IMG/VR virus record: IMGVR_UViG_3300025276_000144
Coordinates: 1 to 29,851 of that record
Source of the DNA: a virus
Length of the DNA: 29,851 bases
Strand: one strand, 5' to 3'
In this document: one piece after another, positions 1 through 29,851 of the stretch
How the letters are laid out: every line of letters begins with the position of its first letter
How positions within the stretch are numbered: position 1 is the first letter of the stretch
The notes under the pieces: model-generated
The model's database searches: none
Told to the model about the DNA's origin: nothing
The model's input: only the letters and a program-made list of their open reading frames with translations
Position numbers and translations under genes: made by a program

Positions 1-26
1 GAATACGCATTAGAGATTTGTTATGC

Positions 27-350
27 CTACCCCTTTCTTCTTTTTTTTCTAGCAAAATTAGTTTTTTGATTGTGATGTTTTTGACACATTGTCATTAAAT
101 TATTTTGATCTAAACGTTCTCCTCCATCTATTATTTCTTTAATGTGATCTACTATCTTTCCTTCTTCTGCTCTTCCTTCTTCTTCACACCATTTACATAA
201 AGGATTCTGTCTAATAAACCATTGTCTTAATTCGTACCATTCTTTGCTGTGATAAAATTTATCGTTCACACTTTTATGTTTTGTTTTATAACCTGTCTTA
301 TTAGAAGGTTGTGCTTTTTTTCCTGGTATTGATTTCGGTAATGTTGGCAT
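27..350 (-). CDS. HNH endonuclease, probable packaging-associated nuclease
   Basis: A 107-residue protein with a lysine-rich N-terminus and one HNH domain. Visible motifs are a zinc knuckle pair (C52-x2-C55 and C89-x2-H92), the catalytic D68-H69 of the first strand, the NNL around residue 84, and the closing HHNQKT at 92-97. HNH proteins of this size beside terminase genes are known to assist the large terminase in cos cleavage in HK97-like phages. Here the gene is last in the early operon, and if the ends are joined it lies just upstream of the terminase small subunit. That setting favours a packaging role over a homing endonuclease. The domain call is secure; the role is inferred from context. 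Confidence 0.88.
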   Translation of the reverse strand: MPTLPKSIPGKKAQPSNKTGYKTKHKSVNDKFYHSKEWYELRQWFIRQNPLCKWCEEEGRAEEGKIVDHIKEIIDGGERLDQNNLMTMCQKHHNQKTNFARKKRRKG

Positions 351-351
351 A

Positions 352-549
352 TTAGTTTACTAAATTTAAAAGATCTTCTATATCTTCAGAGTCTTGTTCA
401 AATGAAAATTTAATAACTGGAACTAATTCTCCTTTAGTCCATTCGTCACAAGTTTGTAAGAGTCTTTCTATCGCTCTTCCTTGTGCATCTTCTAGTTCGT
501 CATCACTTTTTATTATTACTTCGACCTGTATCGTTGCTGTTAGTTTCAT
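352..549 (-). CDS. Small acidic protein of unknown function
   Basis: A 65-residue acidic protein with many Glu and Asp residues, especially in its C-terminal third (EQDSEDIEDLL). The ATG at 549 (MKLTATIQ) is preferred over an in-frame TTG two codons earlier. The gene ends 1 nt before the HNH gene, so the two are probably translated together. No family recognised. The C-terminal acidic helix could be a protein-interaction surface, but nothing in the sequence fixes a function. Confidence 0.7.
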   Translation of the reverse strand: MKLTATIQVEVIIKSDDELEDAQGRAIERLLQTCDEWTKGELVPVIKFSFEQDSEDIEDLLNLVN

Positions 550-637
550 TTCCAAAAATTATATAATACATCAATCCTAATATAGTAATAGGAATTGCGA
601 TTATGCTTATTAGTATTCTTTTAATTATTTGTACCAT
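503..637 (-). CDS. Small membrane protein, 44 aa
   Basis: A short gene with the start ATG at 637 overlapping the end of the preceding gene. It encodes a short basic N-terminus (MVQIIKR), one strongly hydrophobic segment at about residues 8-28, then a polar tail rich in Asn, Ser and Lys. It overlaps the next gene by 47 nt in another frame. It fills what would otherwise be a gap in a tightly packed operon and has a clear single transmembrane helix, which supports it being real. Topology and role are unknown. Confidence 0.5.
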   Translation of the reverse strand: MVQIIKRILISIIAIPITILGLMYYIIFGNETNSNDTGRSNNKK

Positions 638-858
638 TTTTTTATTGATTCGTAGTCTAATTCTTTTATGTCTTTCTTATAATTAAGGTGATGAAGTTTT
701 GTTTTTAAATCGTCTTCTCCTATATCGGGTTGTATTCCGAACATTAATTGAAAGCCTATGTCTGTATTTATTATCTTAGGGATTTGTAGTTCTAAGTCAT
801 CATGATTACCGTCTTTAATTCTAGACCAGATAATTTGATGCTTAGTCCTTTTAGGCAT
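625..858 (-). CDS. Hypothetical protein, 77 aa
   Basis: A 77-residue soluble protein with a basic N-terminus (MPKRTKHQ) and a mixed-charge body. The start overlaps the end of the upstream gene by 8 nt, typical of coupled translation in this operon. No motif recognised. Its position in the early block next to the NinG-like gene suggests a role in early DNA metabolism or host takeover, but this is only position-based. Confidence 0.75.
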   Translation of the reverse strand: MPKRTKHQIIWSRIKDGNHDDLELQIPKIINTDIGFQLMFGIQPDIGEDDLKTKLHHLNYKKDIKELDYESIKKWYK

Positions 859-1216
859 CGATCTTAGATTTGTACTTGTCTATGATACGTTCCATGTTTG
901 CTTCGTACCATATCGTAAAGTCTATTCTTTGATCTCCTGATTCCCATACTCTATAAAGAACTGCTCTTAGTCTTTGGCTACTTGACTTTGTTTTTCCTAT
1001 ATCATTGTTGATTGTAAACTTTTCAACTTCGTCAGCTTCTTCTTGTGTAACTTCTTCTGAAGATATTAAAACCATTCCAGGCTTTTTCCTTAGAGCAAAT
1101 ATACGAGTCATAGTGTCATCGTTAAGTTCTTGTGTGTGTATGTTTATACTAACAGAACCGTCTGACAATGTTGCAACTTTGTTAACTCCTCCTTCGAATA
1201 CTACTGTCTTTTTCAT
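851..1216 (-). CDS. Conserved early phage protein, possibly DNA-metabolism related
   Basis: A 121-residue protein. The N-terminal half looks like beta-strands (VVFEGGVNKVATLSDGSVSI), and the C-terminal half has a helical block with SSSQRLRAVLYRVW followed by a stretch ending DKYKSK. I recall the S-Q-R-L-R-x-V-L-Y-x-x-W pattern from early genes of other phages close to recombination and replication genes, but I cannot name a function. It starts 74 nt after the NinG-like gene and overlaps the next gene by 8 nt. Confidence 0.75.
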   Translation of the reverse strand: MKKTVVFEGGVNKVATLSDGSVSINIHTQELNDDTMTRIFALRKKPGMVLISSEEVTQEEADEVEKFTINNDIGKTKSSSQRLRAVLYRVWESGDQRIDFTIWYEANMERIIDKYKSKIDA

Positions 1217-1340
1217 TTTGTCTTGTGTAATTTATAAAAATCTCTTCTAATTCCCATTCATTTTTGTCAAAATATATTAACAATTTGTCGTTAATCCAAC
1301 TCTTTAATGAGTAGTGACATATCTTTAATTCTTTCCTCAT
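1182..1340 (-). CDS. Putative small protein, 52 aa, overlapping both neighbours
   Basis: A small reading frame opens at ATG 1340 inside the 3' end of the NinG-like gene and closes at 1182 inside the start of the next gene, covering the 74-nt gap between them. The middle reads like a real protein, with Trp and alternating acidic and hydrophobic residues (KSWINDKLLIYFDKNEWELE). The overlaps are 50 nt and 35 nt, longer than usual in this genome, so it could be chance. No family recognised. Confidence 0.4.
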   Translation of the reverse strand: MRKELKICHYSLKSWINDKLLIYFDKNEWELEEIFINYTRQNEKDSSIRRRS

Positions 1341-1686
1341 ATTCTTTCTTATTTACTTTACAAATACTATTTGCTAACATTCTCATTTCTTCTGCCGTTC
1401 CTGGCCCTTCTCTTTGATCTAAATATATTCCAAACTTGTATTGTTCTCCTTGACTAAAAAGATTACACTTAGGACACTGAACTTTAACATTTGTCAAATG
1501 CCATCTCGTACTAATATGTCTTCTAGATTGAAAATGGCCTGCATGCATTTCTTTATAGTGTTTAGTTACTCCGCATGTATAACAGTTAACCATTCCTAAA
1601 TAGTCTGCATCTTTTCTTCTTACGTATTGGCTAAACAAAGTGTCTAACTTCTTTTTTAGTTTGCTTACTGTTTGTGTCTTACTCAA
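1291..1686 (-). CDS. ninG: NinG-like recombination protein
   Basis: A 131-residue protein resembling lambda NinG (Rap), a structure-specific endonuclease that acts on branched recombination intermediates. It has two zinc-binding pairs (C35-x2-C38 and C71-x2-C74-N75), the signature H-A-G-H-F-x-S-R at 48-55, and RWHL followed by N66 before VQC, the usual order in the family. It is shorter than lambda NinG (about 200 aa). It starts 8 nt inside the upstream gene. Resolution of phage recombination or replication intermediates is the likely role. The family call is good; the activity is inferred. Confidence 0.85.
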   Translation of the reverse strand: MSKTQTVSKLKKKLDTLFSQYVRRKDADYLGMVNCYTCGVTKHYKEMHAGHFQSRRHISTRWHLTNVKVQCPKCNLFSQGEQYKFGIYLDQREGPGTAEEMRMLANSICKVNKKEYEERIKDMSLLIKELD

Positions 1687-1960
1687 AATCCATTTTAAAT
1701 TGATTAACGTTTACTTCTTTAATTATCTCAGGATTACAATTGCCATCAATCAATGTACCTTTTACACATCTTAATCCGCCTATTGTGCATCCTCTTGTTG
1801 CATTAATTATTTTTTTCCATCTATAAAAGTTTCTTAGTTTTTCGTATGCCATAGTCTTATACTTAATACCGTCTTTCTCGAAAAACAAATAGTAAAATAC
1901 TCCACCGTGTTTTGATTTTCTTTCTTGCATTCCTTTGTATGTTGCTTCAAATATATCCAT
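1679..1960 (-). CDS. Hypothetical protein, 93 aa
   Basis: A 93-residue basic protein with many aromatic residues near the N-terminus (GVFYYLFFEKDG) and three Cys residues in the second half (around GCTIGGLRC and GNCNP). The Cys spacing does not match a zinc finger I can name. It lies 2 nt after one gene and overlaps NinG by 8 nt. A role with NinG in DNA handling is possible from position only. Confidence 0.72.
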   Translation of the reverse strand: MDIFEATYKGMQERKSKHGGVFYYLFFEKDGIKYKTMAYEKLRNFYRWKKIINATRGCTIGGLRCVKGTLIDGNCNPEIIKEVNVNQFKMDFE

Positions 1961-1962
1961 TT

Positions 1963-2217
1963 TTACTTGTCTTTTAAAATTTGTTGTTTTACTTCTATTA
2001 ATATTTCCATGAGTTCGTCGTAAATAAGTTCACATTCTTTACTATTTCCATATAACTTTACCACTTCGTTTTCATATTGTCTTGCTACATTTATTAATCT
2101 ATTAAATTTGTATTTGATCATATTAGAATGTTTACCTTTCATCAAATAAAGTTGTTCGTGAAAACATCTAAAAGTTGCTATTAATAAGTGTACGTCTATT
2201 TCTTCTTCTTTAGTCAT
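1963..2217 (-). CDS. Hypothetical helical protein, 84 aa
   Basis: An 84-residue protein predicted by eye to be almost entirely helical, with heptad-like hydrophobic spacing from the middle to the end (YENEVVKLYGNS, then ELMEILIEVKQQIL). The ATG shares one base with the end of the upstream gene, indicating coupled translation. No family recognised. Confidence 0.75.
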   Translation of the reverse strand: MTKEEEIDVHLLIATFRCFHEQLYLMKGKHSNMIKYKFNRLINVARQYENEVVKLYGNSKECELIYDELMEILIEVKQQILKDK

Positions 2218-2612
2218 TATTTTAGTCTTTTTGCTTTATTAATCGTGTTTGCTATTAGTTTGTCGTTTTCTTTCTTTCGCAAATAAGGTTCTAAACTATT
2301 TCTTTGTCTAGCAGCTATTGCTTTCTGTTTATGTTCTTTAAGCCAAATATTCCAATTCCTTACGTTAATAAAACCACCGTTGTCTGAGTGTCTGATTCCT
2401 TGCTCTAAAGCAAAAGAAACTTCATCAATTGTATATCGTGAATAGTAATTAGCTAAGTCGTCAACTAAAAACTTGCTCATCATTACAATTTGATCTACAT
2501 CAGGTTTTTGTCCTAACATAAAATAACACTTGCTTAAAAGATCTACACAGTCAGTATTTAAGTTATTAAGATCATTTGCATATCTGTACCAAATTTGTTT
2601 AGTTTTATCCAT
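2217..2612 (-). CDS. Hypothetical early phage protein, 131 aa
   Basis: A 131-residue mostly helical protein with a conserved-looking centre (LANYYSRYTIDEVSFALEQG, then NGGFINVRNWNIWL) and a basic C-terminus (INKAKRLK). I recall this G-G-F-x-x-x-R-x-W pattern from early regions of Bacteroidetes phages and prophages, with no assigned function. Its start is in a TAATG overlap with the preceding small gene. A replication accessory role is plausible but not shown. Confidence 0.75.
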   Translation of the reverse strand: MDKTKQIWYRYANDLNNLNTDCVDLLSKCYFMLGQKPDVDQIVMMSKFLVDDLANYYSRYTIDEVSFALEQGIRHSDNGGFINVRNWNIWLKEHKQKAIAARQRNSLEPYLRKKENDKLIANTINKAKRLK

Positions 2613-2767
2613 TATCTTTTGCGTTTATCTGGTTTAGAAACTCGTTCTGAATGCCAACCAGTCATTAAATAAAATAAATCCCATTCTGTTTTTCGTTTTA
2701 CATCTTTTTTTGCTTTAGCTTTCATGATTGCTACTGTTGCTGTTGGTACTACTTTTCTATTTTCCAT
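2612..2767 (-). CDS. Small basic protein, 51 aa
   Basis: A short gene from ATG 2767 to TAA 2612. It overlaps the MazG-like gene by 11 nt at its start, and its stop forms TAATG with the next start, so it is fully embedded in the operon. The product is very basic (KAKAKKDVKRK in the middle, KPDKRKR at the end) with a short aromatic centre (WDLFYLMTGWH). A nucleic-acid-binding role is possible from charge alone. No family recognised. Confidence 0.65.
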   Translation of the reverse strand: MENRKVVPTATVAIMKAKAKKDVKRKTEWDLFYLMTGWHSERVSKPDKRKR

Positions 2768-3053
2768 CTTTAACAAATGTTCCGTTTTCCATTTTACCTG
2801 TACGCTTAGAAATTACACTGTAAGCTTCGTCAATACAATCTTCTATTTTAACCCCTCCTAAATGTGCCAAGTTAGTTAAAACTACAACACAATCTCCTAT
2901 TGCATCAATAAATTCATCTTGATCTTTATTTAAAATTGCTTTAGCTAACTCTCCTGCTTCTTCATAAAGTTTTAAAGTTTGAGTTTTAGTATCTCCTTTG
3001 GCATAGATTCCTTTGTCTTCTGCCCATTCTCTAATTAGTTCGAACTTTTCCAT
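2757..3053 (-). CDS. MazG-like nucleotide pyrophosphohydrolase
   Basis: A 98-residue all-helical protein of the MazG-like NTP pyrophosphohydrolase superfamily, which cleaves (d)NTPs to (d)NMP and pyrophosphate using Mg2+. The metal site is visible as E31-E32-A-G-E35 on one helix and E47-x2-D50 plus D54 in the IGD on the next. The length fits a single MazG domain. The gene overlaps the hydroxymethylase gene by 19 nt. Phages that replace a DNA base often encode such an enzyme to supply the dNMP substrate or to remove the unmodified dNTP, so it probably works with the hydroxymethylase. Its nucleotide specificity cannot be read from the sequence. Confidence 0.85.
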   Translation of the reverse strand: MEKFELIREWAEDKGIYAKGDTKTQTLKLYEEAGELAKAILNKDQDEFIDAIGDCVVVLTNLAHLGGVKIEDCIDEAYSVISKRTGKMENGTFVKDGK

Positions 3054-3703
3054 AATTGTTTGTTGATTATTTGATTATTGTATAAATGTAAATTTGTTGC
3101 TTGATGGTAATAAGTGCCAGGTGCAACATTTAACCTAGACGCGCACATATCTAATAGTTTTGAAAACATATATTGATCATTGCAAAAACCGAACCAGAGG
3201 TCGTTAGAACGCATGTGAACACTCATATTTAGTTTGTCTTCTACTATTTGAAATTGTATTGTCGTTGTGCATGGAGTATCATACTCGTATGTGTCTATTT
3301 CTTTACCGTCATAAATACTAATAATGCATCTTCTTGAATCTTTATCTGCAGACAAAATATTCATTACTTTATTTATCTGATCTTTCCTTAGCCATTGCCA
3401 ACCGTAATTAGATCTTACTCTTCCATCTTTGTCTGCATGTGATTCCCAAATTTTAGGAACACTTCCGTAAATCTTTCTTAATTCTTCAATGTTAGGATCT
3501 CCTGATAAATACCATTGCCATTCTGCTTCTGCATATTTTCTTGAAAACTTTCTATGCTTAGTTTTAATTACATTGTCTAATGGATTTACGATAGTAAAAC
3601 CTACATCAAATAATGCTTGAGTGTTTCCATGTTTAGTTCCTTTTAACATTATTTCTTTAAGATAATACTCAAAAGCTTCTGTTGCATTTCTAAATTTATT
3701 CAT
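3035..3703 (-). CDS. Deoxynucleotide hydroxymethylase of the thymidylate synthase fold (T4 gp42-like)
   Basis: A 222-residue enzyme of the thymidylate synthase/dNMP hydroxymethylase family, which adds a hydroxymethyl group at C5 of dCMP or dUMP using methylene-tetrahydrofolate. Landmarks in order: E61 with WYLSGDP, SNYGWQW at 98-104, SRR at 123-125 (phosphate binding), catalytic C145 in DTPC, MRSND at 164-168, FGFCND at 171-176, and H206-L-Y208. The SNYGW, DSRR, RSND and FGF-x-ND blocks match T4 dCMP hydroxymethylase as I recall it better than they match true thymidylate synthases. D176 lies 31 residues after the catalytic Cys, the same spacing as C148 to D179 in T4, where that Asp selects dCMP. 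The substrate may therefore be dCMP, but dUMP cannot be excluded. Confidence 0.88.
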   Translation of the reverse strand: MNKFRNATEAFEYYLKEIMLKGTKHGNTQALFDVGFTIVNPLDNVIKTKHRKFSRKYAEAEWQWYLSGDPNIEELRKIYGSVPKIWESHADKDGRVRSNYGWQWLRKDQINKVMNILSADKDSRRCIISIYDGKEIDTYEYDTPCTTTIQFQIVEDKLNMSVHMRSNDLWFGFCNDQYMFSKLLDMCASRLNVAPGTYYHQATNLHLYNNQIINKQLWKSSN

Positions 3704-3706
3704 TGT

Positions 3707-4603
3707 CTAATTTTTGTTTGTTAAATTTTTGTCCCAATCTCTATAAGAATCTATTGCAGATTTGTCGAATCCTTCTGGGCAAAGTAATTCACCTGCTACA
3801 TTCCAAAACCAAATATTTCTTCCTGTATTTTTAGGTATGTATTTCCATGCTTTAGCATCATAGCTTTTTACAGTATTAAAAGGTGGTAAGATCTTTTCAT
3901 TTTGTGTAAATGCTAAAGGCTCTGAAATTATATCAGTTCTTCCAAGTTCTCCTGACTTCATGTTTCTAGCAACACATACTCCTTTCATTTCTGCATGAGG
4001 CAATCCTATTTGAAGTCCTCTAGTTAAAACTCCTGTACTAACAACAGTCCACATTTCTTCTGGTTGACTATATTTCTCACATAAATTATTGCAAATCCTA
4101 ACAAATCCTGCAATAACAAATGGATGATCTAAACCAAAAGGCAAAAACTTATATCCTTTTTCTTTAGCATATTCTCTAGCAATCTTATTTAGATTAGGCA
4201 TCGCTGCTATTCTCTCAAAGAATACTTCTTTTGGTCCTTCGTTAATTACATGAGCTTGATGGTCACTAATTTCTTTACTTGAAGGCATAAACAAAACTAC
4301 TTCTTTGTTATATAGATTTGCTAATTCCATAATTGCTGTTGGAGCTAATCCAACTCTTGGTGCAACGTAAACAACTACATCTTCTTTTATTTGACTAAAG
4401 AAAAACTCTGCTGCTCTTGTTTTTGTTCCACCTCTTAAGCTTAAGTCTTCTCTTACTACTTTTACTCCATCATGCTCTTTTACTTGCAGATCAGGCAATT
4501 TGCTTACAAAGTCTTTTGTTAGTTCTAAATAAGCTTCTCTGTTTTGATAAAGCATATTTATTTCTTTATTAATTCCGTCTTTTATATGTTTGTTGTGTGC
4601 CAT
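3707..4603 (-). CDS. PLP-dependent enzyme, fold type II-like, probable DNA base modification
   Basis: A 298-residue protein resembling the tryptophan synthase beta/ACC deaminase group of PLP enzymes. The key signature is REDLSLRGGTKTR at 51-63, where K61 would form the Schiff base with PLP. A hydrophobic strand then a Gly-containing turn follows (VVYVAPRVGLAPTA), and VVSTGVLTRGL at 187-197 may be the phosphate-binding loop. The C-terminal part has PPFNTVKSYDAKAW. It lies 3 nt before the hydroxymethylase gene and follows the aGPT-like gene, so it likely acts on an amino acid or amine destined for, or attached to, the modified base. PLP enzymes of another fold type are known in 5-hmdU hypermodification pathways. 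The fold assignment is moderate and the substrate is unknown. Confidence 0.6.
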   Translation of the reverse strand: MAHNKHIKDGINKEINMLYQNREAYLELTKDFVSKLPDLQVKEHDGVKVVREDLSLRGGTKTRAAEFFFSQIKEDVVVYVAPRVGLAPTAIMELANLYNKEVVLFMPSSKEISDHQAHVINEGPKEVFFERIAAMPNLNKIAREYAKEKGYKFLPFGLDHPFVIAGFVRICNNLCEKYSQPEEMWTVVSTGVLTRGLQIGLPHAEMKGVCVARNMKSGELGRTDIISEPLAFTQNEKILPPFNTVKSYDAKAWKYIPKNTGRNIWFWNVAGELLCPEGFDKSAIDSYRDWDKNLTNKN

Positions 4604-4634
4604 TTTTATTTACTTTTTAGGTTAATTGTTTTTG

Positions 4635-5696
4635 TTATTTTAATTTGCTTGCCCAATCGTAATATTTTTCATCTCCCCATATTTGTTTTAGTATTGTATT
4701 ATTCTTATAAACTTTTCCACCGTTCTTTGCTATATGATCTTTGCTCTGATATTCTTGAAAGTATCTTACAGGATCACAAGCTCTTGAATCTTCTACGTCA
4801 TATCGTTCTGCTCCGTATCTATTAGCTAAAAATCCTAAAGCTTCATTTATAAAATCAAATTCGCTCATCTTCTTATCCTTCTTAAACAATTGCTTAATAC
4901 ACTTAGTGGCATTAGTTCCAGCGTAAACTTTACTTTTACGATTAATCAAGTTTGGATAATATTCAGCTAAGTCCATTGCAAAAGCAGTTAGTATAAAGTT
5001 TTGCCTTTTAAATCCTCTTTCCATTAACCAATCATTTCCGTAGTCTGTTATTTCGTAAATAGAAAGTCCTGGGTTTCTAGTAATATACATTAGTAATTGG
5101 TTAACAAAGTTAAAAGAATATCTTAGTATAAAGTTCTTTAAGTGTCCTTTGTTCATACCTTCAAAAGTAAATTGAGGAAGCAAATATCCTTTGTTGTTTG
5201 TAAAAGGTATGTCTCTATCTTCTAATGCTTTTAGCCAATCTTCAATGTTAAACACTCCTTGTCTTATTTGATCAATTATCCAAAAGTTACCAAAGCCATG
5301 TGTTCCCCAAGGCTCTTGAAACATTCCACTTTTTGGTTTGTAATTAATGCCTGAACCACATAGTCTAAAAGCGTAAAACAAATAAACCCACTCTAATTGT
5401 CCTAAATTAAACCTTTTAAAATTTGTAAAGAATTTACCGTTACCTTTAACGTCTTTGTCTCCATGCCATAACGCTTCTAGCAACGAAGAAAATGCAGCGT
5501 ATCGTCTATGAGTTACGTCATAAATCGGTACGTAGAAAGCAAGATCGTCATTTACTTTTAACTTTAATTCATCTAAAGAAATATTCTTTTTGTTTCCTTC
5601 AAAATAAAATTCTTGTAGCAAATCTGTCTTCCTTCCATAGTCATCCATTGCTACTAAAATATCCTCGTCAATTAGTAAATTACCTATCTTTTCCAT
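4635..5696 (-). CDS. aGPT-Pplase-like protein (amino acid:DNA transferase family)
   Basis: A 353-residue mostly helical protein that I match by motif to the alpha-glutamyl/putrescinyl thymine pyrophosphorylase group. Members join an amino acid or amine to an activated hydroxymethylpyrimidine in DNA, displacing pyrophosphate. Conserved-looking blocks are HRRYAAFSSLLEALWHG at 63-79, FRLCGSGINYK at 110-120, GTHGFGNFW at 131-139, VYAGTNATKCIK at 257-268 and YDVEDSRACDPVRYF at 299-313. It sits between the PLP-like enzyme and the SGNH-like protein, beside a hydroxymethylase, which is the expected company. It is preceded by a 146-nt structured spacer, unusual for this operon. The family call rests on recalled motifs; the acceptor base and donor are unknown. 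Confidence 0.58.
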   Translation of the reverse strand: MEKIGNLLIDEDILVAMDDYGRKTDLLQEFYFEGNKKNISLDELKLKVNDDLAFYVPIYDVTHRRYAAFSSLLEALWHGDKDVKGNGKFFTNFKRFNLGQLEWVYLFYAFRLCGSGINYKPKSGMFQEPWGTHGFGNFWIIDQIRQGVFNIEDWLKALEDRDIPFTNNKGYLLPQFTFEGMNKGHLKNFILRYSFNFVNQLLMYITRNPGLSIYEITDYGNDWLMERGFKRQNFILTAFAMDLAEYYPNLINRKSKVYAGTNATKCIKQLFKKDKKMSEFDFINEALGFLANRYGAERYDVEDSRACDPVRYFQEYQSKDHIAKNGGKVYKNNTILKQIWGDEKYYDWASKLK

Positions 5697-5842
5697 ATTT
5701 ATTTCTGTTTAGTTTTGTTAACATTTCCTTATCAAGGGTTTTTGTTCTAATAAAGCTTCGCGCATTCTCGAGTATGTATATTTACCAAATCATGCTAAAT
5801 TGCTCTACGCGCTTTATTTTATTGTCTACGAGCATTCTAGCT
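5697..5842 (-). other. Structured intergenic spacer inside the modification cluster
   Basis: A 146-nt stretch with no convincing gene in an operon where genes otherwise touch. On the transcript, arms at 5830-5841 and 5794-5805 form a 12-bp stem with one wobble and one mismatch. A second possible stem uses 5811-5818 and 5749-5756 (8 perfect pairs). Because the pairings are interleaved in space, they could be alternatives. No T-run follows, so it is not a simple terminator. Only very short frames (15-17 codons) are present. It may control expression of the aGPT-like gene. Confidence 0.35.
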
Positions 5843-6817
5843 TTAAAACAAATTTAGTTGTTTTTTGTATATAAATTCATCTGCAAAATAGTAACTATGA
5901 GGAGCCAAATGAACACTTTGTCTTGCTTCCATTACTTCAAATTTTAACATGCCATATTCGTCTGAATTCTCATCAGGCCAAGATATTAAGTCGTAGTCTT
6001 CTTGCTTACAAAGATCTTTTAAAAGGTTATTAAAAATATTAACTATGTTTGATCTTTCTTTCCATGTACCGCAGAATGGTGTCTTCATATACATTCCAGT
6101 TCCTGGTATCTTACGACTAACATCTTCAATAGCAAGTAATTCAACTAAAGTTATTTTTTTGCAATTTAGATCTCTTAACTGATCTTGTAACTTTTCGAAG
6201 TAAGTCTTAATTAAATAGTCTTTTATATTGTTTCCTTTATAGTTCCTAAGTATATGATGCCTAACGTCAATGTTACCAGCATAAAATATTAATTCATCTA
6301 AATCTGTTCTAATATTATTTTCAAGACCTTCATTTAACATTCCAAATAAAGTTTTGCCATCATTTCTATCAATACCAAAACCTGGTTTGTAAACAGAAAT
6401 TGCATGAGAATCTCCATAGACTAATTTGTTTCTGCTAAACGTTGAACCAAAACCTATTTCTTTAGTAAAATCAAAATCTATCTTCCTTTTCTCACAAAAC
6501 TCTGAGTAGTCAATGAATTCACCGTAGTTTACTACTTTACCTTTAAAACTATTTAGCTTTTCTAATTTATCTAAGATTTGACGTGTAACGCCACCAAACA
6601 AATTGTATTGACCCATCTTATAGTTTACACCTTCATTAATAATTAACATCTCACATTGATCCCAATCATCTTTATCGGTCATAATTTTAACCTCACAGTC
6701 AAACTCGTTTTCAGCAATGCTTTTTATTACCATTGTCCAACCGCCGTTATGACTTGTTATTTTTTTTGCTGGGTTAGATAATATTCCAACCATTCCAATT
6801 ACTTTTTTACTTTGCAT
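5843..6817 (-). CDS. SGNH/GDSL-hydrolase-like protein of the modification cluster
   Basis: A 324-residue protein. The C-terminal two-thirds carry SGNH-type blocks: GDSH at 135-138 (S137 as nucleophile), GNID at 181-184 (N182), and a late His (H303 in VHLAPH). The first 130 residues form a separate alpha/beta-looking region beginning VIGMVGILSNP that I cannot assign. SGNH enzymes hydrolyse or transfer acyl groups on sugars, lipids or other small groups. Here the gene leads the modification cluster and overlaps the upstream gene by 11 nt, so trimming or acylating the modified base or its donor is a reasonable guess. An unrelated small-molecule hydrolase is also possible. Confidence 0.5.
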   Translation of the reverse strand: MQSKKVIGMVGILSNPAKKITSHNGGWTMVIKSIAENEFDCEVKIMTDKDDWDQCEMLIINEGVNYKMGQYNLFGGVTRQILDKLEKLNSFKGKVVNYGEFIDYSEFCEKRKIDFDFTKEIGFGSTFSRNKLVYGDSHAISVYKPGFGIDRNDGKTLFGMLNEGLENNIRTDLDELIFYAGNIDVRHHILRNYKGNNIKDYLIKTYFEKLQDQLRDLNCKKITLVELLAIEDVSRKIPGTGMYMKTPFCGTWKERSNIVNIFNNLLKDLCKQEDYDLISWPDENSDEYGMLKFEVMEARQSVHLAPHSYYFADEFIYKKQLNLF

Positions 6818-7229
6818 CTTTTTTAATTTTAATCATTATTGTATCGTCTCCTTGTCTATAATCTGCTGGCATAACTATTTCTCCAGTGTCTGTATCTACA
6901 ACAGCTTCTCCTCTTTCATGTGCTTTATATGCAGATTGATGCTTTTGTTTCAACATTTTTAGATCGTATTCTAAATTAACTACCTCAGCAATATGATCGT
7001 AGTTCCATCTTCCAGCTGATTTCTTAAGAGTAATACTAGCACCTAACATTTCTACTCCTGTTTTAGATTCGTTATTGTATTTAGATATTTCTTCTATTGC
7101 TAGATCTTTTATTTTCTTTTTAACTTCTTTAGCTAGATCTTCTAACTTTTTAAGCATAATAAAAGCCTCTAACGGATTTAAGTTACCTTGTAAGACTTGA
7201 TCTTCTAATAATTTAATCTCTTGCTTCAT
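6807..7229 (-). CDS. Conserved phage protein with N-terminal coiled coil, 140 aa
   Basis: A 140-residue protein with a helical, heptad-like N-terminal half (NPLEAFIMLKKLEDLAKEV) and a C-terminal half ending with a conserved-looking patch (DTGEIVMPADYRQGDDTIMI). I recall similar proteins from Bacteroidetes prophages in early replication and recombination regions, with no known function. It is the first gene after the palindrome-rich non-coding gap at 7230-7397, so it may be the first gene expressed from a control region there. Confidence 0.75.
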   Translation of the reverse strand: MKQEIKLLEDQVLQGNLNPLEAFIMLKKLEDLAKEVKKKIKDLAIEEISKYNNESKTGVEMLGASITLKKSAGRWNYDHIAEVVNLEYDLKMLKQKHQSAYKAHERGEAVVDTDTGEIVMPADYRQGDDTIMIKIKKDAK

Positions 7230-7397
7230 AATTTATTTATTGTTGCTTAGTTATTACCTAGGGATTACTCCCTAGGCTTTAACTCCCAAATTGAACTAAT
7301 TTTAAAAACGATAACTGAAAAAAAGTTTCTCATAATAAAATTATGTTCGTACTATCAAACCGATGATAGCACTAAGAACTTCTGAAGTTAAAGTGAT
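7230..7397 (-). other. Palindrome-rich non-coding region, candidate origin or regulatory RNA
   Basis: A 168-nt gap holding consecutive inverted repeats: AACTTC/GAAGTT at 7377-7389 (1-nt centre), GTGCTATCA/TGATAGTAC at 7349-7372 (9 pairs with one G-T, loop 6), ATAAT/ATTAT at 7332-7344, and a perfect CCTAGGGA/TCCCTAGG at 7257-7276 (loop 4). An A/T-rich tract lies between them. No poly-T follows the strong hairpin, so it is not an intrinsic terminator for the minus strand. It sits among replication genes (DnaA domain IV-like, wHTH, SSB-like), so a replication origin or a structured 5' leader are the main options. Confidence 0.5.
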
Positions 7398-7670
7398 TCA
7401 GTCACTTTCTTTTTTTTGCATGTAATTATTTAAAGAACCTAAATAAGCAACAGCATCTAACAAATTATCTTCTTTGTAGTTATAACTATGTCTTGATAGT
7501 TTTAACGCAACCATGCATGCGTAAACATCTTCAGCGGTAAAATCTTTGCCTGTCATGCCTTTCGCTATATAAGCTGCTCTGTCCATTCCTTTTTCAAAAG
7601 GTCCGTACATTCTTTCTTTCTCTTGTTTTCGATCGTTAATGATCTCATCTGCTTTTTTTAAAATATTCAT
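7398..7670 (-). CDS. DUF6378-type phage protein
   Basis: A 90-residue helical protein that matches a phage family I recall as DUF6378: R-Q-x-x-x-x-x-Y-G near the N-terminus (RKQEKERMYG), then a block equivalent to V-x-x-x-M-V-A-L-K-L-S-R at about 48-60, then DNLLDAVAYLG near the end. The function is unknown; it is usually seen among nucleotide- or DNA-metabolism genes of phages. It starts 2 nt after the wHTH replication gene and is followed by the palindrome-rich gap. Confidence 0.7.
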   Translation of the reverse strand: MNILKKADEIINDRKQEKERMYGPFEKGMDRAAYIAKGMTGKDFTAEDVYACMVALKLSRHSYNYKEDNLLDAVAYLGSLNNYMQKKESD

Positions 7671-7672
7671 CT

Positions 7673-8335
7673 CTATTTGTTTATTAGTTTACGTGCTTCT
7701 TGCCAATTATCTAAAGTTGTTTCAACTTTGCTTTTCTTAGAATCATTTTTTGAATTTCTCATCCATCTTTGTATTCTTCTTTTAATATCAAAACTGCTTT
7801 GCTTTTCCCAACGTGCTTTTTTATCGTTATGTGATTTTTCAGTCCAATAATCAATAAAATTTTCACCATCTTTAAAATCTAATTCAACAACTAACTTTAA
7901 AACTTCAATTCTAAAACTATCTTCTTTATTAATATTATTTAGTTTTATTAAGTTATTAGTTTTATCAGTACTTAGTAGTGTCTCGTTTTCAACGTGTTGA
8001 ATTTCAACGTTAGGCTTTTCAACATGTTGCTTTTCAATAAGTGACTTTGGCTTCTCGTAAACTATATACTCATGTAAGACTATTTTACCATTTTTACGAT
8101 TAACAACTCTCTCTACGTAACCAAGTTTTTTTAATTCTTTAAATGCAGTGTAAATAGATCCTCTCCCATCAGTATGCCAATTAGCAACTTCTTCAACATA
8201 TAAAACCCAATCAGCAGGCAAAGCTAACAAGTGACACAATAAACCTTTAGCTTTTAAACTCATGTCTTTATTAAAAATAAATTCATTATTTATAACAGTA
8301 AAGTTTGTGTCCTTTATAACTTTAATTCTATTCAT
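7673..8335 (-). CDS. Winged-helix replication protein, DnaD-like organisation
   Basis: A 220-residue protein. The N-terminal 90 residues look like a winged helix-turn-helix of the replication-initiator type: FIFNKDMSLKAKGLLCHLLALP, then a recognition region (RGSIYTAFKELKKLGYVER) and a beta-wing (NGKIVLHEYIVYEKP). A polar linker follows, then a C-terminal helical domain with Trp-rich segments (FIDYWTEKSH, then RIQRWMRNS). The two-domain layout fits phage origin-binding or helicase-loading proteins. It overlaps the DnaA domain IV-like gene by 8 nt, which supports a shared job in initiation. No helicase gene is visible, so it probably recruits the host helicase. Confidence 0.7.
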   Translation of the reverse strand: MNRIKVIKDTNFTVINNEFIFNKDMSLKAKGLLCHLLALPADWVLYVEEVANWHTDGRGSIYTAFKELKKLGYVERVVNRKNGKIVLHEYIVYEKPKSLIEKQHVEKPNVEIQHVENETLLSTDKTNNLIKLNNINKEDSFRIEVLKLVVELDFKDGENFIDYWTEKSHNDKKARWEKQSSFDIKRRIQRWMRNSKNDSKKSKVETTLDNWQEARKLINK

Positions 8336-8744
8336 TGCTTAATATCTTAGAGTTAATATCTTCAAGTCTTTTTTGATAGTACTCTTTTTCTTTAAGTAAT
8401 AACCTTTGCGTAGAGAATTGATCACTATCTGCTAAAATTAATTCCATGATTTGTCTATAACGTGCTTCGTAATTTTTATCTAAGACAACTAGCTTATCAT
8501 GTTCACGAATTTGATGAATTATAGTAGCGTGATTCTTTCCAAAGTATTTACCCATAACTAATAAGCTATATCCATATATGTCCCTAACTAATTTGTAAAT
8601 CATTTTTCTTGCATCGACAGTATGTCTAAGTCTAGATTTACTTATTAATTCTTTCTTTTTTATACCAGAATTGTATGAAACAGCATTTACAATATTGTCC
8701 ATATTTCTATTCCTAGTTAATTCTATTTCTTTATCAAAATCCAT
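8328..8744 (-). CDS. DnaA domain IV-like DNA-binding protein
   Basis: A 138-residue protein with a region that closely resembles the C-terminal DNA-binding domain of DnaA. SRLRHTVDARKMIYKLVRD at 37-55 matches the DnaA S-(K/R)-x-R-x-x-V-x-x-R-x-x-x-x-x-L-x-R-(E/D) helix, and MGKYFGKNHATIIHQI at 64-79 matches the G-R-x-F-G-x-(R/K)-(D/N)-H-x-T-(V/I)-x-H signature. There is no AAA+ ATPase domain. A coiled-coil-like tail follows (LLLKEKEYYQKRLEDI). It could bind DnaA-box-like sites at a phage origin or compete with host DnaA. Neighbouring wHTH and SSB-like genes support a replication role. Confidence 0.82.
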   Translation of the reverse strand: MDFDKEIELTRNRNMDNIVNAVSYNSGIKKKELISKSRLRHTVDARKMIYKLVRDIYGYSLLVMGKYFGKNHATIIHQIREHDKLVVLDKNYEARYRQIMELILADSDQFSTQRLLLKEKEYYQKRLEDINSKILSNE

Positions 8745-8974
8745 TATTTAATTTTTATATGATTATCTTTGTACATTTCATGAGCGTTAGCTTTCCATGT
8801 TATTACCATCTCTTCGTAAAATCCTTCGTCTATTAACTCTAAACAAAGTTTATTTATATATTCAGATTCTTTTTGTCCAGCTTCATACCATCTATTGTCA
8901 TCAGATCTTTGATAATGCCAGTCGTGGTGTCTTAATATAGCACCTAGTTTTATTAGCTTAGAATGGCATGTCAT
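8744..8974 (-). CDS. Hypothetical protein, 76 aa
   Basis: A 76-residue protein rich in His, Tyr and Trp in its first half (ILRHHDWHYQRSDD). It starts inside the last codons of the SSB-like gene (17-nt overlap), and its final base overlaps the next start, so translation is coupled. The His and acidic residues could bind a metal, but no known motif is matched. It lies in the replication block. Confidence 0.7.
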   Translation of the reverse strand: MTCHSKLIKLGAILRHHDWHYQRSDDNRWYEAGQKESEYINKLCLELIDEGFYEEMVITWKANAHEMYKDNHIKIK

Positions 8975-9425
8975 CTTGAATAGTATTAATTTGTTTTTGA
9001 ATTGGTTTTAATTGTCCTGTCATTGCCCAATCTTTAAACTGCTGAGCTCTCTTAAGAATTTCATCAGTATGAATATCTCCATTTGGCATTGAATCTACTG
9101 CAGCTTTTAAACAACTTTGAGCAACGATCAATTCGCCTTGAGTAAAGCTCGTATTGTTGCCATAATCGTGTTTCTTAGTCGGACTAGAATTATTTGAAGT
9201 TTGATTAAATTCTGGATTTGCTGGTTTAACTTTTGGCCATTTATCATGAGGAGTAAACTCGTAGTCTCTATCTTGACCAATTACAAACTTGTCTTGATTC
9301 TCGTTTTTAGATAAATAAAATCCTTTATCTCCATTGTCAAATTCAATTTCAAATTCATAAAATTTTCCGTATTGTAAGTCTTTAGCTTGAATAAATTTAA
9401 TGTTGTTAACTTTTGCTTTTTTCAT
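8958..9425 (-). CDS. SSB-like single-stranded DNA-binding protein
   Basis: A 155-residue protein whose last residues are DDMPF, the acidic-hydrophobic tip used by bacterial SSB proteins to dock partner enzymes. The N-terminal 65 residues look all-beta (KFYEFEIEFDNGDKGFYLSK, then DRDYEF), compatible with an OB fold. A polar Asn/Ser/Pro-rich linker follows, then a helical part at about residues 90-135 not typical of SSB. It lies with the replication genes. The C-terminal tip is the main evidence; the fold call is by eye. A different protein that borrows an SSB tail is the alternative. Confidence 0.65.
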   Translation of the reverse strand: MKKAKVNNIKFIQAKDLQYGKFYEFEIEFDNGDKGFYLSKNENQDKFVIGQDRDYEFTPHDKWPKVKPANPEFNQTSNNSSPTKKHDYGNNTSFTQGELIVAQSCLKAAVDSMPNGDIHTDEILKRAQQFKDWAMTGQLKPIQKQINTIQDDMPF

Positions 9426-9451
9426 TTTTAGTTATTTTAATAGTTAGTTAG

Positions 9452-9907
9452 TTATAAATTTTCTTTTTTTCTTTGATTGTTTAATTGAGTTAGTACTCTG
9501 TTTCGTAATAAGCTGTAGTCAGAATGATTAAGCTTTTCTAAGTCTTTAAAGTTTAGCATTACAAAAATCATACCTTTCTCATCCTTACAAGAATCTCCTT
9601 CTGTCTTTCTAAACATTTGCAAGTGTATTTGATTTTCCGTAAAGTATTTTGATTTTAAAGGCTTTTTACTTCTAGTCTCTCTTTTTACTGTGTCACTAGC
9701 GTCCACGAATAAATCTAACGTATTATCTTTTTCATTATGATATTCTAACATGCCTGTTTCTATTTTAGGCTTAGAAGTTGTTGTAAGATCATACACTAAC
9801 TCTTCTAGCATAGCCATATAATCTGTTAACATAATACTATCCTGGTCATTTAACTTAGTTAAAATTTTGCCGATAGTTCTTTGAATAATAATTTGATCTT
9901 TTGTCAT
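9452..9907 (-). CDS. Hypothetical early protein, 151 aa
   Basis: A 151-residue protein with a helical N-terminus (QRTIGKILTKLNDQDSIML), a central basic stretch (KRETRSKKPLKSKYF) and a C-terminal beta-helix region (GMIFVMLNFKDLEKL). It sits between a small unknown gene and the SSB-like gene. The basic centre is compatible with nucleic-acid binding. No family recognised. Confidence 0.72.
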   Translation of the reverse strand: MTKDQIIIQRTIGKILTKLNDQDSIMLTDYMAMLEELVYDLTTTSKPKIETGMLEYHNEKDNTLDLFVDASDTVKRETRSKKPLKSKYFTENQIHLQMFRKTEGDSCKDEKGMIFVMLNFKDLEKLNHSDYSLLRNRVLTQLNNQRKKENL

Positions 9908-9910
9908 AAT

Positions 9911-10108
9911 TTATAATTTAGTGTTTTTAAGTTCTTTTAATTGTTCTGATTTTTTAACTTCAAATAAAAAGTGTTTATAAGAAGAATCAATCTCTTCTAA
10001 TAATTCTTTAAAATCTTCATAGTCATAAATAAAATTAGAATTATTAAGCCAATAGCTTAACGCATCTAGGTTATTAGTTACCTCTCTTTTTTTCTCTTTT
10101 GCTGACAT
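9911..10108 (-). CDS. Hypothetical small protein, 65 aa
   Basis: A 65-residue charged helical protein starting MSAKEKKREV. The ATG at 10108 is chosen because the frame upstream of it only has a TTG start, and that stretch is the conserved hairpin tail (TTTTGGTGGTATAA) found before two other genes, so it is leader RNA and not protein. Unlike the other accessory genes here it lacks the AATTACTAC leader. No family recognised. Confidence 0.68.
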   Translation of the reverse strand: MSAKEKKREVTNNLDALSYWLNNSNFIYDYEDFKELLEEIDSSYKHFLFEVKKSEQLKELKNTKL

Positions 10109-10123
10109 TTGCTTATAGTTTGG

Positions 10124-10174
10124 TTTATACCACCAAAAGCCCAATCCGTTAAGATTGAGCTAGTGAGGTAGGTT
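10124..10174 (-). other. Intergenic hairpin element, copy A
   Basis: Directly follows the stop region of the 94-aa gene. The transcript forms AGCTCAATC/GATTGGGCT (9 pairs, one T-G) around loop TTAACG at 10138-10161, then the conserved tail TTTTGGTGGTATAA. The 37 nt at 10138-10174 are identical to 11051-11087. The four-T tail is too short for a strong terminator, so attenuation, RNA processing or mRNA protection are the options. Confidence 0.75.
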
Positions 10175-10178
10175 GTTA

Positions 10179-10463
10179 TTACAAATTGTCTCTTTGAGCA
10201 TTACCTCTTGATGCTTGTATTCCATCAGCTATTCCAAATGCTGTATGACCAAATTTTTCTCTGCATATTTCCATAGTTAAATCGTCATCAAACTTTGTTT
10301 TTCTTCCATTTAATAAAATTGCAAACCATTCTGTTTCCCAGCCGTCAGCATGAAAAAATGTTATAAAAGCCTTATTTGATAATTCGCTGAAAGCTTCAGA
10401 TGATAATCCTGATAATTGTTTTGAAGTAATTGATCTTCCTAAATTTTTATTTAAACTATTCAT
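10179..10463 (-). CDS. Hypothetical accessory protein, 94 aa
   Basis: A 94-residue protein starting MNSLNKNLGR at ATG 10463. This start is chosen because it is preceded by the same AATTACTAC leader as the other accessory genes; the longer frame upstream would translate the conserved hairpin tail. A Ser-rich helical N-terminus (SKQLSGLSSEAFSEL) is followed by an aromatic strand region (FHADGWETEWFAILL) and a C-terminus ending NAQRDNL. No family recognised. Confidence 0.7.
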   Translation of the reverse strand: MNSLNKNLGRSITSKQLSGLSSEAFSELSNKAFITFFHADGWETEWFAILLNGRKTKFDDDLTMEICREKFGHTAFGIADGIQASRGNAQRDNL

Positions 10464-10466
10464 AAT

Positions 10467-10475
10467 GTAGTAATT
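10467..10475 (-). promoter_or_regulatory. Shared start-site leader motif (1 of 7)
   Basis: AATTACTAC lies just upstream of the ATG at 10463, separated by ATT. The same 9 bases precede the starts at 10822, 11425, 11758, 27222, 27374 and 27602 and no other gene that I found. It is not a Shine-Dalgarno sequence. It either helps initiation in a host that rarely uses Shine-Dalgarno pairing, or is a site for a translational regulator. Confidence 0.7.
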
Positions 10476-10490
10476 TTTAGTTATTGTTTG

Positions 10491-10528
10491 TTTTATACCA
10501 CCAAAACCTCGCATCGTTAGATGCAAGG
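10491..10528 (-). other. Intergenic hairpin element, copy B
   Basis: Follows the winged-helix gene. The transcript forms CCTTGCATC/GATGCGAGG (9 pairs, one T-G) around loop TAAC at 10507-10528, then TTTTGGTGGTATAA. The stem sequence differs from copies A and D at most positions but keeps pairing, which is direct evidence that the RNA fold is selected. Confidence 0.75.
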
Positions 10529-10546
10529 CGTTGATGTGTTTTGCTT

Positions 10547-10822
10547 TTAGCAATCATTCCATTCTGGGTGTAAATTGTAGTGGCTCTCTTCTAAATAAAC
10601 AATCATCATAAAGTCTATTCCTTGACAATCATTATCTCCAATCCATATTATATCTTTTTTAACTAAACTTGCAAGAACACCTCTAATTGATTTCATTGAT
10701 ATGCCTGTGTTTTCTGATAAATCTTGTGGCGAAACATCACTAAACCCAGGCTCTGCATATAAGTGGTCGATTAAAACTGATAATATTGTTTCTTCTAATT
10801 TTGTTAAATTTAAATTTGTCAT
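10547..10822 (-). CDS. Winged helix-turn-helix protein, putative regulator
   Basis: A 91-residue protein with a small winged-helix domain: LEETILSVLIDHLY as helix 1, a V-S-P-Q-D-L-S segment, recognition region TGISMKSIRGVLASLVKKD, then a short wing (IIWIGDNDCQGIDFMMIVYL). The pattern resembles MarR-like or Dph-type small regulators that I recall from Bacteroidetes mobile elements. It is the first gene after the second accessory promoter and heads the early operon, so it could regulate the three copies of that promoter. Leader AATTACTAC lies 1 nt before its ATG (10824-10832). Confidence 0.65.
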   Translation of the reverse strand: MTNLNLTKLEETILSVLIDHLYAEPGFSDVSPQDLSENTGISMKSIRGVLASLVKKDIIWIGDNDCQGIDFMMIVYLEESHYNLHPEWNDC

Positions 10823-10853
10823 CGTAGTAATTTTTTAGTTATTAATTTCATTG

Positions 10854-10885
10854 TAAATATACAACCTTTTTTTTAAACTGTTAAC
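10854..10885 (-). promoter_or_regulatory. Accessory/early promoter P2
   Basis: On the minus strand GTTAACAG at 10885-10878, 16 nt, then TATATTTA at 10861-10854, close to the Bacteroidetes -7 box TAnnTTTG. The block from GTTCAAATAAGTTAACAG to the start codon is nearly identical to P3 (11.8 kb) and similar to P1 (27.6 kb). It should drive the winged-helix gene and probably the whole early operon downstream. Confidence 0.6.
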
Positions 10886-10920
10886 TTATTTGAACTTTTT
10901 TATCATTTATTTTAGTTTCC

Positions 10921-10934
10921 TTGATTAGAATCAA
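10921..10934. promoter_or_regulatory. Inverted repeat upstream of P2, putative operator
   Basis: A perfect TTGATT-AG-AATCAA palindrome about 36 nt upstream of the -33 region of P2. P1 has a related imperfect palindrome (27699-27715) at the same distance, and P3 a degenerate one near 11850. Conserved position and sequence suggest an activator or repressor site. The rest of 10935-11040 shows no gene. Confidence 0.45.
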
Positions 10935-11042
10935 TGTTAAAATGTATTGATTTTTATTAAAATTATTAAGATCTAAGCTATTTTTTAAACTATAAAACGT
11001 ATCTAAAGTGTCATTTTTAAATAAGCAACGGAGAATTATAAC

Positions 11043-11074
11043 AAAAAAATAGCCCAATCCGTTAAGATTGAGCT
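11043..11074 (-). terminator. Intrinsic terminator (hairpin element copy C)
   Basis: The same AGCTCAATC/GATTGGGCT stem and TTAACG loop as copy A, but followed on the transcript by ATTTTTTTG in place of the TTTTGGTGG tail. This makes a standard Rho-independent terminator after the 110-aa gene, ending the P3 unit before P2. Confidence 0.85.
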
Positions 11075-11092
11075 AGTGAGGTAGGTTTAATA

Positions 11093-11425
11093 CTAATAGC
11101 TTTCGTCAAGCCAGTTAGCCATGCTATTAGAATTGTTTGTTAAAGTAACTGTGTAACCGTTTGATCCGGTTGGATGCTTGTAGTCATATCTAATTATTAT
11201 TTTTTTGTTGCCAAACTCGTTATAGAATGCAACAACCTCTGCTGTCATTTCTTTAATCGCTGGAGCAAACATTCCTAAACTCTTAGCGTCAATTTTAAAA
11301 GTTTGTTTTGCTATTAGGCTACTGTCTTCTTCTTTAAAATCAGATATAAAATCAAATCCTAATAATTGCAATTTGATTCTTATTACTTCTTCGTTTAAAT
11401 AATTTGTGTTGCTTAAATTTTTCAT
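11093..11425 (-). CDS. Hypothetical accessory protein, 110 aa
   Basis: A 110-residue protein with a helical N-terminus (NEEVIRIKLQLLGFDF), a mixed middle (KIDAKSLGMFAPAIKEMTAE) and a beta-rich end (KIIIRYDYKHPTGSNGYTVT). Leader AATTACTAC lies 1 nt before its ATG (11427-11435). It is the second gene of the P3 unit and is followed at once by a terminator. No family recognised; by position it is an accessory (moron-type) gene. Confidence 0.72.
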   Translation of the reverse strand: MKNLSNTNYLNEEVIRIKLQLLGFDFISDFKEEDSSLIAKQTFKIDAKSLGMFAPAIKEMTAEVVAFYNEFGNKKIIIRYDYKHPTGSNGYTVTLTNNSNSMANWLDESY

Positions 11426-11452
11426 TGTAGTAATTTTTAAATTAATGTTTCT

Positions 11453-11489
11453 GTTATACCACCAAAAGCCCGCACCGTTAAGTGCGAGC
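11453..11489 (-). other. Intergenic hairpin element, copy D
   Basis: Between the two genes of the P3 unit. The transcript forms GCTCGCAC/GTGCGGGC (8 pairs, one T-G) around loop TTAACG at 11468-11489, then TTTTGGTGGTATAA. Compared with copy A, the inner stem pairs change on both sides while loop and tail stay fixed. Confidence 0.75.
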
Positions 11490-11518
11490 CGTTGTTGTTT
11501 ATTTTAGACAAGCTAATT

Positions 11519-11758
11519 CTAATGCCCGTCTGTTCTTTCGGTTATTGTAAAACAATTAAACAAAGACAGTATATCTTTTATTAATGGTTCGTGTATCAAA
11601 CCTATCTGCTCCTCTTCGAACCAATAGCCATCTTTTAAATATAACCAATAAGTATAGTCGTGTCCATCAAAGATGCCCGGATTATACTCTCTTTCTACTC
11701 CACTAACTAGTGGGTGGTTTTGCAAATTTTTTAATGTGTAACATTTTTTAGTTTTCAT
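11519..11758 (-). CDS. Hypothetical accessory protein, 79 aa
   Basis: A 79-residue protein rich in aromatic and acidic residues in the middle (GHDYTYWLYLKDGYWFEEEQ). It is the first gene of the P3 unit, with leader AATTACTAC ending 3 nt before the ATG (11762-11770). The high Tyr/Trp and negative charge could suggest a small inhibitor or DNA-mimic protein, but this is speculation from composition. No family recognised. Confidence 0.7.
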   Translation of the reverse strand: MKTKKCYTLKNLQNHPLVSGVEREYNPGIFDGHDYTYWLYLKDGYWFEEEQIGLIHEPLIKDILSLFNCFTITERTDGH

Positions 11759-11791
11759 AATGTAGTAATTGTTTAGTTATTAATTTCATTG

Positions 11792-11824
11792 TAAATATAC
11801 ATACTATTTTTTTAACCTGTTAAC
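11792..11824 (-). promoter_or_regulatory. Accessory promoter P3
   Basis: On the minus strand GTTAACAG at 11824-11817, 17 nt, then TATATTTA at 11799-11792. It shares an 18-nt identical block (GTTCAAATAAGTTAACAG) with P2, and the leader to the ATG is almost the same. The remaining 11835-11970 holds a degenerate copy of the upstream palindrome and an AATTCTCCGTT block also found upstream of P2 (near 11027); no gene is seen there. Confidence 0.6.
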
Positions 11825-11972
11825 TTATTTGAACAAAAATTAGCTTCCCTTGATTATAATAGCTAAAATATTTACGTAAAACATATACTTTTTAGTGCTT
11901 TTTTTTATATTATTTATGTCATAAAAGTATGCCAAACGGAGAATTTAGTCATTGTTGCTAAGGTAACTGCGC

Positions 11973-12005
11973 AAAAAAAGGCCTACAGAATTTAATCCAT
12001 AGGCC
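11973..12005 (-). terminator. Late-operon terminator
   Basis: On the transcript GGCCTA (12005-12000) pairs with TAGGCC (11985-11980) and is followed by TTTTTTT. It lies 41 nt after the metallophosphoesterase stop, the last gene of the structural and lysis block, so it probably ends late transcription. Confidence 0.8.
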
Positions 12006-12045
12006 CTCGTTCAACAACAAACAAATAAACTAGTCAAAAACTAGA

Positions 12046-12741
12046 TTAATCTATATGCATTGGAATAACTATTGGCAATGTTCCTTTGTCTAACACTACG
12101 CCACAACTTACAATATATTTTTTTGTAAAGTTTTTCGCGTAAGCCATTGCGTAACTGCGATCATCTACTCCACAACCAACTTGCATTGCAAAGAGTCTTT
12201 TGTCTTTATTACAATACCAGTCAACAAATGCTTCAGTATGTATATGACCCTGAACAATACTACATTGCCATTCTCGAACTCTTTTTGTAGCACCTTTTCC
12301 TGATGATCCTGTTCCATGTGTATACACTACATCGTTTATAACATGCTGATGCTGAAAATCCCAGTTTGGAGTATTTAAGACTTCATCTAAATCTTTAATC
12401 CATTTATTACTTAATCCTGAACTAAAAACTTTTCTTGCTACTATAGCATCATGGTTCCCTATGCAGACCTTTGCTTTTGGGAACGCATTATGCCATGGCT
12501 TTAATTGATCGATTGCTCTGTCTAATTCTTCTCCTGCTCCAAATCCATCAGGATCGGCATCATGATAACTACTATAATGGTTATCTATTACATCGCCAAT
12601 CATTACTATTTGATTACAATTAAACCTATTTCTTACTTCAACGCAATGCTCTAAATAACCTTTTCTTGTAAAAGGAGAATGTAAATCACCAATCACTAAT
12701 ACGTTACTCTTTTCTTTTTTTATTTCGTCTAAGTACCCCAT
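12046..12741 (-). CDS. Calcineurin-like metallophosphoesterase
   Basis: A 231-residue protein of the calcineurin-like metallophosphoesterase superfamily with all metal-binding blocks: GDLH at 18-21, GDVID at 49-53, GNHD at 95-98, H142-G and GHIH at 165-168. These enzymes use two metal ions to hydrolyse phosphomonoesters or diesters. It lies 1 nt after the holin gene and is the last gene of the late operon before the terminator. The substrate is not evident; nucleic-acid ends, nucleotides or cell-wall-linked phosphodiesters are all possible. A nuclease role in host DNA breakdown would more often be early, so the late position is notable. Confidence 0.88.
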   Translation of the reverse strand: MGYLDEIKKEKSNVLVIGDLHSPFTRKGYLEHCVEVRNRFNCNQIVMIGDVIDNHYSSYHDADPDGFGAGEELDRAIDQLKPWHNAFPKAKVCIGNHDAIVARKVFSSGLSNKWIKDLDEVLNTPNWDFQHQHVINDVVYTHGTGSSGKGATKRVREWQCSIVQGHIHTEAFVDWYCNKDKRLFAMQVGCGVDDRSYAMAYAKNFTKKYIVSCGVVLDKGTLPIVIPMHID

Positions 12742-13119
12742 TTACTTTTTTATCTTTTCTAGTCCTCTACTTCCAAAATATGCGCCAATGACTGTTATTA
12801 AAACTATTTGTAATAGATCTACCCATTTATCTTCTACTATAAATTTTATTGTACCAGCATCGATAAATATTAAAAGCGTAGTAGATACTACTAACCAAGC
12901 TAAAACTAAAGGTCTAATTGATTTGCTCAACCAACTATCTGAGTTCATATCTGCCTCCCATCTTTTTGAAACTTCTTGCTCTATAATTGCCTCTTGTTCA
13001 TTAACGATTTTTTGCAATTCGTTTTTTAAAATAAGCTTCTCCTCTTTGCTAGTAATTACTTCGTCAATAATTACATCAGCTTTACCTAAAAGACCGCTTA
13101 GAATGTTTAGTATAGCCAT
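12742..13119 (-). CDS. 3TM-type phage holin
   Basis: A 125-residue membrane protein resembling the GTA/phage 3TM holin family. A charged helical N-terminal half (about 1-65, with KEEKLILKNELQKIVNEQE) is followed by SIRPLV, a hydrophobic segment at about 69-88 (LVLAWLVVSTTLLIFIDAG), then another at about 102-117 (LLQIVLITVIGAYFG) and the closing FGSRGLEKIKK typical of the family. Placed beside the M15 endolysin (13-nt overlap), it most likely forms the membrane lesion that releases the endolysin. Confidence 0.82.
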   Translation of the reverse strand: MAILNILSGLLGKADVIIDEVITSKEEKLILKNELQKIVNEQEAIIEQEVSKRWEADMNSDSWLSKSIRPLVLAWLVVSTTLLIFIDAGTIKFIVEDKWVDLLQIVLITVIGAYFGSRGLEKIKK

Positions 13120-13457
13120 ATCGCTTTGTTTTTAGTTATATCGTTGTCTACATGAATAAATGTATTAGCTATTCCAATACGGTTAAAGCCTGCTTTTATA
13201 CATGCATCTATTATAATTAATCTATCTAAGCTATTATTGCAATGAATATCTGCAGCGCAACCAGCTAAATGAGAAGATTTTTCAGATCCTCCTACTAATG
13301 TATTTCTTAGTCTAGATCTAAATCCTGAATTTATTTTAAAAGCAATGCCAGCAATTTCTCTAGCTTTATCTAACGTAATTAGAAAGTTTTTTACCATGTG
13401 TTTGCCAGAACCTGGTTGGTCTGGAGAATCAAACTCTTCTAGTCTAAAATGTTTCAT
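13107..13457 (-). CDS. Endolysin, peptidase M15 (D,D-carboxypeptidase-like)
   Basis: A 116-residue zinc peptidase of the M15A type that cleaves peptidoglycan stem peptides. The zinc site is visible as S61-S-H63-L-A-G-C-A-A-D70 and H102-V-D104, with FKINSGFRS at 40-48 as the usual strand before it. The length is right for a single catalytic domain without a cell-wall-binding module, typical of phages of Gram-negative hosts. No signal peptide, so release would depend on the holin encoded next. Confidence 0.92.
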   Translation of the reverse strand: MKHFRLEEFDSPDQPGSGKHMVKNFLITLDKAREIAGIAFKINSGFRSRLRNTLVGGSEKSSHLAGCAADIHCNNSLDRLIIIDACIKAGFNRIGIANTFIHVDNDITKNKAIWLY

Positions 13458-13684
13458 TATCTTTTGTGTTTACAAGTATTAAGTCTAGCTATTTCTTTTT
13501 CTAATTCAACAATCCTATCTTCACACTCATTTATGATTTTAATTTTTTTTTCTAGTCTTTTATCGAGAACTATTATGTCTTCATCTAACTCTGCGATTTG
13601 ACTATAAGCAATACCCATAGTAAATATTATTCCTACAATCCATATTATATTACCAACGGATAACGTCAAATCTTTTTGTATCAT
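13457..13684 (-). CDS. Membrane-anchored coiled-coil protein, possible spanin-like
   Basis: A 75-residue protein with an N-terminal transmembrane segment at about 10-29 (VGNIIWIVGIIFTMGIAYSQ) followed by a long coiled coil (residues 30-70, IAELDEDIIVLDKRLEKK and on). One base overlaps each neighbour. The shape, with a short cytoplasmic start, one membrane helix and a periplasmic coiled coil, plus its place right before the endolysin gene, fits an inner-membrane spanin subunit. No lipoprotein partner is visible, so this is tentative. Confidence 0.55.
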   Translation of the reverse strand: MIQKDLTLSVGNIIWIVGIIFTMGIAYSQIAELDEDIIVLDKRLEKKIKIINECEDRIVELEKEIARLNTCKHKR

Positions 13685-14097
13685 TATCGTAAAGCTAAAG
13701 TTGCTGTCTTTGTCACTGGATTTCTTCCTGAACTATCAACAACAGTAAATACTAATGAATAAGATCCTCTAGAGTTTACAACGCTAATATTTAGTGTATG
13801 GTTAGCTGTGCTTAATGACAATAAAGAATCATCGCTACTATTAGCTGATGATTTTATAAGTATATGCAACAAAGCCCTAAAGTTTTTAGTATTAACTTGT
13901 AATTGCTCTTCTTGTAAATTATCAGTCTCTCCAACTTTTTCAGAGTCAAATAACTCTTCTAATATATCTAACAAGTCTGCTCTAGTTCTTTTCTCATCAT
14001 TAGCTACTGTGATAGTAGGTAAATCTGTAGAGGGTTTAGTTATTATAGATTTGTATTCGTTTTTAATCGAATTACTTGTATAGTCATCTTTACTCAT
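13684..14097 (-). CDS. Hypothetical late protein, 137 aa
   Basis: A 137-residue protein. The N-terminal part is polar, followed by an acidic helical segment (RADLLDILEELFDSE), then a C-terminal beta-rich region (NHTLNISVVNSRGSYSLVF, then a TKTATLALR end) that looks like a small Ig-like or fibre-tip domain. Placed after tail genes and before the lysis block. A minor tail or decoration protein is possible; no family recognised. Confidence 0.65.
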   Translation of the reverse strand: MSKDDYTSNSIKNEYKSIITKPSTDLPTITVANDEKRTRADLLDILEELFDSEKVGETDNLQEEQLQVNTKNFRALLHILIKSSANSSDDSLLSLSTANHTLNISVVNSRGSYSLVFTVVDSSGRNPVTKTATLALR

Positions 14098-14264
14098 TTC
14101 TTTCGATTTTTCCTGTTATAAATGTATTTGTCAGCAGTGTAAGCTATAGTCAATAATAGCAATACTATTTTTAAAAGAATTTCAATATCTGCAAAGCTTA
14201 CAAATGTAAATGTTGTAGTGTTTAAAATTAATACGTCCGCGGTGTCTTTTATAAAATTTTTCAT
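14094..14264 (-). CDS. Small membrane protein, 56 aa
   Basis: A short gene from ATG 14264 to TGA 14094, the stop overlapping the next start (ATGA). It encodes a polar first half, a single hydrophobic segment at about 27-42 (IEILLKIVLLLLTIAY), then a basic tail (YIYNRKNRKK). The basic end points to the cytoplasm with the N-terminus outside. At the start of the lysis region it could be a second holin or antiholin-like regulator. No family recognised. Confidence 0.62.
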   Translation of the reverse strand: MKNFIKDTADVLILNTTTFTFVSFADIEILLKIVLLLLTIAYTADKYIYNRKNRKK

Positions 14265-14266
14265 AT

Positions 14267-15103
14267 CTAATTAAAAAAGGTAGATGCTACAACTTGAGCA
14301 TCAAAATATACGTTTTTAGCAGCAGACTGTGTCTTGCTTACTTTTATTGTTGGGATTAATACATCATTTACTGTAAACTGAGCATCAGCGTTAGATTCAA
14401 GTCCTGTATTCCACATTCTATATCCCTGGTTAAAACTTCCTGCTCCTGTGATTGTATTTGTACATATTAAATTTAAAGTAGAGTTAGAAGTTCCAGTTGG
14501 GTCAAAAGATTTTTTCCACCAAGTCAATGTAACAGTAGTGTCAGATGGTAAATTAGTTATCATGTTGGTCTTAATTTCATGAATTCTAAAGTCAGTTCCT
14601 ACACTATTCATCATTCCAAAACGGCCTCCAAAGTTGTTTCCTTTATTATCTCCGTCACTAAAAACAGCTCCACCATTATTGTTGAATATTCCTTGTGACA
14701 AAGTACCTAAATAATCATTCACAGTAGTACTTGTTGCAACTGGGAATGTTCCGTTTAAATGTTCAGTCACATATCTTTTATATTTGTTTGCAACCCAATC
14801 GGCTTGGCTTACTATTATAATACTGTCAGAAGCAATATCTTCGGTAAGATTTATCGCGTCACAAGAAATTGAAGTATCTCCAGTGACAAGTTCATCAACT
14901 AAAGTAATATTAAAAGAATTTATTGAGTTAGTGTTTCCTATTGTCAACTGAGAACCTATAGGGTAAGTAGGTCCATCCCAGGCATTAATATTAAAAGCCC
15001 TTAAACTTCCTGTAGCTGATATAGCATTAGCTATTGATCCTATATAATTATAAGCTTCCTTAAACAAAAAGTCTTTTACGTAACTAGTATTTTTTTCTAT
15101 CAT
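14267..15103 (-). CDS. Tail-associated structural protein, 278 aa
   Basis: A 278-residue protein starting MIEKNTSYVK at ATG 15103, 4 nt after the stop of the large tail protein. A longer frame upstream is rejected because it would run back over the end of that gene. The protein is beta-rich with many Asn, Thr and Ser residues (NAWDGPTYPIGSQLTIGNTN; TVTLTWWKKSFDPTGTS), typical of tail fibre or tip proteins. No collagen-like or depolymerase motif seen. Likely part of the adhesion device. Confidence 0.65.
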   Translation of the reverse strand: MIEKNTSYVKDFLFKEAYNYIGSIANAISATGSLRAFNINAWDGPTYPIGSQLTIGNTNSINSFNITLVDELVTGDTSISCDAINLTEDIASDSIIIVSQADWVANKYKRYVTEHLNGTFPVATSTTVNDYLGTLSQGIFNNNGGAVFSDGDNKGNNFGGRFGMMNSVGTDFRIHEIKTNMITNLPSDTTVTLTWWKKSFDPTGTSNSTLNLICTNTITGAGSFNQGYRMWNTGLESNADAQFTVNDVLIPTIKVSKTQSAAKNVYFDAQVVASTFFN

Positions 15104-15107
15104 TATA

Positions 15108-17417
15108 TTATCCTTTAACGTGTCTTTTAGTTTTTCCTTTTCCTCCTTTAACCGGGTCGTGAAAATGTACTCCATTTCCAAATCCACTATGTAATACGTT
15201 AAGACTAGTACTACCTGTATTTTTTGCTGGTGTAAAATCAAAAAAGTACCAACTTGCATTAAACTCTGCAGGTCTAGCTACATAATTACCACCTAAACAT
15301 AACATGTTTTGCGTAACACCTTCTACAGTATCAACAAGTAAATAATCAAATTTCCAAGGAGTTGGAGAAGGTGCAGTTGGTAGTATCGATTTTCTTAAGA
15401 CTTTAGCTTCCATAGTTATTCTATATTTTGACGATAAAGCTAAAAGTGTACTTGCTTTTAAAGACGGCAAATGTACAAGTGGTAAAGCTGCAGATCCTAA
15501 ATAGTAATAAAACCAAGTTGCCGCAAAGTTTACATTGTAATTATTTTGCTCAAATGCTAAATTCTTTTTAATATAGATCATGTTGTTAGCGGCACTTCCT
15601 GTCATCGCATTCTGTTCGATAAAGAAAACAGAATCAACTATTTCATCTCCAAAATTTATTTCTGTTCCAGATACTGAGTTTGTATATTCGTATTCTTGTT
15701 GTACCGGAGCAATTCCTGCATTAAATAACTGAACACAACAAGTTGGGAAGTTTTCCGGTGGTCCATAGTTTCCTTGAATTCCTACGTTAGATTGTAATTG
15801 AGTAACAACTCCTGTTGAAGCAGCAGCTTGAGCTTGTATTACCATACCACCATATTCAGCACTCATCAAAGATACTTTATTTCTAGCTTCCCATTTAATC
15901 ATTCCAGAAGCCGGACAAGGATCCATAATTTCTGTATTACTTGAACCAGCATAAACTGTATTGTAATAAGACTGTCCAAAATATTGCATTATTTCATAGT
16001 CGTAATTTACAAACACAGGTACTTCACTTGTTGTCCATTCAAATCTTGCTGTTTGTGTATTAAAAGTCAAATATTGATCTGCGGCTCCATCAACTTCAAT
16101 CCAAATACGCATGTCAACTTCTAGATAATAACTATCAGCCGGACCTCCAACCCAAGCTCCTACTGGAGCAGGTGGCGCCGTAGGAACATGTTTCTCAGAC
16201 CATTGAAACGTAAAAGTTGTTGCATTACCAGCTTGAACATATAAATTTGTATCGTGTTCTACCGCTGTTGTAGAGCTTAAAGTTATATCGTTATAAATAG
16301 CGTACGCTACAGAAGCATCTTGACCAGGATTAAACATGCCATCTTCAATTACTGCTCCTATACCTAACAAAGGACTTAAGCTTAAAGGACTACCTGAATT
16401 TACTCCATTAATATTATAAGTGATGTTTTTTACTATTCTCTTAAAGTTAAATAAAGCTTGGCTTCTTTGATTAAACTGACTACTTAAAGGAATAGCAAAC
16501 TTTTCAGTACTTGATCCAACAGCTTGTCCACTAGCTCCGTATATAGTTGCGTTAGTGTTATCATCTTCAACCCATTCGTTATAAATACAAAGTTGGTTAA
16601 TATAAAAATGACCGTCTTCCATGTGAATTCTAGCATTCATGTAATGCAAAATCTTTTCTAGAATATCATAGCAATTCATGTACTTAACTCCTTGTGTATT
16701 TTGACTAAAGAAAGCGGCAGATTCTACTAACATAACTTCGCATGGATTAGAATGTGCTTCTGCAAAAGTAATATTAGTTCCTGTAGTATACCATCCCCAT
16801 CTTTGTTTTGTAATAAATCCAGACGTAGATTCTGAAAATAAACTAATAGTAGGCAATTGTCTTAATATAGCAGCTAGTATATTCTTTATAGAATATCTTG
16901 CTATTTCTATTTCGTTTGTTGTACCATTTACAGTTTTAACAGTTGAGTCTACAGCATTTGTTGCTTCGTTGTATAAACCTTCAAGCTCGTCATACTTAAT
17001 ACCTTTTAAAGCAGTCAGACCATCGGTAGCTCTTATATGAAACTTTTGAGGGAATGCTTGATCTTCTAAACTAGTATTATTCATGACACAAACACCTTGC
17101 CAAAATCTTGCGTAAGAGTCTGATACAATCTGCTTTTTGTATATTCTCATTAAGTAAAAACCTTCAGGCTTTGCTAAAATATCTAAAACTCTTGTGACAT
17201 CTAAAGCTTCTTGCAAATAAAAGCAACATACTACTTCTGAAGAATGAATTGGATAATCTAATCTATTGCCTCTTCCTTTCCAAGACAATTTAAAACCATC
17301 TTCTCCTAAAGTAAAAGTTCTAATTGATCCAGAGTAATTATCAAATCCAATATCTACTTGGTAATAGATACCATTGTCATCTTGAAATTCTGCTCTATTT
17401 GTTGTTTGAAAAGCCAT
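15108..17417 (-). CDS. Large tail-tip protein, probable distal tail/hub
   Basis: A 769-residue protein directly after the tape measure gene, the place of distal-tail and tail-hub proteins in siphoviruses. The N-terminal region (FQDDNGIYYQVDIGFDNY, then LSWKGRGNRLDYPIHSSE) has the strand-rich look of a tail-tube-like domain. It continues with long beta-rich stretches, clusters of Gly, Asn and aromatic residues, and ends in a His/Lys/Gly-rich tail (KGGKGKTKRHVKG). No enzymatic motif recognised. The call rests mainly on gene order, size and composition. Confidence 0.65.
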   Translation of the reverse strand: MAFQTTNRAEFQDDNGIYYQVDIGFDNYSGSIRTFTLGEDGFKLSWKGRGNRLDYPIHSSEVVCCFYLQEALDVTRVLDILAKPEGFYLMRIYKKQIVSDSYARFWQGVCVMNNTSLEDQAFPQKFHIRATDGLTALKGIKYDELEGLYNEATNAVDSTVKTVNGTTNEIEIARYSIKNILAAILRQLPTISLFSESTSGFITKQRWGWYTTGTNITFAEAHSNPCEVMLVESAAFFSQNTQGVKYMNCYDILEKILHYMNARIHMEDGHFYINQLCIYNEWVEDDNTNATIYGASGQAVGSSTEKFAIPLSSQFNQRSQALFNFKRIVKNITYNINGVNSGSPLSLSPLLGIGAVIEDGMFNPGQDASVAYAIYNDITLSSTTAVEHDTNLYVQAGNATTFTFQWSEKHVPTAPPAPVGAWVGGPADSYYLEVDMRIWIEVDGAADQYLTFNTQTARFEWTTSEVPVFVNYDYEIMQYFGQSYYNTVYAGSSNTEIMDPCPASGMIKWEARNKVSLMSAEYGGMVIQAQAAASTGVVTQLQSNVGIQGNYGPPENFPTCCVQLFNAGIAPVQQEYEYTNSVSGTEINFGDEIVDSVFFIEQNAMTGSAANNMIYIKKNLAFEQNNYNVNFAATWFYYYLGSAALPLVHLPSLKASTLLALSSKYRITMEAKVLRKSILPTAPSPTPWKFDYLLVDTVEGVTQNMLCLGGNYVARPAEFNASWYFFDFTPAKNTGSTSLNVLHSGFGNGVHFHDPVKGGKGKTKRHVKG

Positions 17418-17419
17418 AT

Positions 17420-19804
17420 TTAGTATGAATTAACTCGTGTTGAATATCTTTGATTTGATAAAAAAATGTCTTCGCCTTTTAGTACTGCCATTAACTGACC
17501 ACTATTTTGATCACCTAACATAGATTTTAATTTGCTTAACGGAGCAATAACTTCAGGATCGACTCTAGCATTAGGATTATCACCAACAATTGCTGTAGTT
17601 TCTCCATAAGCTAAACCACCTTGTGCTAAAGCAGGAAGTGGTGCAGATAACACTTGTCCTAATTGAACTGCTCCAAGTCCTGCAACTATCCCAGACCACG
17701 GCATTCCACCACTTACTGGGAACGCTGCAACCATTTTCATAACGGCCGTTGCAGTGTTTACTATAATAGATAACGCAGCTGCAGCTTTATCAGAGACGGC
17801 TTGTTTTCTTGCTAGCTTACGTTGTTTTTTAGCGGCATTCTCTTCAATCGTAGCAGTGTTTTTAGCAAGTTCTTCTTTTGCCTTTGCTATTCTATCACTT
17901 TTTACTTCTTCACTCATTGTAGTGCCTTCTATTCTTGCCATTTCAGCGTCAAATTTTTCTTGCTCGCTTAATAGTCTTGCCTCTGTGTCTAAAGCTAAAG
18001 CTTCTTCTTCATGTGCAATTTGAGTATTTACAATGTCAAAAACCTGACTCATTACTTGCCCGTAAGTGTTTGCAAATTTTTCAATTGCTTCCATTCCGTT
18101 ATCAGCCCATTCAGTCCATTCTTCTGAAGATTTTTCAAAGAATCCTTTTTGTTGTTCTTCAAGCCCATCAAAAAATCCATCTGGCGTTTGAAATGGTCCC
18201 ATTAAATTTTTCCCTGTTGTTGTTGTTGTAGTAGGCTCTTTAGGATCTCCTCCTCCTCCTCCAGTCAATCCTAAAAAATTAGATAGTTGTCCCATTTTAC
18301 CTTTTACAAGGTCTACTGCATTACCTATAGCACGTCCGAAAGATCCAAATTCATGTTGATACTCATCTGTCTCACTTTTTAAATCATCTAAACCATCTGC
18401 CATATCTTCAAATGGATTAGCAATTTTTTCTTTTCCAAAAAAATCTAAAACTTCATTGAAACCTTTAATCATTAAACTAATCGGGCTAAATGTCGCTAGT
18501 AATTTGATCATTTCAATTAAACTGTTTTTCCACCAATTAACATCGCTAAATCTTTCTTTTAGAGCTTCCCAGTTATCTATTATAAAAACAAAAGCAGCAC
18601 CTAAAACAGCAAGAACTGCAATAGCAATTCCTATAGGACCACCTAAAGCAAGGAACATAGTTATAAGCTTAGGGATTATTACTGCAGACAAAAAGCCTAT
18701 AGCAGTTGTAACAGGACCAATAGCAGCGAGTAACAAACCAACAGTAACAATAATTCCTTTAGTACCAACATCTAAATTCATAAATCCAGTAACAACAAAA
18801 GAAACAGCCTCCATTATTTTTGTAAAAATTGGGACTAACATTTCTCCTAATGTAATTGCTAAACCTTCTACTTGACTCATTAACTTTCGTAAAGAACCAC
18901 CTAAACCAGAATCCATAATTCTAGCCATAGCAGAAGCTTCTCCAGCTGAATCTTCAAAATCTTTAGTTAAATCTTTTATTGCAGTTCCATTATTCGCTAA
19001 TATAGTTGCAACGTTTGCTCCTCTCTTACCAAACATTTCCATCGCATCAGCTAAAGGATTTGTTGAATTTTTAACTTTATCCATGGCTTCACCCATAGTC
19101 ATTCCCTCTTTAGCAAGATCTAAAAAGATATTTCTTAAAGCAGTACCGGCAGTTGACGCTTCAACTCCGTTATTTACTAAGACACCTAAAATTGCAGTAG
19201 TTTCTTCTAAGCTAGCTCCAGCCATATTTGCTACAGGAGCAACTGAACTCATTGCAGTTTCAAATTTGTTCATGTCTAAAGCGGAAGAACTAAACGAGTC
19301 AGCCATTACATCTGTAATACGAGTCATGTCAGAAGCTTCTAATCCGAAAGCTTGCATTATTTTCGCAGATACTTCAGCAGCTTGTGATAAATCAGAATCT
19401 GTTGCTTGAGCTAAATCTAAAATTGATTGCGTAGATTTATTTATTTCTTGAGGAGTAAGACCTAGTTTAGAAAGCTCTAATTGTAAACCTGCAACTTGCG
19501 AAGCAGTAAACATTGTTGACGATCCTAACCTTTTAGCATCACCTTCAAGCATCTTAAATTGTTCACCTGTAGCACCTGAAATTGCTTTTACTTTAAGCAT
19601 TGATTGCTCAAAGTCCATGAAAGTTTTACCAGCTAAAATCCCTATTCCAACAAGCGGAGCAGTAAGATTTGTCGACAAAGATTTGCCGGCACTCATCGCA
19701 CCTTTACCAAACTTTTTTAGTTTCTTCTGTGCCTTATTTATACCCTTTTGAAAGTTGGTATCGTTAAGTCCAAGGAATAAATTTATACTCTTTTTTGTTG
19801 CCAT
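17420..19804 (-). CDS. Tail tape measure protein
   Basis: A 794-residue protein with a TP901-type tape measure core at about 60-300 (SGATGEQFKMLEGDAKRLG; FTASQVAGLQLELSKLG; SFSSSALDMNKFETAMSSVA). A strongly hydrophobic stretch of several segments spans 351-410, the part thought to insert into the host membrane. Then there is a Gly/Thr-rich linker, a charged coiled coil at about 590-670, and an Ala-rich region. At roughly 0.15 nm per residue this predicts a tail near 120 nm, a typical siphovirus length. It follows the frameshifted chaperone genes, as is standard. Confidence 0.93.
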   Translation of the reverse strand: MATKKSINLFLGLNDTNFQKGINKAQKKLKKFGKGAMSAGKSLSTNLTAPLVGIGILAGKTFMDFEQSMLKVKAISGATGEQFKMLEGDAKRLGSSTMFTASQVAGLQLELSKLGLTPQEINKSTQSILDLAQATDSDLSQAAEVSAKIMQAFGLEASDMTRITDVMADSFSSSALDMNKFETAMSSVAPVANMAGASLEETTAILGVLVNNGVEASTAGTALRNIFLDLAKEGMTMGEAMDKVKNSTNPLADAMEMFGKRGANVATILANNGTAIKDLTKDFEDSAGEASAMARIMDSGLGGSLRKLMSQVEGLAITLGEMLVPIFTKIMEAVSFVVTGFMNLDVGTKGIIVTVGLLLAAIGPVTTAIGFLSAVIIPKLITMFLALGGPIGIAIAVLAVLGAAFVFIIDNWEALKERFSDVNWWKNSLIEMIKLLATFSPISLMIKGFNEVLDFFGKEKIANPFEDMADGLDDLKSETDEYQHEFGSFGRAIGNAVDLVKGKMGQLSNFLGLTGGGGGDPKEPTTTTTTGKNLMGPFQTPDGFFDGLEEQQKGFFEKSSEEWTEWADNGMEAIEKFANTYGQVMSQVFDIVNTQIAHEEEALALDTEARLLSEQEKFDAEMARIEGTTMSEEVKSDRIAKAKEELAKNTATIEENAAKKQRKLARKQAVSDKAAAALSIIVNTATAVMKMVAAFPVSGGMPWSGIVAGLGAVQLGQVLSAPLPALAQGGLAYGETTAIVGDNPNARVDPEVIAPLSKLKSMLGDQNSGQLMAVLKGEDIFLSNQRYSTRVNSY

Positions 19805-19895
19805 TTGTTAACTTTTTAGACCTCGTTAAACATTGTTTTTAAGCGTTTTAAGCAAACAACTATGCTCTGTAAGGTATATATATTCGAATTCAAAG

Positions 19896-20605
19896 TTATG
19901 AAGGTAGCGTAGTTTTCCTTGATTGGTCATTTTCGCTTTTCTTCTTTTTTATTAATTCTCTTTTTGCTAATGCAAATTCAGCTTTTTCACGTCTATTTTC
20001 AACGCTTTCTTCCTTCTTAGATTTCTTATCTTTTGGCAAAGGAATTAAGTCGCTAGGTTTTAATTTCTTGCCTTTTTTCAAGTGAGGTTGAAGTACAAAA
20101 GTTCCTAATGTTCTTACAAAATCCCATTGCTGAACAATTCTATCTTGCTCCATTTTCATGTGTCCACTTTGCATTAATTTAAATTCCCTCATCGTCAAAT
20201 CCCAAAACTGATCTGGCAATAAACCTAATCGACCATAAGCCGTTTCTTCTAAATCTTCGAAGTCTATTTCTTCTTGAGGCTCTTCTTCTTCTCCTCTACT
20301 TTGTTTCCCTTTATTGCAGTGTTAAAACTATTTGCAAATATCTCCATCGCTTTTTCTAATATAGTAAAATCTTCGTCTAAAGCATCTGCTACATCATCAA
20401 CTGTAAGATTTATATTAGTCTTATTTTTTCTAGCTCCGTCTTTTAATCCACATAAGATTAAAGAACATGCTTCGTCTAAACCTATATTGTTACCTAATCT
20501 CGATAACTCGGTCAGTTTAATGTTTTGATCTTTACAAAATAATCTTAAAGCATTCATGCCAAATCGAATTGGTACTATTTTTTTGTCTATTTCTATTACG
20601 TCCAT
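19896..20605 (-). CDS. Tail assembly chaperone, gpGT-type frameshift fusion
   Basis: The extended chaperone made by -1 ribosomal frameshifting. The first 101 residues are shared with the shorter form. At GGGAAAC (20309-20303, in-frame codons G GGA AAC) the ribosome slips and continues as QSRGEEEEPQEEI, then the conserved DLEETAYGRLGLLPDQFWD and LTMREF of the T-type domain, ending with a basic tail. About 236 residues in total. The second frame has no credible start of its own (only an internal TTG), which supports fusion. Such pairs coat the tape measure protein during tail assembly. Confidence 0.82.
20264..20605 (-). CDS. Tail assembly chaperone, gpG-type
   Basis: A 113-residue protein, the unshifted product of the chaperone pair. 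It starts MDVIEIDKKIVPIRFGMNAL at ATG 20605; the frame upstream opens only with a TTG inside the hairpin after the tail tube gene and is rejected. It is a helical domain with a Lys-rich end (KKKSLKKK) that is replaced by an acidic sequence in the fusion. Located between tail tube and tape measure genes, the invariant position for this family. Confidence 0.82.
   Translation of the reverse strand: MDVIEIDKKIVPIRFGMNALRLFCKDQNIKLTELSRLGNNIGLDEACSLILCGLKDGARKNKTNINLTVDDVADALDEDFTILEKAMEIFANSFNTAIKGNKVEEKKKSLKKK
20303..20309 (-). promoter_or_regulatory. -1 ribosomal frameshift slippery site
   Basis: GGGAAAC in the phase G GGA AAC, a canonical X-XXY-YYZ heptamer; lambda uses GGGAAAG at the same place in its G-T pair. 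It is the only such heptamer found in the region where the two frames are both open. A weak GAGG/CCTC pairing downstream may help. Confidence 0.85.
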
Positions 20606-20620
20606 TTGTTTGTTGTTATA

Positions 20621-20668
20621 AGGTTTAGGCAAGGGAATGTTGCTTTTAAGCTCATCCCTGCCTTACCT
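20621..20668 (-). other. Strong imperfect hairpin after the tail tube gene
   Basis: On the transcript GGCAGGGATG pairs with CATTCCCTTGCC, extended by AGGT/ACCT outside, with an apical GCTT/AAGC. It fills the gap between tail tube and chaperone genes. No poly-T follows. It may act as a partial terminator or 3' stabiliser that raises tube protein relative to the genes after it. Confidence 0.6.
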
Positions 20669-20676
20669 AGTTAATA

Positions 20677-21111
20677 TTAGTTAGTTGCAGTAGTTACTGA
20701 ACCAGTGCATTCAAAAGATGCAGAAAAAGTTGATGAATCTTCTACTCCAGAAGAAACAGCTAAGCTTGTCATGTATCCTTTAATTTGATAAACTGTATCT
20801 CCTGATTCTGCAGTACCAAATTCTAAGTTGAATAAAGTTCTGTTGTTCCATAAAGCGTACAATTCTTCGTATCCTAATGCTGCATCTAGTGCAGTCATTC
20901 CTTCTGCGTCAATAGATACACTTCTTAGTCCTTCTAAGACTTCAGTATATCCAGCTGAAGATTTCGTAGTTGCTTCTCTAGTTTCCATTGAGAAGTTTAT
21001 GTTAGCTGAAGTTGCGTGTGTTATAGCTACAAATGTAGTACCAGCGCCACCTGCAGCAACGTCTAACCCTACAAATAAGTCAGTTCCATTTACTATTCCG
21101 GTCGTTGCCAT
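20677..21111 (-). CDS. Major tail tube protein
   Basis: A 144-residue beta-rich protein of the TP901-1-like major tail protein type. It starts with MATTGIVNGTDLFVGLDVA, has a central ETREATTKSSAGYTEVLEG block typical of tube proteins, then YELYALWNNR-like helix and strand content, and ends in a strand-rich FSASFECTGSV. The position two genes before the tape measure is as expected. Assembles into the tail tube through which DNA passes. A strong hairpin follows the gene. Confidence 0.87.
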   Translation of the reverse strand: MATTGIVNGTDLFVGLDVAAGGAGTTFVAITHATSANINFSMETREATTKSSAGYTEVLEGLRSVSIDAEGMTALDAALGYEELYALWNNRTLFNLEFGTAESGDTVYQIKGYMTSLAVSSGVEDSSTFSASFECTGSVTTATN

Positions 21112-21132
21112 TTTTTTTTATTTATTAATTAA

Positions 21133-21315
21133 TTAATCCTCTTTTTTAGTTTCCTTTTTCACAGGTTTTAGAAAGTCATGCGGTCCTAGTACTTCTATTG
21201 AATCCTTTAACCACAACTTCTTTGCTAAACTTTTTTTAAGTTGCATCTGAGCACCTACTTTAACAGGTTTTAATTCAGGATGCAATTTAGTTTCTTTTAT
21301 AAATCTTACTACCAT
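21133..21315 (-). CDS. Small late protein, 60 aa
   Basis: A 60-residue basic protein (starts MVVRFIKETKLH, ends VKKETKKED) between the tail terminator and tail tube genes. In similar genomes a short, poorly characterised gene often lies here. The short KVGAQMQLKKSLAKKLW patch resembles an SH3-like strand pair, but no clear family is seen. Confidence 0.68.
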   Translation of the reverse strand: MVVRFIKETKLHPELKPVKVGAQMQLKKSLAKKLWLKDSIEVLGPHDFLKPVKKETKKED

Positions 21316-21319
21316 ATTT

Positions 21320-21763
21320 TTAGTTTTTAGATATTCTTAATTTGAATTGCATTGTATTAAAATACATTCCTTCTACTCCAAAATCATCATCGAATCCAGT
21401 GTCTTGATCTTCAAAAGAACAAGATTGAACATAAAACTCTGATGCTCCAGGAGAAGCTTTACTATAACCATCTAACGCATCTCTAATTTGACCAGAGTAA
21501 AGCACTAAATTATTAAAGCTATTTGATTCAAAAATGTTTATTAATAAAACAACTTCATCTAATTGACTTACTCCTGACTTAGTAGGAGTAGGTGTATTGT
21601 TTCTAAATGTGTATGTAATATACGCACCGTTACCAGATACATCTGAAATATTATCTGACACAGTATTCTCTTCAGGATAACATGCGTTAGTCCATAAAGA
21701 ATTAGCTGCAACAATTTTTTGGTACACCCAACTTTTTGGTATTGCGTAAATTCCTATGCTCAT
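21320..21763 (-). CDS. Tail terminator/completion protein
   Basis: A 147-residue alpha/beta protein of the DUF3168/gp11-like type by position and pattern. It has an N-terminal helix (WVYQKIVAANSLWTNACYP), a strand (AYITYTFRN), a central LDEVVLLINIFESNSFNNL strand-helix pair typical of the tail terminator fold, and a C-terminal strand (MYFNTMQFKLRIS). It forms the ring that ends the tail tube and joins it to the head. The start overlaps the gp10-like gene by 4 nt (ATGA). Confidence 0.72.
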   Translation of the reverse strand: MSIGIYAIPKSWVYQKIVAANSLWTNACYPEENTVSDNISDVSGNGAYITYTFRNNTPTPTKSGVSQLDEVVLLINIFESNSFNNLVLYSGQIRDALDGYSKASPGASEFYVQSCSFEDQDTGFDDDFGVEGMYFNTMQFKLRISKN

Positions 21764-22341
21764 TTTAAATTAACTCCAAGAAGTTTTATGCTTCTTTTAT
21801 TTAGTGTTGTTAATATATCTTTTTGTAGTCTATTTAATGCAGCTGATCCTCCTTGTTGAGCAGCTTTTGGCAATAAACCTAAACCATTTATTTTTGTTGT
21901 TCCACCCTTAGGAGCAAAACCATATTCTAACATGTAAAAATAAAATCCTGATTTCTTCTTAGCATACTCGATAGCTAATTGTCTTCTTTCAACTTCATTA
22001 ATACCTTTCTTTTTTCTAATACTCTTAGGTGTTTTTACTATAGGTCCTACATATACACTTGGTCTACCGTATTTAGTATTTTTTTGGCTTGGCCATATTC
22101 TTATTGATCTTTTTAATTTTCCAACTTTATAACCTAATTTTCTTCTATAAGAAGCTGTTTTACTTGCATTAGTTTTTATAAGAGTTTTTAAAGCAGCTTG
22201 AATTGGCTTTGCTGATTTCTTTAATGATTTTTGCAATGCTTTATTTACTTGAAGACTAGTTGGATATAAATCATCTAAACCATTCATAATAGTCATCATT
22301 GCTTTTTTGTCAATATCTAATGTTATACTATCTTTACTCAT
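21760..22341 (-). CDS. HK97 gp10-like head-tail connector protein
   Basis: A 193-residue very basic protein of the HK97 gp10 family. A helical N-terminal region (LQVNKALQKSLKKSAKPIQ) is followed by the basic GYKVGKLKRSIRIWPS segment, then strand YVGPIV and the conserved FYFYMLEYGF near the C-terminal third, which corresponds to the family's Y-x-x-x-x-E-(Y/F)-G motif. It acts at the head-tail junction. One base overlaps the upstream gene. Confidence 0.82.
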   Translation of the reverse strand: MSKDSITLDIDKKAMMTIMNGLDDLYPTSLQVNKALQKSLKKSAKPIQAALKTLIKTNASKTASYRRKLGYKVGKLKRSIRIWPSQKNTKYGRPSVYVGPIVKTPKSIRKKKGINEVERRQLAIEYAKKKSGFYFYMLEYGFAPKGGTTKINGLGLLPKAAQQGGSAALNRLQKDILTTLNKRSIKLLGVNLK

Positions 22342-22685
22342 TATCCTTGTGTTCTACTTTCTATTCTTTCAACACTAATTATAAATCCCTCTTCTCTACC
22401 TAATTCTTCAATACCAATTATTTTGTATCGTTCACGCGTTGTTGCTGAGAACGTTAAGTCAATCACAGAATCATATTGAAAATCAAGTGCAAACCTAACT
22501 AGTAAGTCATATTGTTTTAATACTAGTTGAGAATTTGATGCGTTTTCAATATCTGCTTTTTTAATTTTTCTTGAATAAAAAAAATCACGAACTGCACTGT
22601 AAGAAACAACTCTTTGACCATCTGCGCTTGTAGTATAATTAGCACTAAATAATCTTCCTTGTCTATATAGCTTGCCAATATTCAT
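22341..22685 (-). CDS. Head-tail adaptor (head closure) protein
   Basis: A 114-residue beta-rich protein of the phage head closure family (SPP1 gp16-like). Visible blocks are a YSAVRDFFYSRKI strand pair, LVRFALDF, and the conserved ERYKIIGIEELGREEGFII near the end. It closes the portal channel and connects to the tail. Placed between the gp6-like connector and gp10-like genes, the usual order. One-base overlaps on both sides. Confidence 0.8.
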   Translation of the reverse strand: MNIGKLYRQGRLFSANYTTSADGQRVVSYSAVRDFFYSRKIKKADIENASNSQLVLKQYDLLVRFALDFQYDSVIDLTFSATTRERYKIIGIEELGREEGFIISVERIESRTQG

Positions 22686-23317
22686 TAGATCGTAGCTCTG
22701 TTATATTGATTTATTAAATGAGTTGCTCCTTTAGGTATGTCAAACATGCCAGTACCAACATCTTGTCTCATCTCATAGTATCTTCCTATAATTAACAAAG
22801 TAGCTTGATACAATCCTAAAGGTACGTCATTAGTACTACATCCAGCTGTAAATATAACTTCAACAGAATCAGGCTTATCAAACGTGTCTGGCCAATTGTT
22901 ATTTGTACTTGGATAAATTCTTATACTTTCATTAAGATAACTTAGATTGCTTACGTAGTAGTCTGTATTTACTGCTAATGTTTGTTGAGCATTTGCTGTA
23001 TCATAATATTTAACACTAGCAACTGCACTTCCATTTACTCCAAGATCTATAACAGGCAAAAATCCATCTGCTATATATGTTATTCCAACAGCACTTAAAA
23101 GTAAACTAGTTTCTTTTTCTACAATATCCTGAGCTATCTTTAGTAAAAGTGTAATGTAGGTATCGTCTACAGTGTAACCACTTTCTATTCTTAAATGAGC
23201 TTTTGCTTCAGCTAAACTTACTATCCATGAAGATCTTGCAGTAGATACTTTTAGTCTACCATAAGGCAAAAAATTATTGTAAGTAGCTATTCCAAAATCG
23301 TTTATAGTGTAACTCAT
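22685..23317 (-). CDS. gp6-like head-tail connector protein
   Basis: A 210-residue protein of the HK97 gp6/phiE125 gp8 family. The signature is SLAEAKAHLRIESGYTVDD, YITLLLKIAQDIVEKET at about 33-68, followed by a beta region (VKYYDTANAQQTL) and the late ATLLIIGRYYEMRQDV helix. It forms the ring on the portal. It is the first gene after the capsid gene, separated by a strong hairpin. Confidence 0.85.
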   Translation of the reverse strand: MSYTINDFGIATYNNFLPYGRLKVSTARSSWIVSLAEAKAHLRIESGYTVDDTYITLLLKIAQDIVEKETSLLLSAVGITYIADGFLPVIDLGVNGSAVASVKYYDTANAQQTLAVNTDYYVSNLSYLNESIRIYPSTNNNWPDTFDKPDSVEVIFTAGCSTNDVPLGLYQATLLIIGRYYEMRQDVGTGMFDIPKGATHLINQYNRATI

Positions 23318-23333
23318 TTATTTGTTTTTTTTA

Positions 23334-23377
23334 GAATATTAAGGGGAGAAGAATAAACCTCTCCCCTTTTTATATTC
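23334..23377 (-). other. Strong hairpin after the major capsid gene
   Basis: AAGGGGAGA (23368-23360) pairs perfectly with TCTCCCCTT (23349-23341), flanked by GAATAT/ATATTC, giving about 15 pairs. It lies just after the capsid stop... on the coordinate scale, in the gap between the capsid gene and the next gene transcribed. No T-run follows on the minus strand (A-run instead), so it is probably an RNA stabiliser, processing site or partial terminator. It would read as a terminator on the plus strand, where there are no genes. Confidence 0.72.
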
Positions 23378-23387
23378 AATTTAATAA

Positions 23388-24626
23388 TTATGCAATTAAA
23401 GATTGGAATTTAACAAATCTTTCTCCTTGAGGAAGTGCAAAATCAACTAACGTGTTAACCACTAATCTTACTTGATTATTGATTGCAACACTGAAAGGAT
23501 CTACAACCACGTCAACTCCACCAAACATTCCTACAACTACTTGAGAAAAGTCTCCAAATAATCCATGTGCGTCAGCAGCAGATTGTCCACAGAAGTTAGA
23601 ATAGTAAGTACGGTAACCGTTAACCATTTGCTGGTTGTATACCATTCCAGCCATTGCTGGACTAACACCAGAAACTTGAGCAGCTGTTTTTAATTCTTTT
23701 AAGAATTTAGGACTTAATACGTAAGCAAGATCTCCAGATAAAGCATTTGCTAAAGCTAATTCTTGCTCAGCAGAAACTAAATCTTTAAAACAAGATACAC
23801 CAGCAGCAAAACTAGTTTCTTCAGTAAATGTTCCAACACCAGTTGTAGCAGATATAGAAGTAGGCGCATTAGAAACAGTTGTGTCATTAAACATTGCTAA
23901 AGCGATATTGTCAGCAACAGACTTTCCTAAATCAGCCATTATAGCAGTTTCAACTCCAGCACCGTTTTGGTGAATTAACTCTTTCGATATGTTAACGTAA
24001 CCAGCAATTCTCTTTGGAGATAATGTTACTGATTCAAAAGCAGCGCCACCATCAGCAGCAGCAGTATTTTCAGCAGACATCCAAGCAGTTGATTGCTTGT
24101 TAATGATTGGAATACGTGCGTCAGCATTTAAGTTTAGAAACTTAGCTCCTAGTTGAGTATAAAAAGCATCTTCACGAATAGCATCAACAAAAGCTTCAAC
24201 AGAAGTTCCTGCAATATTAGAAGTAATGTCAGCTCTTTTTTCAAACATTGATGCAGGAATACCAGCACCTTGAATAGAGTTTCCATTAGATCTTGCTTCG
24301 CTAACCGCTTGCTCTTGTACTTCTTTTTCAACGCCACTTAGGTTATTGTTTGCAATACCATCAATGTGCTTTAGAAAAGAGTATGATCTTTTTACTTTTT
24401 CTTCTTCAGAAACAACGTTTCTTACTTCTTTCTTTTTCATTTCTTCCATTTTTAAAGCTCTTTCAGCTTTGTTATTTAATTCCTCCGCATTAGAGTTCAT
24501 ATTGTCAAAAGAAGTAGCTTCGTCGTCGGTTAGCTCTCTTTCTTCAAGTGTAGCTAATGCAACTAAAGCTTCCATCTTTTCTAAAACGCTTGCACGTTCT
24601 TCTTTGTAAAAATTAGATGAGTTCAT
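23388..24626 (-). CDS. Major capsid protein, HK97 fold
   Basis: A 412-residue HK97-type capsid protein. Residues 1-80 are a charged helical delta domain (FYKEERASVLEKMEALVALA and on) that acts as an internal scaffold and is normally removed by the prohead protease. The mature part includes AGIPASMFEKRADITSNIAG, the strand-helix region ISKELIHQNGAG, the AMFNDTTVSNAP loop, and the C-terminal VVGMFGGVDVVVDPFSVA (G-loop/P-domain end). It follows the protease gene as usual. Forms the icosahedral shell. Confidence 0.94.
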   Translation of the reverse strand: MNSSNFYKEERASVLEKMEALVALATLEERELTDDEATSFDNMNSNAEELNNKAERALKMEEMKKKEVRNVVSEEEKVKRSYSFLKHIDGIANNNLSGVEKEVQEQAVSEARSNGNSIQGAGIPASMFEKRADITSNIAGTSVEAFVDAIREDAFYTQLGAKFLNLNADARIPIINKQSTAWMSAENTAAADGGAAFESVTLSPKRIAGYVNISKELIHQNGAGVETAIMADLGKSVADNIALAMFNDTTVSNAPTSISATTGVGTFTEETSFAAGVSCFKDLVSAEQELALANALSGDLAYVLSPKFLKELKTAAQVSGVSPAMAGMVYNQQMVNGYRTYYSNFCGQSAADAHGLFGDFSQVVVGMFGGVDVVVDPFSVAINNQVRLVVNTLVDFALPQGERFVKFQSLIA

Positions 24627-24636
24627 CAGTTTTAAT

Positions 24637-25767
24637 TTAAAATTTATGTTTATTTAGTTTTAGTTTTAAGGAGGCTAAAGAGCGTCTATGTAAATCTTGT
24701 TCTTCTCTTTTGTTTTCTTCCTTCTCTTTCATTAGACTTTCGTCTAGCGAACTTTTTCTCCATGTTTCCATAGATCGTAATGCTACTGTTGCATCCTCGT
24801 ATGCAGGATACGTTACAGCACTTACATCGTATAATCGTGATACTTTGTCAATTGTTCTTATAGTACCATCAGTTGTTTTCTCCCAAGAATCTTCTTCTAC
24901 AGTAAAAGCAAAAGAGCTTTGCGTTACGTCACCTCTTTGCATTGAAACTTTTAAGTCTCTTCCTGCTTGAGTATCTGGTAAGTCAACTTCGTATCTTAAT
25001 CCTTTTTCATCAGTTCTTAATTTTAAGGTTCCTGAAATTGTTCTACCCATAATATAATTAGCGTCATGGTTAAACAAGAATCTTACATCGTCTTCTAATC
25101 TACCATCAAAAGCTTTAGGAGAAATAAGTTCTCTAAAACCTCCAAGGTTATTACTTAAACTATTAAACACAGATCCATATCCAACAACGATGCTTTTACC
25201 ATCTTCTTCTCTAACCTCAACGTTTTCTAACGTAAAAGTTCTAGTCTCTTTATTTGGCAATTGTGTTCTATAATCTTCGTCGTGATCATTATCCATAGGC
25301 TCTTCGTTTGGATCTTTAACTATTACTTCTTGGTCTTCATGAAGTTTTTCGTAAGTTATAATGATAGTGTCTTCAGTTTCTTCTACTTTTTGAATATGTC
25401 TGTTTTCAGTTTCCATAGTTCTTTCTTCTTCTTTTTTTATTTCTTTTACTTTTCTTTTTGACCAGCTAAAACCAGCATCTCCTCCCCATAAAGCCCACGC
25501 TATTCTACCGTTGCTTGGATAACCTTCTTCACCTGGTCTAAAACCTTGAGCTTTTTTATCAACTTCATGTCTACTAAAAAATGAGAACATTCTTTTAATA
25601 GTTCTTATAGACAAGTTCTTTTTATTTTTAATGTCTCTTGCTCTAGCAATTCCAACTTCAGTTCCACCTCTACCAAATTCAGATCTCCATTCTAATCCTT
25701 TAGTGGCTTCTGTGACCATTCCGTTAGTCACACTAGTATTTATATCACCTAAAGCTCTATTGCTCAT
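24637..25767 (-). CDS. Prohead protease (HK97 family U35) with extra N-terminal domain
   Basis: A 376-residue protein with two parts. Residues 175-335 are the HK97 prohead serine protease: IVVGYGSVFN, RFLFNHDANYIMGR with H234, the MQRGDVTQSSFAF block with S285, and YDVSAVTYPAYEDA at 313-326. Residues 20-105 form a separate conserved-looking domain (GLEWRSEFGRGGTEVGIARA; RMFSFFSRHEVDKK; GRIAWALWGGDAGFSW) that I recall as an N-terminal addition in other phage head proteins. An acidic linker joins them. It overlaps the portal gene by 11 nt. The protease removes the capsid delta domain. Confidence 0.88.
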   Translation of the reverse strand: MSNRALGDINTSVTNGMVTEATKGLEWRSEFGRGGTEVGIARARDIKNKKNLSIRTIKRMFSFFSRHEVDKKAQGFRPGEEGYPSNGRIAWALWGGDAGFSWSKRKVKEIKKEEERTMETENRHIQKVEETEDTIIITYEKLHEDQEVIVKDPNEEPMDNDHDEDYRTQLPNKETRTFTLENVEVREEDGKSIVVGYGSVFNSLSNNLGGFRELISPKAFDGRLEDDVRFLFNHDANYIMGRTISGTLKLRTDEKGLRYEVDLPDTQAGRDLKVSMQRGDVTQSSFAFTVEEDSWEKTTDGTIRTIDKVSRLYDVSAVTYPAYEDATVALRSMETWRKSSLDESLMKEKEENKREEQDLHRRSLASLKLKLNKHKF

Positions 25768-26980
25768 TAGGTTCGTTCTGTTGTGTTATTGGAGCGTAAT
25801 TTAAAGCATAGTAATGTTGATCACCTTCAGGCCCAATATCGTTTAAGTTTTCTAGTCTTCTAATATCATTAATAGATAGAACTCCTATAGAACTCATATC
25901 CTTATAGTATTTAGATCTAGCTTCAGAATCTCCTCTTAGCATTCCGTTGGCGTTAAACATTATGCTGTAAGTCTCTTGTTCGTTTTGTCTAAACAGTTTT
26001 CTTTCTAACTCTTCTTCTAAGTTAACTAAATAAGGACGTAAAGTATGAGTTAAAAAGTCTAATCCTTGTTGCTCTATATTTGTGAATGTAGCTCTATCTA
26101 AATCACCTATCATGTGAGGTGGCACTCTAAATATTCTAGCTATTTCTGTTACCTGAAACTTTCTTGTATTTAAGAAGTCTGCGTCTTGTGGATTAAGAGA
26201 CACAGGCTTAAAATTCATACCCTCTTCTAATATAGCAGTTTTATGTGCATTCATAGGTCCATTGCCGTATGAACTATTCCAAGAATTTTTTAATCGATCA
26301 GCTGCTTCTTTAGATAATTTACCAGGATGAGAAAGAATTCCAGAAGGTGTTGCAGCGTTTCCGTAAAATGCTCCTCCGTATTTATTAGCGGCTATACTTA
26401 AACCAATAGAATCTCTATGTGTTTCAATAACACTTTTGCCTTTGATCCCATCGTAACCTAATCCTAAAAAGTGTAGCATGTCCTCATGCTTTATTATCAT
26501 ACTTTCATTAGTATTGGCGTTGGCGTTCCCTGAACTTTTCACCTCATAGAAAACTTCATCAGCTTTTACTTTTACAGTAACCTTCTCACTTGGGATATAA
26601 GTTAAAGCCACAGGGCGCGCGCTACCATCTCTTTCAATCTTGAAATAACTGTTACCATTTAAAACTAAATTAGCCATCAGAGTTTGCCTCCAAGTAAAGC
26701 TAGTCATGTAGTTGTTTGGTTTCTTAGAAAGTAATTTGTAAATTGGGTGGGATTTGTCTTTAACTTTGTTTCCTTTAGAATCTTCTTTTATAACATCTAT
26801 TGGAAGTGATGCTACTGATTCACTTAAAACTCTTACGCATGCAAAAACTGCACTGTATGTTAAAGTTGAATTTTCATTAACTGCAACTCCTGTATTAGAA
26901 GTTCCTGTTAAAACGTTTTGCAAGAATGTCTGTCCGTTGCTTCTTGATTCTTTTCTAAAAAAGTCTAGTATGCTTGCCAT
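25757..26980 (-). CDS. Portal protein, HK97 family
   Basis: A 407-residue portal protein. Characteristic blocks: AVFACVRVLSESVASLPIDV at 45-64, HPIYKLLSKKPN at about 78-89, FTWRQTLMANLVLNGNSYF at about 95-113, LSIAANKYGGAFYGNAATPS at about 190-210, and KFQVTEIARIFRVPPHMIGD near 275-295, followed by the long clip/stem helix (LRPYLVNLEEELERKLF). It forms the dodecameric DNA gate of the head. It is the first gene after a terminator and a perfect -7 box, so it probably begins the late transcript. Confidence 0.94.
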   Translation of the reverse strand: MASILDFFRKESRSNGQTFLQNVLTGTSNTGVAVNENSTLTYSAVFACVRVLSESVASLPIDVIKEDSKGNKVKDKSHPIYKLLSKKPNNYMTSFTWRQTLMANLVLNGNSYFKIERDGSARPVALTYIPSEKVTVKVKADEVFYEVKSSGNANANTNESMIIKHEDMLHFLGLGYDGIKGKSVIETHRDSIGLSIAANKYGGAFYGNAATPSGILSHPGKLSKEAADRLKNSWNSSYGNGPMNAHKTAILEEGMNFKPVSLNPQDADFLNTRKFQVTEIARIFRVPPHMIGDLDRATFTNIEQQGLDFLTHTLRPYLVNLEEELERKLFRQNEQETYSIMFNANGMLRGDSEARSKYYKDMSSIGVLSINDIRRLENLNDIGPEGDQHYYALNYAPITQQNEPNEQ

Positions 26981-26996
26981 GTGGTTTATTATAATA

Positions 26997-27004
26997 CAAA
27001 TATA
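26997..27004 (-). promoter_or_regulatory. Putative late promoter before the portal gene (-7 box)
   Basis: TATATTTG, a perfect match to the Bacteroidetes -7 consensus TAnnTTTG, lies 16 nt before the portal ATG and just after an intrinsic terminator. The -33 region is weak (no TTTG at the right distance), which could mean that an activator is needed for late expression. Confidence 0.5.
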
Positions 27005-27034
27005 ATAATTACCCCTATAGCTTAGATCTTAATA

Positions 27035-27078
27035 TAAAAAAAAGATGCGAAGAAATTACTACAAAACTCCGCACCTTT
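27035..27078 (-). terminator. Terminator of the terminase-portal accessory cassette
   Basis: On the transcript AAAGGTGCG (27078-27070) pairs with CGCATCTTT (27049-27041), 9 pairs with one wobble, followed by a run of T. It ends the small-gene cassette just before the late promoter. Confidence 0.85.
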
Positions 27079-27079
27079 A

Positions 27080-27142
27080 TTAGTCTTTAAAAAAGTTATA
27101 AGATAACCAAATAAAGACTATAACTATCGTCCATTCGAACAT
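27080..27142 (-). CDS. Possible tiny membrane peptide, 20 aa
   Basis: A 20-residue frame whose ATG overlaps the stop of the preceding 26-residue frame (TAATG) and whose stop is 2 nt from the terminator. It is hydrophobic and aromatic (TIVIVFIWLSYNFF). The overlap suggests coupling, but the length is so small that chance is possible. Confidence 0.3.
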   Translation of the reverse strand: MFEWTIVIVFIWLSYNFFKD

Positions 27143-27222
27143 TACAAAAATAATAAAATGATAGGACTAAATACTAATATTACTCCTAAAATTAATTCTA
27201 ATGCTGTTTCTTCTTTTTCCAT
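27142..27222 (-). CDS. Small membrane peptide, 26 aa
   Basis: A 26-residue peptide with an acidic start (MEKEETALE) and a single membrane-spanning segment covering the rest (LILGVILVFSPIILLFL). It carries the AATTACTAC leader 1 nt before its ATG (27224-27232), the same signal as six other accessory genes, which strongly supports translation. Role unknown; small membrane peptides can act as superinfection exclusion or lysis modulators. Confidence 0.6.
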   Translation of the reverse strand: MEKEETALELILGVILVFSPIILLFL

Positions 27223-27233
27223 TGTAGTAATTA

Positions 27234-27374
27234 TTAGTTTATTATTTCGTAACGAGACGAGTTTGATAATATTTCTGTTACGTACCAGTCATAATAGCCT
27301 CTTGTTTTGCCACTTAATATTTTAGCAATATTTGAATCTTTTTTAACTTTAATTTTTTTAATTGAATTTGTCAT
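27234..27374 (-). CDS. Small basic accessory protein, 46 aa
   Basis: A 46-residue protein with a strongly basic N-terminus (KKIKVKKDSN) and an aromatic C-terminal half (GYYDWYVTEILSN). Leader AATTACTAC lies 1 nt before the ATG (27376-27384). It is the second gene of the P1 unit, between terminase and portal genes. No family recognised. Confidence 0.65.
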   Translation of the reverse strand: MTNSIKKIKVKKDSNIAKILSGKTRGYYDWYVTEILSNSSRYEIIN

Positions 27375-27386
27375 CGTAGTAATTTT

Positions 27387-27602
27387 TTAATTATTAATTT
27401 CAATAATTCCTTTAGGTAAATCTCCTTCGTATCTCCACGTAGTTTTTACTATCATATCGTTACCATCGAATTCGTTTTCGTTTTCTTGGTAACATTCTGA
27501 AAAGATAGAATCTTTATTTAGTAAAGAAAATAATTTCTTATACAGACCTGTGTAACCTTTACCTTTTTGGTTTGTTAATCTATATGTTGAAAAATTTTGC
27601 AT
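27387..27602 (-). CDS. Accessory protein, 71 aa
   Basis: A 71-residue protein, first gene of the P1 unit between the large terminase and portal genes. A basic Tyr-containing start (FSTYRLTNQKGKGYTGLYKK) is followed by an acidic middle (CYQENENEFDGND) and a short strand-like end. Leader AATTACTAC lies 1 nt before the ATG (27604-27612). Its promoter and leader mark it as co-regulated with the 10-12 kb accessory genes. No family recognised. Confidence 0.68.
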   Translation of the reverse strand: MQNFSTYRLTNQKGKGYTGLYKKLFSLLNKDSIFSECYQENENEFDGNDMIVKTTWRYEGDLPKGIIEINN

Positions 27603-27632
27603 TGTAGTAATTATTAGTTGTTAATTTCATTG

Positions 27633-27665
27633 TAAATATACAACTATTTTCTTAACTGTTACAAA
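27633..27665 (-). promoter_or_regulatory. Accessory promoter P1
   Basis: On the minus strand TTTG (27665-27662), 21 nt, TATATTTA (27640-27633), close to Bacteroidetes promoter spacing; alternatively TGTAACAG at 27663-27656 as the counterpart of GTTAACAG in P2 and P3. The downstream leader to the ATG is nearly identical to P2 and P3. Confidence 0.6.
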
Positions 27666-27698
27666 CTTTAAACAATATTTTTACTTTTTTTTAGTTTA

Positions 27699-27715
27699 CA
27701 TGATTAGGAACCATG
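27699..27715. promoter_or_regulatory. Imperfect palindrome upstream of P1, putative operator
   Basis: CATGATT/AACCATG around a 3-nt centre (one mismatch), in the gap between the large terminase stop and P1. The flanking TTAGTTT and GTTAAA are shared with the palindrome upstream of P2 at the same distance from the promoter, which suggests a common binding protein. Confidence 0.45.
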
Positions 27716-27730
27716 TTAAATTTTATAAAA

Positions 27731-29299
27731 TTATATAAAAAATATGCCACTTTCTTCATAAGTCGATGGTCCAGAATCGTCTCCAGGGTTCATATATCTA
27801 CCTAAAGCCATCACAAGTGCGATCATTCCATCTATCTTTTCTTTCGATTTTCCTTTATCCATCTTAATGTTACCAGCAGGATCTAACTTCATTTGAAGAT
27901 TAGAACACATCCATCTTAGTACTTCGTTTCCACCGTGATTTATTTGTTTAGATAAAATCAATCTTTCTAATTCTTTTGTCGGTGCACTCATACTTACAAA
28001 TCCTTGACCGAATGGAGCCATAGGCAATCCTTCGTTTACAAGATCAATTACTAATTGTGAACTATTCCAACGGTCATAAGCTACAGATTTTATTTTAAAT
28101 TTTTCACCAAGTTCTTCTATTTTTGCTTTTATAAAATTATAATCAGTGACATCTCCTTCGGTTAAATCTATTAAATTTTGTTTGTTCCAACCTAAATAAT
28201 CAATTCCATCTCTTCTAGATCTTATATATGCTCCGTCTTTTGGCGTAAAGAAGTAAGGTATAACATCAAATCCTTTTTCGTTAGGGAACAATAAAACAAA
28301 TGCACTAATGTCTTTAACGCTTGCTAAGTCAAGTCCTGCGTAACATTCTCGTCCATAAAAATCTGACTCATTAATTTCGTTAAGATTACATTGCATCCAT
28401 GTCGCATCTCCTACCCATTTAGTTTCATTAGTAGTCCATTGATTCAGATGCAAACGACGAAAAGTATTCTCGTAAGATATTATCTTCTCAGCTTTCTCTG
28501 CTTCTTTAGCTAAATATTCTTTTTTTACAATTGTACCATAACCAGGATTTGCTTTCTTCCAAGTTTCTTCTTTAGTAAAATCATCATCAACATCGGCAGC
28601 ATAAATACATGTCAAAAATCCTTCGTCTTTTACAATTCCTTTTTTAACTTTAGTTGCATACTCGTGTACTTCCCAACATATAGAATTCTTATTATATCCT
28701 GCAGTTGTAATTGCTATAGTCAATGGTTGCTTACGTGCTCCTGTACTTGTTGTTAATGTATCCCAAAGATCTCTATTAGGTTGAACATGTAACTCGTCAA
28801 AGATAATACCTGATGCATTAAATCCGTGTTTAGTAGAAGCATCTGCTGAAATAGCTTTGTAAAAACTTCCATGCTTATCAAACGTAATTGAATTCTTAAA
28901 GATCTTGCAATTGCTAGAAATTATTTTATCGTTTAAACACATTTGTCTGGCTAAATCAAAAACAATTCCAGCTTGTGCTCTATCTCCTGCTGCAGAATAA
29001 ACTTCAGCACCTTTTTCACCATCAGCAAAAAGTAAATAAAGAGCTATCGCTGCACAAAGATTTGACTTTCCATTCTTCCTTGGTATTTCTATGTAAGCTG
29101 TATTGTATCTCCTTAGATCATTTTTTTTATTCTTCCAACCAAATAAAGGTTTTATAATTTCATCTTTTTGCCAATCCTCTAAAATAAAAGGATCTCCAGC
29201 TAGTTCTCCTTTTACATGAGTAACATGTCTTTCAATAAAAGCAACAGCTCTATCAGCAGATTTTTCATCAAAATAATATTCGTTTTTTAGCTTGGCCAT
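27731..29299 (-). CDS. terL: Terminase large subunit
   Basis: A 522-residue packaging motor of the HK97-like Terminase_1 type. The ATPase domain has a Walker A variant IPRKNGKS at 72-79, Walker B GIIFDEL at 164-170 with catalytic E169, and TIAITTAG at 194-201 as coupling motif. The nuclease domain has GLDLA with D324, YDRW further on, and a late DGMIALVMALGRY with an Asp that would complete the metal site. It follows the small subunit by 25 nt. The family fits a cos or related headful-independent packaging strategy. Confidence 0.95.
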   Translation of the reverse strand: MAKLKNEYYFDEKSADRAVAFIERHVTHVKGELAGDPFILEDWQKDEIIKPLFGWKNKKNDLRRYNTAYIEIPRKNGKSNLCAAIALYLLFADGEKGAEVYSAAGDRAQAGIVFDLARQMCLNDKIISSNCKIFKNSITFDKHGSFYKAISADASTKHGFNASGIIFDELHVQPNRDLWDTLTTSTGARKQPLTIAITTAGYNKNSICWEVHEYATKVKKGIVKDEGFLTCIYAADVDDDFTKEETWKKANPGYGTIVKKEYLAKEAEKAEKIISYENTFRRLHLNQWTTNETKWVGDATWMQCNLNEINESDFYGRECYAGLDLASVKDISAFVLLFPNEKGFDVIPYFFTPKDGAYIRSRRDGIDYLGWNKQNLIDLTEGDVTDYNFIKAKIEELGEKFKIKSVAYDRWNSSQLVIDLVNEGLPMAPFGQGFVSMSAPTKELERLILSKQINHGGNEVLRWMCSNLQMKLDPAGNIKMDKGKSKEKIDGMIALVMALGRYMNPGDDSGPSTYEESGIFFI

Positions 29300-29324
29300 A
29301 TTACTGTTAGTTTAAAATTTTTCA

Positions 29325-29801
29325 TTATCCAAAAAAGTTAAAGTCATCATCATTTACTTGTATATCTGGTTGAGGTATACTTGCCCTAGCGCTCGGAGTA
29401 AATCCAAATTGAGTTGCTAATTTTAAAGCTGATGCTAATGCATCTCTGGCAATCTTATTCTCTGGTCTTAATTTACTACTTCTTAATCTACCGTCATCAC
29501 GATACGTACGTTCTACTTTGCCTTCAGAGTTTAATAAACTTATTGCTTCTATGTATGTAGCCATTTCATTACAGTATGCAGATAGCAAAGCAACGTCAAC
29601 AATATGCAACATATTTTTTGATAGTAATTCTGTAGCAACCGTTGTCCATTCTAACTTACCTAGATCACTTAAATAAGCTGGAGGATCAGGAACTACACTT
29701 AATGTAGAGACTTGCATTTCGTTTTCTAAGATTCTACTTTTAGAAACAGTCCCCTGCATTTCCTTTATTTTAGTAGGTATTTTCTTTCTGCCTTTAGCCA
29801 T
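29325..29801 (-). CDS. terS: Terminase small subunit, P27 family
   Basis: A 158-residue protein of the P27 terminase small subunit family: a basic start (MAKGRKKIPTKIKEMQGT), PDPPAYLSDLGKLEWTTVA at 53-71, a central helical oligomerisation region (VALLSAYCNEMATYIEAIS), RPENKIARDALASALKLATQ, and FGFTPSARASI near the end, the most conserved part of the family. It recognises the packaging site and recruits the large subunit. Two tandem palindromes lie 14-36 nt upstream. Confidence 0.92.
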   Translation of the reverse strand: MAKGRKKIPTKIKEMQGTVSKSRILENEMQVSTLSVVPDPPAYLSDLGKLEWTTVATELLSKNMLHIVDVALLSAYCNEMATYIEAISLLNSEGKVERTYRDDGRLRSSKLRPENKIARDALASALKLATQFGFTPSARASIPQPDIQVNDDDFNFFG

Positions 29802-29815
29802 TTCTAGTTGCTTTT

Positions 29816-29837
29816 ACCAATTTGGTACCAATTTGGT
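29816..29837. repeat. Tandem palindromes upstream of the terminase genes, candidate packaging or operator site
   Basis: Two abutting copies of the 11-mer ACCAATTTGGT, each an inverted repeat (ACCAA/TTGGT), 14 nt upstream of the small terminase start and 14 nt from the window end. The phasing of 11 bp puts both on one face of the helix, as expected for a cooperative binding site. Terminase small subunit binding (cos or pac) or a repressor are the main options. Confidence 0.6.
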
Positions 29838-29851
29838 CTGCCCTGGGATTC

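Follow-up and report, generated by a model that had tools for sequence, protein, structure and literature searches.

Which modified base would the five adjacent genes at positions 2757-6817 of this phage contig make? An earlier note on this DNA had read them as a DNA-base hypermodification cassette that works through 5-hydroxymethyl-dU, in a small phage of about 30 kb. The comparison of the five proteins with their relatives points to a cassette of this kind, with cytosine as the probable starting point.

The cassette and its conservation

The window, that is, the whole analysed stretch of 29,851 nucleotides, is a linear IMG/VR contig of 29,851 bp without an end repeat. The genes at its two ends (HNH and terminase small subunit) adjoin each other in the relative L005. 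Thus the contig is probably a nearly complete phage genome, and the proposed genome size is plausible. The terminase was tried as a guide to the host; its best matches, at about 48%, are in phages of Firmicutes and do not settle the host.

All five ORFs were confirmed. They stand close together on the minus strand, with spacers of 146 bp between S and K, 31 bp between K and P and 3 bp between P and T, and an overlap of 19 bp between T and M. The genes, together with a sixth one from the conserved neighbourhood, are as follows.

M, 2757-3053, minus strand: MazG-type NTP pyrophosphohydrolase, 98 aa (PF03819, 3.5e-8, with the family consensus)
T, 3035-3703, minus strand: thymidylate-synthase-family hydroxymethylase, 222 aa, predicted to be of the dCMP type (PF00303, 3.4e-29)
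P, 3707-4603, minus strand: fold-type-II PLP protein (PALP-like), 298 aa (phrog_7093, 4.3e-35; hhalign to the M6 gp52 family)
K, 4635-5696, minus strand: all-helical protein with a predicted PUGT-/AGOG-like fold, 353 aa (AlphaFold pLDDT 89.7)
S, 5843-6817, minus strand: predicted SGNH-fold protein, 324 aa (AlphaFold pLDDT 93.1; SGNH hydrolases in PDB, Z about 12)
D, 7398-7670, minus strand: DUF6378 protein, 90 aa (PF19905, 6.8e-13)

The M family keeps an EExxE...ExxD-type motif, and the earlier assignment of this gene to the MazG-like pyrophosphohydrolases stands. In the Pfam scan K and S matched no family. A relationship between DUF6378 and MazG was considered, with a negative result in hhalign. 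On the DNA level, the similarity of the cluster to phages is confined to short pieces. Candidate promoters and terminators are no more frequent than in shuffled sequence.

The gene order (DUF6378)-S-K-P-T-M, on one strand, is seen again in about 160 IMG/VR loci, and a divergent T4-like arrangement, T-K-(X)-P-S, in about 80 further loci; many loci are overlapping pieces of one contig, and thus these counts are not all independent. Among 76 loci chosen by S alone, K is present in 74, P in 68, T in 62 and the DUF6378 gene in 74, whereas 73 loci chosen by K alone contain S in 67 cases and P in 71. In both selections the partner genes are nearly always on the same strand. S and K adjoin almost always, and P is as constant as either of them. 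The gene set is a real conserved cassette, far above chance expectation and common to hundreds of uncultured phages, and the DUF6378 gene (7398-7670) is also its member. The five genes in a row described earlier are thus confirmed both as ORFs and by conservation.

The hydroxymethylase and the starting base

The catalytic Cys145 of T (codon 3269-3271) lies in a PCT motif. Asp176 (codon 3176-3178) aligns with Asp179 of T4 gp42 and with the Asn of thymidylate synthases. Asp occupies this position in 128 of the 133 cassette homologues of T (two of the other five are ThyA paralogues and three are unaligned), in all 69 homologues from T4-like cassettes, and in gp42 of both T4 and 44RR. The dUMP-type enzymes of M6, FP1, Sonora, Pam3, nACB2, Ab18 and LuckyBarnes have Asn. 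In the tree, the cassette homologues of T and the M6-type dUMP enzymes stay separate groups. Since T carries the dCMP-type Asp, the starting base is probably 5-hydroxymethylcytosine rather than 5-hydroxymethyluracil. The earlier description of T as a dNMP hydroxymethylase is retained; the 5-hydroxymethyl-dU intermediate is not supported, given the Asp that T shares with gp42 of T4 and 44RR, unlike the M6-type enzymes.

A hypermodified thymine or uracil could still arise via 5-hydroxymethyl-dU, as in M6, ViI, SP10 and phiW-14, if T acted on dUMP or if hydroxymethyl-dCMP were deaminated to hydroxymethyl-dUMP before incorporation. A gene for dCMP deaminase is found near 69 loci and one for dUTPase near 59, and two features of the thymidine pathways are present, the homology of P to M6 gp52 and the PUGT-like fold of K. 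However, neither a deaminase nor a dUTPase was seen among the window's own ORFs, and the dCMP-type Asp, as opposed to the Asn of M6-type enzymes, is found in two divergent clades. Moreover, neither the 5-hmdU DNA kinase nor HMUDK_hel was found in the cassette loci, and S occurs in Aeromonas phages that have a dCMP-type gene 42. We consider the thymine or uracil product quite improbable.

The proteins S, K and P

In the AlphaFold model of S, the SGNH domain covers residues 124-316 approximately, and PatB is among its structural matches. Ser137 (6407-6409), Asn182 (6272-6274) and His303 (5909-5911) are invariant in 54 of 54 sequences. The customary Asp three residues before the His is absent: this position is Gln300, with Gln in 52 of 54 sequences, and Glu297 is invariant instead. 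The predicted fold and the conserved Ser, Asn and His make S an SGNH-like protein, in agreement with the earlier description. Acyl transfer and hydrolysis are established activities of SGNH enzymes.

A scan of viral contigs with the single S sequence found no homologues, whereas an alignment query did. The S family is also present in the Aeromonas phages 44RR, 31 and 25. In the Aeromonas phages avDM5, 44RR and 25 it is independent of the cassette, gene 42 is of the Asp type in each, and neither K nor P was detected. Priming for K is thus not a necessary role of S. The S proteins of avDM5 and 44RR are fusions with an HMUDK_hel-like part (Pfam 0.0037; hhalign 63%). In M6, HMUDK_hel is the P-loop kinase's partner.

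The best solved-structure match of the K model is PUGT, the PaMx11 5-phosphomethyl-dU glycinyltransferase (8z2n; Z 9.0, 206 residues, 4.1 A), a modest score for a helical protein and one that the AGOG glycosylases, close behind, nearly reach. Neither the 25 K members nor the 26 K/X members matched ADDT (PF18724) in Pfam, and these scans gave a single weak HMUDK_hel match (0.03). Comparisons of K with ADDT or HMUDK_hel by hhalign reached at most about 1% with the small, the large and the both-clade combined alignments. No K was found by tblastn in 50,697 phage records, a pattern scan of GTDB genomes gave no relative, and searches of solved structures by sequence with the K, P and S profiles yielded nothing useful. 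The likeness of K to an amino-acid:DNA transferase, or to the aGPT-PPlase-like protein proposed earlier, is seen in its predicted fold and in a short motif, whereas profile searches do not show it.

P matches PF00291 at 1.2e-3, under Pfam's cut-off, and the M6 gp52 family at 97.5% in hhalign (7.6e-12). The Schiff-base Lys61 (codon 4421-4423) and the STGVL phosphate-binding loop are both invariant in 37 of 37 sequences. Judged by these alignments, P is a putative PLP binder of fold type II, as had been suggested, and remotely homologous to M6 gp52. M6 gp52, whose gene adjoins ADDT in M6, is itself a PALP protein, and hence the novelty does not lie in a fold-type-II PLP protein. Of the two features by which the earlier note had distinguished this cluster, the SGNH protein remains.

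One possibility is that S and K form a single unit transferring an acyl or another small group, and no amino acid, onto 5-hydroxymethylcytosine. K would then be a base-flipping platform for S, and P would make or modify a small-molecule donor. The adjacency of S and K agrees with this, as do the acyl transfer and hydrolysis typical of SGNH enzymes such as PatB, the fold of K near the AGOG DNA glycosylases, and its position outside the ADDT profile family. The fused S proteins of avDM5 and 44RR, found without K and P, also fit, as the HMUDK_hel-like part in 44RR may be an analogous platform. On the other hand, the top solved match of K is an amino-acid transferase and not a glycosylase, and P, constant as it is, belongs to the family of M6 gp52 with its ADDT neighbour. 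We regard such a unit as unlikely.

Another possibility is that the cassette is devoted only to nucleotide metabolism or to plain hydroxymethylcytosine, and that the targets of S, K and P are free nucleotides, RNA or the host. Indeed, T and M, like dUTPase and dCMP deaminase, belong to the enzymes of the nucleotide pool, the S homologue of PTm1 is flanked by ribonucleotide reductase genes, and S, K and P have no known activity. However, the structural neighbours of K act on DNA bases, the P family occurs in a DNA hypermodification cluster, and S is fused to the HMUDK_hel-like part in hydroxymethylcytosine phages, and this explanation appears very improbable.

A candidate pathway and related systems

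It is rather likely that the cassette serves to hypermodify cytosine in the DNA of the phage itself, by a pathway that is related to those for thymidine hypermodification but based on hydroxymethylcytosine. The earlier reading of the cluster as a hypermodification cassette is supported. We infer the reactions, their order, the product and the substitution of S for a kinase as follows. T would convert dCMP to 5-hydroxymethyl-dCMP, and M, perhaps together with D, would hydrolyse dNTPs, supplying dCMP and lowering unmodified dCTP. Cellular kinases would form hydroxymethyl-dCTP, to be incorporated by a polymerase, probably that of the host, as the window has no recognisable polymerase gene. S and K would act on 5-hydroxymethylcytosine in the finished DNA: S, perhaps standing in for the 5-hmdU DNA kinase in a hydroxymethylcytosine pathway, would prime the hydroxymethyl group, e.g. 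by acylation, and the amino-acid:DNA-transferase-like K would attach an amino acid or amine. Finally, P would trim this amino acid, with decarboxylation as the probable reaction.

Profile searches of the cassette loci found no homologue of HMUDK, HMUDK_hel or ADDT, although a diverged kinase may lie elsewhere in the genomes. Several observations count against the pathway: K has no profile link to ADDT or HMUDK_hel, S has no usual Asp, PTm1 carries S but no clear dCMP-type hydroxymethylase, and the dCMP deaminase and dUTPase beside many cassettes also fit uracil chemistry.

The roles of the M6 enzymes are taken here from Pfam names and from papers that cite Lee 2018 and 2022 (PMC6449724, PMC11955845). 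In the terms of these sources, thymidine hypermodification of the M6/ViI type shares with the cassette a thymidylate-synthase-family hydroxymethylase, an amino-acid:DNA-transferase-like protein, a fold-II PLP protein (M6 gp52) and the clustering of genes. In contrast, the cassette hydroxymethylase is of the dCMP type, K is only remotely ADDT-like, an SGNH protein is present instead, and the cassette loci are without a sequence-detectable 5-hmdU DNA kinase, HMUDK_hel or ADDT. As far as the sequences tell, the cassette truly departs from the thymidine pathways in its cytosine-type hydroxymethylase, in its SGNH protein and in having no 5-hmdU DNA kinase that could be recognised.

Other phage cytosines are modified in different ways. 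5-carboxymethylcytosine and its glycine amide (CmoX/CmoY) are formed by carboxymethyl transfer followed by an ATP-dependent amide ligase (PMC12783734). This is, like the proposed pathway, a phage cytosine hypermodification ending in an amino acid, whereas the cassette would go through a hydroxymethylase. The glucosylated hydroxymethylcytosine of T-even phages, the pentosylated one of RB69 and the modified cytosine of Thanatos share with the cassette the dCMP hydroxymethylase Asp and the decoration of the 5-hydroxymethyl group. Unlike them, the conserved set of the cassette contains amino-acid-type and SGNH proteins instead of a glycosyltransferase.

The Aeromonas T4-like phages 44RR, 31 and 25 have the S family and the gene-42 dCMP hydroxymethylase but no glucosyltransferase genes; they differ from the cassette in the fusion of S (44RR, also avDM5) and in that K and P went undetected (44RR, 25, also avDM5). 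Gene 42 without glucosyltransferase genes has been described for RB69, JS98, 44RR, 31 and 25, and an alternative modification of hydroxymethyl-dCMP in such phages was left open (Petrov 2010, PMC2993671).

The final base may well be new. To our knowledge, all amino-acid-type hypermodifications known to start from a hydroxymethylated base are on thymidine. A broader and more tentative suggestion, which we hold to be possible but doubtful, is an undescribed widespread route to 5-hydroxymethylcytosine decorated with an amino acid or amine. Here the hydroxymethyl group would be activated by an SGNH enzyme instead of a P-loop kinase, and the same S family would explain the protection of 44RR-type hydroxymethylcytosine without glucosyltransferases. 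If true, a cytosine counterpart spread over hundreds of uncultured phages would be a new class of DNA base, with new DNA-acting SGNH and PLP chemistry, and would provide a further way past restriction and other defences that target DNA. In cultured Aeromonas phages, the S family is a concrete candidate for the modification of hydroxymethyl-dCMP, and makes the question of Petrov 2010 (PMC2993671) testable.

Gene composition and conservation of the cassette

All five genes described in the earlier note are present in the window, packed together on the minus strand. The cassette and the DUF6378 gene are located as follows:

2757-3053, minus strand: M, MazG-type protein
3035-3703, minus strand: T, hydroxymethylase homologue
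3707-4603, minus strand: P, PALP-like protein
4635-5696, minus strand: K, all-helical protein
5843-6817, minus strand: S, SGNH-fold protein
7398-7670: DUF6378 gene

The DUF6378 gene nearly always adjoins the cassette; hhalign gives no link between it and MazG. The region 6807-7229, overlapping S by 11 bp, encodes a 140-aa protein that has a weak, below cut-off match to DUF4435 (1.9e-3) and is outside the conserved cassette set.

The window is a linear IMG/VR virus record of 29,851 bp whose large terminase belongs to the TerL_ATPase/TerL_nuclease families. No end repeat was found in it. Its two end genes, HNH and the terminase small subunit, are adjacent in the related contig L005, and thus the window is probably a nearly whole genome of about 30 kb, in line with the small phage assumed earlier.

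Scans of viral contigs with alignment queries yielded relatives of K in at least 577 stretches and of S in at least 593. The prevailing gene orders in the loci compared are (DUF6378)-S-K-P-T-M and S-K-P-(DUF6378)-T. Loci chosen by S alone contain K (74 of 76), P (68), T (62) and DUF6378 (74), and those chosen by K alone contain S (67 of 73) and P (71); the total of about 160 loci includes some that are stretches of a contig met in both scans, and so not all are independent. This grouping is more than chance.

A second clade of 85 loci, in T4-like contigs, has the order T-K-(X)-P-S, with P in 79, S in 77 and T in 69 loci. Its K and that of the window share only about 26% identity. The extra gene product X matches the window-type K (hhalign 70-85%) rather than the T4-like K (under 1%), and seems to be a K paralogue. 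K was found neither in 50,697 phage records nor by a pattern scan of GTDB genomes.

The predicted hydroxymethylase and its probable base

T belongs to the thymidylate-synthase family, where the residue at the position of T Asp176 is known to decide between cytosine and uracil. In the HMMER alignment this residue corresponds to Asp179 of the T4 dCMP hydroxymethylase and to Asn of thymidylate synthases. Among 140 aligned rows, Asn occurs in all seven M6-type reference enzymes and Asp in 128 of 133 cassette-locus homologues; the other five are two proteins with Asn and the ThyA motif LGLPFN, and three with a gap. Asn is also present in all of the twelve commonest motifs from 57 M6-type loci, and Asp in 69 of 69 T proteins of T4-like cassettes. 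In the tree, which carries long-branch warnings, dUMP-type enzymes form their own group (support 99/95) with the cassette enzymes outside. By its sequence, T reads as a cytosine-type hydroxymethylase. The dCMP-type Asp, as opposed to the M6-type Asn, argues against the 5-hydroxymethyl-dU intermediate proposed previously.

Among phage proteins on record, the nearest to T belongs to Bacteroides phage BF503P2 (L179:7989-8669; 46% identity, Asp type), for which no S, K or P was detected.

The S, K and P proteins

No family profile matches K. The top solved-structure match of its AlphaFold model (pLDDT 89.7) is PUGT of phage PaMx11, a 5-phosphomethyl-dU glycinyltransferase (Z 9.0, 206 residues, 4.1 A); AGOG DNA glycosylases rank just after it. 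The best BFVD matches include two viral models annotated as amino acid:DNA transferase (E 1.4e-13 and 2.4e-4). To the eye, the short C-terminal motif EDxxxCDxVR is similar to IExxLCEFDK in HMUDK_hel and VETVLCKWK in ADDT. The modelled fold makes it plausible that K acts like an amino-acid:DNA transferase; the aGPT-Pplase likeness claimed earlier is suggested by the predicted fold and this motif, and not by family profiles.

In the S model (pLDDT 93.1), an N-terminal part precedes the SGNH domain, which spans roughly residues 124-316. The earlier SGNH assignment agrees with this predicted fold (Z about 12) and with Ser137, Asn182 and His303, invariant in 54 sequences; Gln replaces the Asp that usually precedes the His. 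Among phage records, 43 have homologues of S, and 38 of these are from Aeromonas phages. The avDM5 and 44RR homologues extend C-terminally into a fused HMUDK_hel-like part (Pfam 0.0037; hhalign 63%), and that of phage 25 stands by itself; gene 42 is of the Asp type in all three phages. Phages 44RR, 31 and 25 have gene 42 and lack glucosyltransferase genes, and whether such phages modify hydroxymethyl-dCMP otherwise was left undecided (Petrov 2010, PMC2993671).

Tenacibaculum phage PTm1, of 225 kb, has genes for ribonucleotide reductase on both sides of its S homologue (L359:3781-4800); a hydroxymethylase clearly of the dCMP type was not recognised in it. Some T4-like cassettes have a C5-cytosine-methylase homologue after S (L014:6737-7933, PF00145, 3e-18; L016:7977-9185), which may represent either an ordinary methylase or a CmoX-like protein.

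P matches Pfam PALP weakly (1.2e-3) and phrog_7093 strongly (4.3e-35). The latter also contains gp52 of M6 (hhalign of P with the gp52 family 97.5%, 7.6e-12), a PALP protein within the M6 modification cluster, neighboured by ADDT (gp51), a radical SAM protein (gp53), 5-hmdU DNA kinase (gp54) and HMUDK_hel (gp55). All of 37 P sequences have the GGTKTR Lys and the STGVL loop. Thus a fold-II PLP protein is common to the cassette and M6, and is not the distinguishing feature it had been taken for. The M6 enzyme is said, after work by Lee in 2022, to be a decarboxylase.

P-like PALP domains also occur in Erythrobacter phage ZS04, as part of a polypeptide that also includes a ParB-like domain and a DNA methylase (L020:2326-4764), and in Microcystis phage Mae-JY30, as a separate gene adjoining ParB-like and methylase genes (L019:4474-6792).

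Candidate modification pathway

The cassette is set apart from M6-type systems by its cytosine-type hydroxymethylase, its SGNH protein and the lack of a kinase. Unlike T-even systems, it has no glycosyltransferases, and unlike the CmoX/CmoY pathway, whose products are 5-carboxymethylcytosine and the glycine amide of that base (PMC12783734), it begins with a hydroxymethylase. The best-ranked titles of the open-licence literature included no prior account of a hydroxymethylcytosine pathway of SGNH or amino-acid type.

We infer each reaction of T, M, S, K and P as follows. The product of T would be 5-hydroxymethyl-dCMP, with M acting as a dNTP hydrolase; incorporation of the hydroxymethylated nucleotide would follow. 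M6-type phages use a kinase to phosphorylate hydroxymethyl groups in the DNA ahead of further modification (PMC6449724). The cassette loci yielded no homologue of this kinase, and the fusion of S with the HMUDK_hel-like part suggests that S may take the place of the kinase. K is the candidate for attaching an amino acid or amine, which P would trim.

Follow-up and report, generated by a model that had tools for sequence, protein, structure and literature searches.

A conserved phage cassette with a predicted dCMP hydroxymethylase and a proposed route to an amino-acid-derived cytosine

In phage T4, hydroxymethylated cytosine (hmC) is made before its incorporation into DNA and is decorated afterwards. 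Amino-acid-derived decoration of DNA is, to our knowledge, so far limited to thymine. The hmU systems proceed through a phosphorylated intermediate that is made by a DNA kinase (PMC6449724). Searches of open-access papers did not find a system in which a dCMP hydroxymethylase and an amino acid:DNA transferase are joined; an earlier prediction of parts of the cassette described here is possible.

The sequence studied, referred to as the window, is the complete linear IMG/VR record IMGVR_UViG_3300025276_000144 of an uncultured phage, comprising 29,851 bases with a G+C content of 32 %, and this record may itself be a fragment. A near relative was not found by megablast of the first 24,999 bases against the phage collection. 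The cassette lies entirely on the minus strand in the gene order P0006, a 140-aa ORF, P0004, P0003, P0002, P0001 and P0005. With a probability of roughly two in three, P0001 is proposed to be a dCMP hydroxymethylase whose reaction would be the first committed one on the way of the phage to a hypermodified, amino-acid-derived cytosine in DNA. The features are as follows.

2757..3053, minus strand: P0005, MazG/PRA-PH pyrophosphohydrolase, candidate dCTP pyrophosphatase (PF03819, 3.5e-8; PF01503, 1.7e-6)
3035..3703, minus strand: P0001, predicted dCMP-type hydroxymethylase with thymidylate synthase (TS) fold, 222 aa, ATG start (PF00303, 3.4e-29, and alignment)
3176..3178, minus strand: codon of D176, the position selecting between dCMP and dUMP (sequence and alignment)
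3269..3271, minus strand: codon of the catalytic C145 (sequence and alignment)
3707..4603, minus strand: P0002, PALP-type (fold type II) PLP-dependent enzyme, 298 aa (phrog_7093, 4.3e-35)
4635..5696, minus strand: P0003, helical protein with an amino acid:DNA transferase-like fold, 353 aa (AlphaFold2, BFVD and PDB)
5843..6817, minus strand: P0004, two-domain protein, 324 aa (AlphaFold2 and family alignment)
5879..6433, minus strand: P0004 residues 129-313, SGNH/GDSL catalytic domain with S137 (GDSH) and H303 (Foldseek, VIA)
6518..6817, minus strand: P0004 residues 1-100, similar to the N-terminal part of T4 beta-glucosyltransferase (hhalign)
7398..7670, minus strand: P0006, DUF6378 (PF19905, 6.8e-13)

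The start of P0005 overlaps the end of P0001. Within window positions 2217-7670, the 22 bases 5' of the cassette starts are A-rich without a clear AGGAGG motif, which is the expectation for Bacteroidota hosts. A phage protein at 8328-8744 contains a DnaA C-terminal DNA-binding domain (E 5.8e-14).

Base selection by the hydroxymethylase

P0001 carries C145, T146 and D176 with a Cys-Asp spacing of 31. The initial annotation had pointed out this spacing, its identity with that of T4 gp42 and the Asn of thymidylate synthases at the selecting position. The ORF on the minus strand is real, the numbering is correct, and these observations were borne out by an alignment for which TS-fold genes were located in nine named phage records and then aligned with P0001. 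The pattern C-T...D with a spacing of 31 is common to P0001 and the gp42 proteins of T4, 44RR and Aeromonas 25. Canonical synthases align as C-H...N, with the T4 td row being a fragment without the column, and the enzymes of SPO1, ViI, W-14 and M6, phages with hmU-derived DNA, show C-N...N with a spacing of 32-33. PTm1 encodes a canonical synthase and, in addition, a C-I...D protein. A PDB sequence search with P0001 returned a thymidylate synthase first (5.2e-19) and T4 dCMP hydroxymethylase second (1.1e-18). The closest hydroxymethylase of a named phage is that of BF503P2 (45 %), which has a dUTPase and two TS-fold proteins with Asp.

As in the T4 gp42 type, P0001 has Asp at the N177/D179 position with the Cys 31 residues before, and it lacks the Asn that marks the dUMP hydroxymethylases of SPO1, ViI, M6 and W-14. 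Characterized dUMP hydroxymethylases sharing the FGF-x-ND motif would argue against the use of dCMP; Asn was found in 4/4 of these enzymes and the motif in 0/4, so that the prediction stands. Also present in P0001 are MRSND and DSRR, whose Ser and Arg mark deoxy-substrates rather than CMP. PMC5175136 names the Ser of MRS and the Arg as deoxy-substrate residues, replaced by Ala and Lys in MilA, and gives the Asp as common to MilA, BcmA and T4 CH and the Asn as present in TS and dUMP hydroxymethylase. PMC8670742 reports Asp at the selecting position in synthases of contigs with modified cytosine. Both sources, as well as the alignment with T4 gp42, SPO1 and ViI, agree with the annotation in taking the Asp as a sign of dCMP use. 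Judged from its sequence, P0001 almost certainly builds hydroxymethylated cytosine, and dCMP is well supported as the substrate.

Asp conservation and gene linkage in viral contigs

Viral contigs were scanned with family alignments, which gave 161 P0004 and 135 P0003 relatives; a first scan with the single P0004 sequence had yielded 0. Of each, 80 were kept; the set comprised 164 loci or, together with the window, 165 sequences. Since these loci were picked by P0003 or P0004, the information lies mainly in the other families being present, and the counts refer to loci rather than to independent events. A third scan with P0002 alone found at least 589 relatives, of which 80 were kept; these provided 77 new loci, at least three of them on contigs of the earlier set.

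The Asp is not a chance occurrence. The 164 loci and the window contain 139 TS-fold ORFs, comprising 92 of the C-T-D, 35 of the C-N-D and 8 of the C-H-N type and 4 fragments lacking the columns. When L005-L011 (the window's own copy and the named phage records) and the four fragments are left out, 111 distinct sequences remain (75 C-T-D, 29 C-N-D, 7 C-H-N). Asp is present in 104/104 distinct cassette hydroxymethylases, which form 27 clusters at 70 % (25 T-D, 2 N-D). The distinct Asn proteins are in 7/7 cases separate canonical synthases of 309-382 aa, and the same loci also hold a short Asp enzyme; eight loci in total carry such a second, longer TS-fold protein. The subclade of L002, L109 and their relatives, with 29 distinct sequences, combines an Asn after the Cys, as in dUMP enzymes, with the dCMP-type Asp. 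In this subclade, dCMP is less sure as the substrate. Among the P0002-fetched loci, representing 80 kept of at least 589 relatives, all 47 hydroxymethylases are of the C-T-D type.

All six families occur in 79/165 sequences, and the order of the window, 6-4-3-2-1-5, is the commonest one (53 loci). P0006, which heads this order, was found in 151/165 sequences and P0005 in 84/165. In each of the 117 loci with the triad of P0002, P0003 and P0004 and a hydroxymethylase, all of these genes lie on one strand. The triad is complete in 136/158 loci and, in the P0002-fetched set, in 65/77. For the latter set (80 kept of at least 589 relatives), P0003 is present in 70/77, P0004 in 72/77 and a hydroxymethylase in 47/77 loci, and many of these loci are T4-like (uvsX, gp45, gp44). 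Absences mean little, as many loci are short fragments. Where at least 4.5 kb follow P0003, a TS-fold gene is present in 74/76 loci; the two loci in which a hydroxymethylase was not found over this distance, L088 and L089, look like one lineage given their matching hit lists. The prediction of the annotation that this cluster would make a hypermodified cytosine if the enzyme uses dCMP is well backed by the linkage and co-conservation.

Several further genes were observed near the cassette. These include dCMP deaminase (48 loci) and dUTPase (47 loci), both of which T4 has as well, and chaperonin cpn60 (31 loci) and HSP20 (26 loci), e.g. at L105:3939-5561 and L107:763-1191. A gene of about 295 aa without a Pfam match, at L286:5117-6001 and in 34 other P0002 loci, often lies between P0003 and P0002 on T4-like contigs.

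In a tree of 45 hand-picked rows, the dUMP enzymes cluster with the synthases (97/81), and 6/7 hydroxymethylases of the P0002-fetched set join T4 gp42 (100/100). P0001 sits in another group than T4 gp42, and the same triad thus accompanies two Asp-type lineages, one of which is of the true T4 type. Some placements are unsure owing to the long branches of PTm1, BF503P2_36 and W-14.

These data bear on two other explanations. P0001 could hydroxymethylate dUMP, with the cassette being another thymidine hypermodification system, as thymidine pathways are known to include proteins related to P0003 by fold and to P0002 by sequence. The dCMP deaminase and dUTPase neighbors would also suit a dUMP route and count to that extent against the cytosine pathway. 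This explanation is nevertheless extremely unlikely, with Asn in 4/4 dUMP enzymes versus Asp in 104/104 cassette enzymes and a separate tree group of dUMP enzymes and synthases. The hmU reading of the cassette was rejected on Asp conservation and tree grouping. It is also highly improbable that the phage makes plain hmC as in T4 but lacks glucosylation, with P0002-P0004 being unrelated neighbors: these genes show strong joint conservation, a single strand and fusions, although in Bacteroides phage BF503P2 a related Asp enzyme occurs with no P0002-P0004 in the 16.6 kb examined.

The proteins accompanying the hydroxymethylase

P0002 can be assigned to the PALP family (fold type II) by a profile match and the PLP lysine. 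The PALP match of P0002 itself (0.0012) is below the Pfam cut-off, and that of the homolog in L001 (1.5e-8) reaches 34.8 bits compared to a cut-off of 35; K61 is invariant in 23/23 aligned members. A match to cysteine synthase was found at 0.0055. Among 435 control ORFs of T4, ViI and M6, the P0002 profile matched a single one, which in M6 directly follows the ADDT gene, and this match is weak (E 6e-6; hhalign prob 52.6). P0002-like matches in L010 (Microcystis phage Mae-JY30) and L011 (an Erythrobacter phage) fall within or next to genes with the annotation ParB/sulfiredoxin or DNA modification methylase.

For P0003, an AlphaFold2 model with a pLDDT of 91.6 was compared with BFVD and the PDB. 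In BFVD, it matched entries named 'Amino acid:DNA transferase domain' at 3.2e-13 (TMq 0.76) and 2.0e-4; two nearer rows are unnamed, and a W-14 hmU DNA kinase helical domain protein matched weakly (0.14). In the PDB, an AGOG glycosylase (Z 8.6), a queuine salvage enzyme (8.3) and PUGT (8z2m), a glycinyltransferase of phage origin (8.0), were tied. The match to 8z2m (rmsd 4.4, 207 aligned) is in agreement with an ADDT fold, although its Z is tied with that of AGOG glycosylases, and a Z of this size can come from a common arrangement of helical proteins. The PDB list is a re-look at Foldseek's own matches, so that the absence of a family from it carries no meaning.

Sequence searches gave a different picture. 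The ADDT model (PF18724) matched 0/10 IMG/VR records including the window, with 3/3 positive controls matched, and was absent from the families matched by 42 P0003 members. HMUDK_hel (PF18723) was above its cut-off in ViI, M6, W-14 and G003, was not found in the window and matched 1/42 P0003 members (E 0.031). Profile-to-profile comparison of P0003 with ADDT and HMUDK_hel gave no match, a name for P0003 was not found via Pfam, PHROGs, NCBIfam, phage tblastn or PDB profile search, and a relative was not found by hhalign among the 435 ORFs of T4, ViI and M6. One scan of bacterial genomes with the P0003 alignment produced 237 pattern matches and 0 relatives. The neighbor that the annotation had called 'aGPT-Pplase-type' can be upheld at the level of the fold and not by sequence searches.

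P0004 has a model with a pLDDT of 92.1 and consists of two parts. Residues 5-100 align with residues 1-99 of T4 beta-glucosyltransferase (hhalign prob 87.5, E 3.6e-6), which ranked first of the 435 ORFs with a score of 48.6, followed by 26.6 for the next. The corresponding family PF09198 touches 5/39 P0004 members (best 2.2e-4), with one located case at residues 30-92 (E 0.066). The similarity is confined to residues 5-100 and does not extend to the UDP-glucose half, as the rest of the protein is SGNH. The SGNH domain at residues 129-313 was found by Foldseek (6.9e-6) and VIA (Z 13.6, rmsd 3.0, 163 aligned), and it has the fold, the GDS serine and the block V histidine of SGNH/GDSL proteins. 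GDSH and H303 are conserved in 214/214 and N182 in 207/214 family sequences. The SGNH block V motif is DxxH. P0004 departs from it, with the position -3 from the His occupied by Q (157), K (29), S (24) or R (3) in the 214 sequences. E297 is conserved in 213/214 and may stand in for the absent Asp.

Outside the cassette, relatives of P0004 were found in 43 phage records (38 Aeromonas, 3 Tenacibaculum and 2 Stenotrophomonas). The three genomes checked, 44RR, Aeromonas 25 and PTm1, each contain a P0004 relative, an Asp-type enzyme and a separate synthase. P0004 is fused to P0003 in L050, L054 and L133, and in 44RR to a domain with a weak HMUDK_hel match (E 0.0036; 4.1e-4). Based on this domain linkage to hmC phages, the interpretation of P0004 as a plain lipase was rejected. 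Glycine receptors returned by a PDB sequence search with the P0004 profile were discarded as chance-level matches.

The surroundings of these homologs vary. In Aeromonas phage 25 (L007:2764-4945), the two genes just upstream resemble, by eye, a UDP-galactopyranose mutase and a glycosyltransferase, and these sugar-enzyme-like neighbors suggest a possible sugar on hmC there. A gene annotated as sodium:solute symporter-like is directly 5' of the fusion gene in 44RR2.8t (L006:4366-5889), and the PTm1 homolog lies between ribonucleotide reductase genes (L009:8968-9984).

A rather unlikely alternative is that hmC is made and then modified without an amino acid. P0004 would O-acylate hmC or remove such a group, P0003 would be a base-flipping helper, a kinase or glycosylase-like, and P0002 would only make a metabolite. 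SGNH folds do include O-acyltransferases, e.g. PatB, an AGOG glycosylase is among the PDB matches of P0003 (Z 8.6), and P0004 also occurs without P0003 or P0002 nearby, for example in Aeromonas phage 25. Against this, the BFVD matches of P0003 are named as amino acid:DNA transferase and not as glycosylase, the three genes keep together in the loci counted above, and a transferase and a PLP gene are paired in M6.

Proposed pathway and relation to known systems

In the proposed amino-acid pathway, P0005 (MazG-type) would lower dCTP and yield dCMP, which P0001 would convert to 5-hydroxymethyl-dCMP with Asp176 selecting cytosine, a step with strong comparative support. As in T4, kinases would then provide hmdCTP, and replication would incorporate hmC into DNA. 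P0004 may bind hmC in DNA via its beta-glucosyltransferase-like domain, and its SGNH Ser/His center would act on the hmC hydroxyl, probably by acyl transfer. Judging from fold and gene order, P0003 would place an amino acid on the 5-methylene. P0002 would trim or convert that amino acid or make the donor, in line with the related gene after the ADDT gene in M6. The predicted end product is an amino-acid-derived cytosine shielding the phage DNA.

It was also considered that P0001 is a dCMP methylase giving 5-methyl-dCMP, which is very unlikely. The Asp selects cytosine and not the fate of the methylene, and phage Xp12 has a dCMP methylase making 5-methyl-dCMP. Liu and Santi, cited in PMC8670742, reportedly turned a thymidylate synthase into a dCMP methylase by an Asn-to-Asp exchange in 1992, which counts for such an activity. 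However, all proposed downstream steps need the hydroxyl, the N-terminus of P0004 resembles an hmC glucosyltransferase, and in the tree the cassette enzymes of T4-like contigs are placed with T4 gp42.

How the hydroxyl of hmC would be activated is a separate question. A hmU DNA kinase profile, built including 44RR and L083, matched only those two among the 165 sequences and 0/77 P0002-fetched loci. Since this kinase was not found with most cassettes, P0004 is the obvious candidate for the activating step. In the resulting kinase-free route, which is put forward tentatively and is possible rather than probable, P0004 would esterify hmC in DNA as a leaving group, P0003 would swap in the amino acid and P0002 would finish the side chain. 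If true, this would amount to a new mode of base activation in DNA and to a new cytosine class, distributed over hundreds of uncultured phages, both small and T4-like. A 519-aa protein at L083:10717-12273 exceeds the cut-off of the Pfam model for the helical domain of hmU DNA kinase and is a possible candidate for an hmC DNA kinase; P0004 and an Asp-type hydroxymethylase (6233-7060) were seen on the same contig, and P0002 and P0003 were not.

Several findings count against the amino-acid pathway as a whole. P0003 is without a sequence match to ADDT or HMUDK_hel and is tied with 8-oxoguanine glycosylases in the PDB, one subclade of the hydroxymethylases has Asn after the Cys, P0004 exists elsewhere without its partners, the match of P0002 to M6 is weak, and 2/76 loci with room downstream lack a hydroxymethylase.

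If correct, the amino-acid pathway ties transferase-like and PLP genes to cytosine in well over a hundred loci and in two hydroxymethylase lineages. It would mean a further class of modified cytosine that likely resists restriction and Cas enzymes, would supply enzymes able to label hmC and would assign a function to the P0004 gene that is 'hypothetical' in T4-like phages of Aeromonas. Some members of this phage group were already suspected of having unknown base-modifying proteins (PMC8056088). The linkage of the cassette makes the pathway directly testable in cultured phages. Among these, 44RR2.8t, Aeromonas 25 and Tenacibaculum phage PTm1 resemble the cassette in having a P0004 homolog and an Asp-type hydroxymethylase, whereas homologs of P0003 and P0002 were not found in stretches of 11-19 kb each.

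The thymidine hypermodification systems of M6, ViI and W-14, with hmU DNA kinase, amino acid:DNA transferase and PLP enzymes, resemble the cassette in combining a hydroxymethylase of TS fold with a PLP gene and a helical protein that is transferase-like. In contrast to the window, their hydroxymethylases have Asn (dUMP), and HMUDK_hel and ADDT match all three; the P0004 profile gave no match in M6 and ViI. The system of a carbamoyltransferase and a dCMP hydroxymethylase making 5-carbamoyloxymethyl-dC (PMC8670742) is similar in its Asp-type enzyme and its PRA-PH/MazG and dCMP deaminase partners and differs in decorating enzymes of other folds. A carbamoyltransferase was not found among the scanned cassette and neighbor proteins. 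T4 gp42 is like P0001 in the Asp selector, the spacing of 31, the C-T at the catalytic Cys and the Ser in MRSND. Compared to T4 beta-glucosyltransferase, P0004 has an SGNH domain as its catalytic half instead of the sugar-nucleotide half, and compared to T4 as a whole, the cassette adds P0003 and P0002.

Follow-up and report, generated by a model that had tools for sequence, protein, structure and literature searches.

What does a hairpin with a fixed tail do when it recurs between genes that share one operon? The question is raised by the window analysed here, the whole of an IMG/VR record (29,851 bases; IMGVR_UViG_3300025276_000144) in which the minus strand carries all the recognisable phage genes and, with them, four intergenic hairpins. 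The source is a tailed phage, as shown by a prohead protease, TerL and a tape measure protein, the last being the longest reading frame (794 aa). Two short operons harbour the hairpins: one consists, in order, of a promoter, gene 11758-11519, a hairpin with the tail, gene 11425-11093 and a hairpin followed by T7, and the other of a promoter, gene 10822-10547 (whose product has a weak similarity to DnaD_N, under the Pfam cut-off), a tail hairpin, gene 10463-10179, a second tail hairpin, gene 10108-9911 and more genes. Both open with near-identical promoter cassettes, whose -7 element TATATTTAC (TATATTTA at 11792..11799 and 10854..10861, minus strand) is close to the Bacteroidetes -7 motif TAnnTTTG (PMC7366714) and differs from it in the last base. 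None of the genes that follow the three tail hairpins in the window is preceded by a separate -7 motif, and we infer from the sequence that they need read-through.

The surrounding regions contain other repeated signals. Three small genes are preceded by near-identical promoter-plus-leader cassettes, at 10809-10878, 11747-11816 and 27588-27657 (69-83% over 70 nt). The word TTACTAC occurs seven times on the coding strand (AAAAATTACTACaATG; minus-strand positions 27610, 27382, 27230, 11768, 11433, 10830 and 10473), each time immediately ahead of a start codon, and a hairpin that resembles a terminator and carries T8, at 27075-27036 (minus strand), shows in its loop the exact reverse complement of these leaders, TTTTGTAGTAATTT. 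In the relative L040, the loop of this hairpin is identical and the stem is compensated, and the hairpin is a candidate phage small RNA that may act on its own leaders.

The sequence-only reading described four intergenic hairpins, each following a gene stop, and these are borne out, with fold z-scores against shuffled sequence of -4.2 (-4.15), -6.6 (-6.55), -4.0 (-3.97) and -4.1 for copies 1 to 4 and none of 200 shuffles folding as well. Copy 1 (10125..10170, minus strand, as are all copies) lies between genes 10463-10179 and 10108-9911 and combines a 5' arm UACCUCA with a 10-bp stem (AGCUCAAUCU/GGAUUGGGCU), the loop UAAC and the tail TTTTGGTGGTATAA. Copy 2 (10493..10537), between genes 10822-10547 and 10463-10179, has the arm ACAUCAA, the stem GCCUUGCAUC/GAUGCGAGGU and the same loop and tail, and copy 3 (11454..11497), between genes 11758-11519 and 11425-11093, repeats this loop and tail with the stem GGCUCGCACU/GGUGCGGGCU. 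The 14-nt tail is identical at 10138-10125, 10506-10493 and 11467-11454 and has no other exact copy in the window; the three sites are internal to operons. A loop TTAACG shortened to TAAC in one copy, as had been proposed, is not what the structures give: all four hairpins have a 10-bp stem and the 4-nt loop UAAC, and the closing pair alone differs, being U-G or C-G. Stems start 17-28 nt after the stop codon. Against a covariance model whose E-values are rough and whose training-set members score by construction, copies 1 to 3 reach 61.6 (E 1.9e-19), 61.0 and 62.5 bits, respectively, and copy 4 reaches 25.5 bits, matching only model positions 7-30.

Copy 4 (11043..11087; hairpin 11074-11051) resembles copy 1 in stem, loop and 5' arm, over a 40-nt segment of 98% identity that includes the 5' flank, and then continues with A-T7, in agreement with the poly-T tail first noted at this operon end. 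Its stem starts 18 nt after the stop codon, as calculated from the coordinates, and it is the top match of the strand in a terminator scan (11 pairs, then TTTTTTTGTT). Judged by its sequence, copy 4 is a classical intrinsic terminator at the end of its operon. For comparison, a classical terminator with a GGCC stem and T7 ends gene 12741-12046 (11973..12008, approximate ends, minus strand). After each of these two operon-end terminators, around 11030 and 11937 on the minus strand, stands ATTCTCCGTT, and the next promoter follows some 140-190 nt further downstream.

The proposal of a single module had been tied to the presence of further copies in other phages, and such copies, which count in its favour, are numerous: at least 67 non-redundant sites were found in IMG/VR phage contigs by loop-plus-tail, flank-plus-tail and stem-plus-tail pattern scans, the count running from at least 67 to 73 depending on the filter that removed near-duplicates and coding cases. 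The common plan is a hairpin followed by UUUU-N-GUGGUA-NAA, although the invariance of tail and stem is inflated, because the tail and part of the stem served as search criteria and the hairpin as a selection filter. Among the matches listed, a perfect hairpin directly precedes 62 of 148 distinct TTTTGGTGGTA sites versus 68 of 1297 TTTTGG controls. The tail variant TTTTCGTGGTA was found by counting what follows hairpin-TTTT, and a scan with TTTT[ACT]GTGGTANAA gave at least 48 more candidate sites, a few of them clearly in other contexts. The notion of a fixed tail thus holds for the three copies of the window and has to be relaxed for the family: any of the four bases may stand before GUGGUA (G 46, T 16, C 9 and A 2 among the matches listed), and more of the tail varies at the capsid junction described below, which was read without selection. 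The U-tract is T4 in 48 and T5 in 16 of the 67 tail sites listed, 64 in all, and T6 in 3. The hairpin is GC-rich, as in intrinsic terminators, but the run of about six or more U directly after the stem is absent from all tail sites except these 3, and among the four hairpins of the window it is present only at copy 4. Loops are mostly UAAC and GAAA.

Placement is regular on the upstream side, with the stem starting a median of 20 nt after the stop codon (interquartile range 18-25), and the start codon of the next gene follows the first T of the tail by a median of 25 nt. Each record holds one to a few copies, some of them between small non-structural genes. A Shine-Dalgarno role of the tail was rejected, since the tail-to-start distance spans about 9-50 nt and the tail is kept in phages with a clear GGAG (L117 and L139); an extended sigma-70 -10 element in TGGTATAA was also rejected, its final T being absent and TANAA variable. 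A downstream hairpin, UUUGGU[GGUANAA]ACCAAA, appeared compensatory in L026 and L280 and was discarded as a general feature, the whole set giving 10.85 versus 10.75 for shuffled flanks. Eight loci (L008, L014, L035, L107, L110, L113, L235 and L241) carry a small second hairpin, GGCAATAATGCC or similar, between tail and start codon, and L296 and L285 show a possible additional tail class, a hairpin followed by TTTTGTCAGTATAAACC or TTTTGGCAGTATAAAC, twice in one phage.

Two helices, rather than one, are maintained by co-variation. In 26 members of equal length, in which every stem cell pairs by selection, both sides of the upper stem change at 6 of the 10 pairs, in 66 cells, whereas shuffling gives a mean of 20.8 and none of 500 shuffles reaches 66. 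G-U wobbles occur in this stem, which argues that the element acts as RNA rather than DNA. The second, lower helix is absent from the sequence-only reading and was found here: the 5' flank pairs with (UU)NGUGGU of the tail, at -5.15 kcal/mol for a member's own flanks versus -4.71 for permuted tails, with 2 of 5000 permutations as good and, in a wider set, 0 of 5000, kinship being ignored in both tests. The same permutation detects no such helix in ordinary terminators, defined as a hairpin with T6 or more (3215/5000). On average, the flanks that pair best with a given tail version are its own; the exception is the two A-version members, which tie with G. Clear co-variants include ACCACGA/UCGUGGU, ACCACUAAA/UUUAGUGGU, ACCACAGA/UUUGUGGU and, in G014, CUGCGAA/UUCGUGGUAG, and the single phage L065 has three different lower helices. 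In the window, the minimum-energy structure of copy 2 includes both helices; several members (copy 3, L070 and L110) have a weak lower helix, and in copy 4 it cannot form.

The gene context was examined independently of the hairpin at one junction. At L064, L005, L042, L114 and other loci, the products of the upstream genes are plainly related, and their closest named homologue is the major capsid protein of Flavobacterium phages (42%). When 80 relatives of one such capsid gene were fetched and the sequence after the stop was read without hairpin or tail selection, the element was present at about 20 of 56 distinct junctions. At some of these the tail has changed together with the flank: UUUUAUAGGUAAAAG goes with CCUA in L355, L357 and L361, UUUUGGAGUUAAAAG with AAUUUCC in L369, UUUUAGGGUUAAAAAC with UUCUUA in L378 and GGUAGUAG with CUAUUCC in L399. 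About 9 of the 56 have instead a hairpin with T7-9 and, directly after it, a TAnnTTTG-type promoter (L346, L347, L348, L377, L410, L416 and others); the element therefore stands where other phages place a terminator and a promoter. Further junctions have a hairpin without a long U-tract (L380, L389 and L394) or nothing (L374 and L405). In the window, a gene of 412 aa, probably the capsid gene to judge from its size and its position beside the prohead protease, is followed by a hairpin (23330..23377, approximate ends, minus strand; fold z -5.08) with the lower helix GAAUAU/AUAUUC and no U-tract, an alternative hairpin solution at this junction. Compact fusions, in which T7-9 runs straight into TAnnTTTG after the capsid gene, were seen at the six loci named above for this arrangement and at L368.

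Among the matches listed, a codirectional start lies within 90 nt of 61 of 67 elements versus 45 of 71 hairpins with T6 or more (p=1e-4), and a TAnnTTTG promoter follows none of 61 elements versus 11 of 45 terminators (p=4e-5). The genes downstream of the elements would therefore depend on read-through. The best reading of these data is that the element is a read-through intercistronic hairpin, which would differentiate neighbouring cistrons by RNA processing and stability or by weak attenuation, and which probably sets the amounts of neighbouring proteins without ending the message. The earlier idea of one module tuned either for read-through or for termination is partly supported, fitting both the gene context and the lack of promoters.

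The leading version of this reading, held tentatively and on comparative sequence grounds, is that of an operon-internal, transcribed regulatory hairpin for the post-transcriptional separation or stabilisation of cistrons. RNA polymerase would pass the element, since the U-tract is short (4-5) and interrupted by NGUGG, and a downstream gene without its own promoter would be made by read-through. In the resulting RNA, the 5' flank would pair with the tail beneath the main stem, so that a composite hairpin of about 15-20 bp, interrupted by an asymmetric internal loop, would lie between the stop and start codons. Most likely, an endonuclease, of the RNase III type or another, would then cut in or close to the internal loop or the tail. 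Protection of the 3' end of the upstream mRNA would then leave the upstream product, the capsid protein in many phages, in a predicted excess. Poly-T in place of the tail would turn the hairpin into a terminator, as in copy 4.

A leaky intrinsic terminator is a somewhat less probable but serious contender. As an attenuator, the hairpin with UUUU would end some transcripts and GUGG would limit the fraction, so that expression steps down along the operon; the terminator-like hairpin with U4-5, the few changes that make copy 4 a strong terminator, and the position after capsid genes in alternation with true terminators all fit. U4 followed by GG is, however, a poor tract, and the conservation of GUGGUANAA is left unexplained. 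The post-transcriptional reading is placed above it because the lower helix uses bases that an RNA ended at the U-tract would lack, and its pairing is conserved in the element and not in true terminators, an indication that the tail has a role in the RNA made by read-through and does more than weaken termination. Cleavage directed by structure alone would not require GUGGUANAA either, and the conservation of this sequence suggests a sequence-specific reader. It is possible, if doubtful, that the element constitutes an undescribed, phage-restricted family of cis-acting RNAs, with an upper stem bearing a GNRA-like loop, a lower helix and UUUU-N-GUGGUANAA, in unrelated phages of uncultured Bacteroidetes and of some hosts with Shine-Dalgarno starts; a single host factor, common to all, would recognise the GUGGUANAA strand of these RNAs and cut or protect the message between the cistrons.

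An alternative is a binding site in the intercistronic leader, where a protein of phage or host origin, or else a small RNA, would recognise GUGGUANAA and control the translation or decay of the downstream gene. The single-stranded ANAA conserved beside the fixed GUGGU strand would suit such a binding site, as would the GNRA, UNAC or UNCG loops of 38 of 67 elements versus 15 of 71 terminators among the matches listed; the broad tail-to-start distance, the diverse downstream genes, the lack of a candidate binder and the variation of the tail itself at the capsid junction make it improbable. Less probable again is a recombination boundary or mobile repeat that spreads with gene cassettes and has little regulatory role: the near identity of copies 1 and 4, and the near-identical hairpins that recur beside different genes in different phages, are as expected of it, but the diverse stems held by compensatory change, the strict orientation and stop-to-start placement, and the few copies per record are not. 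Finally, a promoter for the downstream gene, of the T4 PeSL type (terminator hairpin and tail promoter) or a hairpin promoter for an N4-type virion RNA polymerase, has the least to recommend it, since, for all that the element always lies directly upstream of a gene, that the commonest tail contains TATAA and that the non-template strand of N4 promoters likewise reads hairpin-TTTTGG (a lead only), the Bacteroidetes -7 motif is missing, in L111, L116, L047 and L045 no more than 4-7 nt separate the tail from the start codon, the tail co-varies with the 5' flank, the stem has G-U wobbles, and no frame in the window, a record that may be incomplete, exceeds 794 aa to encode such a polymerase.

Known systems resemble the element in part. 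The intercistronic RNase III processing sites of phage T7 lie between co-transcribed genes and are built of two helices and an asymmetric internal loop. The element shares this phage-wide, intercistronic position in a polycistronic message and, by folds and co-variation that are weak in some members, the upper and lower helices with an internal loop; it differs in its conserved tail, UUUU-N-GUGGUANAA, and its apparent Bacteroidetes hosts, and its cleavage is only predicted. The T7 partial terminator Tphi gives a downward expression step after the capsid gene, and here too a hairpin with a short U-tract directly follows the major capsid gene and later genes need read-through, whereas the lower helix of the element uses post-U sequence, its U-tract of 4-5 is broken, and it also lies between small non-structural genes. 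The PeSL cassettes of T4-type phages, which are mobile and pair a stem-loop with an early promoter, are likewise repeated intergenic stem-loops between small variable genes, but the element has no host-type promoter motif (TAnnTTTG 0/61) beside it. The JUMPstart/ops element, an operon leader of the RfaH (NusG paralogue) system, has a hairpin followed by a G-rich GGxGGTA-like sequence; the present element lies between genes and has no antiterminator identified. This ops resemblance and a T-box-like pairing with the tRNA 3' end (UGGU) were leads that found no support in Rfam: up to E 1, no family matched the elements, whether in the window or at seven related loci.

Among 84,980 genomes of bacteria and archaea, a pattern scan listed 39 matches with one clear member, L197, a 5.4-kb contig of an Aliivibrio MAG whose second contig holds two more elements; both contigs are probably phage DNA. 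A Gottesmanbacteria contig (L193), with a hairpin before T5GGTGGTATAA, was left out of the member count. Six pattern matches in 299 Flavobacteriaceae genomes included no element (reversed control, 17), and neither this set nor the 84,980 genomes showed the many chromosomal copies of a REP-like repeat. Pattern or model searches found no element in 15 isolate Bacteroidetes phages, the best match (phi4:1, E 3e-4) being a tRNA terminator, and blastn with three consensus elements gave only chance matches among 50,697 isolate phage records. No description of the motif was found in the literature searched, largely open-access papers. Promoter type and capsid similarity point to Bacteroidetes as the hosts.

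The proteins encoded side by side in one phage message are required in very different amounts, and the element would be a compact, recurring solution to this need. Where it and a terminator-plus-promoter occupy the same junction in different phages, one site allows two regulatory strategies to be compared directly. The element may be absent from host chromosomes and, if so, would be a phage signature; it would also offer a portable part for graded expression in Bacteroidetes.
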